This document shows, piece after piece, positions 1-43,947 of a stretch of 43,947 nt of DNA. Location: positions 1 through 43,947 of the forward strand of contig VGYX01000017.1 in the NCBI GenBank assembly GCA_016872835.1, written 5' to 3'. A program made the position numbers and the translations under genes. Each line of letters begins with the position of its first letter. The first letter of the stretch is position 1. The DNA is from Planctomycetota bacterium. Lineage in GTDB: Bacteria > Planctomycetota > Phycisphaerae > Phycisphaerales > SM1A02. Under the pieces are notes generated by a model that worked only from the letters and a program-made list of their open reading frames with translations, made no database searches and had not been told where the DNA came from.

Positions 1-474
1 AGCACCTACGACTTCTCGGGGTGCGCGGTGGGCGCGAGCGTCGCGGCAAGCCTCGATCGCCTGCGGACAACCCATGTCGACTGCGTCTGGGTGCACTCCG
101 ACGGGACGGATCTGGCGATCCTCCGCGACGGGAGCGCGCTGCAAGCGCTGGCGGGCGCGCGCGAGCGTGGACAGGTGCGCGCGATCGGATTCTCGCCAAA
201 GACCCTGGAAGGCGCGATGGCTGCGTTGGACGACGCGCGCGTGGATGCGCTGATGCTGGAATTTCATCCGCGCGAGACATCGATGTTGCCAGCCGTGCGG
301 CGCGCTGGCGCCGAGGGCCGCGCGGTGTTCGTGAAGAAGCCGCTCGCCAGCGGTCACCTGTCCCCAGCCGAGGCGATCCCGTGGATCCTGCAGCACCCCG
401 AAGTCACCTGCGTGGTGGTCGGGGGCCTGAACGCGGATCGGCTCAGGGCGACTGCGGCTTTGGCGCAGGCGTAG
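1..474 (+). CDS. Aldo/keto reductase family protein, C-terminal part
   Basis: The reading frame is open from the first base of the window, so the start lies upstream and about 157 residues are visible. A stretch near the beginning (SLDRLRTTHVDCVWVH) matches the aldo/keto reductase signature in which a leucine-rich helix is followed by a 'yiDl..iH' strand, the histidine being near the active site. Later 'AIGFSPKTLEGAMAAL' and 'VVVGGLNADRLR' fit the final barrel strands and the NADPH-binding end of the family. It probably reduces a carbonyl substrate with NAD(P)H in the cytoplasm; the substrate cannot be told. Its last 32 bases overlap the end of the convergent LysM gene. The family call is fairly safe, the specific activity unknown. 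Confidence 0.78.
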   Translation, partial: STYDFSGCAVGASVAASLDRLRTTHVDCVWVHSDGTDLAILRDGSALQALAGARERGQVRAIGFSPKTLEGAMAALDDARVDALMLEFHPRETSMLPAVRRAGAEGRAVFVKKPLASGHLSPAEAIPWILQHPEVTCVVVGGLNADRLRATAALAQA

Positions 475-1537
475 GCGTGGGCGAGGCGTCGGGTGCCGGA
501 TTGCCTGGCGCCGGCTTTGGCGGTGCCGCTGCTGGCGTCGATGCAGGCGTGGCGGAGGCATCGCCGGTCTTGGGCGGAATCCGCAGCGACTGGCCGACCT
601 TCAACGCACCCGGGTCGGAACCGATCGCATCCTTGTTGGCGTCATAGATGCGCTTCCACAACTTGCTGTCGCCGTAGACCTTCGTGGCGATCGAGCTCAG
701 CGTGTCACCGCTTTGCACGGTGTAGGCGCCGGGAGTCGCGGCAGGTGCGCGCACGGGTGCCGTCGCCTTGCTGGCACCAGCAGGTTGCTTCCAATCCGGA
801 ACCTTGAGCACCTGCCCGATCTTCAGACGCGACGGATCGAGACTGGATTGGGCCTGCTGCAACTGCTCCCAACCGCGCTCGCTGCCAGTGAGATCACGCC
901 AGATGCTCACGATGCTGTCGCCTTCCTTCACGGTGTAGGTCTCGACGCGCGGCGTGGACATGGGGGCAGGCGACTGCACCGTGGGAACGGCCGGTGCTGG
1001 ACTGGCCGCAGCACCTGATGGGGCCGGCAGCGGCGGAGGCGCTGAAACGCTGGACGCAGGCTTGGTTGGAGCCGCCGGCGCGGAAACCGCCGTGGCGGGC
1101 GCTGGAGTCGCAGGAGCAGGCTGCGTGTTGGAAGGTGCCGGAGCTGGGGCGGTCGCGGCGGCGGTACTGGTGTTGGCCGGTTCGAAACCTGGAAGTTCGG
1201 ACGGCAGCGACTTCATGGGTTCCGCCGCAGGCGAGAAACCTGGCACCGCAGCGCCGTTGTTCGCCGGCGCAACGGCGGCCGTCGACGCCGGAGCGGCGGG
1301 CGCGTTCAGCGCGGGCGATGGCGCGAAGCCGGCGGGCACGCTTCCCGGCAGTTCGCCGCCCACCTTGGCGCCTGGCGTGCTCAGTCGATCTCGCTCGGAG
1401 GGTGCGGGCTGCGCCTTCACGCTCTTGGCGGACGAACCTGCGGTCGGCTTCGAGGGCGCGAGCAGCGCGTAGTACATGCCGGCGGCGGTGAATGCGAGCA
1501 CTCCGACGGCGAGCAGCATCTTCAAGGGCTTGTTCAT
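443..1537 (-). CDS. Membrane-anchored protein with two LysM domains
   Basis: This 364-residue protein has an N-terminal hydrophobic segment (about residues 5-27) that is probably an uncleaved signal anchor. A long Pro/Ala/Ser/Thr linker (about 30-195) follows, then two LysM domains at about 199-248 (begins TYTVKEGDSI) and 271-321 (begins AYTVQSGDTL), and a Pro/Ala-rich tail. LysM domains bind N-acetylglucosamine polymers such as peptidoglycan, so the protein likely spans from the inner membrane into the periplasm and touches the cell wall. It starts 19 bases after the secDF stop and has a strong Shine-Dalgarno site (GAGGGGAGA), so it looks like the last gene of the tgt-yajC-secDF operon. No catalytic domain is visible. 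The low-complexity linker makes homology outside the LysM units uninformative. Confidence 0.85.
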   Translation of the reverse strand: MNKPLKMLLAVGVLAFTAAGMYYALLAPSKPTAGSSAKSVKAQPAPSERDRLSTPGAKVGGELPGSVPAGFAPSPALNAPAAPASTAAVAPANNGAAVPGFSPAAEPMKSLPSELPGFEPANTSTAAATAPAPAPSNTQPAPATPAPATAVSAPAAPTKPASSVSAPPPLPAPSGAAASPAPAVPTVQSPAPMSTPRVETYTVKEGDSIVSIWRDLTGSERGWEQLQQAQSSLDPSRLKIGQVLKVPDWKQPAGASKATAPVRAPAATPGAYTVQSGDTLSSIATKVYGDSKLWKRIYDANKDAIGSDPGALKVGQSLRIPPKTGDASATPASTPAAAPPKPAPGNPAPDASPTPTPAPKPQSP

Positions 1538-1556
1538 GGCGGGTCTCCCCTCGGTG

Positions 1557-4500
1557 TCAGGCGGGAAGCGCGGCCGCGACGGCCTCGCTGGGACGATCGG
1601 ATGCGGTCGGATCCGCTCGACGGGTATAGACCAGCGTCGCGGCGACCGCCACGCTGGAGAAGGTGCCCGCGATCAGGCCGACCAGGAAGGTGAAGGCGAA
1701 CGGACGGATACCTGTGCCGCCAAGCGCGTACAGGATCACTGCGGTCGCGATCGAGCTGCCGCCCGTCAGCACGGTTCGGCTGAAGGTCTGGTTGATGCTG
1801 GCGTTGACCACCGCGCGGGTGATGAACGGCGCCTTGCCACGGTTCTCGCGGATGCGGTCCATGATCACGACCGTGTCGTTCAGCGAGTAGCCCACGATCG
1901 TCAGCAGACCCGCGATGACGTTCAGGTCGATGCGGAAGTCCGAGACGAGCATCGCGGAGCCCCAGCCGGTACGCGCGATCGCGCCGCTGTACGCCAGCAG
2001 ACCGATGCACACGATCAGGTTGAAGATCAGCGCGACCACCGTGCTGGTGGAGAATCGCAGCGAACCGAATCGCAACCAGATGTAGCCCAGCATCAGCACC
2101 AGGCTGAGGACCACCGCCACGATCGCGTTGGCGACCAGGCTGCGGGCGACCGCGGGACTGAAGCTGCTCACCTGATCCAGCGAGCTCCCCTGCCCAAGCG
2201 CCGTCTGCACGAGCTTCCACTCAGGGGCCGCCAGCGTGGACTCCCACACGGACATGTCGACCTTGATGGAGTTCACGGCAGGGTCGCTGACGAGCACCAC
2301 CATGCTGCGGAACGCCTCGGTTCCGTCGGCGGCCTTCACGGCGTCGAGCCCGACGACCTCCACGTCGCGGCCAGCCTGTGCGGCGAAGTCCGGCTGGTTG
2401 CGCAGGCGGACCATCCGACGCATGAGCGCCTCGGCGGAGATCGGAGGGTCGATGCCCTCGAGCACCACCGCCACGCCGCCGCGGAACGACCCGACAGGTC
2501 GCGTGACCGCCGGACGGCCGATGTTGTCGCCGAGCCGATCGCGCTCAAGCGCGAAGGTGTAGTTCGCGTGCGACGCGTCCTTCGAGCCGACGAACACCGA
2601 GGGCAGTTGCGCCTCAAGCTCGTTGGCGAACTCGCGGACGACGGCGTTGGTCGCGGTGCTTGTGATGCGGCTCTCGTCCACATCGCTGCCTGCAGGGTTC
2701 GCCAGCTTGATCTGGAAGCTGCTCGCGCGGAAGTCCTGCGTCTGCGCGCCAACCGTGAGCACCGACGCGCTACGCAACTCCGCGAGGATCGGATCCGACG
2801 CGTTCGCCGCACCGACGGACTGCACGCGCTTCTCGACCTCTTCGCGCGACAGCAGCACACGCCCATCCGGCCCCGCGGTCTCGCCGCCCTTCGCGGGCCG
2901 AGTCGTCATGGTCAGCGCCACGCCGCCGCGGAACTCCGTGTCGAAGATCTCGCCGCCCTTGCGAACGATGCCGAGCGAGCAGACCACCGCGACGGCCGCG
3001 GTGAAGAGCAGGAGCGTCGGCTTCAGCCGCAGCCAGTCGACCTTCGGATGCAGCGCGCGCGCCACACCCGGCGCGATCACCGGAAGCATGGGCAGCGATC
3101 GCCGGTTCATCGGGCCGGTCCACACGCTCAGCAGCACGCGCGTGACCCAGAGGCCCGAGATGAACGTGGCGAACACGCCGATCGCCATCGTGACGCCGAA
3201 ACCCTTCACTTCGGTGCCCGCGAAGAGCACCAGCACCAGGCAGACGATCAGGTTGGTGATGTTGCCGTCGAAGATGGCGCTGAAGGCGCGCGCGAAGCCG
3301 ATGCGGATCGCGTTTCGCAGGTTCTCGCCGTTGTTGACCAGTTCCTCGCGGATGCGCTCGTAGATGAGAACGTTCGCGTCGACCGCCATGGCCACGCTGA
3401 GCGCGATGCCCGCGAGACCGGGCAGCGTGAAGGTGGCGTCCATGAACGCCATCACGCCGAAGATCACGAGCGCGTTGACGATCAGCGAGATGTCCGCGAG
3501 GACGCCGGCGACGAGGTAGTAGATGAACATCATCAGCATGGTCACGCCGATGGAGAGCAGCACGGCCTGCAGACCGCGAGCGAGGTTGTCCGAACCCAGC
3601 GACGGCCCGAGCACGCTCACGCTCACGGGCTCGGGGCTCAGCTGGCCTTCGAGTGCGCCCGCCGAGAGCACGCGGATCAGGTAGCGGACCTCGTCCTCGT
3701 CGAAACTGCCGGTGATCTGGCCGGAACCGCCGATGCGGCTCTGCAGGTTGGGCGCGGTGTAGACCTGACCGTCGAGCACGATGGCCATGGGCTTGCCGAC
3801 GTTCGGTCCGGTGAGGCGCGCCATCTCCTGACCACCGGCCGGATCCAGCGCGAAGGTGACGCTGGTGCGGCCAAGGTCGTCGATGCCGCGTGAGGCGCGC
3901 TGGATCGACCAGGCGCGCCCGGTGGAATGGGTCAGGCTGCGCTCCGGCGTGGTGTAGAGCAGCACGAACACGCGGCCGTCGGCGAGACCGCCGACCATGT
4001 CGCGCGCCGCGAAGAAGCTTGCCGGATCCTGCTCGAGCGCCGCACGCTGCGCCGGCGTGTCAGCCCACTGCTTCAGATCGTTGATCGGGAACCACGCGGC
4101 GACCGGGCTCTGGCCAGGCACCGCGCCGCGCTTGGCCAGTTCCTCGCGCATCTGCTGCGGATTCACGCCTTCGGGCGCGCGATCGCTCACCGCGATGCGG
4201 AACTCCAGCACGCCTGCGCCGCGGAAGAGTCGCTTCAGATCCTCCGGATCATCCAGGCTGGTGCGCAGCGACTCGTACTCGTTCCACGAGGCGATCACCT
4301 TGTCCAGCTCCGCAGCCGCCGCGGGATATTCGGATCGCAGCGAGTCCAGCGCGCGCTGACGCGGGCTGGCACCCTTGGCGACGACTCCATCCGCACCCTT
4401 CTTCGGCTTGCCGGTGGCAGGGTCACGCTCGAGCTGCGGGCTCGCGTCCAGATTCAGGATCGCCGTCACGCGCGACTCGCTCACGCCACGCGAGGCCACG

Positions 4501-5072
4501 CTGTCGCGCAGGCGCTCGAACTCCAGCTCCGCCTTGGCCACGGCGTCCTCGGCGCTCGCCACATCCGCGCCGCCCGCCGCGGCCAGCCGCGCCTTCGCCT
4601 CGGACAGGTTCCGGAAGGCGTCCTGCAGCTCAGCCATGCGAGCCTGGAACCCTGCGTCTGAACCACCGAATCGCGCCGCCGCCTCGCCGCCCGAGAGCGC
4701 CCGCTCGAGTTCCCCCACGTCGATGCGGGTGCGCTTCACCAGCGCGGCCAGCGTCTCGCGGAAGGTCGCCTGCTTCGCCTGCACCTCGGGGCTGGGCAAC
4801 GGCATGACCACCTCGATGCGATCGCGCCCCTGCGGCGCAAAGCTGATGTCCAGCACGCCCGAGGGATTCACGCGCTGCTTCAGCACCTCGATGACCTGCT
4901 TGAGCACCTGCTCGCTGCTGGCGTCAGGGGGCAACTTGACCGAGTAGGTCAGGCTCACGCCACCGCGCAGATCCTTGCCGAGGCGCAGCGTGTCCTTGGG
5001 TGGCCAGACCATCCAGAAGAGCAGACCGGCGAGAGCGAGGACGAACAGGACATGCAGACCGGGGCGCTTCAT
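1557..5072 (-). CDS. secDF: Protein translocase subunit SecDF (SecD-SecF fusion)
   Basis: This 1171-residue fusion of SecD and SecF uses the proton gradient to help pull secreted proteins out of the Sec channel. Residues 1-25 form the first membrane segment and DLRGGVSL (about 34-41) is the SecD signature. The periplasmic P1 region runs to about 485. The SecD membrane block (about 500-650) contains AVDANVLIYERIREE with the conserved aspartate near 565. The SecF half begins about 675 with its own FRGGVAL motif and ends with a second block containing SLNDTVVIMDRIREN. Between about 95 and 280 there is a charged, Ala/Glu-rich, probably helical insertion absent from short SecD proteins, which explains much of the extra length. 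It follows yajC by 43 bases; no clear ribosome site is visible before the ATG. Identity is secure. Confidence 0.96.
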   Translation of the reverse strand: MKRPGLHVLFVLALAGLLFWMVWPPKDTLRLGKDLRGGVSLTYSVKLPPDASSEQVLKQVIEVLKQRVNPSGVLDISFAPQGRDRIEVVMPLPSPEVQAKQATFRETLAALVKRTRIDVGELERALSGGEAAARFGGSDAGFQARMAELQDAFRNLSEAKARLAAAGGADVASAEDAVAKAELEFERLRDSVASRGVSESRVTAILNLDASPQLERDPATGKPKKGADGVVAKGASPRQRALDSLRSEYPAAAAELDKVIASWNEYESLRTSLDDPEDLKRLFRGAGVLEFRIAVSDRAPEGVNPQQMREELAKRGAVPGQSPVAAWFPINDLKQWADTPAQRAALEQDPASFFAARDMVGGLADGRVFVLLYTTPERSLTHSTGRAWSIQRASRGIDDLGRTSVTFALDPAGGQEMARLTGPNVGKPMAIVLDGQVYTAPNLQSRIGGSGQITGSFDEDEVRYLIRVLSAGALEGQLSPEPVSVSVLGPSLGSDNLARGLQAVLLSIGVTMLMMFIYYLVAGVLADISLIVNALVIFGVMAFMDATFTLPGLAGIALSVAMAVDANVLIYERIREELVNNGENLRNAIRIGFARAFSAIFDGNITNLIVCLVLVLFAGTEVKGFGVTMAIGVFATFISGLWVTRVLLSVWTGPMNRRSLPMLPVIAPGVARALHPKVDWLRLKPTLLLFTAAVAVVCSLGIVRKGGEIFDTEFRGGVALTMTTRPAKGGETAGPDGRVLLSREEVEKRVQSVGAANASDPILAELRSASVLTVGAQTQDFRASSFQIKLANPAGSDVDESRITSTATNAVVREFANELEAQLPSVFVGSKDASHANYTFALERDRLGDNIGRPAVTRPVGSFRGGVAVVLEGIDPPISAEALMRRMVRLRNQPDFAAQAGRDVEVVGLDAVKAADGTEAFRSMVVLVSDPAVNSIKVDMSVWESTLAAPEWKLVQTALGQGSSLDQVSSFSPAVARSLVANAIVAVVLSLVLMLGYIWLRFGSLRFSTSTVVALIFNLIVCIGLLAYSGAIARTGWGSAMLVSDFRIDLNVIAGLLTIVGYSLNDTVVIMDRIRENRGKAPFITRAVVNASINQTFSRTVLTGGSSIATAVILYALGGTGIRPFAFTFLVGLIAGTFSSVAVAATLVYTRRADPTASDRPSEAVAAALPA

Positions 5073-5115
5073 GATTCGTGTGTTCCGAGGTTTCGTCTGA
5101 ACGTGTTCGGCACGC

Positions 5116-5529
5116 TCACGCAGTTTCCGCGGGCGTTTCGGAGGTGGCGACTGGATCCGCAGACTTCACGACCGCCGCGATGGCGTCACGCGTGAAGGTC
5201 AGGCGCACGTCGCGGCCCTCCTCCACCTTCAGGACGACCACATCGGGCTTGACCTCGGCCACGTAGCCGATCATCCCGCCGGTGGTCACCACGCGATCGT
5301 GCTTCTTGAGTCCACCCAGCAGCTTCTCCTTCTGCTTGCGCTGCTTGCGCGCGCTGAAGGCGCTCAGCGCCACCATGCCCAACAGCACAGGAATGAAGAC
5401 CCAGAACATCTCGGCACCGGGCGCCGACTGCGGCGCGGCCTTGCCCGCGGGCGCTGCCTGCGTGGCGCTGGTCAGCGCGGGGGTTGCGGGAGTTCCAGCA
5501 AGCGAGGGGCCGTCCTGAGAGGCGATCAT
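5116..5529 (-). CDS. yajC: Preprotein translocase subunit YajC
   Basis: YajC is the small partner of SecDF in the Sec holotranslocon. I start it at the ATG at 5529, giving 137 residues, because this ATG overlaps the tgt stop as ATGA and has GGAG seven bases upstream; a longer reading to 5598 lies inside tgt. The protein has a Pro/Ala-rich N-terminus and one membrane segment (about residues 38-58, containing MFWVFIPVLLGMVAL). The usual YajC core follows: a basic Arg/Lys/Gln stretch, then KKHDRVVTTGGMIGYV and a beta-rich domain. The Ala/Pro-rich leader before the membrane helix is longer than in enterobacterial YajC. The gene order tgt-yajC-secDF is conserved across many bacteria and supports the call. 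Confidence 0.94.
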   Translation of the reverse strand: MIASQDGPSLAGTPATPALTSATQAAPAGKAAPQSAPGAEMFWVFIPVLLGMVALSAFSARKQRKQKEKLLGGLKKHDRVVTTGGMIGYVAEVKPDVVVLKVEEGRDVRLTFTRDAIAAVVKSADPVATSETPAETA

Positions 5530-6674
5530 TCCGATTCTCCAGAGGTTTCGCCCGGCGCCGCCGAAAGGCAGGGCCAGGCTTGTGCGAGCGAAGACCACCT
5601 ATTGCAACCGATCGCCCGCCGAATGTCCAGCATGAGCCTTTGGTAGAGCCGGACGTTGTGCAGGCTGACCAGCGTGGGACCCAGCATTTCCCCGGCCTGA
5701 AACAGGTGTCTCAGGTAGGCACGGCTGAAACCACCGGCGCAGGTCTCGCAATCGCAGCCGGCCTCGATCGGCTCGGAATCGTCGGCGAAACGCGCGTTCC
5801 GAAGCCGCAGGGTGCCCGCCCGGGTGAAGGCGAGCGCGTTGCGTCCGTTCCGCGTGGGAAGCACGCAGTCGAACATGTCCACGCCGGCCGCGACCGCAAT
5901 CGCGATGTCGCGCGGATAGCCCACGCCCATCAGGTACCGGGGACGATCGTCGGGCAAGAGCGGTGCCGTGTGCCGCACGATCTCGGCGATGCGCTCGGGA
6001 CTCTCACCCACCGCCACGCCGCCGATCGCGTACCCGGGCAACTCCATGGCGCAGGTGCGCTCCGCGCTCTCCCGGCGCAGCACAAGGTCCGTACCCCCCT
6101 GCACGATGCCGAACAACGCCTGCGCATCGGGACGCCCGTGCGCCCGCTTGCACCGTGCGAGCCAGTCCACGCTTCGCAGCATCGCCTGTCGCACCCTCGA
6201 CGCGGGCACGTCGGGGCCCGCTGGCGGACAGTCGTCGAATGCCATGATGATGTCGGCGCCGATCTCGTTCTGGGCGCGAATGCTGACTTCCGGCGTGAGC
6301 CGCACGCGCGAACCGTCGACGAAGGACTGGAACGTCACGCCGTCGTCGTCGAGCGTGCGCAGATCGGCCAGGCTGAAGGCCTGAAAGCCGCCCGAGTCGG
6401 TGAGGATCGGTCCGTCCCAGCGCATGAACGCGTGCGAGGATCCGAAGCGCGCGATCCTCTCGGTGCCCGGGCGCAGCATGCAGTGCAGCGTGTTGTTCAG
6501 GATGCACTGGCTGCCCGTGCTCCGCACCTGCGCCGGCGTGAGCCCCTTCATGGCGGCCGCCGTCGCGACCGGCATGAACGCAGGCGTGTCGAAGGTGCCG
6601 TGCGGCGTGTGGATCCGACCGAGACGTGCGTGATGCTCGCTGGATCGGGCCAGGATCTCCAGACGGACCGCCAT
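5526..6674 (-). CDS. tgt: Queuine tRNA-ribosyltransferase
   Basis: Tgt swaps guanine 34 of tRNAs with GUN anticodons for preQ1 on the way to queuosine. The 382-residue protein carries the full bacterial pattern. TDSGGF holds the catalytic Asp93, and FDCVLPTRNGRN holds the nucleophile Asp269. The zinc site is CDCETC (Cys307, Cys309, Cys312) with His339. The usual TRNARN is TRNGRN here, a mild change. The start is 3 bases after the rhomboid stop and the end overlaps yajC by four bases, so it is translated as part of an operon. The length matches the family (about 370-390). Confidence 0.96.
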   Translation of the reverse strand: MAVRLEILARSSEHHARLGRIHTPHGTFDTPAFMPVATAAAMKGLTPAQVRSTGSQCILNNTLHCMLRPGTERIARFGSSHAFMRWDGPILTDSGGFQAFSLADLRTLDDDGVTFQSFVDGSRVRLTPEVSIRAQNEIGADIIMAFDDCPPAGPDVPASRVRQAMLRSVDWLARCKRAHGRPDAQALFGIVQGGTDLVLRRESAERTCAMELPGYAIGGVAVGESPERIAEIVRHTAPLLPDDRPRYLMGVGYPRDIAIAVAAGVDMFDCVLPTRNGRNALAFTRAGTLRLRNARFADDSEPIEAGCDCETCAGGFSRAYLRHLFQAGEMLGPTLVSLHNVRLYQRLMLDIRRAIGCNRWSSLAQAWPCLSAAPGETSGESE

Positions 6675-6676
6675 GG

Positions 6677-7810
6677 TCAGCGCCGGCTCGCCTCACGCAA
6701 GGCCTGACGCTCCGCAGCGCTCAGACTGTGCAGTCCTTGGCGCTGGATCTTGTCGAGGATCCTGTCGATCTCGGCGGTGTCCATGCCGCGACGACGCGCG
6801 CTTCGAACCCTGCGCGAGCGACTGGTGGGATCGAAGGTGCCCATCCAGTCGAAGAGCGCGTGCAGCGTGTGCGGGTGTCGGATCAGCCAGAAGCCCGCGA
6901 TGGCGCCGCCGAGGTGCGCCGCCTCGCCGCCGGCGTTGTCACCTCCGACGAAGAGGGTGAGCAGCGCCAGGGCCACCAGCGTGTACGCGAGATTCCGCAG
7001 CGGCATCGGGATGATCATGAAGACCAGAACCTCGGCCATCGGCGCCAGGAATGCCGCCGCCATGATCACGCCGAACACGCCGGCGCTCGCACCGACCAGC
7101 GGCGTGGTCGGCGCGTTTGGAAGCAAAAAGGGCACGGACTGTCCCGGCAAGGTCACCTTCGACCCGAGGAAATTCAGCAGCAGGTACATCGCCGCGCCGC
7201 AGATGCCGCAGAGCAGGTAGAAGGCGGCGTATCGCTTGCCGCCAAGGTAGCGCTCCACCACCGGGCCGAAGAACCACAGTCCCATCATGTTGAAGATCAG
7301 ATGGGTCAGGTTCGCGTGCAGGAACTGGAAGCCCACGAAGCGCCAGAGTTCCGGGAACGTCGTGCCTGCGCCGCTGTCACCGAAGAGCGCGGTGCTGGTG
7401 CTGAAGTGGAGCCATGTCTTCAGCGGAGAACTCGGGATGAAATACGCGAACCCGGCGGGCTTGCCCTCGCGCGACAGCACCTGCACCCGGGCGCTGCCCC
7501 CTTGGTCGAGCGCGCCCACCTTGCCGGCGGCGCGCACGGCAGCCTCGGCGAACGCCGGGGGAAATTCGCGGTTCGCCTGAGCCAGCGACAACGGCTCTCC
7601 GAACGGTTCGTAGAGCTTCACCTCCGCCGCGGGGATTGCGCCCCCGTCGAGATCACAGCGCCCGATCAGGATGCCAGTCCGTGACAGGCCAAGGAACCCG
7701 TCCAGCGCGAAGATCGCGATGCAGAGGCCGATGATCCAACCGTTGATGGACCATCGTCCGCCGCTGCGCGGAGCCTGCTTCCGGTTCCAGTCACGATCCT
7801 CGAAACCCAT
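6677..7810 (-). CDS. Rhomboid family intramembrane serine protease
   Basis: A 377-residue polytopic membrane protease that cuts other membrane proteins within the bilayer. The first membrane segment is at about 24-43, followed by an unusually long soluble loop (about 50-150). The rhomboid core then shows H165, H170 and N174 in the HANLTHLIFN block, the catalytic Ser242 in GASAGVFG, and the partner His299 in GGEAAHLGGAIAG. All expected catalytic residues are present, so it should be active. After the last helix there is a basic tail and a short helical module (about 344-377, IDRILDKIQRQGLHSLSAAE), also found at the end of the neighbouring degenerate site-2 protease. A TAGGCT hexamer exactly 6 bases before the ATG suggests leaderless transcription. 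Confidence 0.93.
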   Translation of the reverse strand: MGFEDRDWNRKQAPRSGGRWSINGWIIGLCIAIFALDGFLGLSRTGILIGRCDLDGGAIPAAEVKLYEPFGEPLSLAQANREFPPAFAEAAVRAAGKVGALDQGGSARVQVLSREGKPAGFAYFIPSSPLKTWLHFSTSTALFGDSGAGTTFPELWRFVGFQFLHANLTHLIFNMMGLWFFGPVVERYLGGKRYAAFYLLCGICGAAMYLLLNFLGSKVTLPGQSVPFLLPNAPTTPLVGASAGVFGVIMAAAFLAPMAEVLVFMIIPMPLRNLAYTLVALALLTLFVGGDNAGGEAAHLGGAIAGFWLIRHPHTLHALFDWMGTFDPTSRSRRVRSARRRGMDTAEIDRILDKIQRQGLHSLSAAERQALREASRR

Positions 7811-7822
7811 CGTTCGAGCCTA
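7811..7822 (-). promoter_or_regulatory. Putative -10 (TAGGCT, N6) for the rhomboid gene
   Basis: TAGGCT at 7822-7817 ends six bases before the ATG at 7810, which would place the transcription start on the start codon. Its TAG is the stop codon of the upstream site-2-protease-like gene. No clear -35 is seen. Confidence 0.5.
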
Positions 7823-8821
7823 GCGGATCGGGCCTTCGCCCTCACGACGGCGCCGCGTGGCCGACTTGAGCCGCCGACGCTCCCTGAAGCTCAGGCTTCC
7901 CATCCCTGAACGATTGATCTTCTGAAGAATCCGGTCGAGCTCCGCGTGGTCATTGGCGTCGCTCGTCTTGCGCCTCGACTCGACCTCAGGCGCCCCATGA
8001 AACCCGTCGGAGTCCGACACACGGACCAGCGTCTCGCGCGCGGCGCTCCACAAAAGCAGCGACGCGAACGTGAGCGCCCATGTCCCGAGTGCGAGGCCCG
8101 CGACCAGCATGGCAACCGAACACGCGGTGCCCACGCGTGCGGCGCGGACCAATCCGACGGACCAGCCGTCGGCAGCGATCCAACACGCCGCCAGTGCGCG
8201 CCCGGCCGCCAGCGGGAATGCGGGCACCAGATTCAGCACCACCATCACCACCACCGTCCATTGGAAGAGGAACAGCGTTTCCGTGAGCAGCCCCGCCTCG
8301 GCGAGCGAGAGCCGAGCGAATCCATCCCAGGTCCACGGCGCGGGAATCGCCGTGCCCCAGACATCACCACGCAGCGCGTAGAGCGCCCCGCCGACCAGCG
8401 CGCCGACGACACCGATCGCCATCACGCCCGCCAGTTCGCTCCGCGCGCTCGCCGGCCCGCGATCCGACGGCGCCGGTCCTGCAAGCCCGCCCAGCGGCCA
8501 CAACAGCCATTCATCGAGATCCCAGCCGCCGCGGCGCATGGCCCAACAGCGCGCGGCCTCGTGAATCAGCGAAAGCGCCAGAAACGAGCCAAGCACCACA
8601 AGCGTGGGTCCGAAGCCGAGCACACGCCCGCTGCCGGGAAGGCTTGAACGCAGGCATTCGACGGCGATCAGGAGGAGGAATGCTCCATGGACACGGATCG
8701 CCACCGATCCCAGACGGAGCAGCGGCAACGACCATGTCAGCGGCGACTCGAAGCGCGGACCCGACGCGCGAAAGTCGCCCGCGAACCCCCGTGGCTCGAG
8801 TGGTTCCGAAGACCAGGTCAC
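7820..8821 (-). CDS. Degenerate site-2 protease (M50)-like membrane protein
   Basis: A 333-residue polytopic protein with the architecture of bacterial site-2 proteases: hydrophobic helices, a 'LWPLGGLAG' segment and a late 'NLVPAFPL' helix. The zinc site is broken. The expected HExxH reads HEAAR (His and Glu present, second His replaced by Arg), and the expected N-x-x-P-x-x-P-L-D-G-G-R reads NLVPAFPLAAGR (Asp replaced by Ala). It is therefore probably a non-catalytic pseudoprotease. The C-terminal module LDRILQKINRSGMGSLSFRE closely resembles the tail of the adjacent rhomboid. I use the GTG at 8821 because it overlaps the Nudix stop as GTGA, like other coupled genes here; a GTG at 8839 is also possible. 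Its function may be to bind or sequester rhomboid or M50 substrates, which is inference only. Confidence 0.72.
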   Translation of the reverse strand: MTWSSEPLEPRGFAGDFRASGPRFESPLTWSLPLLRLGSVAIRVHGAFLLLIAVECLRSSLPGSGRVLGFGPTLVVLGSFLALSLIHEAARCWAMRRGGWDLDEWLLWPLGGLAGPAPSDRGPASARSELAGVMAIGVVGALVGGALYALRGDVWGTAIPAPWTWDGFARLSLAEAGLLTETLFLFQWTVVVMVVLNLVPAFPLAAGRALAACWIAADGWSVGLVRAARVGTACSVAMLVAGLALGTWALTFASLLLWSAARETLVRVSDSDGFHGAPEVESRRKTSDANDHAELDRILQKINRSGMGSLSFRERRRLKSATRRRREGEGPIR

Positions 8822-9330
8822 GCCCGCACCGCCTGCCACAGGGCGAACGCCGCGATGCTCTTGCCGTCCTCGATCGTGCCATCGGCGATCATGCGGGCGA
8901 TAGCGTCGGGCGCGTGCGTCTCGACCTCGATGCGCTCACCCGGCTGCAGATTGCGCGGGACCGCTTTCAAGTCCCTCGCCACGAAGGCATGCATGCACTC
9001 GTCGGCAAATCCGGGACTCGTGAGGTACTGGCCGATCTCCGCGAGGTGCCCGGCGCAGAATCCGGTCTCCTCCTCCAGTTCCCGAGCGGCGGCGGCCAGC
9101 GGCGCCTCGCCCGGCTCGAGCTTGCCCGCGCAGAATTCAACGAGCCACCGCTGCACGCTCACGCGCCAGTTGCGGATCATGACCAACCGGCCGTCGGCGA
9201 GTTCGGGCACCACGGTCACCGCGCCCGGATGCCGCACGATGTTCCGGCACATCACGATACCGGAGGGATCGGTCCACTCGACGCGGTCCACGCTGAACAC
9301 ATCGCCCTGCAGGATCCGGGTCGCTTGCAT
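8818..9330 (-). CDS. Nudix hydrolase, ADP-ribose pyrophosphatase-like
   Basis: A 170-residue cytoplasmic enzyme. The complete Nudix box (GX5EX7REUXEEXGU) is at about residues 69-91, beginning GKLEPGE and ending RELEEETGF, with the metal-binding glutamates in place. The segment before it ('VTVVPELADGRLVMIRNWR') and the WLVEFCAGKLEPGE lead-in are typical of the ADP-sugar pyrophosphatase branch, which cleaves ADP-ribose and related compounds. The exact substrate is inferred. I start at the ATG at 9330; an in-frame extension to 9384 would run into the divergent ABC gene. The downstream protease-like gene begins within its stop codon. Confidence 0.88.
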   Translation of the reverse strand: MQATRILQGDVFSVDRVEWTDPSGIVMCRNIVRHPGAVTVVPELADGRLVMIRNWRVSVQRWLVEFCAGKLEPGEAPLAAAARELEEETGFCAGHLAEIGQYLTSPGFADECMHAFVARDLKAVPRNLQPGERIEVETHAPDAIARMIADGTIEDGKSIAAFALWQAVRA

Positions 9331-9346
9331 GCTTCGCCTCGTCGGG

Positions 9347-9358
9347 GATGATACGAGC
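9347..9358 (+). promoter_or_regulatory. Putative -10 (GATGAT, N6) for the Mla-type ATPase gene
   Basis: GATGAT at 9347-9352 ends six bases before the ATG at 9359 and matches the -10 consensus at four of six positions. No Shine-Dalgarno can fit in front of this ATG, consistent with a leaderless transcript. Confidence 0.4.
9348..9353 (-). promoter_or_regulatory. Putative -10 (TATCAT) for the Nudix gene
   Basis: TATCAT lies 17 bases before the ATG, leaving room for a short leader with a GAGG element. It overlaps the GATGAT hexamer read in the opposite direction for the divergent ABC gene, so one site may fire both ways. Confidence 0.4.
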
Positions 9359-10168
9359 ATGCCCGAGCAGCCCCCTGCGGCCATCCGTGTGCGCGACCTT
9401 CACAAGTCCTTCGGCGCGCTGAAGGCGCTGCGAGGCGTGACGCTCTCGTTCCCACGCGGCCAGACCACCGTCGTGCTCGGACCGAGCGGCTGCGGCAAGA
9501 GCGTGCTGCTCAAGCACCTCGTGGCGCTGGAGCGCCCGCGCAAGGGCGAGGTGTGGTTCGACGACCAGCGCATCGACCAGCTGCGAGAGTGTGATCTCGG
9601 GTCTGTGCGCCGACGGATCGGATTCCTGTTCCAGCAGGGTGCGCTGTTTGACTCGCTGACGGTGAGTGACAACGTCGGGTTCCCGCTGGTCGAGCACGGG
9701 ATCGGATCCACGGCGGACCGCGAGCAGCGCGTGCGCCGGGTGCTGCGCATGGTGGGACTGGAGGAGAAGTACCGACAGATGCCGGGGGACCTCTCCGGCG
9801 GCCAGCGCAAGCGCGTCGCCCTTGCGCGTGCCATCGTGCTGGATCCCGAGGTGGTGCTGTACGACGAGCCGACCACCGGCCTCGACCCGATCACGAGCGA
9901 CGTGATCAACGAACTGATCCTGAAACTCGCCGACGAGCTCGGCATCACGAGCATCGTGGTGACGCATGACCTTGCGAGCGCCTTCAAGGTCGCCGACCAC
10001 ATGGTCATGATGCACGAGGGCAAGGTGAAGCTGGAGGGCGCGCCGGAACCGTTCCGCGCCTCGGAGGACCCGATCGTGAGCCGCTTTCTCAAGGGCGAGG
10101 CCAATCCCGAGGAACTCGCGGAGATCGAGCGCGTTCAGGCCCAACCGCGTGCCATTCGTTCCGCGTAG
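9359..10168 (+). CDS. ABC transporter ATP-binding protein, MlaF-like
   Basis: A 269-residue ATPase with Walker A GPSGCGKS, a Q-loop in FLFQQGALFDSL, signature LSGGQRKRVALARAI, Walker B VVLYDEPTTGLDP and a switch histidine in VTHDL. The 'FQQGALFDSLTV' stretch and the 'T-x-D-L-x-x-A-F-x-x-x-D' ending are characteristic of the MlaF/Ttg2A group, which powers phospholipid movement between the membranes of diderm bacteria. The next gene encodes an MlaD protein, which supports the assignment. The MlaE permease normally found with these two is absent from the window, so the complex must recruit it from elsewhere. The ATG at 9359 is chosen because an in-frame extension upstream lies on the antisense of the Nudix and protease-like genes. 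Confidence 0.88.
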   Translation: MPEQPPAAIRVRDLHKSFGALKALRGVTLSFPRGQTTVVLGPSGCGKSVLLKHLVALERPRKGEVWFDDQRIDQLRECDLGSVRRRIGFLFQQGALFDSLTVSDNVGFPLVEHGIGSTADREQRVRRVLRMVGLEEKYRQMPGDLSGGQRKRVALARAIVLDPEVVLYDEPTTGLDPITSDVINELILKLADELGITSIVVTHDLASAFKVADHMVMMHEGKVKLEGAPEPFRASEDPIVSRFLKGEANPEELAEIERVQAQPRAIRSA

Positions 10169-10179
10169 ATTCAGGCGCC
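10166..10179 (+). promoter_or_regulatory. Putative -10 (TAGATT, N8) for the MlaD gene, overlapping a stop codon
   Basis: TAGATT at 10166-10171 begins with the stop codon of the ATPase gene and ends eight bases before the mlaD-like ATG. It is one of three places in the window where a TAG stop doubles as the first half of a -10. Confidence 0.4.
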
Positions 10180-10776
10180 ATGCGACACTCGACCCAAGAC
10201 CTGATGGTCGGCCTCTGCTCGATCGGCGCGCTCGTCGGCCTGTCGGTGCTGCTGCTGCGCTTCGGCGAGCTGAGTCCCTTGCTCGAGTCGGACTACGCCG
10301 TCACGCTGCGCGCCAATGCCGCCATGGGACTGCGCGGCGGCAGTCAGGTGCTGCTTGAGGGCGTGCCAGTCGGCGAGGTGAAGCAAATCTCGCTGGACCT
10401 GCAGGGATCGAAGCCGGTGGTGATCGTGCTCTCGCTCAGGGATCCCGTGCCAGCCTCGGTGCGTCCAACCATCAGCAGCGGATTGCTGGGCGGCGGCGCG
10501 AAGATCGACCTCCGCATTCCCGAAGGCGCACCGACCACGCCGATCGACCCGACACGTCCGCCGACGATCGAGGTCCGTTTCACCACGATGGTCGATCAGC
10601 TCGAGTCCATCATCGCGAAGGTCAGCGAGGGTGACGGGACTATCGGCCGACTCCTGAACGATCCGCACCTCTACGAGGACATGCGCGAGGCCGCCGAGCG
10701 CCTGACCATCACGCTGCGCGATCTTCAGGCGATGGTGCGGAAAGTGAAAGAAGAAGGCCTGGAACTGAAGTTCTAG
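10180..10776 (+). CDS. MlaD family lipid-binding protein
   Basis: A 198-residue protein with one N-terminal membrane anchor (about residues 9-27) and a single MCE/MlaD domain (about 38-115). The family pattern is clear: a lead strand 'YAVTLRANAAMGLRGGSQVLLEGVPVGEVKQI' type, then 'VPASVRPTISSGLLGGGAKIDL'. MlaD proteins form hexameric rings in the periplasm that carry phospholipids. The C-terminal part (about 140-198) is predicted helical and includes 'EGDGTIGRLLNDPHLYEDM', often seen in longer MCE proteins. It lies 11 bases after the MlaF-like gene. Its last codons form one arm of a strong hairpin shared with the convergent OmpA-like gene. Confidence 0.88.
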   Translation: MRHSTQDLMVGLCSIGALVGLSVLLLRFGELSPLLESDYAVTLRANAAMGLRGGSQVLLEGVPVGEVKQISLDLQGSKPVVIVLSLRDPVPASVRPTISSGLLGGGAKIDLRIPEGAPTTPIDPTRPPTIEVRFTTMVDQLESIIAKVSEGDGTIGRLLNDPHLYEDMREAAERLTITLRDLQAMVRKVKEEGLELKF

Positions 10777-10782
10777 GCCTTC
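10753..10782. terminator. Bidirectional hairpin inside the 3' end of the MlaD gene
   Basis: Left arm GAAGGCCTGGAAC (10753-10765), loop TGAA, right arm GTTCTAGGCCTTC (10770-10782): 13 pairs including one G-T. The right arm contains the mlaD stop codon. Read on the minus strand, downstream of the OmpA-like gene, the hairpin is followed by a pyrimidine-rich run (TTCTTTCACTTT), a good intrinsic terminator. On the plus strand the tail (CTTGGATT) is weaker. A second small hairpin (CGGCCC-ACC-GGGCCG, 10800-10814) lies between the two genes. Confidence 0.7.
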
Positions 10783-10818
10783 CTTGGATTCCAGCTTGTC
10801 GGCCCACCGGGCCGGGGA

Positions 10819-11427
10819 TCACTCGACGACGAGCAGCTCGACGCGGCGACTCTGGGCCTTGGTCTTCTCGGGGCGATCCGGGCCATAGCTCGAGAGGCTG
10901 ATGGTCTTGGCGTCCACGCCCTTCGAGATCAGGAACTCACGGACCTCGAACGCGCGGTCGAAGCCAAGGTGGTAGTTGCTCTTGTAGTTCGACTTCTTGA
11001 TCGGATCGGTGTCGGTGAAGCCGGCCACGCGGATCGCCTTGCCCGAGTACTTCTCCTTCAGCACCGACGCAACCTTCGTGAGCGTCTTCTTTGCGCTGTC
11101 CTTCAACGTGGCCTTGCCGCTGTCGAAGAGCACGTCGCCCTCGAGGGTGACGCGCACGCCTTCGCTGTCGCGCTTCACCGTGGCGCCCTCGCCGGCGTCC
11201 TCGAAGCCCGTCTCACCCTTTGCGGCGGTCTTGCCCGCGTCGCCGGCGCGCGCATCGGCCGCCGCACGCTCACGCTCCGACGCCTCGAGCGCCGCATTCT
11301 TCTGGTCAAGATCCGCGCGCAACTTCTCGTTCTCCGACTGCAGCGAGGCCGCATCCGGCTGGCTCTTGCAGCCCGTGAGCGCAATGGCGAGACCGATGGT
11401 GGCGATGGCAAGCAAGCGATGGGACAT
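10819..11427 (-). CDS. OmpA family (Pal-like) lipoprotein
   Basis: A 202-residue lipoprotein. The start at 11427 gives a classic signal peptide ending in the lipobox LTGC (Cys at about 20), and GAGAAG lies upstream as ribosome site. A charged coiled-coil segment (about 30-75, many Glu/Lys/Ala) is followed by an OmpA C-terminal domain (about 90-202). That domain shows 'LFDSGKATLKDSAKKTL', 'VAGFTDTDP' and 'GPDRPEKTKAQSRRVEL', including the Asp and Arg that bind diaminopimelate in peptidoglycan. The protein likely sits in the outer membrane and grips the cell wall. The longer frame up to 11496 lacks a signal sequence and is not used. Confidence 0.9.
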   Translation of the reverse strand: MSHRLLAIATIGLAIALTGCKSQPDAASLQSENEKLRADLDQKNAALEASERERAAADARAGDAGKTAAKGETGFEDAGEGATVKRDSEGVRVTLEGDVLFDSGKATLKDSAKKTLTKVASVLKEKYSGKAIRVAGFTDTDPIKKSNYKSNYHLGFDRAFEVREFLISKGVDAKTISLSSYGPDRPEKTKAQSRRVELLVVE

Positions 11428-11489
11428 GATTTCTTCTCTTTCGGCGTGTGGGGCGTGGAGGTCGGGCCGCGGCGTTCGCAGCCGTGGGT

Positions 11490-11518
11490 ACTGCACGACA
11501 AAGCGAGTCGATTGTCAA
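11490..11518 (-). promoter_or_regulatory. Putative sigma70 promoter for the OmpA-like gene
   Basis: A perfect TTGACA (11518-11513) overlaps the prepilin peptidase stop codon. With a 17-base spacer the -10 would be TGCAGT (11495-11490), a weak match. The resulting leader of roughly 55 bases carries a Shine-Dalgarno, unlike most genes here. Confidence 0.4.
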
Positions 11519-12690
11519 GCGGCGGGCGGCGAGGGCATGAACAGGGCGCGTGCCAAGGGAACGACCCAGGGCCGACCCAGGAACGCGATGGCCACCGCGA
11601 GCGCAAGGTGCGGTCCATACGGCATTTCCCGCGTCGCGCCGCCGCGCATGCGTGCGAGGGCACCACGCAGGCCGACCCACCCCAGCGCCACGAACGGCGC
11701 AATCAGGTACGCCAGAAGCGCGTCACGCCATCCGATCACGGCGCCCGCAGCGGCCATCAGGTGCACATCTCCAAGCCCCATCGCTTCGCGCCCGAAGCCG
11801 AGCGTGCCGAGAATCCGCGTGAGCCAGATCGAGCCGCCTCCAACCAGCATGCCGACGCCAGCCGCTCCCAACGCGCCCAGCGGACCCGGAAGTGCCTCCG
11901 CGCGCACCAGCACGAGCGCCAGACCCGCGCCGGCGAGTGGAATCAGGAGGAAGGGCGTCTCGCGCAGCACCTCACGCCGGGCCTCCGCGGGCAGCGGTTC
12001 GCGATCCGGCTCGATGGAGGCGAAACTGCGCGGCAACAGGCCCGACCAGAGCAGCGCGCATGCGACGGCGGTGCCGAGCAGTCCGCCGAGACCCGCGATC
12101 TGCCACGCCACTGGAAGCGTTCCCGTGGGCCAACCGGCAGGCACGGCAAGATCGGTCCGTGCGCCCTGTACCAACGCCGCGACCAGCGCCACCGTCAAGG
12201 CAAGACCGGTGATGCCGATCGGGATATAGCCGGTGGCGGCATCGATGAGCGACGCCGCGATGAGACAACCCCACAGCACCAGCAAGGCAAGGAGCATCGG
12301 TGCGGCGCCCCACGCGCCGAGGCGGGCCCACCATGCGAACTCGGCTTCGCCCGGAAGGAGCCCTCCGAACAGCAGCACGACCGTGCCGGCGAAGAGAATG
12401 CCGACGGCGAACTCGACCCAGACGTGTTCCGATCCGATGCACACGCCGCAGGTGCGGCATCGGCCCCGCAGCGCGATCCACGAGAGGATCGGGATGTTCT
12501 CCCACCAGGCGAGCGAACGACCGCAGGTGGTGCATCGGCTTGCGGGCGCGATGAGACCTTGCCCCAACGGCCAGCGGCTGGCGACCACGTTCACGAAGCT
12601 TCCGACGCTCGCGCCCAGCGCGAAGAAGAACGCCGCCTGCAGCATGGTTGGCACCAGGATGACGAGCCTGTCGGGGAGCGCGGCGAGCAT
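11515..12690 (-). CDS. Prepilin peptidase (A24 family)
   Basis: A 391-residue polytopic aspartic protease that removes leader peptides from type IV pilins and pseudopilins and N-methylates them. The N-terminal methylase domain has 'GASVGSFVNVVASR' and two zinc-type Cys pairs (C53/C56 and C78/C81). The catalytic aspartates are Asp150 in SLIDAATGYIP and Asp308 in GLGDVHLM (the GxGD motif). The two aspartates are about 158 residues apart, far more than usual, because of a roughly 90-residue insertion with extra hydrophobic stretches. No pilus genes are nearby. It begins 8 bases after the xseB stop. The family call is secure. Confidence 0.93.
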   Translation of the reverse strand: MLAALPDRLVILVPTMLQAAFFFALGASVGSFVNVVASRWPLGQGLIAPASRCTTCGRSLAWWENIPILSWIALRGRCRTCGVCIGSEHVWVEFAVGILFAGTVVLLFGGLLPGEAEFAWWARLGAWGAAPMLLALLVLWGCLIAASLIDAATGYIPIGITGLALTVALVAALVQGARTDLAVPAGWPTGTLPVAWQIAGLGGLLGTAVACALLWSGLLPRSFASIEPDREPLPAEARREVLRETPFLLIPLAGAGLALVLVRAEALPGPLGALGAAGVGMLVGGGSIWLTRILGTLGFGREAMGLGDVHLMAAAGAVIGWRDALLAYLIAPFVALGWVGLRGALARMRGGATREMPYGPHLALAVAIAFLGRPWVVPLARALFMPSPPAA

Positions 12691-12698
12691 CGCGTGCG

Positions 12699-12950
12699 TC
12701 AGTTCCGATCGCCACCTTGCAGCGCGTCCAGACCCATCTGCTCGATGCGGCGCTCGGCGTCCTCAAGGATCGACCTGCAGCGAGTCACCAACGACCGGCC
12801 GCGCTCGAAAGCCTTCAGACTGTCCTCCAGCGAGACCTGCCCCTGCTCCATGCGGTCCACGAGCGTCTCGAGTTCCCGCATCGCGGCCTCGAAGTTCGGC
12901 GCCTCGTCAGCGTTGTTCGCGGCCTGTTGCTCGGCGGACTTGCGTGCCAT
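12699..12950 (-). CDS. xseB: Exodeoxyribonuclease VII small subunit
   Basis: An 83-residue, almost entirely helical protein matching XseB: 'NFEAAMRELETLVDRMEQGQVSLEDSLKAFERG' is the family signature, covering about residues 19-51. XseB binds XseA to form exonuclease VII, which degrades single-stranded DNA from both ends. The ATG at 12950 is chosen from the family length and from TAGATT seven bases upstream. A longer open frame further upstream is only antisense-like noise over xseA. It follows xseA by 10 bases. Confidence 0.94.
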   Translation of the reverse strand: MARKSAEQQAANNADEAPNFEAAMRELETLVDRMEQGQVSLEDSLKAFERGRSLVTRCRSILEDAERRIEQMGLDALQGGDRN

Positions 12951-12963
12951 GGACCGGAATCTA
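12951..12963 (-). promoter_or_regulatory. Putative -10 (TAGATT, N7) for xseB, overlapping the xseA stop
   Basis: TAGATT at 12963-12958 starts with the xseA stop codon TAG and ends seven bases before the xseB ATG. The same hexamer with the same stop-codon overlap precedes the mlaD-like gene. Confidence 0.42.
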
Positions 12964-14385
12964 CCCGCCCCGCTCCACACGCGAGCGCACGGTTCCGCGT
13001 TCAAGGCGCGTCGTGATCCGTGCGCCATCGGCGAGCGTGGAGGCGTCGCGCACGGGCCGTCCCTCGTCGTCCAGCGTGATCGAATAGCCTCGTGCGAGCG
13101 TGCGCTCGGGTGCCACCGCTTCCAGACGCGCCGCCAGCGCACGAAGGGCGTCCGCCCGACCCTTGATCGAGCCGCGCAGCGAAAGATCGAGGCGATGCGA
13201 GAGGTTCGCCGCGCGGGCGCGCCCCACGGCCACCGCCTGTCGCGGCGCCTGCGCCTGCAGACGGGATTCCAGCGTGCGGACCCGCTCGAGCACCGAGGCC
13301 ACGAAGCGACTCGACACGTGTCCCATCCGAAGCAGTGCACGCGCCAGACGCTCCGAGGGTCGCCCCAGCATCGCGCGGGGGTCGCGCAGACACGCGCGCG
13401 TGGCGAGCCCACGAACATGCTGCGACCGCACCTGGATGCCCTGACGCACCAGCGCGCGCAGCCGCGACCCGACCGCGTCGAGCTGTGTGAGGAGTTCCTG
13501 CCGCTCGGGAATCACCGCGACCATCGCCTGCGTGGGCGTGCTGGCCCGCAGGTCCGCCACCAGTTCGATCACGCTCACGTCCGACTCATGCCCGATCGCC
13601 GCGACCAGCGGCAGTTGACTTCGGAACGCCGCATCCGCCACCACGCGCTCGTTGAAGGGCTGCAGATCCTCGCGGCTTCCGCCACCGCGCGTGACCACGA
13701 GCACATCCACGCCCAGTCGATCGGCGTTCGCGTTCACCGCATCGATCGCGCGCGCCACGTCCTCGGCCGCGCCCGCGCCCTGCACCGCGACGTGCACCAC
13801 GCGAAGAGGCACGGAGGGCAGGCGATTCCCGGAGATCTTCAGGCAATCAGCCAGCGCCGCGCTGCCTGAGGCGGTGACGATGGCCACCCCGCGCGGCACG
13901 AGCGGAAGCGGGCGCTTGCGCGCCTCGTCGAAATACCCGAGGCCGCGGAGTTCGATGCACAGTGCGCGGAATCGAGCTTCGAGATCGCCCTCGCCCACCA
14001 GCGAGACGCGATCCACCACGAGGCGCAGTCGGCCTCCACTCGCCCAGAAGTCGAAGCGCCCCTCGACCACCATCCGCTTGCCGACCACGGGTTGCGCCTC
14101 GCTGCGGCCGAGCGCACTGAGCCACATGATGCAGTCAATCACGGCGTCCGCGGCCGGATCCTTCAGCGTGAAGAAGCACGCCTTCTTGGTGGCGACCGAC
14201 CCGATCTCCCCCTCCACGCGCACGCGTCCGATCGCGAAGACCGAATCGCGGACCGCGGCCGCCGCCTGCGACACCGTGAGGGCGGCGGGTTCGGGCGCCG
14301 CCTCCTCCTGGGGCGAGACGGGCGAGGCTGGCGCGTCGAAGAGTCCACCCGCGGCCATCGCTGGATCGAAGGGCTTGCGTGCCAC
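12961..14385 (-). CDS. xseA: Exodeoxyribonuclease VII large subunit
   Basis: A 474-residue catalytic subunit of exonuclease VII. An N-terminal OB-fold (about 35-135) contains 'VEGEIGSVATKKACFFTLKD'. The catalytic domain shows 'VTRGGGSREDLQPFNE' and 'AIGHESDVSVIELVADLRASTPTQA'. A long coiled-coil region follows, and the end has the usual 'LARGYSITLDDEGRPV'. I use the GTG at 14385 (reading VARKPFDP) because TACGAT lies exactly six bases upstream; an ATG at 14358 would shorten it by nine residues. It is divergent from recG across a 23-base gap and followed by xseB. Confidence 0.94.
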   Translation of the reverse strand: MARKPFDPAMAAGGLFDAPASPVSPQEEAAPEPAALTVSQAAAAVRDSVFAIGRVRVEGEIGSVATKKACFFTLKDPAADAVIDCIMWLSALGRSEAQPVVGKRMVVEGRFDFWASGGRLRLVVDRVSLVGEGDLEARFRALCIELRGLGYFDEARKRPLPLVPRGVAIVTASGSAALADCLKISGNRLPSVPLRVVHVAVQGAGAAEDVARAIDAVNANADRLGVDVLVVTRGGGSREDLQPFNERVVADAAFRSQLPLVAAIGHESDVSVIELVADLRASTPTQAMVAVIPERQELLTQLDAVGSRLRALVRQGIQVRSQHVRGLATRACLRDPRAMLGRPSERLARALLRMGHVSSRFVASVLERVRTLESRLQAQAPRQAVAVGRARAANLSHRLDLSLRGSIKGRADALRALAARLEAVAPERTLARGYSITLDDEGRPVRDASTLADGARITTRLERGTVRSRVERGG

Positions 14386-14408
14386 GCGCGCATCGTACGA
14401 TCGCCCAC
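14386..14408. promoter_or_regulatory. Palindromic divergent promoter of xseA and recG
   Basis: ATCGTACGAT (14392-14401) is a perfect 10-base palindrome. Read rightward it gives TACGAT (14396-14401), seven bases before the recG GTG. Read leftward it gives TACGAT (14397-14392), six bases before the xseA GTG. The two -10 hexamers share two bases and fill the whole 23-base gap, leaving no room for a 5' leader in either direction. Confidence 0.55.
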
Positions 14409-16514
14409 GTGGAGGCTGGAACCGTCGACGCACGCACCCCGCTGACCGCCGTGACCGGCGTCGGATCTCGTGCCGTCGAGCGACTCGGTCATCTCGGCAT
14501 CCGCACGGCCGGCGATCTCGTTCGCCACCTGCCGATGCGACATGAGCGGCGACTGGCCGAGCGAACCATCGCCGAGACGATCGCCGCCACGACCGAGGAC
14601 ACGGTGAACGTGCGCCTTCGCGGTGAGGTCGCACGCGTGCGGACGCGACCCGGCCCGCGTGCCCTGATCGAGGCGACGCTTGACGACGGCACGGCCACCG
14701 CACGACTGGTCTGGTTCAACGCGCCGTGGATGCGCGGCAAGATCCATCCGGGCGAGCGTGGCGTGGCGGAGGGCCGCGCACGCATGCGTCAGGGTTATCT
14801 GGAGATCGGAAACGCGCGCTGGACGCAGGAGGCGCGCGCCGGCGAGGTCGCAGCGGGCGTCGACGATCTCAGGCCAATCTATCCGGCAAGTGAGGAGATC
14901 GGCTCGGCCGAGATCGAGATGGTGGTGGCGCGCGTGCTCGAGGGCGTGTGCGCCGGCATGGAGGACCCGCTCCCGGAGTCGTATCGGCGGGAGCGTGATC
15001 TGATGCCGCTGGCCGCGGCATGGCGCGCCATGCATCGGCCCGCGGACGCCGAGGAACTCGCGCGCGCGCGGCGCCGGCTCGCCTTCGACGAACTGCTGCT
15101 GCTGCAACTGGGCGTGATGATGCGACGCGCGCAACTGCGCAGCCGCACGCGTGCCGTGCCGCTGCCTGTCGATGCCGCGATCGATGCGCACATCCGCTCC
15201 CGCATTCCCTTTCGCCTCACGAGCGAGCAGGACCGCGTGGTCGCCGAGATCGCGGCCGATCTTGGCCAGGCACACGCGATGAATCGCCTGCTTCAGGGCG
15301 ACGTCGGCAGCGGCAAGACGGCCGTCGCCGCCTACGCCATGCTGCTCGCGGTGGCCCACGGCCATCAGGCTGCGCTGGTGGCGCCCACCGAGATCCTCGC
15401 GGAGCAGCACCATCGCGTGCTGGCGCGCATGCTGGAGGGGAGCGAGGTCTCCCTGCGACTGCTGACGGGCTCGACCCCCGAATCGGATCGCGCGGCCTGC
15501 GTGGCGGGACTCGCGCGCGGTTCCATCCATCTGGTGGTGGGCACGCATGCGCTGCTGGAGGGAGGCGTGGCGTTCCGGAGTCTCGCGGTGGCGGTCGTGG
15601 ACGAGCAGCATCGGTTTGGCGTACGCCAGCGAGCGGCGATCCGCCAGAAGGGTCAGGGCGAGACGCCGCTGATTCCCCACACCCTGGTGATGACGGCCAC
15701 GCCGATCCCGCGCACGCTCGCCATCACCCTGTACGGCGATCTTGATCTGAGCACGCTTCGCGGCAAGCCGCCCGGTCGCAAGCCGGCCGTCACCCGCGTG
15801 GTGGATCCCGGAAAGGCTCCGGAGGTCTACAGCTATCTGCGCAGCCGCCTGAATCGTGGCGAGCAGGCCTACGTGGTGGTGCCAGCCGTCGAGGAATCCG
15901 AAACTGGCCTGAAGGATGTCACGTCGCATGTGCGCTTCCTGTCCGAGGGCCCGTTCAAGGGACTCACGATCGCCAGCGTGCACGGGCGGATGGATCGGGA
16001 GGAGCGCGAGGCGCAGATGGAGCGATTCCGCGGCGGCGGCGCAAGCGTGCTGGTCGCGACCACGGTGATCGAGGTCGGCGTGGACGTGCCCAACGCCACG
16101 CTGATGGTCGTGGAGCACGCGGAGCGATTCGGCCTTGCGCAGTTGCACCAGTTGCGCGGACGCATCGGGCGCGGCGAGGGCGCGAGCCTCTGCGTGTTCA
16201 TCGGCGAAGCGGCCACGCCGGACGCCACCGAACGACTCGCGGCCATCGCCTCCAGCGACAATGGCTTCGACATCGCCGAGAGCGACCTGCGGCTTCGCGG
16301 TCCAGGCGAGGTCTTCGGCGCGCGGCAGTCCGGTCTCGCACCCTTCCGCGTGGCGGATCTCTCGACCGACGCCGATCTTCTTCGCCTCGCACGCGCCGAT
16401 GCGCAGGGCTGGATCGACCGTGATCCCGACCTTCGGGCCGCCGAGTCCGCACTGCTGCGCCGCAAATTGATGGCGCTGCACGGTCAGGCGCTTGGACTGG
16501 CGGACGTGGGCTGA
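14409..16514 (+). CDS. recG: ATP-dependent DNA helicase RecG
   Basis: A 701-residue helicase that reverses stalled replication forks and processes Holliday junctions. The N-terminal wedge/OB domain begins with 'LTAVTGVGSRAVERLGHLGI', typical of RecG. The helicase motor has Walker A GDVGSGKT (about residue 297), the DEQH box followed by RFGV, motif III in MTATPIPRTLAITLYGDLD, and the RecG C-terminal block 'RGRIGRG' and 'GPGEVFGARQSG'. The GTG at 14409 is chosen because TACGAT lies seven bases upstream and the family length fits; the in-frame ATG at 14379 would overlap the xseA start. Confidence 0.95.
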   Translation: MEAGTVDARTPLTAVTGVGSRAVERLGHLGIRTAGDLVRHLPMRHERRLAERTIAETIAATTEDTVNVRLRGEVARVRTRPGPRALIEATLDDGTATARLVWFNAPWMRGKIHPGERGVAEGRARMRQGYLEIGNARWTQEARAGEVAAGVDDLRPIYPASEEIGSAEIEMVVARVLEGVCAGMEDPLPESYRRERDLMPLAAAWRAMHRPADAEELARARRRLAFDELLLLQLGVMMRRAQLRSRTRAVPLPVDAAIDAHIRSRIPFRLTSEQDRVVAEIAADLGQAHAMNRLLQGDVGSGKTAVAAYAMLLAVAHGHQAALVAPTEILAEQHHRVLARMLEGSEVSLRLLTGSTPESDRAACVAGLARGSIHLVVGTHALLEGGVAFRSLAVAVVDEQHRFGVRQRAAIRQKGQGETPLIPHTLVMTATPIPRTLAITLYGDLDLSTLRGKPPGRKPAVTRVVDPGKAPEVYSYLRSRLNRGEQAYVVVPAVEESETGLKDVTSHVRFLSEGPFKGLTIASVHGRMDREEREAQMERFRGGGASVLVATTVIEVGVDVPNATLMVVEHAERFGLAQLHQLRGRIGRGEGASLCVFIGEAATPDATERLAAIASSDNGFDIAESDLRLRGPGEVFGARQSGLAPFRVADLSTDADLLRLARADAQGWIDRDPDLRAAESALLRRKLMALHGQALGLADVG

Positions 16515-16533
16515 GCGCCACGTGTGGAGCGGC

Positions 16534-16549
16534 TACGATTACCGCTGCC
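16534..16549 (+). promoter_or_regulatory. Putative -10 (TACGAT, N10) for the ABC cluster
   Basis: GGCTACGAT ends ten bases before the ATG at 16550, which predicts a leader of only about four bases. Similar GGCTA-type sequences precede groES and purA. No Zur-like palindrome is visible. Confidence 0.4.
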
Positions 16550-17218
16550 ATGACACACGCGCTTCGAATGCAGGACCTGCGTTTCCGACGCCCCCACGGC
16601 TTCGGTCTTCACGTGCCAAGTCTTGAGATCGCCGCCGGCGAGATGGTGCTGCTGGCTGGAGGCTCCGGTGCAGGCAAGAGCACGCTGTTGTGGCTGGTCG
16701 CCGGCCTGCTGCGTGCCGATGGTGGCACCATCGAGGTCGCTGGACAGCGCATCGACGCGATGCGTGAATCCGATCGCGATCGGGTGCGCGCACGCCACAT
16801 CGGGCTCGTCTTCCAGACGCATCAGCTGCTGCCGGACTTCACCGCCGAGCAGAACGTGGCGTTGGCGCTGATGGCCTCCGGGGAGCCTGAGCGCACGCAC
16901 CTCTCCCGCGCGCGGGATCTGCTGAGGGCCTTGGGCGTGGAACGCACCGGCGCGCACGTGACCGACCTGAGCGTGGGGCAGCAGCAGCGCGTGGCGGTGG
17001 CGCGCGCGATCGCCTGCCGGCCCGTGCTGGTGCTCGCGGATGAGCCGACCGCCAGCTTGGACGCCGAGAGCGGCGCGGTGGCGATGGACCTGATCCAGCG
17101 CGCCTGTCGCGAGGCCGGAGCCGCCCTGCTCTGCGCCAGCCACGACGCCGGCATGCAGGGGCGATTCCAGCGCGTCGTGGACGTGCGCACCTTCGTGCGC
17201 GAGGAGGTGGCGCGATGA
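16550..17218 (+). CDS. ABC transporter ATP-binding protein (LolD/MacB type)
   Basis: A 222-residue ATPase with Walker A GGSGAGKS (about residues 39-46), a Q-loop in GLVFQTHQLLPDF, a variant signature LSVGQQQRVAVARAI (usual LSGGQ) and Walker B VLVLADEPTASLD. The 'FQTHQLLP' and 'ALGVERTGAHVTDLSVGQ' stretches place it with the LolD/MacB/FtsE group that pairs with FtsX-type permeases. The next gene, overlapping by four bases as ATGA, is such a permease. The third gene of the set is a DUF3299-like protein, an arrangement known from zinc-starvation operons such as PA4064-PA4066 of Pseudomonas aeruginosa. That functional link is inference. Confidence 0.88.
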   Translation: MTHALRMQDLRFRRPHGFGLHVPSLEIAAGEMVLLAGGSGAGKSTLLWLVAGLLRADGGTIEVAGQRIDAMRESDRDRVRARHIGLVFQTHQLLPDFTAEQNVALALMASGEPERTHLSRARDLLRALGVERTGAHVTDLSVGQQQRVAVARAIACRPVLVLADEPTASLDAESGAVAMDLIQRACREAGAALLCASHDAGMQGRFQRVVDVRTFVREEVAR

Positions 17219-18477
17219 ACGATCTTGCCGTCGTGCTGGCGAGCCTGCGGGCGCGCCGCCTCAGCACCGCGATCACGGCCGGCAGCGTGGCCATCGCGGT
17301 GGCGCTTCTGCTCACGATGCTGAGCCTGCGCAAGTCGGGGTTCGAGGCCTTCCAGCGCGGATCGGGCAACACGCACTTGCTCGTGAGCGCCGACTCGAGT
17401 CCGCTGGTCGCCGTGCTCAACGGCGTGTTCTACGCGAATCCGCCGGCGAATCCGATCTCGTGGGAGAAGTACAACGAGATCCGCGCCAGCTTTCCCTACG
17501 AGTGGGCGATCCCCACCCAGCATGGCGACTCCTTCCGTGGCTTCCCCGTGTGCGCCACGGCGCCGGAGTTCTTCAGCAAGTTCCAGCCGGTGCGCGGCGA
17601 GCCATGGAAGCTCGCCGAGGGCCGCTATCCCGAAAAGAGTTTCGAGATCTGCATGGGATCCGCCGCAGCCGCCGGCACGGGCCTGCGACTCGGGCAGCAG
17701 GTTCGCCTGACGCACGGCGCCGGAAGCGACCACGGACACGAGCACACGGAATACCCCTACACGGTGGTGGGCATCCTGGAGCCGACCGGCAGCGCGCATG
17801 ATCGCGCGGTCTTCACCGATCTGGACAGCACCTGGATCCTGCACGCGCATGATCGGCGAGAGCATGAAGGCATCGAGGGCATGACCACCGCCGCCGACCT
17901 GACCGACGCCGACCGAAAGATCACGGGCATCCTGCTGCGGCTGCCGACGCGGCCCGGCAGCGACGCGAGCGCCGCGATCCAGCAGCAGTTCGACGCGCTG
18001 CGACGCGACACCGCGATCACCGTGGCGCAGCCTGCGCAGCAGATTGATCGCCTCCGCGGCATCGTGGGCAACATCGACGGCATCTTCATCGCGCTCGGCG
18101 TGGCCGTCCTGGTCTCCAGCGGCGTCAGCATCCTGCTGGCCCTCTACAACAGCATGGCGGAGCGGCGCCGCCAGATCGCCGTGCTGCGCGCGATCGGCCT
18201 CTCGCGCGGTCGTGTGCAGGGCATGATCGTGACGGAGGCGTGCCTGATCGGTCTTGTGGGCGCGATCACGGGCGTGGCGCTGAGCATCGTGGGCGGTGCG
18301 CTTGCCGCTGCGGCACTGAAGGCGCGCATCGGTCTGGTGGTGCAGCCGGACATCGATCCGCGCGCCACGCTGATCGTGCTGGCGGGCGCGGTGCTGCTGG
18401 CGGGACTCGCCAGCGTGCTGCCGGCGATCCTGGCCTACCGCACCCCGGTGGCGGACAACCTGAGGCCGGCGGCCTGA
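17215..18477 (+). CDS. FtsX-type ABC permease with a histidine-rich loop
   Basis: A 420-residue permease with the four-helix FtsX/MacB layout: one helix near the start (about 18-38), a large extracytoplasmic domain (about 45-280), and three helices (about 285-310, 335-365 and 385-405). In the periplasmic domain there is a cluster of histidines at about 167, 173, 175, 177, 195, 210, 212 and 217, including the run GSDHGHEHTEY. Such clusters suggest binding of zinc or another transition metal. It is translationally coupled to the ATPase and followed two bases later by the DUF3299-like gene. Role in zinc handling is inferred; a LolC-like or other extrusion role cannot be excluded. Confidence 0.85.
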   Translation: MNDLAVVLASLRARRLSTAITAGSVAIAVALLLTMLSLRKSGFEAFQRGSGNTHLLVSADSSPLVAVLNGVFYANPPANPISWEKYNEIRASFPYEWAIPTQHGDSFRGFPVCATAPEFFSKFQPVRGEPWKLAEGRYPEKSFEICMGSAAAAGTGLRLGQQVRLTHGAGSDHGHEHTEYPYTVVGILEPTGSAHDRAVFTDLDSTWILHAHDRREHEGIEGMTTAADLTDADRKITGILLRLPTRPGSDASAAIQQQFDALRRDTAITVAQPAQQIDRLRGIVGNIDGIFIALGVAVLVSSGVSILLALYNSMAERRRQIAVLRAIGLSRGRVQGMIVTEACLIGLVGAITGVALSIVGGALAAAALKARIGLVVQPDIDPRATLIVLAGAVLLAGLASVLPAILAYRTPVADNLRPAA

Positions 18478-18478
18478 C

Positions 18479-19312
18479 ATGAAGTGGATCTGGGCCGTTC
18501 TTGCGCTTGTGATCGTCGCCGGTGGCGTGGCAGTCTTCTGGCCGGAATCCTCGGCAGCCGTCGCACCATCGAAGCCTGCGGCCTACACCGCACCGACGAA
18601 GCCACAGGCCCCCAGCGTGGCCGCCGTGGCACCCGCGGCCCCGGCGCCTGCGAAGCCCGCACCAGTCACGGCCGCGCCGGCGACCACCCCGACGCCCACA
18701 TCGGCAGCCTCGACCGCCACCGCGACCGTCGCCACGAAACCCGCCAAGGCGTCGCCGCGCGAACCCGTGCTGAAGGAAGTTCCACCAGGCGGACTCACGC
18801 TCGGCCTCGACAAGAAGATCCCCTTCGCGACCGTGACCCCCGGCGCGATCATGAAGCAGCCGGACGGTTCGCTGCTGGCCGACGGCAAGTACAAGATCGA
18901 GGGCGATGGCTCCCGCGAGAAGCCCTACCGCATCGGATGGGACTGCCTGGCAAGTGCGAACAAGACCTTCATCCCGCGCCTGAAGGAGGACCTGATGCCG
19001 CAACGCGTGGCACTGCTCGACGGCGCGTGGGTGCGCATCGACGGCTATTTCGCGCTGCCCCTCATGCTGCAGGAGAGCAGCGAGATCCTGGTCATGCTGA
19101 ATCAATGGGACGGCTGCTGCATCGGCGTGCCGCCGACGCCCTATGACGCGTTGGAGGTGAAGTTGGTCGAACCGGTGAAGCCGAGCCGGCGCCACGCCTT
19201 CAACTTCGGCACCGTGCTGGGGCGTCTGCGCGTCGATCCGATGCTGGTGGAGAACTGGCTGGTGGGTCTCTACCGACTCGAGGAAGCCACCCTCACCCAG
19301 ACCGGCCTCTGA
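18479..19312 (+). CDS. Membrane-anchored DUF3299-like protein
   Basis: A 277-residue protein with an N-terminal hydrophobic anchor (about 4-21), a Pro/Ala/Thr-rich linker (about 25-95) and a C-terminal domain resembling DUF3299. The recognisable part runs from about 155 to 275: 'GWDCLAS', 'GAWVRIDGYFALPL', 'DGCCIGVPPTPYDAL' and 'FGTVLGRLRVDP'. The Cys-Cys followed by a proline-containing GVPPTP is the family's most characteristic element. It probably sits on the outer face of the inner membrane. The family often accompanies ABC transporters of the zinc-starvation response, and here it directly follows such a pair. Biochemical function is unknown. Confidence 0.72.
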   Translation: MKWIWAVLALVIVAGGVAVFWPESSAAVAPSKPAAYTAPTKPQAPSVAAVAPAAPAPAKPAPVTAAPATTPTPTSAASTATATVATKPAKASPREPVLKEVPPGGLTLGLDKKIPFATVTPGAIMKQPDGSLLADGKYKIEGDGSREKPYRIGWDCLASANKTFIPRLKEDLMPQRVALLDGAWVRIDGYFALPLMLQESSEILVMLNQWDGCCIGVPPTPYDALEVKLVEPVKPSRRHAFNFGTVLGRLRVDPMLVENWLVGLYRLEEATLTQTGL

Positions 19313-19316
19313 TCGC

Positions 19317-20108
19317 TCAGAAGCGCTTGTGCACCGGGCGACCCTCGGGCGACTTCATGCCAAGCATGGTGCGCATGAGTGCAAGGTCGTTCGGCACGGT
19401 GATCTTCAGGTTGCGGAACTCGCCGTCGACCACGAGGACCTTCTCGCCGAGTCGCTCGATCAGCGCCGCGTCGTCGGTCACGCCGGCAAGGTCGGCCTGC
19501 GCGTAGGCGCGACGCAGCAGTCCGATCTCGAACACCTGCGGGGTCTGCACCGCGACCAGATGTGCGCGATCGACCGTGGACTGCACGAAGCGCCCCTTGC
19601 TGGTCGCCGCCTCGGCGGATTCGCCAAGGATCAGGTCGGCGACGGCGTCCTCGGCCTCGGCACGCACCGCCTCCTCGCTGACGCGCTTGAGCGTGTCCGC
19701 CACGGCGAGACCAGGGATCACGGCGGCATGCACCTGGGCCGCCTCGAACACGCGCCCGATCAGCTCGTCGCTCGCGCCGGGGCGCGCCGCGTCATGCACC
19801 GCCACGTGCGTGGCGTCGTCCGGCACGGCGGCCAGCGCGTTCTTCACGGTTTCCCAACGCTCCACGCGACCACCGGCCACAATCTGGACGCCATGGAATC
19901 CCAGCTGCGCCCCGAAGCGATCGCGGAATGCGTCCAGATCGTCCGGAGGACCGGCCACGATGATCGAGCGCACCTCATCACGCTTGGTGAACAGCTCGAC
20001 GGTGCGCAGCAGCAGCGCACGACCTCCAAGGTCCTGCCCCAGCTTGTCCATCCCGTAGCGGCGGCTGGATCCGGCGGCTGGAATGATCACGCTGACGCGA
20101 ATGCTCAT
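19317..20108 (-). CDS. ispD: 2-C-methyl-D-erythritol 4-phosphate cytidylyltransferase
   Basis: IspD joins CTP and methylerythritol phosphate in the MEP route to isoprenoids. The 263-residue protein has the N-terminal nucleotide-binding motif 'IIPAAGSSRRYGMDK', 'VAGGRVERWETVKNAL', the 'HDAARPGAS' block and 'VQTPQVFEIGLLRRAY', followed by 'VTDDAALIE'. All are standard for the family. It is slightly longer than the E. coli enzyme because of an acidic segment around residues 145-170. The ATG overlaps the rsmD stop by four bases. Its end lies four bases from the convergent DUF3299-like gene. Confidence 0.93.
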   Translation of the reverse strand: MSIRVSVIIPAAGSSRRYGMDKLGQDLGGRALLLRTVELFTKRDEVRSIIVAGPPDDLDAFRDRFGAQLGFHGVQIVAGGRVERWETVKNALAAVPDDATHVAVHDAARPGASDELIGRVFEAAQVHAAVIPGLAVADTLKRVSEEAVRAEAEDAVADLILGESAEAATSKGRFVQSTVDRAHLVAVQTPQVFEIGLLRRAYAQADLAGVTDDAALIERLGEKVLVVDGEFRNLKITVPNDLALMRTMLGMKSPEGRPVHKRF

Positions 20109-20689
20109 GACTTCTCCTTCGAGGGGCAGTAGAGCATGACGTGCTGCTCGTTGCCGTAGCGACGATGCTCAGGACCGTCGAAGCCGTCGATCCTTGGACC
20201 ATCGCCCTCGATCTCCGGAAGTCGCAGCACCAGGAACGACGTCGGCTTCATCCTGGAGCGCACGCGCCGCGCCTGCGTCAGCACGCGATCCAGACCCTCG
20301 GTGGTGCGGACCATCTCGAAGGGTGGATCGAGGAAGACCACGTCGAGGGACTGGTCCACCGTGGCCAGCGCCGTCTCGCCCAGCGCGTCGGCCTTCACGG
20401 GAACGGCACAGCCGGCGAGACCGAGTTCCTCGATGTTGCCGCGCAGCAACTCGAACACGTCACGATCCTGCTCGACCAGCCAGACCTTCGACGCGCCGCG
20501 GCTTGCCGCCTCAAGACCCATGGTGCCCACGCCGGCGAAAAGGTCAAGCACATTCGCGCCATCGAACCATCCACGCAACACGTTGAAGATCGCCTCCCGT
20601 GTGCGGGAGCCCATCGGACGCGTGCGGTCCTTGCCGGTCGGTGTCTGAAGCTGGCGGCTTCGAAGCTCGCCTCCGATGATGCGAAGCAT
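20105..20689 (-). CDS. rsmD: 16S rRNA (guanine(966)-N(2))-methyltransferase
   Basis: RsmD methylates G966 of 16S rRNA using S-adenosylmethionine. The 194-residue sequence opens with 'LRIIGGELRSRQLQTPTG', then 'TRPMGSRTREAIFNVL', the SAM motif 'VLDLFAGVGTMGLEAASRGA' and the catalytic 'FLDPPFE' (the DPPF motif). All are in the expected order. The length matches the family. It forms a two-gene operon with ispD. TACGAT lies ten bases before the ATG at 20689, so the transcript leader would be only a few bases. Confidence 0.94.
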   Translation of the reverse strand: MLRIIGGELRSRQLQTPTGKDRTRPMGSRTREAIFNVLRGWFDGANVLDLFAGVGTMGLEAASRGASKVWLVEQDRDVFELLRGNIEELGLAGCAVPVKADALGETALATVDQSLDVVFLDPPFEMVRTTEGLDRVLTQARRVRSRMKPTSFLVLRLPEIEGDGPRIDGFDGPEHRRYGNEQHVMLYCPSKEKS

Positions 20690-20705
20690 GGGAGCGGCGA
20701 TCGTA
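20690..20705 (-). promoter_or_regulatory. Putative -10 (TACGAT, N10) for rsmD-ispD
   Basis: TACGAT at 20705-20700 ends ten bases before the rsmD ATG. It lies 12 bases from the oppositely oriented TAGGGT of the hydrolase gene, so the two promoters are nearly back to back. Confidence 0.42.
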
Positions 20706-20717
20706 GTCGAAGCCTGC

Positions 20718-20729
20718 TAGGGTGTCGGG
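20718..20729 (+). promoter_or_regulatory. Putative extended -10 (TGC-TAGGGT, N6) for the hydrolase
   Basis: TAGGGT at 20718-20723, preceded by TGC as in extended -10 elements, ends six bases before the GTG at 20730. This supports GTG as the true start with a leaderless message. Confidence 0.48.
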
Positions 20730-21518
20730 GTGAGCGGCCCCGACAGCGCCATGCCCAGCACCCTGCGCACGCACGCGCGATGGGTGCAGGCCGGTCCGGC
20801 GCCCGCGCTGGTGATCCATCCCGACGCGCGAGGTGACGAGCGGCCTCGCCCCTACCTGCTGTGGATGCATGGGCGCACCGCCTTCAAGGAGATGGACAAC
20901 GGGCGCTACCTGCGACTGCTGCGCGCGGGCATCGCGACGGTCGCGATCGACCTTCCGGGCCATGGCGAGCGCGCGATCGAGTCCATGCAGGCCTCCGAGC
21001 GGACCATGGAGGTGATCGAGGCGATGCTGCGGGAGCTGCCGGAGGTGCTTCACGCGATCGCCCAGATGCCAGGACTTGACGCGCATCGCGCGGCGATCGG
21101 AGGCATGAGTCTTGGCGGCATGGTGACGCTTGTGGCGCTGTGTCGGCCGCACACGTTCCGAGCCGCCGTGGTCGAGGCGACGACCGGAGACTGGACGCAT
21201 CTTGCCGGAATTCAGCATGACCCGGCACGATCCGACGCCATGGAACCAGCGCGCCACCTTGACCGATGGAGCCCCGTGCCGCTGCTCGCGATCCACGCGC
21301 AACTGGACGAGTGGATCCGGATCGACTGGCAGCGGACATTCCTGGAGCGCGTACGCGCGGTGAATGCCGATCAGCCCGTCGATCTTCTGGAATTCCCGCG
21401 CACAGGCGCCCCGCACGAGCACATCGGATTCGGCACCTTCGGGCCGCAGGCGAAGGACGCTTGCACCGCCTTCCTGCGCCGCTGGCTTGTGCCCGAGGCC
21501 GTCAGCCCGCCTCGGTGA
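20730..21518 (+). CDS. Alpha/beta hydrolase (dienelactone hydrolase/prolyl oligopeptidase-like)
   Basis: A 262-residue soluble enzyme with an alpha/beta-hydrolase fold. Early strand 'PYLLWMHGRTAFKEM' supplies the oxyanion region, 'VAIDLPGHGER' follows, and the nucleophile is Ser127 in GGMSLGG. A candidate acid lies in 'AIHAQLDEW' and the catalytic histidine in 'PHEHIGFG' near residue 230. No signal peptide is seen, so it is cytoplasmic. The substrate is unknown; esters or small peptides are typical. The GTG start is supported by a TAGGGT hexamer six bases upstream; an ATG at 20751 is an alternative. The end overlaps the convergent ABC exporter gene by 17 bases. Confidence 0.82.
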   Translation: MSGPDSAMPSTLRTHARWVQAGPAPALVIHPDARGDERPRPYLLWMHGRTAFKEMDNGRYLRLLRAGIATVAIDLPGHGERAIESMQASERTMEVIEAMLRELPEVLHAIAQMPGLDAHRAAIGGMSLGGMVTLVALCRPHTFRAAVVEATTGDWTHLAGIQHDPARSDAMEPARHLDRWSPVPLLAIHAQLDEWIRIDWQRTFLERVRAVNADQPVDLLEFPRTGAPHEHIGFGTFGPQAKDACTAFLRRWLVPEAVSPPR

Positions 21519-23325
21519 GCTGCGCCTGCGCCAGCCGACGATACAGGTCGCACCGGCCAAGCAACTCGTCATGCCGGCCCGTGTCGATCACGCGGCCGTG
21601 ATCCATCACCACGATGCGCTCGCACGCCAGCACCGTGCTGAGGCGATGCGCGATCACCACCACGGTGCGACCCGCGCCGAAGTCTGCGATCGCGTCGTTG
21701 ATCTGCTCCTCGCTCTCGGCGTCGATCTGGCTGGTGGCCTCGTCCATCACCAGGATCGCCGGATTGCGGAGCACCGCGCGTGCGATGGCGATGCGCTGGC
21801 GCTGACCTCCCGACAGGCTGGAGCCCTGCTCACCGACTATCGCGTGGATGCCGCCAGACAGACGCTCCACGAAGTTCCACGCGTGGGCGCGGCGGAGCGC
21901 CTCGATCACGGCATCGTTGGTGGCGCTGCGCAGGCCGAACCGCACGTTGTCCGCGATCGTGCCCTTCACCAGGATCGACTCCTGGCTCACGACGCCGATC
22001 TGCGACCGGATGGAACGCACGTTCACGGTGCGCAGATCGACACCATCCACCGTGACACGCCCTGACTCCGGCTCGAAGAGACGCGTGAGCAGCGACAGCA
22101 GCGTGGTCTTGCCGCAACCGTTCGGGCCCACGATGGCAACTCGCGAACCATGGTCGAAGGTCACGTCCACGCCGTCGAGTGCGCGATGATCGGAGCCCGG
22201 ATAGCGGAAGACGACCGACTCGAAGGCGATCTCGCGCACGTGCGGCTGAAGAATCGGCTTGCGCCACTCGTTCGTGTCCTCGCGCACCACTGACAGCATC
22301 GCGCGCAGGCGCGTCGCGGGTGCGGAAGCGGCCTGGATCTCATGAATGAACCCCGTCAGCGGCCGCAGGCTGCCGGCGGCCACGGCCAAGGAGCCCAGCG
22401 AGAGCACGAAGCGGTCAAAGGCGAGCTCTCCGGCGAGGATCTGGCGCGCCGCGACGATCGCCAGCACCATCGCCGCGAAGACCGTCAGCATCTCGATCAG
22501 CGGCGCGGCGAGCGAACGCGCCCGACGCATTCGAAGCTCCTGCACCAGCGCCTCATGGTTGGCGCGATTGAACCGCCGGACCGCCTCGCGCTCGGCGCTC
22601 GCGGTCTTGACCGCACGCAGTCCCTGCATCGATTCGTTGGTGCTTCGCAGCAGCAACTCACCGGCCTCCAGCGAACCACGCGAGCCCCTGCGGATGCTCT
22701 TGCCCGTCTTGCGAAGGACCACTCCCAGCAGCGGACCGACGACCAACGACACGAGTACAAGCCTCCAGTCGAAGATCATCGCGGCGATGAACGCCGCGAG
22801 CCCCTTGGTGACCTGCGCGAGCGTCTTGCTGGTCAGGCTCTCGAAACCGCCTCGCAGATCGCTCGTGTCCCGAAGCACGCGACTGGTGAACTCCGTGGGG
22901 CCCTGGCGATTGACCTCGCCGAGGGGCAGATGGATGGCATGCTGGAACACCTCGAGTCGGACCTGCGCGACCGTGCGTGCGCAGATCGTCATGGAGACCA
23001 TTTGGTGCATGTAATTCGCCGACGCTCCGACGATCGTCAGGATCGCCAGCCCGACCATGGCCAGCATGACTCCTGGGTAGGGCTGCGTCGGAAGGCTTTC
23101 GATCAGGCCTGACGGAATGAACTGAAGCCACGCGTGCCTCTCGACCGCACCCTCGGCCATTGATCGCAGCGATCCGTTCTCGATGAGAATGATCCGCAGG
23201 ATCGGCCCAAGGCCAAGAAGGCCCGCGCCAAGGCCGCCCGCGCTGACCGTCGCACCCAGCAGAAGTAGCGCCACCTCACGCTTGCGGCGGAACAGTCGTC
23301 GGGCGAACCACCAGAAGTCGCGCAT
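21502..23325 (-). CDS. ABC exporter, fused permease and ATPase (MsbA-like)
   Basis: A 607-residue half-transporter: six membrane helices (about residues 15-330) followed by an ATPase domain (about 365-600). The ATPase has Walker A GPNGCGKTTLL, a Q-loop in GVVSQESILVKGTI, signature LSGGQRQRIAIARA, Walker B AILVMDEATSQ and the switch histidine in VVIAHRLST. The pattern fits lipid or drug exporters such as MsbA. Substrate is not determinable. I start at the ATG at 23325 because GATAAT lies exactly six bases upstream. A second ATG at 23358 overlaps the aroA stop as TGATG and would add 11 residues. Confidence 0.9.
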   Translation of the reverse strand: MRDFWWFARRLFRRKREVALLLLGATVSAGGLGAGLLGLGPILRIILIENGSLRSMAEGAVERHAWLQFIPSGLIESLPTQPYPGVMLAMVGLAILTIVGASANYMHQMVSMTICARTVAQVRLEVFQHAIHLPLGEVNRQGPTEFTSRVLRDTSDLRGGFESLTSKTLAQVTKGLAAFIAAMIFDWRLVLVSLVVGPLLGVVLRKTGKSIRRGSRGSLEAGELLLRSTNESMQGLRAVKTASAEREAVRRFNRANHEALVQELRMRRARSLAAPLIEMLTVFAAMVLAIVAARQILAGELAFDRFVLSLGSLAVAAGSLRPLTGFIHEIQAASAPATRLRAMLSVVREDTNEWRKPILQPHVREIAFESVVFRYPGSDHRALDGVDVTFDHGSRVAIVGPNGCGKTTLLSLLTRLFEPESGRVTVDGVDLRTVNVRSIRSQIGVVSQESILVKGTIADNVRFGLRSATNDAVIEALRRAHAWNFVERLSGGIHAIVGEQGSSLSGGQRQRIAIARAVLRNPAILVMDEATSQIDAESEEQINDAIADFGAGRTVVVIAHRLSTVLACERIVVMDHGRVIDTGRHDELLGRCDLYRRLAQAQLTEAG

Positions 23326-23337
23326 CGGGCGATTATC
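23326..23337 (-). promoter_or_regulatory. Putative -10 (GATAAT, N6) for the ABC exporter
   Basis: GATAAT at 23337-23332 is among the best -10 matches in the window and ends six bases before the ATG. It lies just after aroA, so the exporter may be transcribed separately from groES-aroA. Confidence 0.52.
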
Positions 23338-23357
23338 GTCCAAACGACCCCTCCGCA

Positions 23358-24668
23358 TCAAGCGGAGCCGATCAAACCGCCCCAGACGGCGCAGAAATCG
23401 GGCCAACTCTTCTCCACGCACACCGGATTCGTGATTCGCATGCCCCCGGTCAGCGCACCGACCACCGCGGCACTCATGGCGATGCGATGGTCGCGGTGCG
23501 TCTCGACGAGGTCCGATGGCGTGCCCGGCTCGCAGCCCTCGATCAGGATCCAGTCCGGTCCACGCTCCACGTGCGCACCGACCGACTGCAGCCACGCGCG
23601 CATCGCCTCGATGCGGTCGCTCTCCTTCGCACCCAAGGTCTCGAGTCCGCCGATCCGCACACGCCCGTGCACGGTCGCCGCGGCCGCCATGACCGCAAGA
23701 CTGCCGTCGGGCCACAGCGACGCGTCGAATTCGCCGCCGTGCAGCCGACCGACATGCCGCACGCCGCACCCATCCGCATGCTCGACCGATTGCGCTCCCA
23801 ACGCGATCAACGCCGCACGGACCGCCATGTCCGGTTGCGACGAATCGGCGTGCAATCCCGGAATCCAGATCTCGGAACCGGGACAGACGGCCGCAAGCGC
23901 CCAACCATAAGCCGCGCTCGACGCGTCGGGTTCGACATGCACCTCAAAGCCCTTCAGCGGACCCGCATCGACACCGAGCTCGCCACGGGCCTCGTTCCAA
24001 TCCGCTCGCGCGCCCAGGTGTCGCAGGCATGCGACCGTCATGGCCAGATAGGAAGCGCTCGGCAAGCCACCCCGTACTCGAACGTGCAGGCCACCGGGGA
24101 GCCACGGTGCGACGAGTGCCACCGCGGAGAGGAACTGGCTGCTGGCGGGACGATCGATCTCGATGTCACCCGCCGTGTCGACCTCGTGCGGCCGAACCTC
24201 CATCGGCAACTGCGTGGAGTCGGTTCTGCGCGCCTTCGCGCCAAGCGCACCGAGCAGTCGCACGCCATCTTCCATCGGCCGCTTGCGAAGCCGCGCCGAG
24301 CCATCGATCGTGCAGGGCTTGCTGGCCATCGCGGCAGCGGCCATCAGAAAGCGCGCGGGCGTGCCACCTTCCCGAGCATCCAGCGTGCCTCCGCGCGGGA
24401 ATCGCCCGGCGACCCCATGCACCTCGATGGAATCGATGCCGGTCCAGCGAATGTTGGCTCCCAGCGCGCGCAATCCACCGGCAAGCGCCTCGACATCATC
24501 CGAGCGCAGCGCGTTCCAGATCGTGCTGGTGCCTTCCGCCAGCGCCGCAAGCAGCAGCCATCGCTGCGTCAGGCTCTTCGAGCCGGGCGGACGCAGCGCA
24601 CCCACCACGGGCTTCGTCGCCCTCGGCGCGAGCCACGGTCCCCCGCCGCCAGCGGGCGCGCCGCTCAC
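23358..24668 (-). CDS. aroA: 3-phosphoshikimate 1-carboxyvinyltransferase (EPSP synthase)
   Basis: AroA transfers enolpyruvate from phosphoenolpyruvate to shikimate 3-phosphate, the sixth step of aromatic amino-acid synthesis. The 436-residue protein has 'PPGSKSLTQRWLLLAAL' (substrate-binding Lys and Ser), 'REGGTPARFLMAAAA' (variant of the usual NAGTA motif), 'DRPASSQFLSAV', 'KESDRIEAM' and 'DHRIAMSAA'. Length is normal. The start is a GTG that overlaps the upstream groES-like stop as GTGA, so the two are coupled. A class II-type or divergent motif at the NAGTA position (EGGTP) is noteworthy but the fold signatures are intact. Confidence 0.93.
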   Translation of the reverse strand: MSGAPAGGGGPWLAPRATKPVVGALRPPGSKSLTQRWLLLAALAEGTSTIWNALRSDDVEALAGGLRALGANIRWTGIDSIEVHGVAGRFPRGGTLDAREGGTPARFLMAAAAMASKPCTIDGSARLRKRPMEDGVRLLGALGAKARRTDSTQLPMEVRPHEVDTAGDIEIDRPASSQFLSAVALVAPWLPGGLHVRVRGGLPSASYLAMTVACLRHLGARADWNEARGELGVDAGPLKGFEVHVEPDASSAAYGWALAAVCPGSEIWIPGLHADSSQPDMAVRAALIALGAQSVEHADGCGVRHVGRLHGGEFDASLWPDGSLAVMAAAATVHGRVRIGGLETLGAKESDRIEAMRAWLQSVGAHVERGPDWILIEGCEPGTPSDLVETHRDHRIAMSAAVVGALTGGMRITNPVCVEKSWPDFCAVWGGLIGSA

Positions 24669-24997
24669 TCGTCCTTGGTTCCGTTGGCGCGGAACACCGC
24701 GACCACGTCCTCGACGGGAATCACGAACAGGCGATTGTCGCCCTCGAAATCCACGGGCACGCCATGCCTCGGATTGAAGAGCACCCGGTCGTACTGCCGG
24801 ATGGTGTAGTCCTCGTCGCGGGCGATCTGCGCGCTGATCGCCACCACCCGCCCCGTGAGCGTTGGAATCTCGATCTTGTCCGGAAGGTGAATGCCCACCT
24901 TCGTGATCTTCCGGTCCTCATCCTTGCGGATGAGCACACGCTTGCCGACGGGCTCGACGGTCTCGAGCTTGCGAGTGCTGGCGTTTGGCTGGGCCAT
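24665..24997 (-). CDS. GroES-like co-chaperonin
   Basis: A 110-residue protein with the chaperonin-10 pattern: 'VEPVGKRVLIRKDEDRKITKVGIHLPDK', 'LTGRVVAISAQ', 'IRQYDRVLFNPRHGVPVDFEG' and 'FVIPVEDVVAVF'. GroES caps the GroEL cage and forms heptamers. No groEL is adjacent; instead the gene overlaps aroA by four bases. The mobile-loop region (KITKVGIHLP) lacks the usual GGI glycine pair, reading KVGI, so GroEL binding may differ. The ATG at 24997 is preferred over the one at 25003 because TACCAT lies six bases before it and directly abuts the other. Confidence 0.85.
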   Translation of the reverse strand: MAQPNASTRKLETVEPVGKRVLIRKDEDRKITKVGIHLPDKIEIPTLTGRVVAISAQIARDEDYTIRQYDRVLFNPRHGVPVDFEGDNRLFVIPVEDVVAVFRANGTKDE

Positions 24998-25009
24998 GGC
25001 CATATGGTA
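24998..25009 (-). promoter_or_regulatory. Putative -10 (TACCAT, N6) for groES-like/aroA
   Basis: GGCTACCAT ends six bases before the ATG at 24997. Because the hexamer touches the ATG at 25003, transcription could not include that codon, so the promoter decides the start. Confidence 0.5.
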
Positions 25010-25040
25010 GCCCGAGTTGCGCACACGCCCCCATGCAGCC

Positions 25041-25052
25041 CACAATCCCACC
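25041..25052 (+). promoter_or_regulatory. Putative promoter (CACAAT, N6) for apt
   Basis: CACAAT at 25041-25046 ends six bases before the apt ATG. A TTGCGC (25017-25022) with an 18-base spacer is a possible -35. Confidence 0.45.
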
Positions 25053-25574
25053 ATGTCCATCGACACGCTGAAGCGACTGATCCGAGACGTGCCCGACTTC
25101 CCGAAGCCCGGCATCCTGTTCAAGGACATCACGCCGCTGCTTCGTGATCCCGCGGGCCTCGCGCTTGCCGTCGAACTCATGGCGAATTCCTTCCGCGGCG
25201 CCGGGATCCACGCCGTCGCAGGGGCGGAGAGCCGCGGCTTCATCTTCGGCACGGCCGTGGCGCAGGCGCTCTCGTGCGGATTCGTGCCCATCCGCAAGCG
25301 CGCGAAGCTTCCACCTCCGGTGAAGAGCGTCACCTACGAGCTAGAGTACGGCACCGACACGCTTGAGGTGCGCAACGACGCCGTCCGCGCGGGCCAGCGC
25401 GTGCTGATGGTCGACGATCTGCTCGCCACCGGCGGAACGATGGCCGCGTGCGTGCAGCTGATGCGGTCGGTCGGCGCCGAGGTGGTCGGCGCCACGGTGC
25501 TGATCGAGCTGTTGGCGCTGCACGGCCGCAAGGCCTTGCCGGGCCTGCAGGTGCATGCGCCGATCACCTACTGA
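25053..25574 (+). CDS. apt: Adenine phosphoribosyltransferase
   Basis: Apt salvages adenine to AMP with PRPP. The 173-residue protein shows 'DVPDFPKPGILFKDITPLL' at the start, 'AGAESRGFIFG', the 'VPIRKRAKLPPPV' flexible loop and the PRPP-binding motif VLMVDDLLATGGT (about 118-130). The start at 25053 gives the family length and aligns with the conserved N-terminus; an upstream in-frame ATG would add 12 unlikely residues. The stop codon lies in one arm of a 7-base-pair hairpin shared with the convergent small gene. Confidence 0.95.
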   Translation: MSIDTLKRLIRDVPDFPKPGILFKDITPLLRDPAGLALAVELMANSFRGAGIHAVAGAESRGFIFGTAVAQALSCGFVPIRKRAKLPPPVKSVTYELEYGTDTLEVRNDAVRAGQRVLMVDDLLATGGTMAACVQLMRSVGAEVVGATVLIELLALHGRKALPGLQVHAPITY

Positions 25575-25587
25575 CGTGCCCGTCAGT
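25570..25587. terminator. Small hairpin over two convergent stop codons
   Basis: ACTGACG (25570-25576), loop TGCC, CGTCAGT (25581-25587). The apt stop is in the left arm and the stop of the 42-residue gene is in the right arm. Convergent TGA stops always give three complementary bases; here the match extends to seven. There is no T-tract, so termination is uncertain. Confidence 0.35.
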
Positions 25588-25711
25588 CCGTGCTGGGGGC
25601 CTTGTTCACGGGCGGCTCGCAGCCCCTCGGCACGCCGGCCAGCAGCAGCACGATCACGAAGATGGCGATCAGTCCGCCGACGATCAGGGAGAGGGTCTTC
25701 TTGATGCTCAT
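25583..25711 (-). CDS. Small membrane protein of 42 residues
   Basis: This short gene reads MSIKKTLSLIVGG, continues through a single hydrophobic helix (about residues 7-27, ending LLLLAGV) and ends with a short polar tail containing one cysteine (PRGCEPP). The two lysines before the helix suggest an N-in orientation with the cysteine outside. The sequence before the cysteine is not a proper lipobox. It fills a gap that would otherwise be about 210 bases without a gene, and TACCTT lies nine bases before the ATG. I do not recognise a family. Reality is likely but not certain. Confidence 0.6.
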   Translation of the reverse strand: MSIKKTLSLIVGGLIAIFVIVLLLAGVPRGCEPPVNKAPSTD

Positions 25712-25726
25712 GGATCCGGAAAGGTA
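25712..25726 (-). promoter_or_regulatory. Putative -10 (TACCTT, N9) for the small membrane protein
   Basis: TACCTT at 25726-25721 ends nine bases before the ATG at 25711. No Shine-Dalgarno is visible. Confidence 0.35.
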
Positions 25727-25773
25727 TCGGCGATCGCGTCGGCCGGGCATTCGTTTCCGGAGCCCCTTCGATC

Positions 25774-25785
25774 TAGAATGAGCTG
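25774..25785 (+). promoter_or_regulatory. Putative -10 (TAGAAT, N6) for hppD
   Basis: TAGAAT at 25774-25779 matches the -10 consensus at five of six positions and ends six bases before the ATG at 25786. It is one of the clearest leaderless-type sites in the window. Confidence 0.55.
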
Positions 25786-26988
25786 ATGACCAGCACCGCC
25801 CAGCCGTCCGTCGCCGAGATCGACCCGCGCACCGACCCGCTCGCCCTGATCGACGTGGATCACATCCGCTTCCTCGTGGGCAACGCGAAGCAGGCGGCGT
25901 ACTTCTACGCGACGGCCTTCGGCTTCCAGGTGGAGCAGATCTGCGACCTCACGACGGGCAGTCGAACCGCGGCGAAGTACCTGCTCACGCAGGGCAACAT
26001 CCGAATGCTGCTTGAGACGCCGCTCTCGAAGGACGCTCCGGGCGCCGACGAGATTCGCCGCTACGGTGATGGCGTGAAGGACATCGCGCTGACGGTGTTC
26101 GACGCCACCAAGGCCTACGAGCAGGCGCTGCGCAACGGCGGCACGAGCGCGTACGAGCCCGTCACGATCAAGGACGCCGGAGGCACCGTCACGATGGCGG
26201 GCGTGCAGACGTACGGCCGCGTCGTGCACACCTTCGTGAGCCGCACCGGGAACTTCGCGCTGCCGCAGGTGAAGGCCGGCGGCCAGTTCATGCCGGGCTA
26301 CCGCGCCATGCAGGGCTTCGCGCTGAACGAGTACAACCGACAGCATCCCTGCGGGCTGAAGTTCTTCGACCACTGCGTGGGCAACGTTCAGGAAGGCAAG
26401 ATGAACCACTGGGTGAAGTGGTACGAGGACGTGCTTGGCTTCAAGATGTTCAAGCACTTCGACGACAAGGACATCAGCACCGACTACTCCGCGCTCATGA
26501 GCAAGGTGATGGCCAGCGGCAACCACCTGATCAAGATGCCGATCAACGAGCCCGCCGAGGGCAAGAAAAAGAGCCAGATCCAGGAGTATCTGGAGTGGCA
26601 CGACATGACTCCGGGCGTGCAGCACCTGGCGCTGCGCACTGACGACGAGTTGCACAGCGTCGCCGAGCTGCGCCGCCGCGGCGTGGACTTCCTCGCCATT
26701 CCAGAGACCTACTACGAGACGGTCTGGAAGCGCGTCGACGCCATGCTGACGAGCCACGGCCATCACGCCGTGAAGGAGGACCACAAGCGCGTGCGCGACC
26801 TTGGCGTCCTGGTCGACGCCGACGACGAGGGCTACCTGCTGCAGCTCTTCACCAAGCCGCTGCAGGACCGCCCCACACTGTTCTTCGAGATCATCTGCCG
26901 CCGTGGCAGCCAGAGCTTCGGCAAGGGCAACTTCAAGGCCCTCTTCGAGGCGCTTGAGCTCGAGCAGGAGAAGCGCGGCAACCTCTGA
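25786..26988 (+). CDS. hppD: 4-hydroxyphenylpyruvate dioxygenase
   Basis: HppD converts 4-hydroxyphenylpyruvate to homogentisate, the second step of tyrosine breakdown. The 400-residue protein has two vicinal-oxygen-chelate halves. The C-terminal half carries the iron ligands His196 (FDHCVGN), His280 (GVQHLAL) and Glu368 (FFEIICRRG). The C-terminal 'GKGNFKALFEALELEQEKRGNL' is the typical gating helix. All catalytic residues are present. The homogentisate dioxygenase and fumarylacetoacetase genes lie about 8-11 kb further on, so the pathway is dispersed here. It is transcribed ahead of thrA but separated by a new putative promoter. Confidence 0.96.
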   Translation: MTSTAQPSVAEIDPRTDPLALIDVDHIRFLVGNAKQAAYFYATAFGFQVEQICDLTTGSRTAAKYLLTQGNIRMLLETPLSKDAPGADEIRRYGDGVKDIALTVFDATKAYEQALRNGGTSAYEPVTIKDAGGTVTMAGVQTYGRVVHTFVSRTGNFALPQVKAGGQFMPGYRAMQGFALNEYNRQHPCGLKFFDHCVGNVQEGKMNHWVKWYEDVLGFKMFKHFDDKDISTDYSALMSKVMASGNHLIKMPINEPAEGKKKSQIQEYLEWHDMTPGVQHLALRTDDELHSVAELRRRGVDFLAIPETYYETVWKRVDAMLTSHGHHAVKEDHKRVRDLGVLVDADDEGYLLQLFTKPLQDRPTLFFEIICRRGSQSFGKGNFKALFEALELEQEKRGNL

Positions 26989-27012
26989 CGCACCGTTCCT
27001 CCCTCGTCTCCG

Positions 27013-27025
27013 TACACTTTCGCGC
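27013..27025 (+). promoter_or_regulatory. Putative -10 (TACACT, N7) for thrABC
   Basis: TACACT at 27013-27018 ends seven bases before the thrA GTG at 27026. The thr operon would begin with a leaderless GTG. No attenuator or leader peptide is possible in this space. Confidence 0.5.
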
Positions 27026-29452
27026 GTGATCGCGCACAAGTTCGGCGGCAGCAGCGTGGCGGACGCCTCGCGCATCGGGCGCGTGGTGGACATCCTGCTT
27101 GCGCGCGACGAGCCGCAGGTCGTCGCGATCTCTGCCATGCGTGGCGTGACCGATGCGCTGATCGCGCTGGCCCGACAGGCCGCGGCCCGGGACGAAGGCT
27201 GGAAGGCGGCCTTGAAGGCGCTCGAGGATCGGCATGTCTCGACCGCGCAGGACCTGCTGCGTGACGCCGCCAACGCCGTGCTCACGACGTTCACCGGCGA
27301 GTTCAACAGCCTTCGCGAATTGCTGCAGGCACAGACGCGGGTGGGCGCCGTATCCAACGACCTGCTCGATCTCGTGTCCGGGCTGGGCGAGGTCTGGTCG
27401 TCGATGCTGGTCGACGCGACAGTGCGGGCGCGCGGCAAGCCGAGCCGCTGGCTCGATGCGCGCGAGGTGCTGGTCGTGGAGAAGACCGACCTGGGCGCGA
27501 TGGTGCGCTGGGAGGAGTCGGGCGAACGGCTTCGGAGCCACTTCGGCTCGCCCGGCAAGCGGACGATCGTGACCGGTTTCGTGGCGCGCACGCATGAAGG
27601 CCGGGTGACCACGCTGGGCCGCAACGGCAGCGACTATTCCGGCGCGATCTTCGCGGCGCTGTTTCAGGCACGCGAGCTTCACATCTGGAGCGACGTCGAG
27701 GGGGTGTTCTCCGCCGACCCGCGACTGGTGCCCGAGGCGGTCCTGATCGACCGGCTCAGCTACGCCGAGGCCTGCGAGCTGGCCTATTTCGGCGCAAGCG
27801 TGATCCATCCGCAGACGATGGGGCCCGCCTTCGACCGCGGCATTCCCATCATCGCGCGCAGCACCTTCAATCCCGATCACCCCGGCACGCGCATCAGCAT
27901 GGAGCCGGGTCCCCTGCAGCCGGTGAAGGGGGTGACGACCTTCAAGGGCCTCGCGATCCTGAACATCGAGGGCAACGGCATGATCGGCGTGCCAGGCACC
28001 GCCGCGCGCGCCTTTGACGCGCTGCACCGCGCGGGCGTCTCCGTGGTGATGATCAGCCAAGGCAGCTCGGAGCATTCGATCTGCTGCACGATCCGCGAGA
28101 GCGACGCACAGGCCGCCGAGCGCGCGGTGCGCGAGGCCTTTGCGCGCGAGCTGGCCGCGCTCCAGATCAGCGACGTGACCGTCGAGGCCGGCGTGGCCGC
28201 GCTTGCCGTGGTCGGCGATGGCATGGCCGGGCGACCCGGCACCAGCGCGCAGCTCTTCGACTCGCTTGGCCGTGCCGGGGTGAACGTGCGCATGATCGCG
28301 CAGGGCGCAAGCGAGCGGAACATCTCCGTGGCAATCGCGGCCGCCGACGCGCCGCGTGCGCTGCGTGCCGTGCACGCGGGCTTCTACCTGAGCGGCCAGA
28401 CGATCTCCGTCGGCGTGATCGGTCCGGGCAATGTGGGAGCGGCGTTCCTGCGCCAGCTCTGGGCGGCGCAACCAAGGCTTCAGCGGCGACATCGCATCGA
28501 TCTGCGCCTTCGCGCGATCGCAGGCAGCAAGCGCATGGCGCTGTCGGACACCGGACTCCATGCCGGCGACGTGAAGGCGCTGCTCGACCGCGACCTGCAC
28601 CTGGACGCGTTCACCGCGCATGTGCAGGCGTCTCACCTGCCCCACGCGATCATCGTGGACTGCAGTGCGAGCGACGCCGTCGCTGATCGCTACGCGGCGT
28701 GGATCCGTGCGGGCATTCATGTGGTCACGCCGAACAAGAGCGCGGGCTCCGGACCGCTGGACCGATACGACGCGATCCGCGCAGGACCAGGCCGATTCCG
28801 CTACGAGGCCACCGTCGGCGCGGGCCTTCCCATCATCACCACGCTGCGCGATCTGGTGGACACCGGCGACGAGGTGCGCTCCATCGAGGGCATCTTCTCG
28901 GGCACGCTGGCGTACCTGTTCAACCGCTACGACAGCTCGATCTCCTTCGGTGAGCTCGTGCGTAAGGCGCGCGAACTTGGCTACACCGAGCCGGATCCGC
29001 GCGACGACCTCTCGGGCCTCGACGTGGCTCGCAAGCTCGTGATCCTGGCGCGCGAGCGTGGCCTTCGGACCACGCTCTCCGACGTGCGGCTGGAGTCGCT
29101 TGTGCCCGAGCCCCTCCGCGGCCTTTCGCTGGAGGATTTCATGCGCCGACTGGATGAACTGGATCCGCCGATGCGCGCCCGATTCGAATCGGCGCGCCAG
29201 AAGGATCACGTGCTGCGATACGCGGCCAGCGTATCGGCGGATGGTGCCGCGACCGTCGGGCTGGTGGAGGTGCCGCGCACCCACGCCTTCGCCCACATCC
29301 AGCTCACCGACAACGTGGTGCAATTCACCACGAACCGATACTGTGACAACCCCTTGGTGGTGCAGGGACCCGGCGCCGGCCCCGAGGTGACCGCCACCGG
29401 CGTGTTCGCCGACGTGCTTCGCGTGGCCACGGCGTTGGGAGCGCATCTGTGA
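27026..29452 (+). CDS. thrA: Bifunctional aspartate kinase / homoserine dehydrogenase
   Basis: An 808-residue fusion catalysing the first and third steps from aspartate to threonine. The kinase domain (about 1-290) opens with 'IAHKFGGSSVAD' and includes 'GRNGSDYSGAIFAAL' and 'SDVEGVFSADPR'. Two ACT regulatory domains follow (about 310-450), each with a 'GVSVVMISQGSSE' type element. The homoserine dehydrogenase part (about 460-808) has the NAD-binding 'VIGPGNVGAAFL', 'VTPNKSAG' and 'GLDVARKLVILARE'. Feedback by threonine is likely from the ACT layout. The GTG at 27026 directly precedes the conserved kinase start; a longer frame runs over hppD. Confidence 0.95.
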   Translation: MIAHKFGGSSVADASRIGRVVDILLARDEPQVVAISAMRGVTDALIALARQAAARDEGWKAALKALEDRHVSTAQDLLRDAANAVLTTFTGEFNSLRELLQAQTRVGAVSNDLLDLVSGLGEVWSSMLVDATVRARGKPSRWLDAREVLVVEKTDLGAMVRWEESGERLRSHFGSPGKRTIVTGFVARTHEGRVTTLGRNGSDYSGAIFAALFQARELHIWSDVEGVFSADPRLVPEAVLIDRLSYAEACELAYFGASVIHPQTMGPAFDRGIPIIARSTFNPDHPGTRISMEPGPLQPVKGVTTFKGLAILNIEGNGMIGVPGTAARAFDALHRAGVSVVMISQGSSEHSICCTIRESDAQAAERAVREAFARELAALQISDVTVEAGVAALAVVGDGMAGRPGTSAQLFDSLGRAGVNVRMIAQGASERNISVAIAAADAPRALRAVHAGFYLSGQTISVGVIGPGNVGAAFLRQLWAAQPRLQRRHRIDLRLRAIAGSKRMALSDTGLHAGDVKALLDRDLHLDAFTAHVQASHLPHAIIVDCSASDAVADRYAAWIRAGIHVVTPNKSAGSGPLDRYDAIRAGPGRFRYEATVGAGLPIITTLRDLVDTGDEVRSIEGIFSGTLAYLFNRYDSSISFGELVRKARELGYTEPDPRDDLSGLDVARKLVILARERGLRTTLSDVRLESLVPEPLRGLSLEDFMRRLDELDPPMRARFESARQKDHVLRYAASVSADGAATVGLVEVPRTHAFAHIQLTDNVVQFTTNRYCDNPLVVQGPGAGPEVTATGVFADVLRVATALGAHL

Positions 29453-30372
29453 ACCGCGCGCGCGCCTCGGCACCTCCCACCGTGGGCAATGTCGGCGTGG
29501 GATTCGACCTGCTTGGACACGCGCTGGCCGGCACCGGCGACATCGTGACGGCGACGCGCACCGATCGTGCGGCGGTGCGAGTGACGGCGATCCGTGGCAT
29601 CGAGACCCCACTTCCCATGGAAGCCGATCGCAACACCGCAGGGCGCGCCGCGCTGGCGCTGCTGCCGCTGTTCCCGGCCGGGACGGGCCTCGACCTCGAG
29701 ATCGACAAGGGCATCGCGATGGGTTCCGGCATGGGAGGCTCCGCCTCGAGCGCCGTGGCGGCGGCGGTCGCCGTGTCCGCGCTGCTTCCAGAGCGACCGG
29801 ACATGGCCACGCTCTTTCACGCTGCGGTGCAGGGCGAGGCCGCCGCGACCGGAAGCGCGCACGGCGACAACGTGGCCCCCGCACTGCTTGGAGGCCTGAC
29901 GATCGCGCCCCATGAAGGTGAGCCACTGCGGCTGCCCGTACCCGAGTGGCTGCATGCGGCGGTGGTGCGCCCGCACTTTCCTCTTGAAACACGACGCAGC
30001 CGTGAGGTACTGGCCGCGCCCTACGCGATCGGCGATTTCGTGCGTCAGAGCGAAGGCCTGGCCCTGCTGCTGGCCGGCTGTCATTCCGGCGACGACGCGC
30101 TGATCCGTCGCGGGTTGCATGATGTGCTTGTGGAGCCTCGACGGGCACCGCTCATACCGGGATTCGCCGCGGTGAAGCAGGCGGCACTCGACGCCGGCGC
30201 TCTGGGTGCGAGCATCTCGGGCGGCGGTCCCAGCGTATTCGCATGGTGTGCCGATGCCGCCACGGCCACACGCGCAAGCCAGGCCATGCAGGCCGCGTTC
30301 CGCTCCGCGGGCCACGCAAGCGACGCGCTGGTGAGTCCGGTCGACGCACCCGGCGCAAGGGTGCTGCCGTGA
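29449..30372 (+). CDS. thrB: Homoserine kinase (GHMP family)
   Basis: ThrB phosphorylates homoserine. The 307-residue protein is a GHMP kinase with 'TVGNVGVGFDLLGHAL' at the start, the ATP-binding glycine/serine loop GSGMGGSASSAVAA (about 92-105), and the C-terminal 'GASISGGGPSVFAW' motif. The start GTG overlaps the thrA stop as GTGA and the stop overlaps thrC in the same way, so the three proteins are made by coupled translation. Confidence 0.95.
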   Translation: MNRARASAPPTVGNVGVGFDLLGHALAGTGDIVTATRTDRAAVRVTAIRGIETPLPMEADRNTAGRAALALLPLFPAGTGLDLEIDKGIAMGSGMGGSASSAVAAAVAVSALLPERPDMATLFHAAVQGEAAATGSAHGDNVAPALLGGLTIAPHEGEPLRLPVPEWLHAAVVRPHFPLETRRSREVLAAPYAIGDFVRQSEGLALLLAGCHSGDDALIRRGLHDVLVEPRRAPLIPGFAAVKQAALDAGALGASISGGGPSVFAWCADAATATRASQAMQAAFRSAGHASDALVSPVDAPGARVLP

Positions 30373-31628
30373 GAGTGGCGAGCACGCGAGGCGCCGCGAG
30401 CGCGCCGATCTCCGAGGCGATCGCGCACGGCCTGGCGACCGACGGCGGCCTCTACATGCCTCCGCAGCTTCCGCCGAGCGCGCGCGAATGGGGCAACACC
30501 CTTCGGGAGCGTGCGCTGGCGCTGCTGCTGCCGTACTTCGCGGATGATCCACTGGCGGATCATCTGCCGGCGATCATCGACGAGGCCTTCACCTTCGACG
30601 CACCGCTGCGCTGGCTGGACGATCGCACCGCGTTGCTGGAACTCTTCCACGGCCCCACGGCCGCGTTCAAGGACTTCGGCGCACGCTTTCTGGCAGCCAC
30701 GCTCACCCGAATCGCCACGGGTCCGAACGCGACGGTGCTGGTCGCCACCTCGGGCGACACGGGCGCCGCCGTGGCCTCGGCATTTCATCGGAGGCCGGGC
30801 TTCCGAGTGGTGATCCTGTATCCCGACGGCCGCGTGTCGCCGCGTCAAGCGCATCAGTTGGGGGCCTTCGGAGACAACGTGCGCGCGTTCCGCGTGGCGG
30901 GCACCTTCGACGACTGCCAGCGCATGGTCAAGACGGCGCTGGGCGACCGCGCGCTCGTCGAGCGCCACCAGCTCACCAGCGCCAACAGCATCAGCCTTGG
31001 CCGCCTGCTACCGCAGATGGCCTACTACGCGCACGCGGCGATGGAATGCGCGCGCACCGGATACGCACCACCCAGCGTGATCGTTCCGACCGGCAATCTG
31101 GGCAATGCCTTCGCCTGCCTGCTGGCGCGTGAGCGCGGACTTCCGATCGGCAAGATCATGCTGGCCACTAACGCCAACCGGGCGCTGGTCGCTCTGGCCG
31201 CCACCGGTCGCTACGAGCCCGCCGCCACGGTGGCCACGCTGGCCAACGCCATGGATGTCGGCGCACCAAGCAACGCCGAGCGCCTGCTCGCGCGCTTCCC
31301 GCAGGTGCGTCACGCGATCGACGCGGACTGGGCCGACGACGAGGCGATCGGACAGGCGATCCGCCGAACCTGGGATCGACACCACGAAGCGATCTGCCCC
31401 CATACCGCCTGCGGCATGGAGGTGCTGGAGCGCCTGCGGGCCCGCGGTGACCGAGGAACCTGGATCGTGGCCGCCACGGCGCACCCGGCGAAGTTCGACA
31501 CGGTGGTCGAGCCGATCATCGGCGCCCGTGTCGACGTGCCCAGGCCGCTGGCCGAACTGCTGGCGCGACCCACCCACGCAGAACCGCTGCCGGCGGAACC
31601 GTCGGCATTGGCCAAGGCGCTTGCCTGA
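30369..31628 (+). CDS. thrC: Threonine synthase
   Basis: ThrC converts O-phosphohomoserine to threonine with pyridoxal phosphate. The 419-residue sequence has the E. coli-type N-terminus ('ISEAIAHGLATDGGLYMP'), the PLP lysine Lys101 in AAFKDFGARFLA, 'ATSGDTGAAVASAF', 'SANSISLGRLLPQMAYY' and 'VPTGNLGNAFACLLA'. The GTG start overlaps the thrB stop (GTGA). A longer frame upstream lies inside thrB. It completes the thrABC operon and ends nine bases before a convergent gene. Confidence 0.95.
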   Translation: MRVASTRGAASAPISEAIAHGLATDGGLYMPPQLPPSAREWGNTLRERALALLLPYFADDPLADHLPAIIDEAFTFDAPLRWLDDRTALLELFHGPTAAFKDFGARFLAATLTRIATGPNATVLVATSGDTGAAVASAFHRRPGFRVVILYPDGRVSPRQAHQLGAFGDNVRAFRVAGTFDDCQRMVKTALGDRALVERHQLTSANSISLGRLLPQMAYYAHAAMECARTGYAPPSVIVPTGNLGNAFACLLARERGLPIGKIMLATNANRALVALAATGRYEPAATVATLANAMDVGAPSNAERLLARFPQVRHAIDADWADDEAIGQAIRRTWDRHHEAICPHTACGMEVLERLRARGDRGTWIVAATAHPAKFDTVVEPIIGARVDVPRPLAELLARPTHAEPLPAEPSALAKALA

Positions 31629-31637
31629 TCCGGTTCG

Positions 31638-33053
31638 TCAGCGGCCGTCGATGCGGTAGGTGCCGCGCGGATTCACCATGAAGTAGCAGTCGTACGGCTC
31701 GAGCGGCGGCAGGCAGAGGTACGGCTTGCCCTGCTCGTCACGCTGCATCATGAAGAGCCACGCGGGCTCGCGACGCTCGGACGGCTTCTTGCGGATGCCC
31801 TCCTCGCGGATCTCGTTCACCAGATGGTCGATCCACTTCAACTGCACGGCCTTGTCCGCGAACTCGTCCCAGTCGCCGCTCTTCTTCGCGGCATACATCC
31901 TTGCCTTGAACTCGTCCAGCGTGATGCCCATCTTCTTCGCGATGGGCTCGGCCAGGCGCCGCTCCCACTCCTGCATCGTCTTCACTTCCTGCTCGATGTC
32001 GGTCATGTTGCCGCTGGCGCCGCCGGACATCTGGTGGTGCAGGATGATCGCGTTGGGATAGGCGTAGCTGTGCGGCGCGAGCGTGGCGATCGTGGCCGCC
32101 ATGCTGGCCGCGAAGCTCTTGACCACCACGTGCACCGGCGCGTCGCTGGTCTCGATCGCCTTCAGGATGCGGTAGCCCTGCATCACGCTGCCTCCGGGCG
32201 AGTTGTTGATCACGATGAAGATCGGCTTCGTGCGATCCTGGTTGTTGAAGTAGTCGATGCGGTCGCAGACGTAGTCCGCGCTGCCCGTCACGATCGGACC
32301 GTCCATCTCGATCTTGCGATCGCTCACCGTGAGCACGCCGTCCTTGAAAGGCTGGTCCGTGTACTGCACCGGCCCGCTCACCAGATCACGCAGCTTGTCC
32401 GTGCCGTCGCGCTGCTGCAGCATGGCAGCCGCCGTGCGAGCCTCGATCTCGGCGCGCATCTGCTCGTCGGCCAGCTTCGACTGCTCGACCTTGCGCTTCT
32501 CGGCGGCCAGCATGTTCTCGGCCGCCAGCGCTTCCTGCTCGCGGCGCAGCGTGGAGAGCTTCGCCTTGTGCTGCGCGTCAACCAGATCCTGCGCCGAACG
32601 AAGGCGATCGATCTCGGCCTTGTTCGCCGAAAGTTCCGCGTCGAGCTTGGCCTGCGCCAGCGACTGGGTCTGCTTCATGCGCTCGATCTCGGCGGCGTTC
32701 GGGGCCAGCTCGTTCTTCAGGATGGCGTCGCGCAGCTGCTGTGCGCGCTGCAGTGCTTCCAGCTTCGCCTTGTCCGGCTCGGCCTCGTAGCTCTGCTTCG
32801 CGTTGATCAGCGCAAGCTCCGCCTCGAGCTTCGTCTTCTCCGCCTTCAGACTGGCGAGTTGCGCGGAGAGCTCCTGCTCACGCAGTTCGGCCTGCTGGCG
32901 AAGGCGCTTGATCTCCTTCTCGGTGCCAACATGCGCCTCCTCGGCCTTGTCGACGGGCTTCTCGGTGGTCTCGTCGGACAGCGCCAGCGAAGCGGATGCG
33001 AGCAGGAACGGCATCGCGAGGGATGCAAGCGCAAGACGTCGGGGTTCGAACAT
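31638..33053 (-). CDS. Exported ClpP-like serine protease with a long coiled coil
   Basis: A 471-residue protein combining three parts: a signal peptide (residues 1-26, ending ASLALS), a very charged Ala/Glu/Lys/Gln-rich coiled coil (about 40-215), and a ClpP/crotonase-fold protease domain (about 225-420). The catalytic triad can be aligned: Ser317 in KSFAASMAAT, His340 in AIILHHQMSGG and Asp394 in KSGDWDEF, 16 residues before 'WID' as in ClpP. ClpP normally works in the cytoplasm with ClpX or ClpA. A signal peptide implies a periplasmic, ATP-independent enzyme whose coiled coil may replace the unfoldase or form a scaffold. A good ribosome site (AAGGA) precedes the ATG at 33053. Processing partners are unknown. 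Confidence 0.85.
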   Translation of the reverse strand: MFEPRRLALASLAMPFLLASASLALSDETTEKPVDKAEEAHVGTEKEIKRLRQQAELREQELSAQLASLKAEKTKLEAELALINAKQSYEAEPDKAKLEALQRAQQLRDAILKNELAPNAAEIERMKQTQSLAQAKLDAELSANKAEIDRLRSAQDLVDAQHKAKLSTLRREQEALAAENMLAAEKRKVEQSKLADEQMRAEIEARTAAAMLQQRDGTDKLRDLVSGPVQYTDQPFKDGVLTVSDRKIEMDGPIVTGSADYVCDRIDYFNNQDRTKPIFIVINNSPGGSVMQGYRILKAIETSDAPVHVVVKSFAASMAATIATLAPHSYAYPNAIILHHQMSGGASGNMTDIEQEVKTMQEWERRLAEPIAKKMGITLDEFKARMYAAKKSGDWDEFADKAVQLKWIDHLVNEIREEGIRKKPSERREPAWLFMMQRDEQGKPYLCLPPLEPYDCYFMVNPRGTYRIDGR

Positions 33054-33093
33054 ATCGATTTCCTTGAGATGGAATGCGGACGGGTGTCCCGGA

Positions 33094-33099
33094 AATGTA
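33094..33099 (-). promoter_or_regulatory. Putative -10 (TACATT) for the ClpP-like gene
   Basis: TACATT lies 40 bases before the ATG, giving a leader of about 34 bases with an AAGGA ribosome site. This gene is thus one of the leadered minority. Confidence 0.4.
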
Positions 33100-33100
33100 C

Positions 33101-33115
33101 GCCGCCCGGGGCGGC
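33101..33115 (-). terminator. GC-rich hairpin after the TPMT-like gene
   Basis: GCCGCCC and GGGCGGC are separated by one base, forming a tight stem ten bases after the TPMT-like stop. The minus-strand sequence after it is GTACATTT, which also carries the putative -10 of the next gene. No true T-tract, so only a possible terminator. Confidence 0.35.
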
Positions 33116-33124
33116 CGGGCGAGG

Positions 33125-33739
33125 TCACACCCGACGACGCAAGCAGACCGCGAGTTCATGCCAACCTGCGGGGTGAGGCACCTTCGCCAGCGGCGGTTCC
33201 GGCCAAGCCCATGATTCCCCCGGAAACAGCAGATGCATGGCCGCCACGTCGCAGTGGTACGGCGGACCCTCCAGACGCCCCTCGTCGACCGCCGATGTGC
33301 GCGGCTGCTGCATAAAAAGTGCCCACAGCGCCCCATCCGACCGGATCCACGCCTGCATGGCGCGCGCGTACCCCGACCAGTGGAAGGGATGGATCGCGCA
33401 CAGGCAGGTCTGTTCGAAGACGGCGTCGAAGGGCTCCCGAGGTCGCCACGCGAGCATGTCCGCCTGGACCACCTCCAGCTGCACGCCGGCGGCGAGCGCG
33501 CGAGCCCGCGTGCGGTCACACGCGGCCAGAACCAGATCGACCGCGGTCACCTTGAACCCACGCCTTGCGAGCTCGACGGCATCCCAGCCGCTGCCGCAAC
33601 CGGGCACCGCGATTCGGCACGGAGGCAGCGCACCCTCGTCGAGCCAGCGCAGCAACTGCGGACTTGGAGCGCCGCGATCCCAGGGGGTGTCGTCCGACTC
33701 GAAGCGCTGTTGCCAGAACGCCGCGTCAGGGCCCGGCAC
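33125..33739 (-). CDS. TPMT-like S-adenosylmethionine methyltransferase
   Basis: A 204-residue class I methyltransferase of the thiopurine S-methyltransferase family. The N-terminus 'AAFWQQRFESDDTPWDRGAPSPQL' is characteristic, followed by the SAM motif 'IAVPGCGSGWDAVELARRGFKVTAVD', the acidic 'VVQADMLAW' and 'FDAVFEQTCLCAIHP'. Related proteins methylate thiols, selenium, tellurium or halides; the substrate here is unknown. It starts with GTG three bases after the lipoprotein stop, with GAGG near the overlap, suggesting coupled translation. Confidence 0.85.
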   Translation of the reverse strand: MPGPDAAFWQQRFESDDTPWDRGAPSPQLLRWLDEGALPPCRIAVPGCGSGWDAVELARRGFKVTAVDLVLAACDRTRARALAAGVQLEVVQADMLAWRPREPFDAVFEQTCLCAIHPFHWSGYARAMQAWIRSDGALWALFMQQPRTSAVDEGRLEGPPYHCDVAAMHLLFPGESWAWPEPPLAKVPHPAGWHELAVCLRRRV

Positions 33740-33742
33740 GCC

Positions 33743-34318
33743 TCAGCGATCTCCGGGGAACTTCAGATCAGGCCGCACCAACTTGGCGAAGCGCGCGGCC
33801 GCCTCGGCAAGCGCATTCTCGGTGCGGGCCCACGCCGCGTCACCATCCAGCGTGAGCTTCTGGCTGCGGATCGTCTCCCGCAGGGCCGCCACCACCGGCC
33901 CGTCCGGACCCTCGGTCGCGTAGATCTCCACCGAGGTGTAGCCCCCGTCGCCCCGTTGCGGCTGGTTGGCGCCAAGGTCCGCAAGTGGATTGTCGGGGCG
34001 GGCACCCGTGATCGCGCTTCGCACCACCAGCGCACCCGCGCCGGCCGGAACGGTCTTCATGCCAAGGAAGGACTGCAGATTCGACTGCAGCTCGCGAGGA
34101 AGGGAGTCTGCGCGCTTGTGGTCACCAAGCTTCACGAGCATCTGCGTCTTCTCCACACAGGCGCCGGGCAGCCGCGAGGCGTCCAGGTTGGCCGCACGGT
34201 ACGAGACCCTGTCCCCATCGCCGGAGAGCGCCACGCCCGAAGGAATGAATCGCTGCGGTGGCGTGCTGCTGGCACAGGCTGCGGCACAGAGCGCGACGAC
34301 GAGAAGCAGGTTTCGCAT
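33743..34318 (-). CDS. Putative DUF3313-like lipoprotein
   Basis: A 191-residue protein with a short signal peptide and a likely lipobox (AAAC, Cys at about 15). The mature part has a pattern resembling DUF3313: an early 'SYRAANLDAS', a central 'LVVRSAITGARPDNPL' and a late 'GGYTSVEIYATEGPDGPVVAALRETIRSQKL'. The family consists of small outer-membrane lipoproteins of unknown function. The assignment is from weak pattern resemblance. CACAAT lies six bases before the ATG. It is probably the first gene of a pair with the TPMT-like methyltransferase. Confidence 0.6.
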   Translation of the reverse strand: MRNLLLVVALCAAACASSTPPQRFIPSGVALSGDGDRVSYRAANLDASRLPGACVEKTQMLVKLGDHKRADSLPRELQSNLQSFLGMKTVPAGAGALVVRSAITGARPDNPLADLGANQPQRGDGGYTSVEIYATEGPDGPVVAALRETIRSQKLTLDGDAAWARTENALAEAAARFAKLVRPDLKFPGDR

Positions 34319-34330
34319 GGCTCCATTGTG
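34319..34330 (-). promoter_or_regulatory. Putative -10 (CACAAT, N6) for the lipoprotein gene
   Basis: CACAAT at 34330-34325 ends six bases before the ATG at 34318, the same hexamer and spacing as apt. GGAG in the gap may be chance. Confidence 0.42.
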
Positions 34331-34354
34331 ACACGGCCGACGCGATCGTGCGCG

Positions 34355-35026
34355 TCAACCTGTCGTGCCGAACACGCGCGGAGTTGGTGCCTCGATCGTG
34401 GCGTCCTCCAGCGTGATCCGCCATGCGTGCAGCGCAGGCCCGCCCAGTCCCGGCATTTCGGCGCCGCCATAGAGGGCGTCGCCCGCCAGCGGATGTCCAA
34501 GGTGCGCGAGCCCCGCACGAATCTGATGCCGACGCCCGGGCCCGATCAGCTCCACCTCGACCCGCTCGTGCCCGGCAGGACCCGATCCGAGCACGCGCCA
34601 GATGCAGCGCCCGGCGCTCCAGGCGTTGCCGGCCTCGGTCACGGTGACTTTCGCGGAGCGCTTGTACCGACTCTCGAAGTGCAGCCGAAAGCGCCCCTCG
34701 CGCGGAAGGCCCTTGCGAGCCAGCGCAAGGTAGGTCTTGCGCACGCCCGACCCCGCGTCACCGAAGGTCGCCCGAAGCCGCTCATGCGCGTCCGCGTTTC
34801 GCGCGACCACCATGCAGCCACTCGTCCATTGGTCCAGCCGGTGGCAGAGTCCGGACTCGGGCAGCTGGGCGAGTTCCGGATGTCGCTCGTGCAGCCACGC
34901 CTCCACACTGGAGCCCTCGCTGGAAGCCTGCGCAACCGAGTGCATGCCCGCGGGCTTGTCGAGCACCAGCCAATCCTTGAAGGACTGCAGCACGATCGGC
35001 TCGGTGGACTGCGACGACGGATGCAC
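34355..35026 (-). CDS. RluA family pseudouridine synthase
   Basis: A 223-residue enzyme that isomerises uridine to pseudouridine in rRNA or tRNA. It has the family motif HRLDQWTSG with the catalytic Asp65, the lead-in 'WLVLDKPAGMHS', and the C-terminal 'PGRRHQIRAGLAHLGHPLAGDALYGG'. There is no N-terminal S4 domain, so it belongs to the short RluA/TruC/RluE-sized branch rather than RluC or RluD. The start is a GTG at 35026. It is divergent from homogentisate dioxygenase. The RNA target is not determinable. Confidence 0.88.
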   Translation of the reverse strand: MHPSSQSTEPIVLQSFKDWLVLDKPAGMHSVAQASSEGSSVEAWLHERHPELAQLPESGLCHRLDQWTSGCMVVARNADAHERLRATFGDAGSGVRKTYLALARKGLPREGRFRLHFESRYKRSAKVTVTEAGNAWSAGRCIWRVLGSGPAGHERVEVELIGPGRRHQIRAGLAHLGHPLAGDALYGGAEMPGLGGPALHAWRITLEDATIEAPTPRVFGTTG

Positions 35027-35081
35027 GGAAGGCCTATCGGCGTTCGCGCACCAATCCGTCCACCGCGCCCACGCCCGGGCT

Positions 35082-35087
35082 TACACT
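35082..35087 (+). promoter_or_regulatory. Putative -10 (TACACT) for homogentisate dioxygenase
   Basis: TACACT ends 22 bases before the ATG at 35110 and is followed by GCGAGGA, a good ribosome site. This is a conventional short-leader gene, useful as a contrast to the leaderless type. Confidence 0.4.
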
Positions 35088-35109
35088 TGTCGGCTCGCGA
35101 GGACCCCAC

Positions 35110-36345
35110 ATGCCCTTCTACACCAAGCTCGGCTCCCTTCCCCCCAAGCGACACATCCAGTTCCGCCGTCCCGACGGGGCGCTGTACTCGGAGGAAGTGT
35201 TCGGCACCGAGGGATTCGTGGGCCCGACCAGCACCCTGTACCACATGCACCCGCCCACGCAGGTGATCGGCTGGAAGACCCTCTACGGCACCAAGGCCGA
35301 ATACGTGGAGGAGACCGTGATGCGCATGCGCCACGCGAAGACCGCAGGCATGAAGGCGAAGGGCGACCCGGTGACCGGTCGTGTGGTCCTGTTCGGCAAC
35401 AGCGACGTGGAGATGTTCGCGTGCGTGCCAGCCGAGCCGATGAAGTACCACTTCAAGAACGCGCAGGGTGACGAGTGCCTGTTCATCCACTTCGGGTCGG
35501 GCACCCTCGAGAGCACCTTCGGAACGCTGAAGTTCGGACCTCGTGACTACGTGGTGATCCCGAAGGGCACGATCTACAAGCTCACCTTCGACGCCACGAA
35601 GCCCGGCGAGCCCGAGCCGCGCTTCATCGGCTTCGAGACCGCCAACGGCAGCCACATCGCGCCGCCTCGGCGCTACCTGAGCAAGCAGACGAGCCAGTTC
35701 CTGGAGCACGCGCCCTACTGCGAGCGCGACCTGCGCACGCCCGAGCTGCCGCTGACCCTCGAACAGAAGGGTGACTTCGAGGTGCGCATCAAGGCGCGCG
35801 ACTGCGTGCATGCGTACATCTACAGGCATCATCCCTGCGACGTGATCGGCTGGGACGGCTGCTACTACCCCTACTGCTTCAACATCGATGACTTCAGTCC
35901 GATCGTCGGCAAGCACCACATGCCGCCGCCCACGCACCAGACCTTCGAGGGGCACAACTTCGTCATCTGCTCGTTCTGCCCGCGCCTGCTCGACTTCCAC
36001 CCGCAGGCGATCGTGGTGCCGTACAACCACTCGAACCTGGACAGCGACGAGGTGCTCTACTACGTGCAGGGCAACTACAAGGCGCGCAAGGGCATCGAGG
36101 TGGGCAGCATCACGCTGCATCCGCAGGGCATTCCGCACGGCCCGCACCCGGGCACCGTGGAGAAGTCGATCGGCGCCACGCGCACCGACGAGCTGGCGGT
36201 CATGTGCGACACCTTCCGTCCGCTCTTCCCGACGAAGGCCGCGCTCGCGATCGACGATCTCGCCTACCCGAAGAGCTGGGAAGAGGAGCACTTCCCCGCC
36301 GCCAAGGCCGCCGCCGACAAGGGCGGCAGCGCGGACACCTGGTGA
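35110..36345 (+). CDS. hmgA: Homogentisate 1,2-dioxygenase
   Basis: HmgA opens the ring of homogentisate in tyrosine degradation. The 411-residue protein is a double cupin. Diagnostic stretches are 'GPTSTLYHMHPPTQV' near the start and, in the C-terminal half, 'CYYPYCFNIDDFSPIVGKHHMPPPTHQTF', written here in pieces: CYYPYCFNIDDFSP, then KHHMPPPTHQTF. 'PYNHSNLDSDEVLYY' holds probable iron ligands His307 and Glu314, and 'GIPHGPHPG' holds His343. It is shorter than the mammalian enzyme (445) and belongs to the compact bacterial branch. Its stop is followed at once by a DUF192 gene. Together with hppD and fahA it covers most of the pathway. Confidence 0.92.
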   Translation: MPFYTKLGSLPPKRHIQFRRPDGALYSEEVFGTEGFVGPTSTLYHMHPPTQVIGWKTLYGTKAEYVEETVMRMRHAKTAGMKAKGDPVTGRVVLFGNSDVEMFACVPAEPMKYHFKNAQGDECLFIHFGSGTLESTFGTLKFGPRDYVVIPKGTIYKLTFDATKPGEPEPRFIGFETANGSHIAPPRRYLSKQTSQFLEHAPYCERDLRTPELPLTLEQKGDFEVRIKARDCVHAYIYRHHPCDVIGWDGCYYPYCFNIDDFSPIVGKHHMPPPTHQTFEGHNFVICSFCPRLLDFHPQAIVVPYNHSNLDSDEVLYYVQGNYKARKGIEVGSITLHPQGIPHGPHPGTVEKSIGATRTDELAVMCDTFRPLFPTKAALAIDDLAYPKSWEEEHFPAAKAAADKGGSADTW

Positions 36346-36347
36346 GC

Positions 36348-36902
36348 ATGCTCATGGGTGCCGGCATCAAGTGGCTGCTGGTCGGCGTGCTGGGCGCGGG
36401 CGCGGCGGGTTTCGCGGTCATGCAAGGAGCGCCCGCGGCCGTGCAAGGTGCGCCGAAGACCGCGAAGTCGGGCTTGCCCATCGAGACGATCACGCTGGGG
36501 GGCAAGCCCTTCGAACTTGAGGTCGCGGCGACGCCCAAGGCGGTGGAGCGCGGCATGTCCGGGCGCACGGAGATCGCCGACGGCACCGGCATGATCTTCG
36601 TGTTCTCCGAGTCGCGCATCCTGAGCTTCTGGATGATCGATTGCCTCGTCGACATCGACGTGGCCTATCTGGATCGCACGGGCAAGGTGATCAGCACCTA
36701 CACCATGCGAGCCGAGGCGCCGCAGGCCAAGGGCGAGAGCCGCGAGGCCTACACCTCGCGCCTGAAGAGGTACCCCTCCGCGGACGACGCCATCTTCGCC
36801 ATCGAGGTGAAGGCCGGCCTGCTGGAGAAGCTCGGCGTGCGACCTGGAAGCACGGTGAAGATCGACTACGCGAAGCTGCGCCGCCACCTGCGCGCGAACT
36901 AG
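36348..36902 (+). CDS. DUF192 family exported protein
   Basis: A 184-residue protein with an N-terminal hydrophobic segment (about 6-24) and a DUF192 domain (about 45-180). The signature is 'FELEVAATPKAVERGMSGRTEI' then 'GMIFVFSESRILSFWMIDCLVDIDVAYLD' (in two pieces: GMIFVFSES and FWMIDCLVDIDVAYLD), matching the usual RGLM and FWMkNTliPLDi elements. An insertion around 120-150 (SREAYTSRLKRY) is seen in planctomycete-type members. The function is unknown. I start at the ATG at 36348, just after the hmgA stop; a GTG at 36342 overlaps that stop and an ATG at 36354 is also possible. Its TAG stop overlaps the fahA stop across CTAG. Confidence 0.82.
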   Translation: MLMGAGIKWLLVGVLGAGAAGFAVMQGAPAAVQGAPKTAKSGLPIETITLGGKPFELEVAATPKAVERGMSGRTEIADGTGMIFVFSESRILSFWMIDCLVDIDVAYLDRTGKVISTYTMRAEAPQAKGESREAYTSRLKRYPSADDAIFAIEVKAGLLEKLGVRPGSTVKIDYAKLRRHLRAN

Positions 36903-38194
36903 ACGAGCGCAGGCAGCACCACGCCCCGGCACTCGCCGAGGCCGATGCGCGGCATGGAGCCCTTGCCCTCGAACCAGCCACGCAGGATCACCTCATCGCC
37001 ATCCTCGAGGAACTTGCGCTGCGTGCCATCCGGCAGCGACAGCGGCTCCGTTCCGCGCCACGTGCGTTCCAGCAGGCAACCTCGGCTGTCCGGGGTCGGG
37101 CCGCTCACGGTGCCGCTGGCGAGCAGGTCACCCGGACGCATGGCGCATCCGGTGCTCGCGTGATGCGCCAGCATCTGCGCGAAGGTCCAGTACATGTCGC
37201 GATAGGTGCCCAGGCTCACCTGCATCGCGGGCACGCCCTGCTCGCGCATGCGTGCGCTCCGCAGCAGCACCTGCAACTTCAGGTCGAAGGTGAAGTCGTC
37301 CTTCCATCGCAGGTACGGCAGGTTCTCAGGCGCCGCCGCGTCGCGCACGGGGCCGGGCTCCATCCATGCCTCGATCGCCTCCAGCGGCGTGACCCACGCG
37401 CCCACGCTCGTGGAGAAGTTCTTCGCCGTGAACGGACCGAGCGGCACGTACTCCCACTTCTGCACGTCGCGCGCGCTCCAGTCGTTGACCAGACAGATGC
37501 CGAAGAGGCGATCGCGGGCGGACGCGATGTCGATGCGGTCACCCTGCTCGTTGCCGGGGCCAAGCACCACACCCACCTCCAGCTCGTAATCGAGCAGCCG
37601 GCACGGACCGAAACTTGGTGGACCGGCATCGGCCGTGCTGGTCTGGCCGCACGGGCGGCGCACGGCGGTGCCGCTTGGCACCAGCGTGCTGGCTCGACCG
37701 TGGTAGCCGATCGGCACATGTCGCCAGTTCGGCAGCAGCGGATTGTCGGGGCGGAACATGCTTCCGACGTTGGTGGCGTGGTGAATGCTGGCGTAGAAGT
37801 CGGTGTAGTCGCCCACCTCGGCCAGCATCGCCATGCGCAGCTGGTCCTGACTCGCGATGAAGCGATCGCGATCGGCTCGGTCACGCAGGGCGGGTTCGTC
37901 GGCGGACAGCAGACGCTGCGCCCAGCGTCGCGCCTGACTCCACGCGGGACGACCGAGCGCCAGCAGCGCGTTCATGCATCCCCTGTGCAGCGCGTCGCGC
38001 AGCATCGGATCCAGCGCGCCGCAATGTCCCGCGCGAGCGAACTCCGTCAGGTCGAACGCCTTGGTGCCGATCGCCACGCCCACGTGCCATTCGCCCGGAT
38101 GACTCGACCGCTCGAAGCGTCCCCAGGGAAGGTGCTCCAGCGGGAAGTCGCATCCCGGCACGTTCGCGCTCTCCACCAAGCTTCGCAGCGCCAT
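36899..38194 (-). CDS. fahA: Fumarylacetoacetase
   Basis: FahA splits fumarylacetoacetate into fumarate and acetoacetate, ending tyrosine catabolism. The 431-residue protein has the metal and catalytic residues of the family: Asp132 and His139 in DYTDFYASIHHATNVG, Glu204 and Glu206 in LDYELEVG, Asp238 in VNDWSARD and Lys258 in FTAKNF. The start ATG at 38194 overlaps the stop of the upstream conserved gene as TGATG. It is convergent with hmgA-DUF192. Maleylacetoacetate isomerase, needed between HmgA and FahA, is not in the window. Confidence 0.95.
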   Translation of the reverse strand: MALRSLVESANVPGCDFPLEHLPWGRFERSSHPGEWHVGVAIGTKAFDLTEFARAGHCGALDPMLRDALHRGCMNALLALGRPAWSQARRWAQRLLSADEPALRDRADRDRFIASQDQLRMAMLAEVGDYTDFYASIHHATNVGSMFRPDNPLLPNWRHVPIGYHGRASTLVPSGTAVRRPCGQTSTADAGPPSFGPCRLLDYELEVGVVLGPGNEQGDRIDIASARDRLFGICLVNDWSARDVQKWEYVPLGPFTAKNFSTSVGAWVTPLEAIEAWMEPGPVRDAAAPENLPYLRWKDDFTFDLKLQVLLRSARMREQGVPAMQVSLGTYRDMYWTFAQMLAHHASTGCAMRPGDLLASGTVSGPTPDSRGCLLERTWRGTEPLSLPDGTQRKFLEDGDEVILRGWFEGKGSMPRIGLGECRGVVLPALV

Positions 38195-39117
38195 CAGACC
38201 TTCGCCTCCTTCGGCAGCAGTCCAAGCGCCCTCAGGTCCGCCTCCGGCTCGTCGAAGCTGCAACTGCCGAACGTCTTCATGAAGCCATGACGCGCCGCAT
38301 CGATCTCGCGCAGCGACACGCGATGCCCGCGCCACTCCACGCCCTCCTCGTCGAAGCGGAAGCCCTTCGCGTCGCGCTCCTCCAGGATCTTCACCAGACC
38401 GGCACGATCGAGGCGGCCGTGGAAGCGCAGGCACGCCCCCACGTACACGCCGAGGAATCCGAACTGGTCGCAGCCCACGGCGGCGTTCACGCCGCGCACC
38501 GGATGATGCAGGCCCGCCGTCGCCTTCAGCGGAACATCGGCGGCTGCGGCCGCGTCGATGAACAGCGCAAGCTGCTCGGGCGAGGGGTGTGCCGCCACCG
38601 CCGTTCCGCCCGTGCGAACCTTCGCACCGGCGTCGTAACCACCCAGAGCCGCGATCGCGCCGCGCGGATCACGGTCCCACGGGATCTCGACCCACGCCTC
38701 GAATCCCTCGGGAATGCGCTCCAGGCCCGCCGCGACCGTGGCGCCGTCGATGGCGCGCGTCTCGATGGCGTCGATCACCGCAGCGGTGCCACCCTTGCGT
38801 GCGTACGCGGCGTTGAACTCGTCGATGATCTCAAGTTCGCGATCGAGCGCTGGCTCATGCAGGCCGCTCACCAGCGCGGTGAGGCGCCAGGCGTCATCAC
38901 GCGCGGCGCTTCCCGTCTTCGGAAACAGGTCCACGGCGGCGCGGTCGAACTCCTCCAGGCGCTTCACAGGCACCACCAGACGCGCGAGCATCCATCGGTT
39001 CGGCGAACCGCGATGGCGCGCGAAGTGCTCCACCGTGGAGCGCATGGAGAGCTCCGCCGGCGGAAAGAGGCCCGCATAGTCGATCGATTCCTCCATCAGT
39101 CGGCGCAATGAACGCAT
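38194..39117 (-). CDS. Conserved protein of unknown function, coupled to fahA
   Basis: A 307-residue soluble protein without signal peptide or membrane segment. I do not recognise a named family. Visible features are an N-terminal 'ESIDYAGLFPPAELSM', a central 'AGAKVRTGGTAVAAHPSPEQLALFIDAAAAADVPLKATAGLHHPVRG' (key pieces: KVRTGG and LKATAGLHHPVRG), 'FGFLGVYVGACL', and a C-terminal 'FMKTFGSCSFDEPEADLRALGLL'. Alternating strands and helices, with Lys and His near strand ends, suggest a TIM barrel. The start at 39117 is supported by TACGCT six bases upstream; 39135 would add six residues. Its TGATG overlap with fahA suggests a role linked to tyrosine breakdown. Confidence 0.75.
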   Translation of the reverse strand: MRSLRRLMEESIDYAGLFPPAELSMRSTVEHFARHRGSPNRWMLARLVVPVKRLEEFDRAAVDLFPKTGSAARDDAWRLTALVSGLHEPALDRELEIIDEFNAAYARKGGTAAVIDAIETRAIDGATVAAGLERIPEGFEAWVEIPWDRDPRGAIAALGGYDAGAKVRTGGTAVAAHPSPEQLALFIDAAAAADVPLKATAGLHHPVRGVNAAVGCDQFGFLGVYVGACLRFHGRLDRAGLVKILEERDAKGFRFDEEGVEWRGHRVSLREIDAARHGFMKTFGSCSFDEPEADLRALGLLPKEAKV

Positions 39118-39129
39118 GCTGGAAGCGTA
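39118..39129 (-). promoter_or_regulatory. Putative -10 (TACGCT, N6) for the unknown gene and fahA
   Basis: TACGCT at 39129-39124 ends six bases before the ATG at 39117. It overlaps the alternative start at 39135, which argues for the shorter protein. Confidence 0.45.
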
Positions 39130-39155
39130 GTGCATACGAACCCCGCGCGCGGCTG

Positions 39156-39167
39156 TAGCATCTCGCC
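39156..39167 (+). promoter_or_regulatory. Putative -10 (TAGCAT, N6) for the ACT-domain gene
   Basis: TAGCAT at 39156-39161 ends six bases before the ATG at 39168. The purA promoter has the same hexamer. Confidence 0.48.
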
Positions 39168-39572
39168 ATGCGGTGGCAGAAGGTGTCCGACTTCGTGATC
39201 CGGTTGCCGGACAGGCCGGGTGCGCTTGCGGGGCTCGCGGCGCGCCTGCGAGAGGGCGACATCGAGATGCTCGGCATGTGGGGACCGGTGCACGGTCGTC
39301 ACACCTCCGGCTTCCACTGCATTCCTGCCAGCGCGGAGCAGTTCCGGAGCTTCAGTCGGGACTCCGACATGAGCGCGTTCGAGCAGTCGGCGTTCCTGCT
39401 TGCGGATCCGGCCCACGGTGGTGGCTTGATCGCCGCGTTGGACGCCATCGCGCAAGCGGGCATCAACATCGAGGTGATGCAGTCGATCGTGGTGGATGGC
39501 GCCGTGTCGGCGATGGTGTGGGTCGACGAGGCCGACGAGCCAGCGCTGGCGACACTGCTCTCGAACCGCTGA
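39168..39572 (+). CDS. ACT domain protein
   Basis: A 134-residue protein with two ACT-like halves. The first (about 5-70) contains 'FVIRLPDRPGALAGLAARLREGDIEML', in which the RPGAL element is the ligand-turn signature. The second (about 72-134) contains 'GGGLIAALDAIAQAGINIEVMQSIVVDGAVSAMVW'. ACT domains bind small ligands, often amino acids, and regulate enzymes. It stands alone between two divergent and convergent genes, so the partner is unknown. No DNA-binding domain is present. Confidence 0.82.
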   Translation: MRWQKVSDFVIRLPDRPGALAGLAARLREGDIEMLGMWGPVHGRHTSGFHCIPASAEQFRSFSRDSDMSAFEQSAFLLADPAHGGGLIAALDAIAQAGINIEVMQSIVVDGAVSAMVWVDEADEPALATLLSNR

Positions 39573-39589
39573 TTCCGCCTCCAGCGGAT

Positions 39590-40798
39590 CTACAGCAGAT
39601 CCACCGCCACTTCGCTGGCGAGCATCCGGCCGCGGGCACTCAGCCGAAGCGTGCCTTCGACCCATTCGAGCAGGCCAGCCTCCACGTGGCGTGCGATCGC
39701 CAGCTGCCGCACCGTGGCCTTGGCACCTGACGCGAGCAGGTCCCGGACACGGCCTTCCGGCATGCCATCGAGCAGGCGAAGACCCATCATGAACGCCTCG
39801 CCGATGCGACCGTCCTCGCTCAAGCGCTCCACGTCCTGCACCGGCGACCACGGTCCGTCGGCGAGCCAGTCGCCAAGCCGCGGCACGTTGCGCCAACGCA
39901 GGCCGCTGGCGTGGCCGCTGGCGCTCGGGCCCACCGCCAGCCAATCGTCGTTGCGCCAGTAGAGCTCGTTGTGGCGGCAGCGCTGGCCACGCCTGGACCA
40001 GTTGCTGATCTCGTAGTGCTCGAAGCCAGCGGTGCCCAGCGCCGCGCAGGCTGCCTCGTGCATCGCGACTTCCAGTTCCTCGGGCGCGCCCTGCACCAAT
40101 CCCTTCGCGTGGCGCTGACCGAGCGGCGTGTTCGACTCGTACATCAGGCCGTAGCAGCTGACATGGTTCGGCGCGAGATCAAGCGTGCGTCGAAGGTCGT
40201 CTTGCCACTCCGCCAGCGTGCCGCCCGGAATCGCGTAGATCAGGTCCAAGTTCAACTGCCCGATGCCGGCAGAACGCAGGTGCCCGACGGCACGCCCAAC
40301 AGATGCGGGATCATGCGTGCGTTCCAGCGCCTGCAGCAGTCGTGGCTGGAAGGTCTGGGCACCCATCGAGACGCGCGTGACCCCCGACTCGACGAGCGCC
40401 GCCGCGATCTCCGGCGTGACCGTCTCGGGGTTCGCCTCGACCGTCCACTCGGCCTTGGCCTTCCATGGGAAGGCTTGTCGAATCGCGCCGAGCAGGTCGC
40501 GCAGTTCATCCGGCGCAAGCATGGTCGGGGTGCCGCCGCCGACGAACAGCGTTTCCAGCGGCGCGCTCACGCATGGCGACCAGGCCTCCAGTTCCTGCTT
40601 CGCGCGCTCCACGAACGCGCGCTGACGACCGTCCGAATCGACGAAGCTGTAGAAGTCGCAGTAGTGGCACTTGTGCCGGCAGAACGGCACATGCACATAG
40701 GCCCCGCGAAAGGCCGTCGTGCCCGCGGCAAGCGCATCGGGCAGCGACATGCGCCGCTCGGCGGCCTGCTGAAGCGAAATGCCCTGCGAAGAGGCCAT
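39590..40798 (-). CDS. hemW: Heme chaperone HemW (radical SAM, CPO-like)
   Basis: A 402-residue radical-SAM protein. The iron-sulfur motif is CRHKCHYC (CxxxCxxC) in 'YVHVPFCRHKCHYCDFYSF'. 'FVGGGTPTML', 'VEANPETVTPE', 'RVSMGAQTFQ' and 'NLDLIYAIPGGT' follow, and the C-terminal HemW domain has 'HYEISNWSRRGQRCRHNELYW'. HemW delivers heme rather than oxidising coproporphyrinogen; the annotation as an oxygen-independent coproporphyrinogen oxidase is a common confusion. TAGGCT lies six bases before the ATG. Confidence 0.92.
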   Translation of the reverse strand: MASSQGISLQQAAERRMSLPDALAAGTTAFRGAYVHVPFCRHKCHYCDFYSFVDSDGRQRAFVERAKQELEAWSPCVSAPLETLFVGGGTPTMLAPDELRDLLGAIRQAFPWKAKAEWTVEANPETVTPEIAAALVESGVTRVSMGAQTFQPRLLQALERTHDPASVGRAVGHLRSAGIGQLNLDLIYAIPGGTLAEWQDDLRRTLDLAPNHVSCYGLMYESNTPLGQRHAKGLVQGAPEELEVAMHEAACAALGTAGFEHYEISNWSRRGQRCRHNELYWRNDDWLAVGPSASGHASGLRWRNVPRLGDWLADGPWSPVQDVERLSEDGRIGEAFMMGLRLLDGMPEGRVRDLLASGAKATVRQLAIARHVEAGLLEWVEGTLRLSARGRMLASEVAVDLL

Positions 40799-40810
40799 GC
40801 AGCAAGCCTA
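40799..40810 (-). promoter_or_regulatory. Putative -10 (TAGGCT, N6) for hemW
   Basis: TAGGCT at 40810-40805, identical to the rhomboid site, ends six bases before the ATG at 40798. Confidence 0.48.
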
Positions 40811-40833
40811 CGCGGGCGCGCCTGCCCAACGGC

Positions 40834-40846
40834 TAGCATTCGCCAC
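40834..40846 (+). promoter_or_regulatory. Putative -10 (TAGCAT, N7) for purA-uppS
   Basis: GGCTAGCAT ends seven bases before the purA GTG at 40847. Divergent from the hemW site with 23 bases between the two hexamers; no consensus -35 is present at either expected position. Confidence 0.48.
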
Positions 40847-42178
40847 GTGATCGATGGAAACGCGACAGCGGTGGTCGGCCTGCAATGGGGCGACGAAGGC
40901 AAGGGCAAGATCGTGGATCTGCTCACCAGTCGCCATGACGTGATCGTGCGCTACAACGGTGGGGCCAACGCCGGCCACAGCGTGCAGGTGGGCGCCGACC
41001 GCTACGCGCTGCATCTGGTTCCGAGCGGCATCCTTCACCCGGACAAGAGCTGCGTGATCGGCAATGGCGTGGTGGTCGATCCCGAAAAGCTGCTTCAGGA
41101 AATCGAGGGCCTGCGCTCGCGTGGCGTGCGCGTGGCCGACAACCTGCTGGTGAGCGACCGCGCGCATGTGGTGATGCCCTACCACAAGGAACAGGACGCG
41201 GCGCTGGAAGACTTCATGGCCGGTGTCACGCAGGGCGAAACAGGCAGCCTTGCCATCGGCACCACACGCCGCGGCATCGGCCCGGCCTATGGCGACAAGG
41301 TCGATCGCAGCACCGCGATCCGGATGGGTGACCTGCTGGATGCCGCGTACCTGCGCGAGCGCCTTCGCGTGATCTGCGGTCTGCGCAGCCGCGAACTCAA
41401 GGCTCTCGGCGTGCAGGCACCTCCGCTCGACGCCGACGCCCTCGCCGCGCGCTTCGCCGAAGCGGGCGAGCGCCTGCGTGCGCATGTCACCGACACCGTC
41501 TACGGCCTGCACGACGCGATGAAGGCGGGCCGCCGCCTGCTGTTCGAGGGCGCCAACGCAAGCCTGCTTGACATCGATCACGGCACCTACCCGTACGTGA
41601 CCAGCAGCAACTGCAGCACGCTCGGCATTCCAGCAGGCACGGGCCTGCCCATGCGAACCATCGGTCGCGTGCTCGGCATCATGAAGGCCTACAGCACGCG
41701 CGTGGGCGGCGGGCCGTTCCCCACCGAGTTGCTCGACGCGATCGGCGACGGCATCCGCACGCGCGGCCGCGAGTTCGGCACCACCACCGGGCGCCCCCGT
41801 CGCGTGGGCTGGCTCGATCTGGTCGCCGTGCGCTACGCCTCCATGATCTGCGGCGCCACGGGCATCGCCTGCACGCTGCTCGATGTGCTGAGCGGCGTGG
41901 AGGAACTGAAGATCTGCACCGGCTACCGCCTGCCCGATGGCCGCAAGACCGATCGCTTCATCCCGGACGCACATCGACTGGAAGGCGCCACGGCCATCTA
42001 CGAGACGCTGCCCGGCTGGCACGAACCCATCCGCGACGCGGAGGATCGCGCCGACCTGCCCGCGAACGCGCGCCGCTACCTCGACCACATCGAGGAGATC
42101 CTCGGGCTTCCCATCGAGATGGTGGGCGTTGGGCCTGATCGAAAGCAGACGCTCGAGGCGGCCGTGGCAGGCGCCTGA
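40847..42178 (+). CDS. purA: Adenylosuccinate synthetase
   Basis: PurA makes adenylosuccinate from IMP, aspartate and GTP. The 443-residue protein opens with the P-loop 'VVGLQWGDEGKGKIVDLL', then 'RYNGGANAGHSV', 'IGTTRRGIGPAY', 'EGANASLLDIDHGTYPYVTSSN' (pieces: EGANASLLDIDHGTYPYVT), 'KAYSTRVGGGPFPTE' and 'TTGRPRRVGWLDL'. All active-site motifs are present. The GTG start is right before the P-loop strand and has TAGCAT seven bases upstream; the longer open frame covers antisense of hemW. uppS follows after two bases. Confidence 0.95.
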   Translation: MIDGNATAVVGLQWGDEGKGKIVDLLTSRHDVIVRYNGGANAGHSVQVGADRYALHLVPSGILHPDKSCVIGNGVVVDPEKLLQEIEGLRSRGVRVADNLLVSDRAHVVMPYHKEQDAALEDFMAGVTQGETGSLAIGTTRRGIGPAYGDKVDRSTAIRMGDLLDAAYLRERLRVICGLRSRELKALGVQAPPLDADALAARFAEAGERLRAHVTDTVYGLHDAMKAGRRLLFEGANASLLDIDHGTYPYVTSSNCSTLGIPAGTGLPMRTIGRVLGIMKAYSTRVGGGPFPTELLDAIGDGIRTRGREFGTTTGRPRRVGWLDLVAVRYASMICGATGIACTLLDVLSGVEELKICTGYRLPDGRKTDRFIPDAHRLEGATAIYETLPGWHEPIRDAEDRADLPANARRYLDHIEEILGLPIEMVGVGPDRKQTLEAAVAGA

Positions 42179-42180
42179 CC

Positions 42181-42930
42181 ATGCCGCAGGCCGACGCCAG
42201 CCCGATCGCGCCACGCACCATCGCGCCTCTGCCTCGGCACATCGCGATCATCATGGATGGGAACGGCCGATGGGCGCAGCGCCGCGGCCTGGCTCGCGTG
42301 ATGGGGCACCATGAAGGCAGCAAGACCGTGCGCGGCATGGTCACCGCGTGCGCCGAACGCAAGATCGAGGCGCTCACCCTGTACAGCTTCAGCAGCGAGA
42401 ACTGGAGTCGCCCTGAGGATGAGGTGGCGGCGCTCATGACGCTGCTGAAGCAGCACCTGACGAGCGAACTGCCGCTCATGCTGAAGAACGGCATCAAGTT
42501 CAGAAGGCTGGGAAGGCGAGAGGGTATATCTGCCGATGTGCTTGAGCTGCTCGACGAGACCGAGCGCGCCACCGCGCACGGCACCGGCATGACCCTCACG
42601 CTGGCGCTGAACTACGGCGCGCGCGCCGAGATGGTGGACGCCGTGCACGCGATCGCGGCCAAGGCGAAGGCGGGCGAACTTGATCCTGCCCGCATCGACG
42701 AGGCGACCATCGCGGCACACCTTGGTACCGCGGGACTGCCCGACCCCGACCTGCTGATCCGCACCGCGGGCCAGATGCGCGTGAGCAACTTCCTGCTGTG
42801 GCAGATCGGCTACGCCGAGCTGCATGTCACCGAGACGCTGTGGCCGGATTTCGGAGTGGAGGATCTGGAGTGTGCATTGCGGGACTTTGCGGGCAGACAG
42901 CGGACGTTTGGCGGGCTGCAGGTGAAGTGA
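42181..42930 (+). CDS. uppS: Isoprenyl transferase (undecaprenyl diphosphate synthase)
   Basis: UppS extends farnesyl diphosphate with isopentenyl units to the lipid carrier used for cell-wall and polysaccharide synthesis. The 249-residue protein has 'IAIIMDGNGRWAQRRG' with catalytic Asp26, 'LTLYSFSSENWSRP', and the IPP-binding 'LIRTAGQMRVSNFLLWQ' with Arg194 and Arg200, followed by Glu213. The usual RT(S/G)GE reads RTAGQ, so a glutamate known to matter in E. coli UppS (Glu198) is Gln198 here. It starts two bases after purA and is probably co-transcribed with it. Chain length cannot be predicted from this alone. Confidence 0.92.
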   Translation: MPQADASPIAPRTIAPLPRHIAIIMDGNGRWAQRRGLARVMGHHEGSKTVRGMVTACAERKIEALTLYSFSSENWSRPEDEVAALMTLLKQHLTSELPLMLKNGIKFRRLGRREGISADVLELLDETERATAHGTGMTLTLALNYGARAEMVDAVHAIAAKAKAGELDPARIDEATIAAHLGTAGLPDPDLLIRTAGQMRVSNFLLWQIGYAELHVTETLWPDFGVEDLECALRDFAGRQRTFGGLQVK

Positions 42931-43089
42931 GTGGCTGGATTGGTCGCGCGACGCGCGGGGCTCGCTCGCGTGCCGCGGCTGCAACGCTTCCGTGTTCCCG
43001 TCATAACCGCACCGCCACTGGTTGTTGTGCGGGCCGCACTCCTTCACAAAGGCCAACGCGAAACCGCATGGCCGCCCGGTTCAGAGAGA

Positions 43090-43125
43090 ACGCCCAAGCC
43101 GCAAGGCCTGGGCGTCTTCGTTTGG
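43090..43125 (+). terminator. Intrinsic terminator with GCAA tetraloop
   Basis: ACGCCCAAGCC (43090-43100), loop GCAA, GGCCTGGGCGT (43105-43115): eleven paired positions with one A-C mismatch, followed by CTTCGTTT. A GNRA loop and a short T-rich tail support termination of the purA-uppS transcript, though it lies about 160 bases after uppS. Confidence 0.65.
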
Positions 43126-43380
43126 TGCGAGTGAAATCGCGTGGTGTTTGCCGCCTGATTCGAGTGGTTTCGGCTCTTGCGGTGGGCCAGAGAGACGCGT
43201 GCGTGCTCGGCTCTGTTTTCGCGGGCGCGTCGTCCCCGGCCCCGGCTCTGGTGCTCGGGAGAGCCATGTGGGCCTTCACCCGGCTCGGTTATGAGGTTTT
43301 CAGAGCCGGTTATGTCACAGAGCCGAACTCGGTGACCGCCCCCGCTGGCCCACGATCCACGGGAATCGCTGACCCCTCGC

Positions 43381-43408
43381 TTGGAAACTGAGGAATCCGT
43401 TGCATACT
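43381..43408 (+). promoter_or_regulatory. Putative sigma70 promoter for the last gene
   Basis: TTGGAA (43381-43386), a 16-base spacer and CATACT (43403-43408). The leader is about 37 bases and ends with GAGGAAAG, a good ribosome site before the ATG at 43452. Confidence 0.45.
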
Positions 43409-43451
43409 GAAGGGTGTTGACCGGGGTTCGGCCGGCGAGGAAAGAGCGACG

Positions 43452-43947
43452 ATGAAACCCACATCCATGGCGCTTGCCGTCGGAGCGGCTCTGCCTCTGC
43501 TGAGTTCACCGGTTCTGGCGCAGCCTGCTGATCCTGCGGGCATTTACGCCCTCGGATCGGCACAGGACAACCTGAGCACGCCCACGGATGAACGCCTGAG
43601 TGGCATCCGCAACTACGACTTCGTGTCGGGCTTCACGCTCCGGGTGCTGTGGAAGGACATCGAGACCTCGCAAGGCGTCTACAACTTTGGCGTGATCAGC
43701 GAGGCGATCCGGCGCACCGCGGCCAATGGGCAGGGACTGAACCTTGAAGTCCTTCAGTCACTGCCGCAGTACATCGTCGCCGGCGCAAGCGCGACCTATG
43801 TCAACCACCGCTCGGAGATCACACCGGTGCCGTGGGACGCATTCGCGCAGGCCCGTTTCGCGGCGCTGCAAAGTGCCCTGTCGACCTACATCGTCGACGA
43901 TGGAACGGGCCTGAACCTGCCGTTGAACCAGCACCCGACGCTCCGTT
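43452..43947 (+). CDS. Secreted glycoside-hydrolase-like protein, N-terminal part
   Basis: The frame is open from the ATG at 43452 to the end of the window, giving 165 residues of an incomplete gene. A signal peptide ends at about residue 23 (PVLAQPA). The mature part begins 'DPAGIYALGS' and includes 'FVSGFTLRVLWKDIETSQGVYNFGVISEAIRR', in two pieces: GFTLRVLWKDIETSQGVYNF and GVISEAIRR. The W-x-D-I-E-x-x-x-G-x-Y-x-F pattern is typical of clan-A glycoside hydrolase barrels (GH5, GH10, GH42 type). Catalytic glutamates would lie further on. The TIM-barrel call is from this pattern only; the exact family is open. Confidence 0.6.
   Translation, partial: MKPTSMALAVGAALPLLSSPVLAQPADPAGIYALGSAQDNLSTPTDERLSGIRNYDFVSGFTLRVLWKDIETSQGVYNFGVISEAIRRTAANGQGLNLEVLQSLPQYIVAGASATYVNHRSEITPVPWDAFAQARFAALQSALSTYIVDDGTGLNLPLNQHPTLR

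What the first reader, a model, noticed from the sequence alone, without database searches (positions are those of the whole stretch)
14383..14411. One 10-base palindrome provides both -10 elements for recG and xseA
ATCGTACGAT at 14392-14401 reads TACGAT in both directions. The gaps to the two GTG starts are 7 and 6 bases, so the whole regulatory region of two DNA-repair genes is 23 bases with no leader on either side. RNA polymerase could bind in only one orientation at a time, so the two genes would compete for the same site. Symmetric -10 sites driving divergent transcription are known in bacteria; a leaderless version this compact is unusual.
Basis: partly seen in the sequence, partly recalled or inferred. 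Interest (0 to 1): 0.72.

Follow-up and report, generated by a model that had tools for sequence, protein, structure and literature searches.

The report
Shared leaderless promoter between repair genes
Two DNA-repair genes that point away from each other appear to share one tiny symmetric promoter, with each message predicted to start at or right beside its first codon; relatives keep the arrangement although the letters change, so it is probably real, but it is a compact variant of a promoter type already known in bacteria.

Summary
ATCGTACGAT lies at 14392-14401, 6 bases from the xseA GTG and 7 from the recG GTG. TACGAT on each strand would start transcription at, or one base before, each start codon. 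Predicted start sites lie 23 bp apart, a spacing described as common for E. coli bidirectional promoters (PMC12825309).

Relatives support function. Of 46 family loci with a homology-anchored xseA start, 38 have TANNNT 5-9 bases before it; 35 of these 38 have an overlapping opposite box at 18 or 23 bp. Controls: 3 of 15 recG loci without divergent xseA, 5 of 113 other leaderless-like genes of this genome. The exact palindrome survives in only 5 of 11 same-genus loci; the box pair persists and switches geometry.

Leaderless starts are ordinary here (177 of 996 genes with TANNNT at gap 5-9; 12, 27 and 12 at control gaps), without a -35 signal. Two more 22-base gaps of this design occur in about half of the genome, and genus g5 has 17-base ones. 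So: a compact variant of a known promoter kind, not unique in this lineage. Nothing here measures transcription; competition is not shown and is doubtful at basal activity.

The parts
14392..14401 (.). perfect 10-base palindrome ATCGTACGAT containing both -10 boxes; 23-bp geometry ATCG[TA]CGAT, the two boxes sharing the central TA
   Evidence: relatives
14396..14401 (+). putative -10 box TACGAT for recG, gap 7 to GTG
   Evidence: TANNNT gap enrichment; relatives
14392..14397 (-). putative -10 box TACGAT for xseA, gap 6 to GTG
   Evidence: TANNNT at gap 5-9 in 38 of 46 homology-anchored family loci
14408..14409 (+). predicted recG transcription start (leader 0-1 nt)
   Evidence: inferred from -10 position (+1 seven bases past the last T); not measured
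14385..14385 (-). predicted xseA transcription start (leader 0 nt), 23 bp from the recG start
   Evidence: inferred from -10 position; not measured
14386..14408 (.). whole intergenic region, 23 bases
14409..16514 (+). recG, ATP-dependent DNA helicase, 701 aa, GTG start
12961..14385 (-). xseA, exodeoxyribonuclease VII large subunit, 474 aa, GTG start
12699..12950 (-). xseB, exodeoxyribonuclease VII small subunit, downstream of xseA on the same strand
   Evidence: TIGR01280, 76.6 bits, cut-off 35

Best explanation
The 23-base gap is a minimal bidirectional promoter. The housekeeping RNA polymerase holoenzyme recognises TACGAT on either strand (the two boxes share the central TA step), opens the DNA in one orientation or the other, and starts transcription about seven bases beyond each box, at or one base before the GTG of recG or of xseA. 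Both mRNAs would be leaderless, or nearly so, and translated from a 5'-terminal GTG. No -35 box is needed, because the leaderless-like promoters of this genome show none. Supported by sequence: position of both boxes relative to both starts, conservation of the opposed pair, genome-wide leaderless signature, absence of a -35. Inferred: actual start sites, RNA polymerase binding, leaderless GTG translation. Competition between the two orientations is possible but probably small unless one side is activated.
For: Start codons supported by homology. In 46 loci with homology-anchored xseA starts, 38 have TANNNT at gap 5-9 and 35 of these 38 have an overlapping opposite TANNNT at 18 or 23 bp; counting any gap, 42 of 46 have a pair. 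By genus, scoring a genus if any of its loci qualifies, 18 of 21. Controls: 5 of 113 leaderless-like genes of this genome without a close divergent partner, and 3 of 15 leaderless-like recG loci in other families without divergent xseA. Fisher p for 35 of 38: 2e-25 and 6e-7; for 18 of 21: 4e-15 and 1e-4; relatedness is only partly removed. In the five closest loci the 10 core columns are invariant against 3 of 12 flanking columns (these loci were chosen because they hold the core). Geometry switches between 23 and 18 bp, described as common and most common in E. coli (PMC12825309). Leaderless signature: 177 of 996 genes at gap 5-9 against 12, 27, 12 at control gaps. No -35 excess: 13 of 175 against 10.7 shuffled. 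TACGAT itself stands at gap 5-9 before 10 genes of the sample.
Against: No transcript data. TANNNT is a weak motif; given one box, a chance partner at 18 or 23 bp needs only one further T (about 0.39 at the local T content, my estimate), and against that null the genus-level p is 1.6e-5. 4 of 46 anchored loci lack the pair (L149, L154, L159, L165). Of 21 loci without an anchored start, 11 show a pair at some gap and 10 none (53 of 67 overall); at least one of the 10, L135, is a miss of my start choice, as the pattern search found a 17-base pair there. Six same-genus loci have the pair 11-21 bases from xseA, so xseA would have a leader there, and in five of them recG is 138-201 bases away. A recG leader of 0-3 bases is possible in 17 of 67 loci, 16 without L147, whose qualifying pair is far from xseA; recG starts are not anchored. 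E. coli translates leaderless GTG poorly (PMC4633059 passage), so function depends on this lineage's ribosomes.
Confidence: 0.82

Rival explanations
1. Only xseA (or only recG) uses the element; the opposite -10 is a by-product of -10 symmetry that makes non-productive RNA, and the other gene has a different promoter.
For: -10 symmetry alone yields chance reverse boxes (13 of 62 leaderless-like genes with a close divergent partner and 5 of 113 others); in five same-genus loci (L088, L090-L093) recG lies 138-201 bases away and may have its own promoter; L149, L154 and L159 keep an xseA box without a partner.
Against: Partner box present in 35 of 38 against 5 of 113 and 3 of 15 in controls; in this window the genes are 23 bases apart, so another recG promoter would have to lie inside xseA; in other families 15 of 17 recG loci without xseA next to them have a box at leaderless distance from a candidate start.
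Confidence: 0.11
2. The palindrome is an operator for a dimeric regulator, such as a DNA-damage repressor, rather than a promoter.
For: Perfect 10-base dyad between two repair genes; only two places in the genome.
Against: The dyad letters drift in relatives (TACGATACG, TATAGTACGG, TGATATCGT and others) while two opposed TANNNT stay, mostly 6-7 bases from xseA. One search aligned loci chosen for TANNNT, so its conserved T, A and T columns are not independent evidence. No regulator was searched for.
Confidence: 0.04
3. Chance: short AT-containing stretch in a GC-rich gap.
For: TANNNT fixes only three bases.
Against: Exact 10-mer expected 0.01 times per window; place and design conserved across genera.
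Confidence: 0.03

Closest known systems
Bacterial bidirectional promoters (Warman et al. 2021 Nat Microbiol, known only through citing text; Warman et al. 2026 NAR PMC12825309, abstract and sections 4, 14, 22 read; Salmonella plasmid study PMC10268837, passages)
   Same: Overlapping -10 boxes on the two strands; predicted TSS spacing in the preferred set (18 most common, 10 and 23 also common); some lie between divergent genes (24% in E. coli), often functionally linked.
   Different: Both mRNAs predicted leaderless, so the gap (17-25 bases) is about the spacing between start sites; no -35 signal; conserved over a family with switching geometry. The parts I read do not discuss leaderless pairs.
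Leaderless genes with an adjacent -10 (Zheng et al. 2011 PMC3160421, passages; Deinococcus-Thermus 2025 PMC12340547, outline and word search; mycobacteria PMC4633059, passages)
   Same: TANNNT about 12 bases upstream of the start codon; ATG or GTG at the 5' end.
   Different: In what I saw these are single-direction promoters; PMC12340547 has no occurrence of divergent, bidirectional, palindrom, opposite or intergenic, and PMC3160421 none of planctomyc, in their main texts.
RecG and ExoVII pathway link in E. coli (PMC6393302, abstract and passages)
   Different: The passages seen say nothing on shared expression.

Membership tests
bacterial bidirectional promoter | opposed -10 elements that overlap on the two strands | tested here: met
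   TACGAT on both strands sharing TA 14396-14397
bacterial bidirectional promoter | divergent TSS spaced 7-25 bp, preferred 18, 10 or 23 | tested here: inconclusive
   predicted spacing 23 from -10 positions; TSSs not mapped; definition from PMC10268837 and PMC12825309
bacterial bidirectional promoter | two RNAs made from the element | not testable with these tools
   needs 5'-end mapping or in vitro transcription
bacterial bidirectional promoter | both boxes kept in relatives (my added test, not part of the published definition) | tested here: met
   pair in 42 of 46 anchored loci; 35 of 38 with xseA box at gap 5-9; controls
leaderless gene promoter (TANNNT type) | TANNNT with its first T about 12 bases before the start codon | tested here: met
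   gaps 6 and 7; genome peak at gap 6-7
leaderless gene promoter (TANNNT type) | mRNA 5' end at the start codon | not testable with these tools
   no RNA data
sigma-70 promoter with -35 box | TTGACA-like box 16-18 bp upstream of the -10 | tested here: not met
   none found by the scan of 14200-14600; no excess in 175 leaderless-like genes
regulator operator (dyad) | dyad letters conserved independently of -10 positions | tested here: not met
   exact palindrome in 5 of 11 same-genus loci; other letters elsewhere

The most novel reading that the evidence does not exclude
In this planctomycete family, leaderless initiation plus -10 symmetry has produced a general gene-pair architecture in which two divergent genes are joined by nothing but one shared -10, so that intergenic lengths take set values (about 17-18 or 22-23 bases) fixed by RNA polymerase geometry; recG and xseA are a long-conserved case in which the two polymerase orientations keep RecG and ExoVII expression coupled.
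Probability: 0.4. Interest if true: 0.72.

Novelty: new variant of a known kind. Interest (0 to 1): 0.55.

Why it matters
If transcription confirms it, this is close to the smallest possible control region for two genes: the start-codon spacing is the spacing of the two transcription start sites. It would let one ask directly, in a natural setting without -35 boxes or leaders, whether opposed polymerases at one -10 compete, and whether selection keeps two repair genes coupled this way. It would also extend leaderless, -10-only expression to a phylum for which two word searches of a limited library gave one unrelated-looking paper (Sinorhizobium) and none.

Tried and rejected
Classical promoter or terminator scan of 14200-14600: nothing. 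Operator reading: rejected because the dyad letters drift. Claim that the palindrome is unique: rejected, a second copy exists. Claim that the design is unique: rejected. Genome-wide pattern counts in 111 family genomes gave a mixed result: 23-bp geometry with gaps 6/6, 291 against 217 for the reversed-pattern control; gaps 6/7, 196 forward and 212 reverse against 281 and 281; 18-bp geometry with gaps 6/6 (pattern flanks 5/5), 136 against 283 (summed). Two of three patterns fall below the control. I think that control is distorted by coding sequence (not tested), so the case rests on gene-anchored data. The contrast of 6/6 with 6/7 (ratio 1.7 after dropping genus g7 and G064, a choice made after seeing the rows; 1.4 from the full totals) is weak evidence. 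In the own-genome grid the 23-bp geometry peaks at gaps 6/6 with 4 (reversed control 0), but the 18-bp geometry shows 0 at its matching cell. Among the shortest divergent gaps, the 19-base one (L217), the 26-base one and both 28-base ones have no shared pair by my rule. Order level: of 20 regions fetched from other families, 18 gave a usable recG start region; 1 of them (L241, family f3) has divergent xseA, and recG's box there is not shared.
Full report
Observation. The window carries ATCGTACGAT at 14392-14401, with 6 bases to the xseA GTG (minus strand, 14385) and 7 to the recG GTG (14409). It is found once in the window against 0.01 expected and at two places in the 2.39-Mb genome. RecG passes two NCBIfam cut-offs and just misses that of TIGR00643; XseA passes its own; xseB follows xseA on the same strand. 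A gene finder trained on codon pairs, blind to promoters, returns these starts (the pair appears with the same 23-base gap in the larger run).

Geometry. On each strand TACGAT fits TANNNT. Counting +1 as the seventh base past the box, the xseA transcript starts on the G of its GTG and the recG transcript one base before its GTG, 23 bp apart. In E. coli, divergent start sites at bidirectional promoters are most often 18 bp apart, with 10 and 23 also common (PMC12825309, introduction read). The window thus fits a described geometry.

Are leaderless genes normal here? I analysed 1,239,819 bases of the genome, about half, window included. Of 996 predicted genes with usable starts, 177 have TANNNT 5-9 bases before the start, against 12, 27 and 12 in three control gap ranges; the peak is at 6 and 7 bases (first seen in 48 of 205 first-of-operon genes of a smaller sample, against 6, 2 and 5). 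Among 175 such sequences there is no -35 signal: 13 against 10.7 in shuffles. So a -10 alone, set against the start codon, is a common form, and two can fit in 23 bases without a -35 in either coding sequence.

Conservation. RecG loci came from 16 genus genomes, 181 family genomes including those (at most 30 loci kept per search), and 40 further regions that I chose to cover other genera. I analysed 71 loci with the recG N-terminus; 67 have divergent xseA upstream and 4 gave no xseA hit (contig end, too short, or absent). In 46 of the 67 the xseA start is fixed by its N-terminal alignment. Of these, 38 have TANNNT at gap 5-9, and 35 of the 38 have an overlapping opposite TANNNT at 18 or 23 bp. 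Seven more have the pair further from xseA, and four have none (L149, L154, L159, L165). By genus, any qualifying locus counting, 18 of 21. In the 21 loci with uncertain xseA starts, 11 show a pair and 10 do not; L135, one of the 10, has a 17-base pair that my start choice missed.

Controls. Leaderless-like genes of this genome without a close divergent partner carry such an opposite box in 5 of 113 cases; those with a divergent partner within 120 bases in 13 of 62 (an earlier smaller control gave 2 of 46). In other families of the order, of 17 recG loci without xseA, 15 have TANNNT at gap 5-9 before a candidate recG start, and 3 of the 15 have an opposite box at 18 or 23 bp. One locus of family f3 (L241) has divergent xseA but recG's box is not shared. 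This suggests, as inference, that recG had its own leaderless -10 before it came to share one with xseA. A simpler null, in which a partner needs only one further T, gives a genus-level p of 1.6e-5.

What is conserved. The exact palindrome is present in 5 of 11 same-genus loci with xseA (L083, L084, L085, L086, L094). In these five the recG leader is predicted at 0-3 bases, and the ten core columns are invariant while 3 of 12 flanking columns are (the loci were picked by the core, so this only describes the contrast). In the other six the geometry is 18 bp and the box sits 11-21 bases from xseA; in five of these recG is 138-201 bases away. Elsewhere in the family the letters vary and the geometry is 18 or 23 bp, sometimes both. 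A regulator's operator should keep its dyad letters; a pair of -10 boxes should keep TANNNT on both strands and the distance to the start, which is what is mostly seen.

Not unique. In the sampled half of the genome, 156 divergent pairs were counted; the shortest non-negative gaps are 19, 22, 22, 23, 26, 28, 28. The gaps of 22, 22 and 23 are both-leaderless pairs in 23-bp geometry; those of 19, 26, 28 and 28 are not. In genus g5, 17-base gaps with 18-bp geometry join recG and xseA (L236; that recG start is not fixed by homology) and pdxJ and phoU (L239; NCBIfam alignments begin at residues 1 and 4 of the two proteins). Other 22-base pairs join an aminopeptidase-like gene (below curated cut-offs) with a YgfZ-like one, and a pseudouridine synthase with a gene that has no NCBIfam match.

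Weak or adverse results. Genome-wide pattern counts over 111 genomes do not by themselves prove the quantised-gap idea: one pattern exceeds its reversed control (291 to 217) and two fall below it (408 to 562; 136 to 283).

Mechanism and competition. Polymerase can occupy the shared box in one orientation only, but the five tested E. coli bidirectional promoters had basal activity too low for competition; it appeared when one direction was activated (PMC12825309, abstract and sections 4, 14 and 22). A 5'-terminal GTG is enough for leaderless translation in mycobacteria but poor in E. coli (PMC4633059 passages). Functional linkage of the two genes is plausible: in E. [quoted passage not shown]

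Literature limits. Searches of an open-access library for leaderless genes with TANNNT, with bidirectional, divergent or overlapping promoters, for recG with xseA, and for planctomycetes with leaderless listed no paper that I recognised, from the listed titles and abstract openings, as describing both-leaderless bidirectional promoters or this pair. Listings were capped at 10 to 20 rows, and subscription papers are largely absent. The 2021 Warman paper was not held.

Noticed in passing
L228:15881-15902 and L221:14743-14764 (same genome as the window): Two further divergent gene pairs with 22-base gaps and one shared -10 in 23-bp geometry, both sides predicted leaderless.
   Followed up: partly
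L239:1042-1064 (genus g5): pdxJ and phoU joined by a 17-base gap with TATGCTA in the middle; both GTG starts agree with family alignments.
   Followed up: partly
genome sample L172-L231 and window: 55 of 416 genes with a same-strand neighbour within 40 bases also carry TANNNT 5-9 bases before the start, suggesting internal leaderless promoters in operons.
   Followed up: no
L088, L090-L093: In these same-genus loci recG lies 138-201 bases from xseA; the 18-bp opposed -10 pair stays near xseA.
   Followed up: no
L172:8194-8270 (C3:8213-8222): Second genomic copy of ATCGTACGAT, also between divergent genes; by my reading an in-frame GTG upstream of the predicted minus-strand start would be leaderless at gap 7.
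   Followed up: partly
window 9331-9358 and 20690-20729: Other short divergent gaps (28 and 40 bases) in the window without a shared -10 pair by my rule.
   Followed up: no
own-genome leaderless-like genes, positions -15 to -13: A mild C-G-C preference just upstream of the -10 (0.53, 0.57, 0.50) in place of the TG of an extended -10.
   Followed up: no
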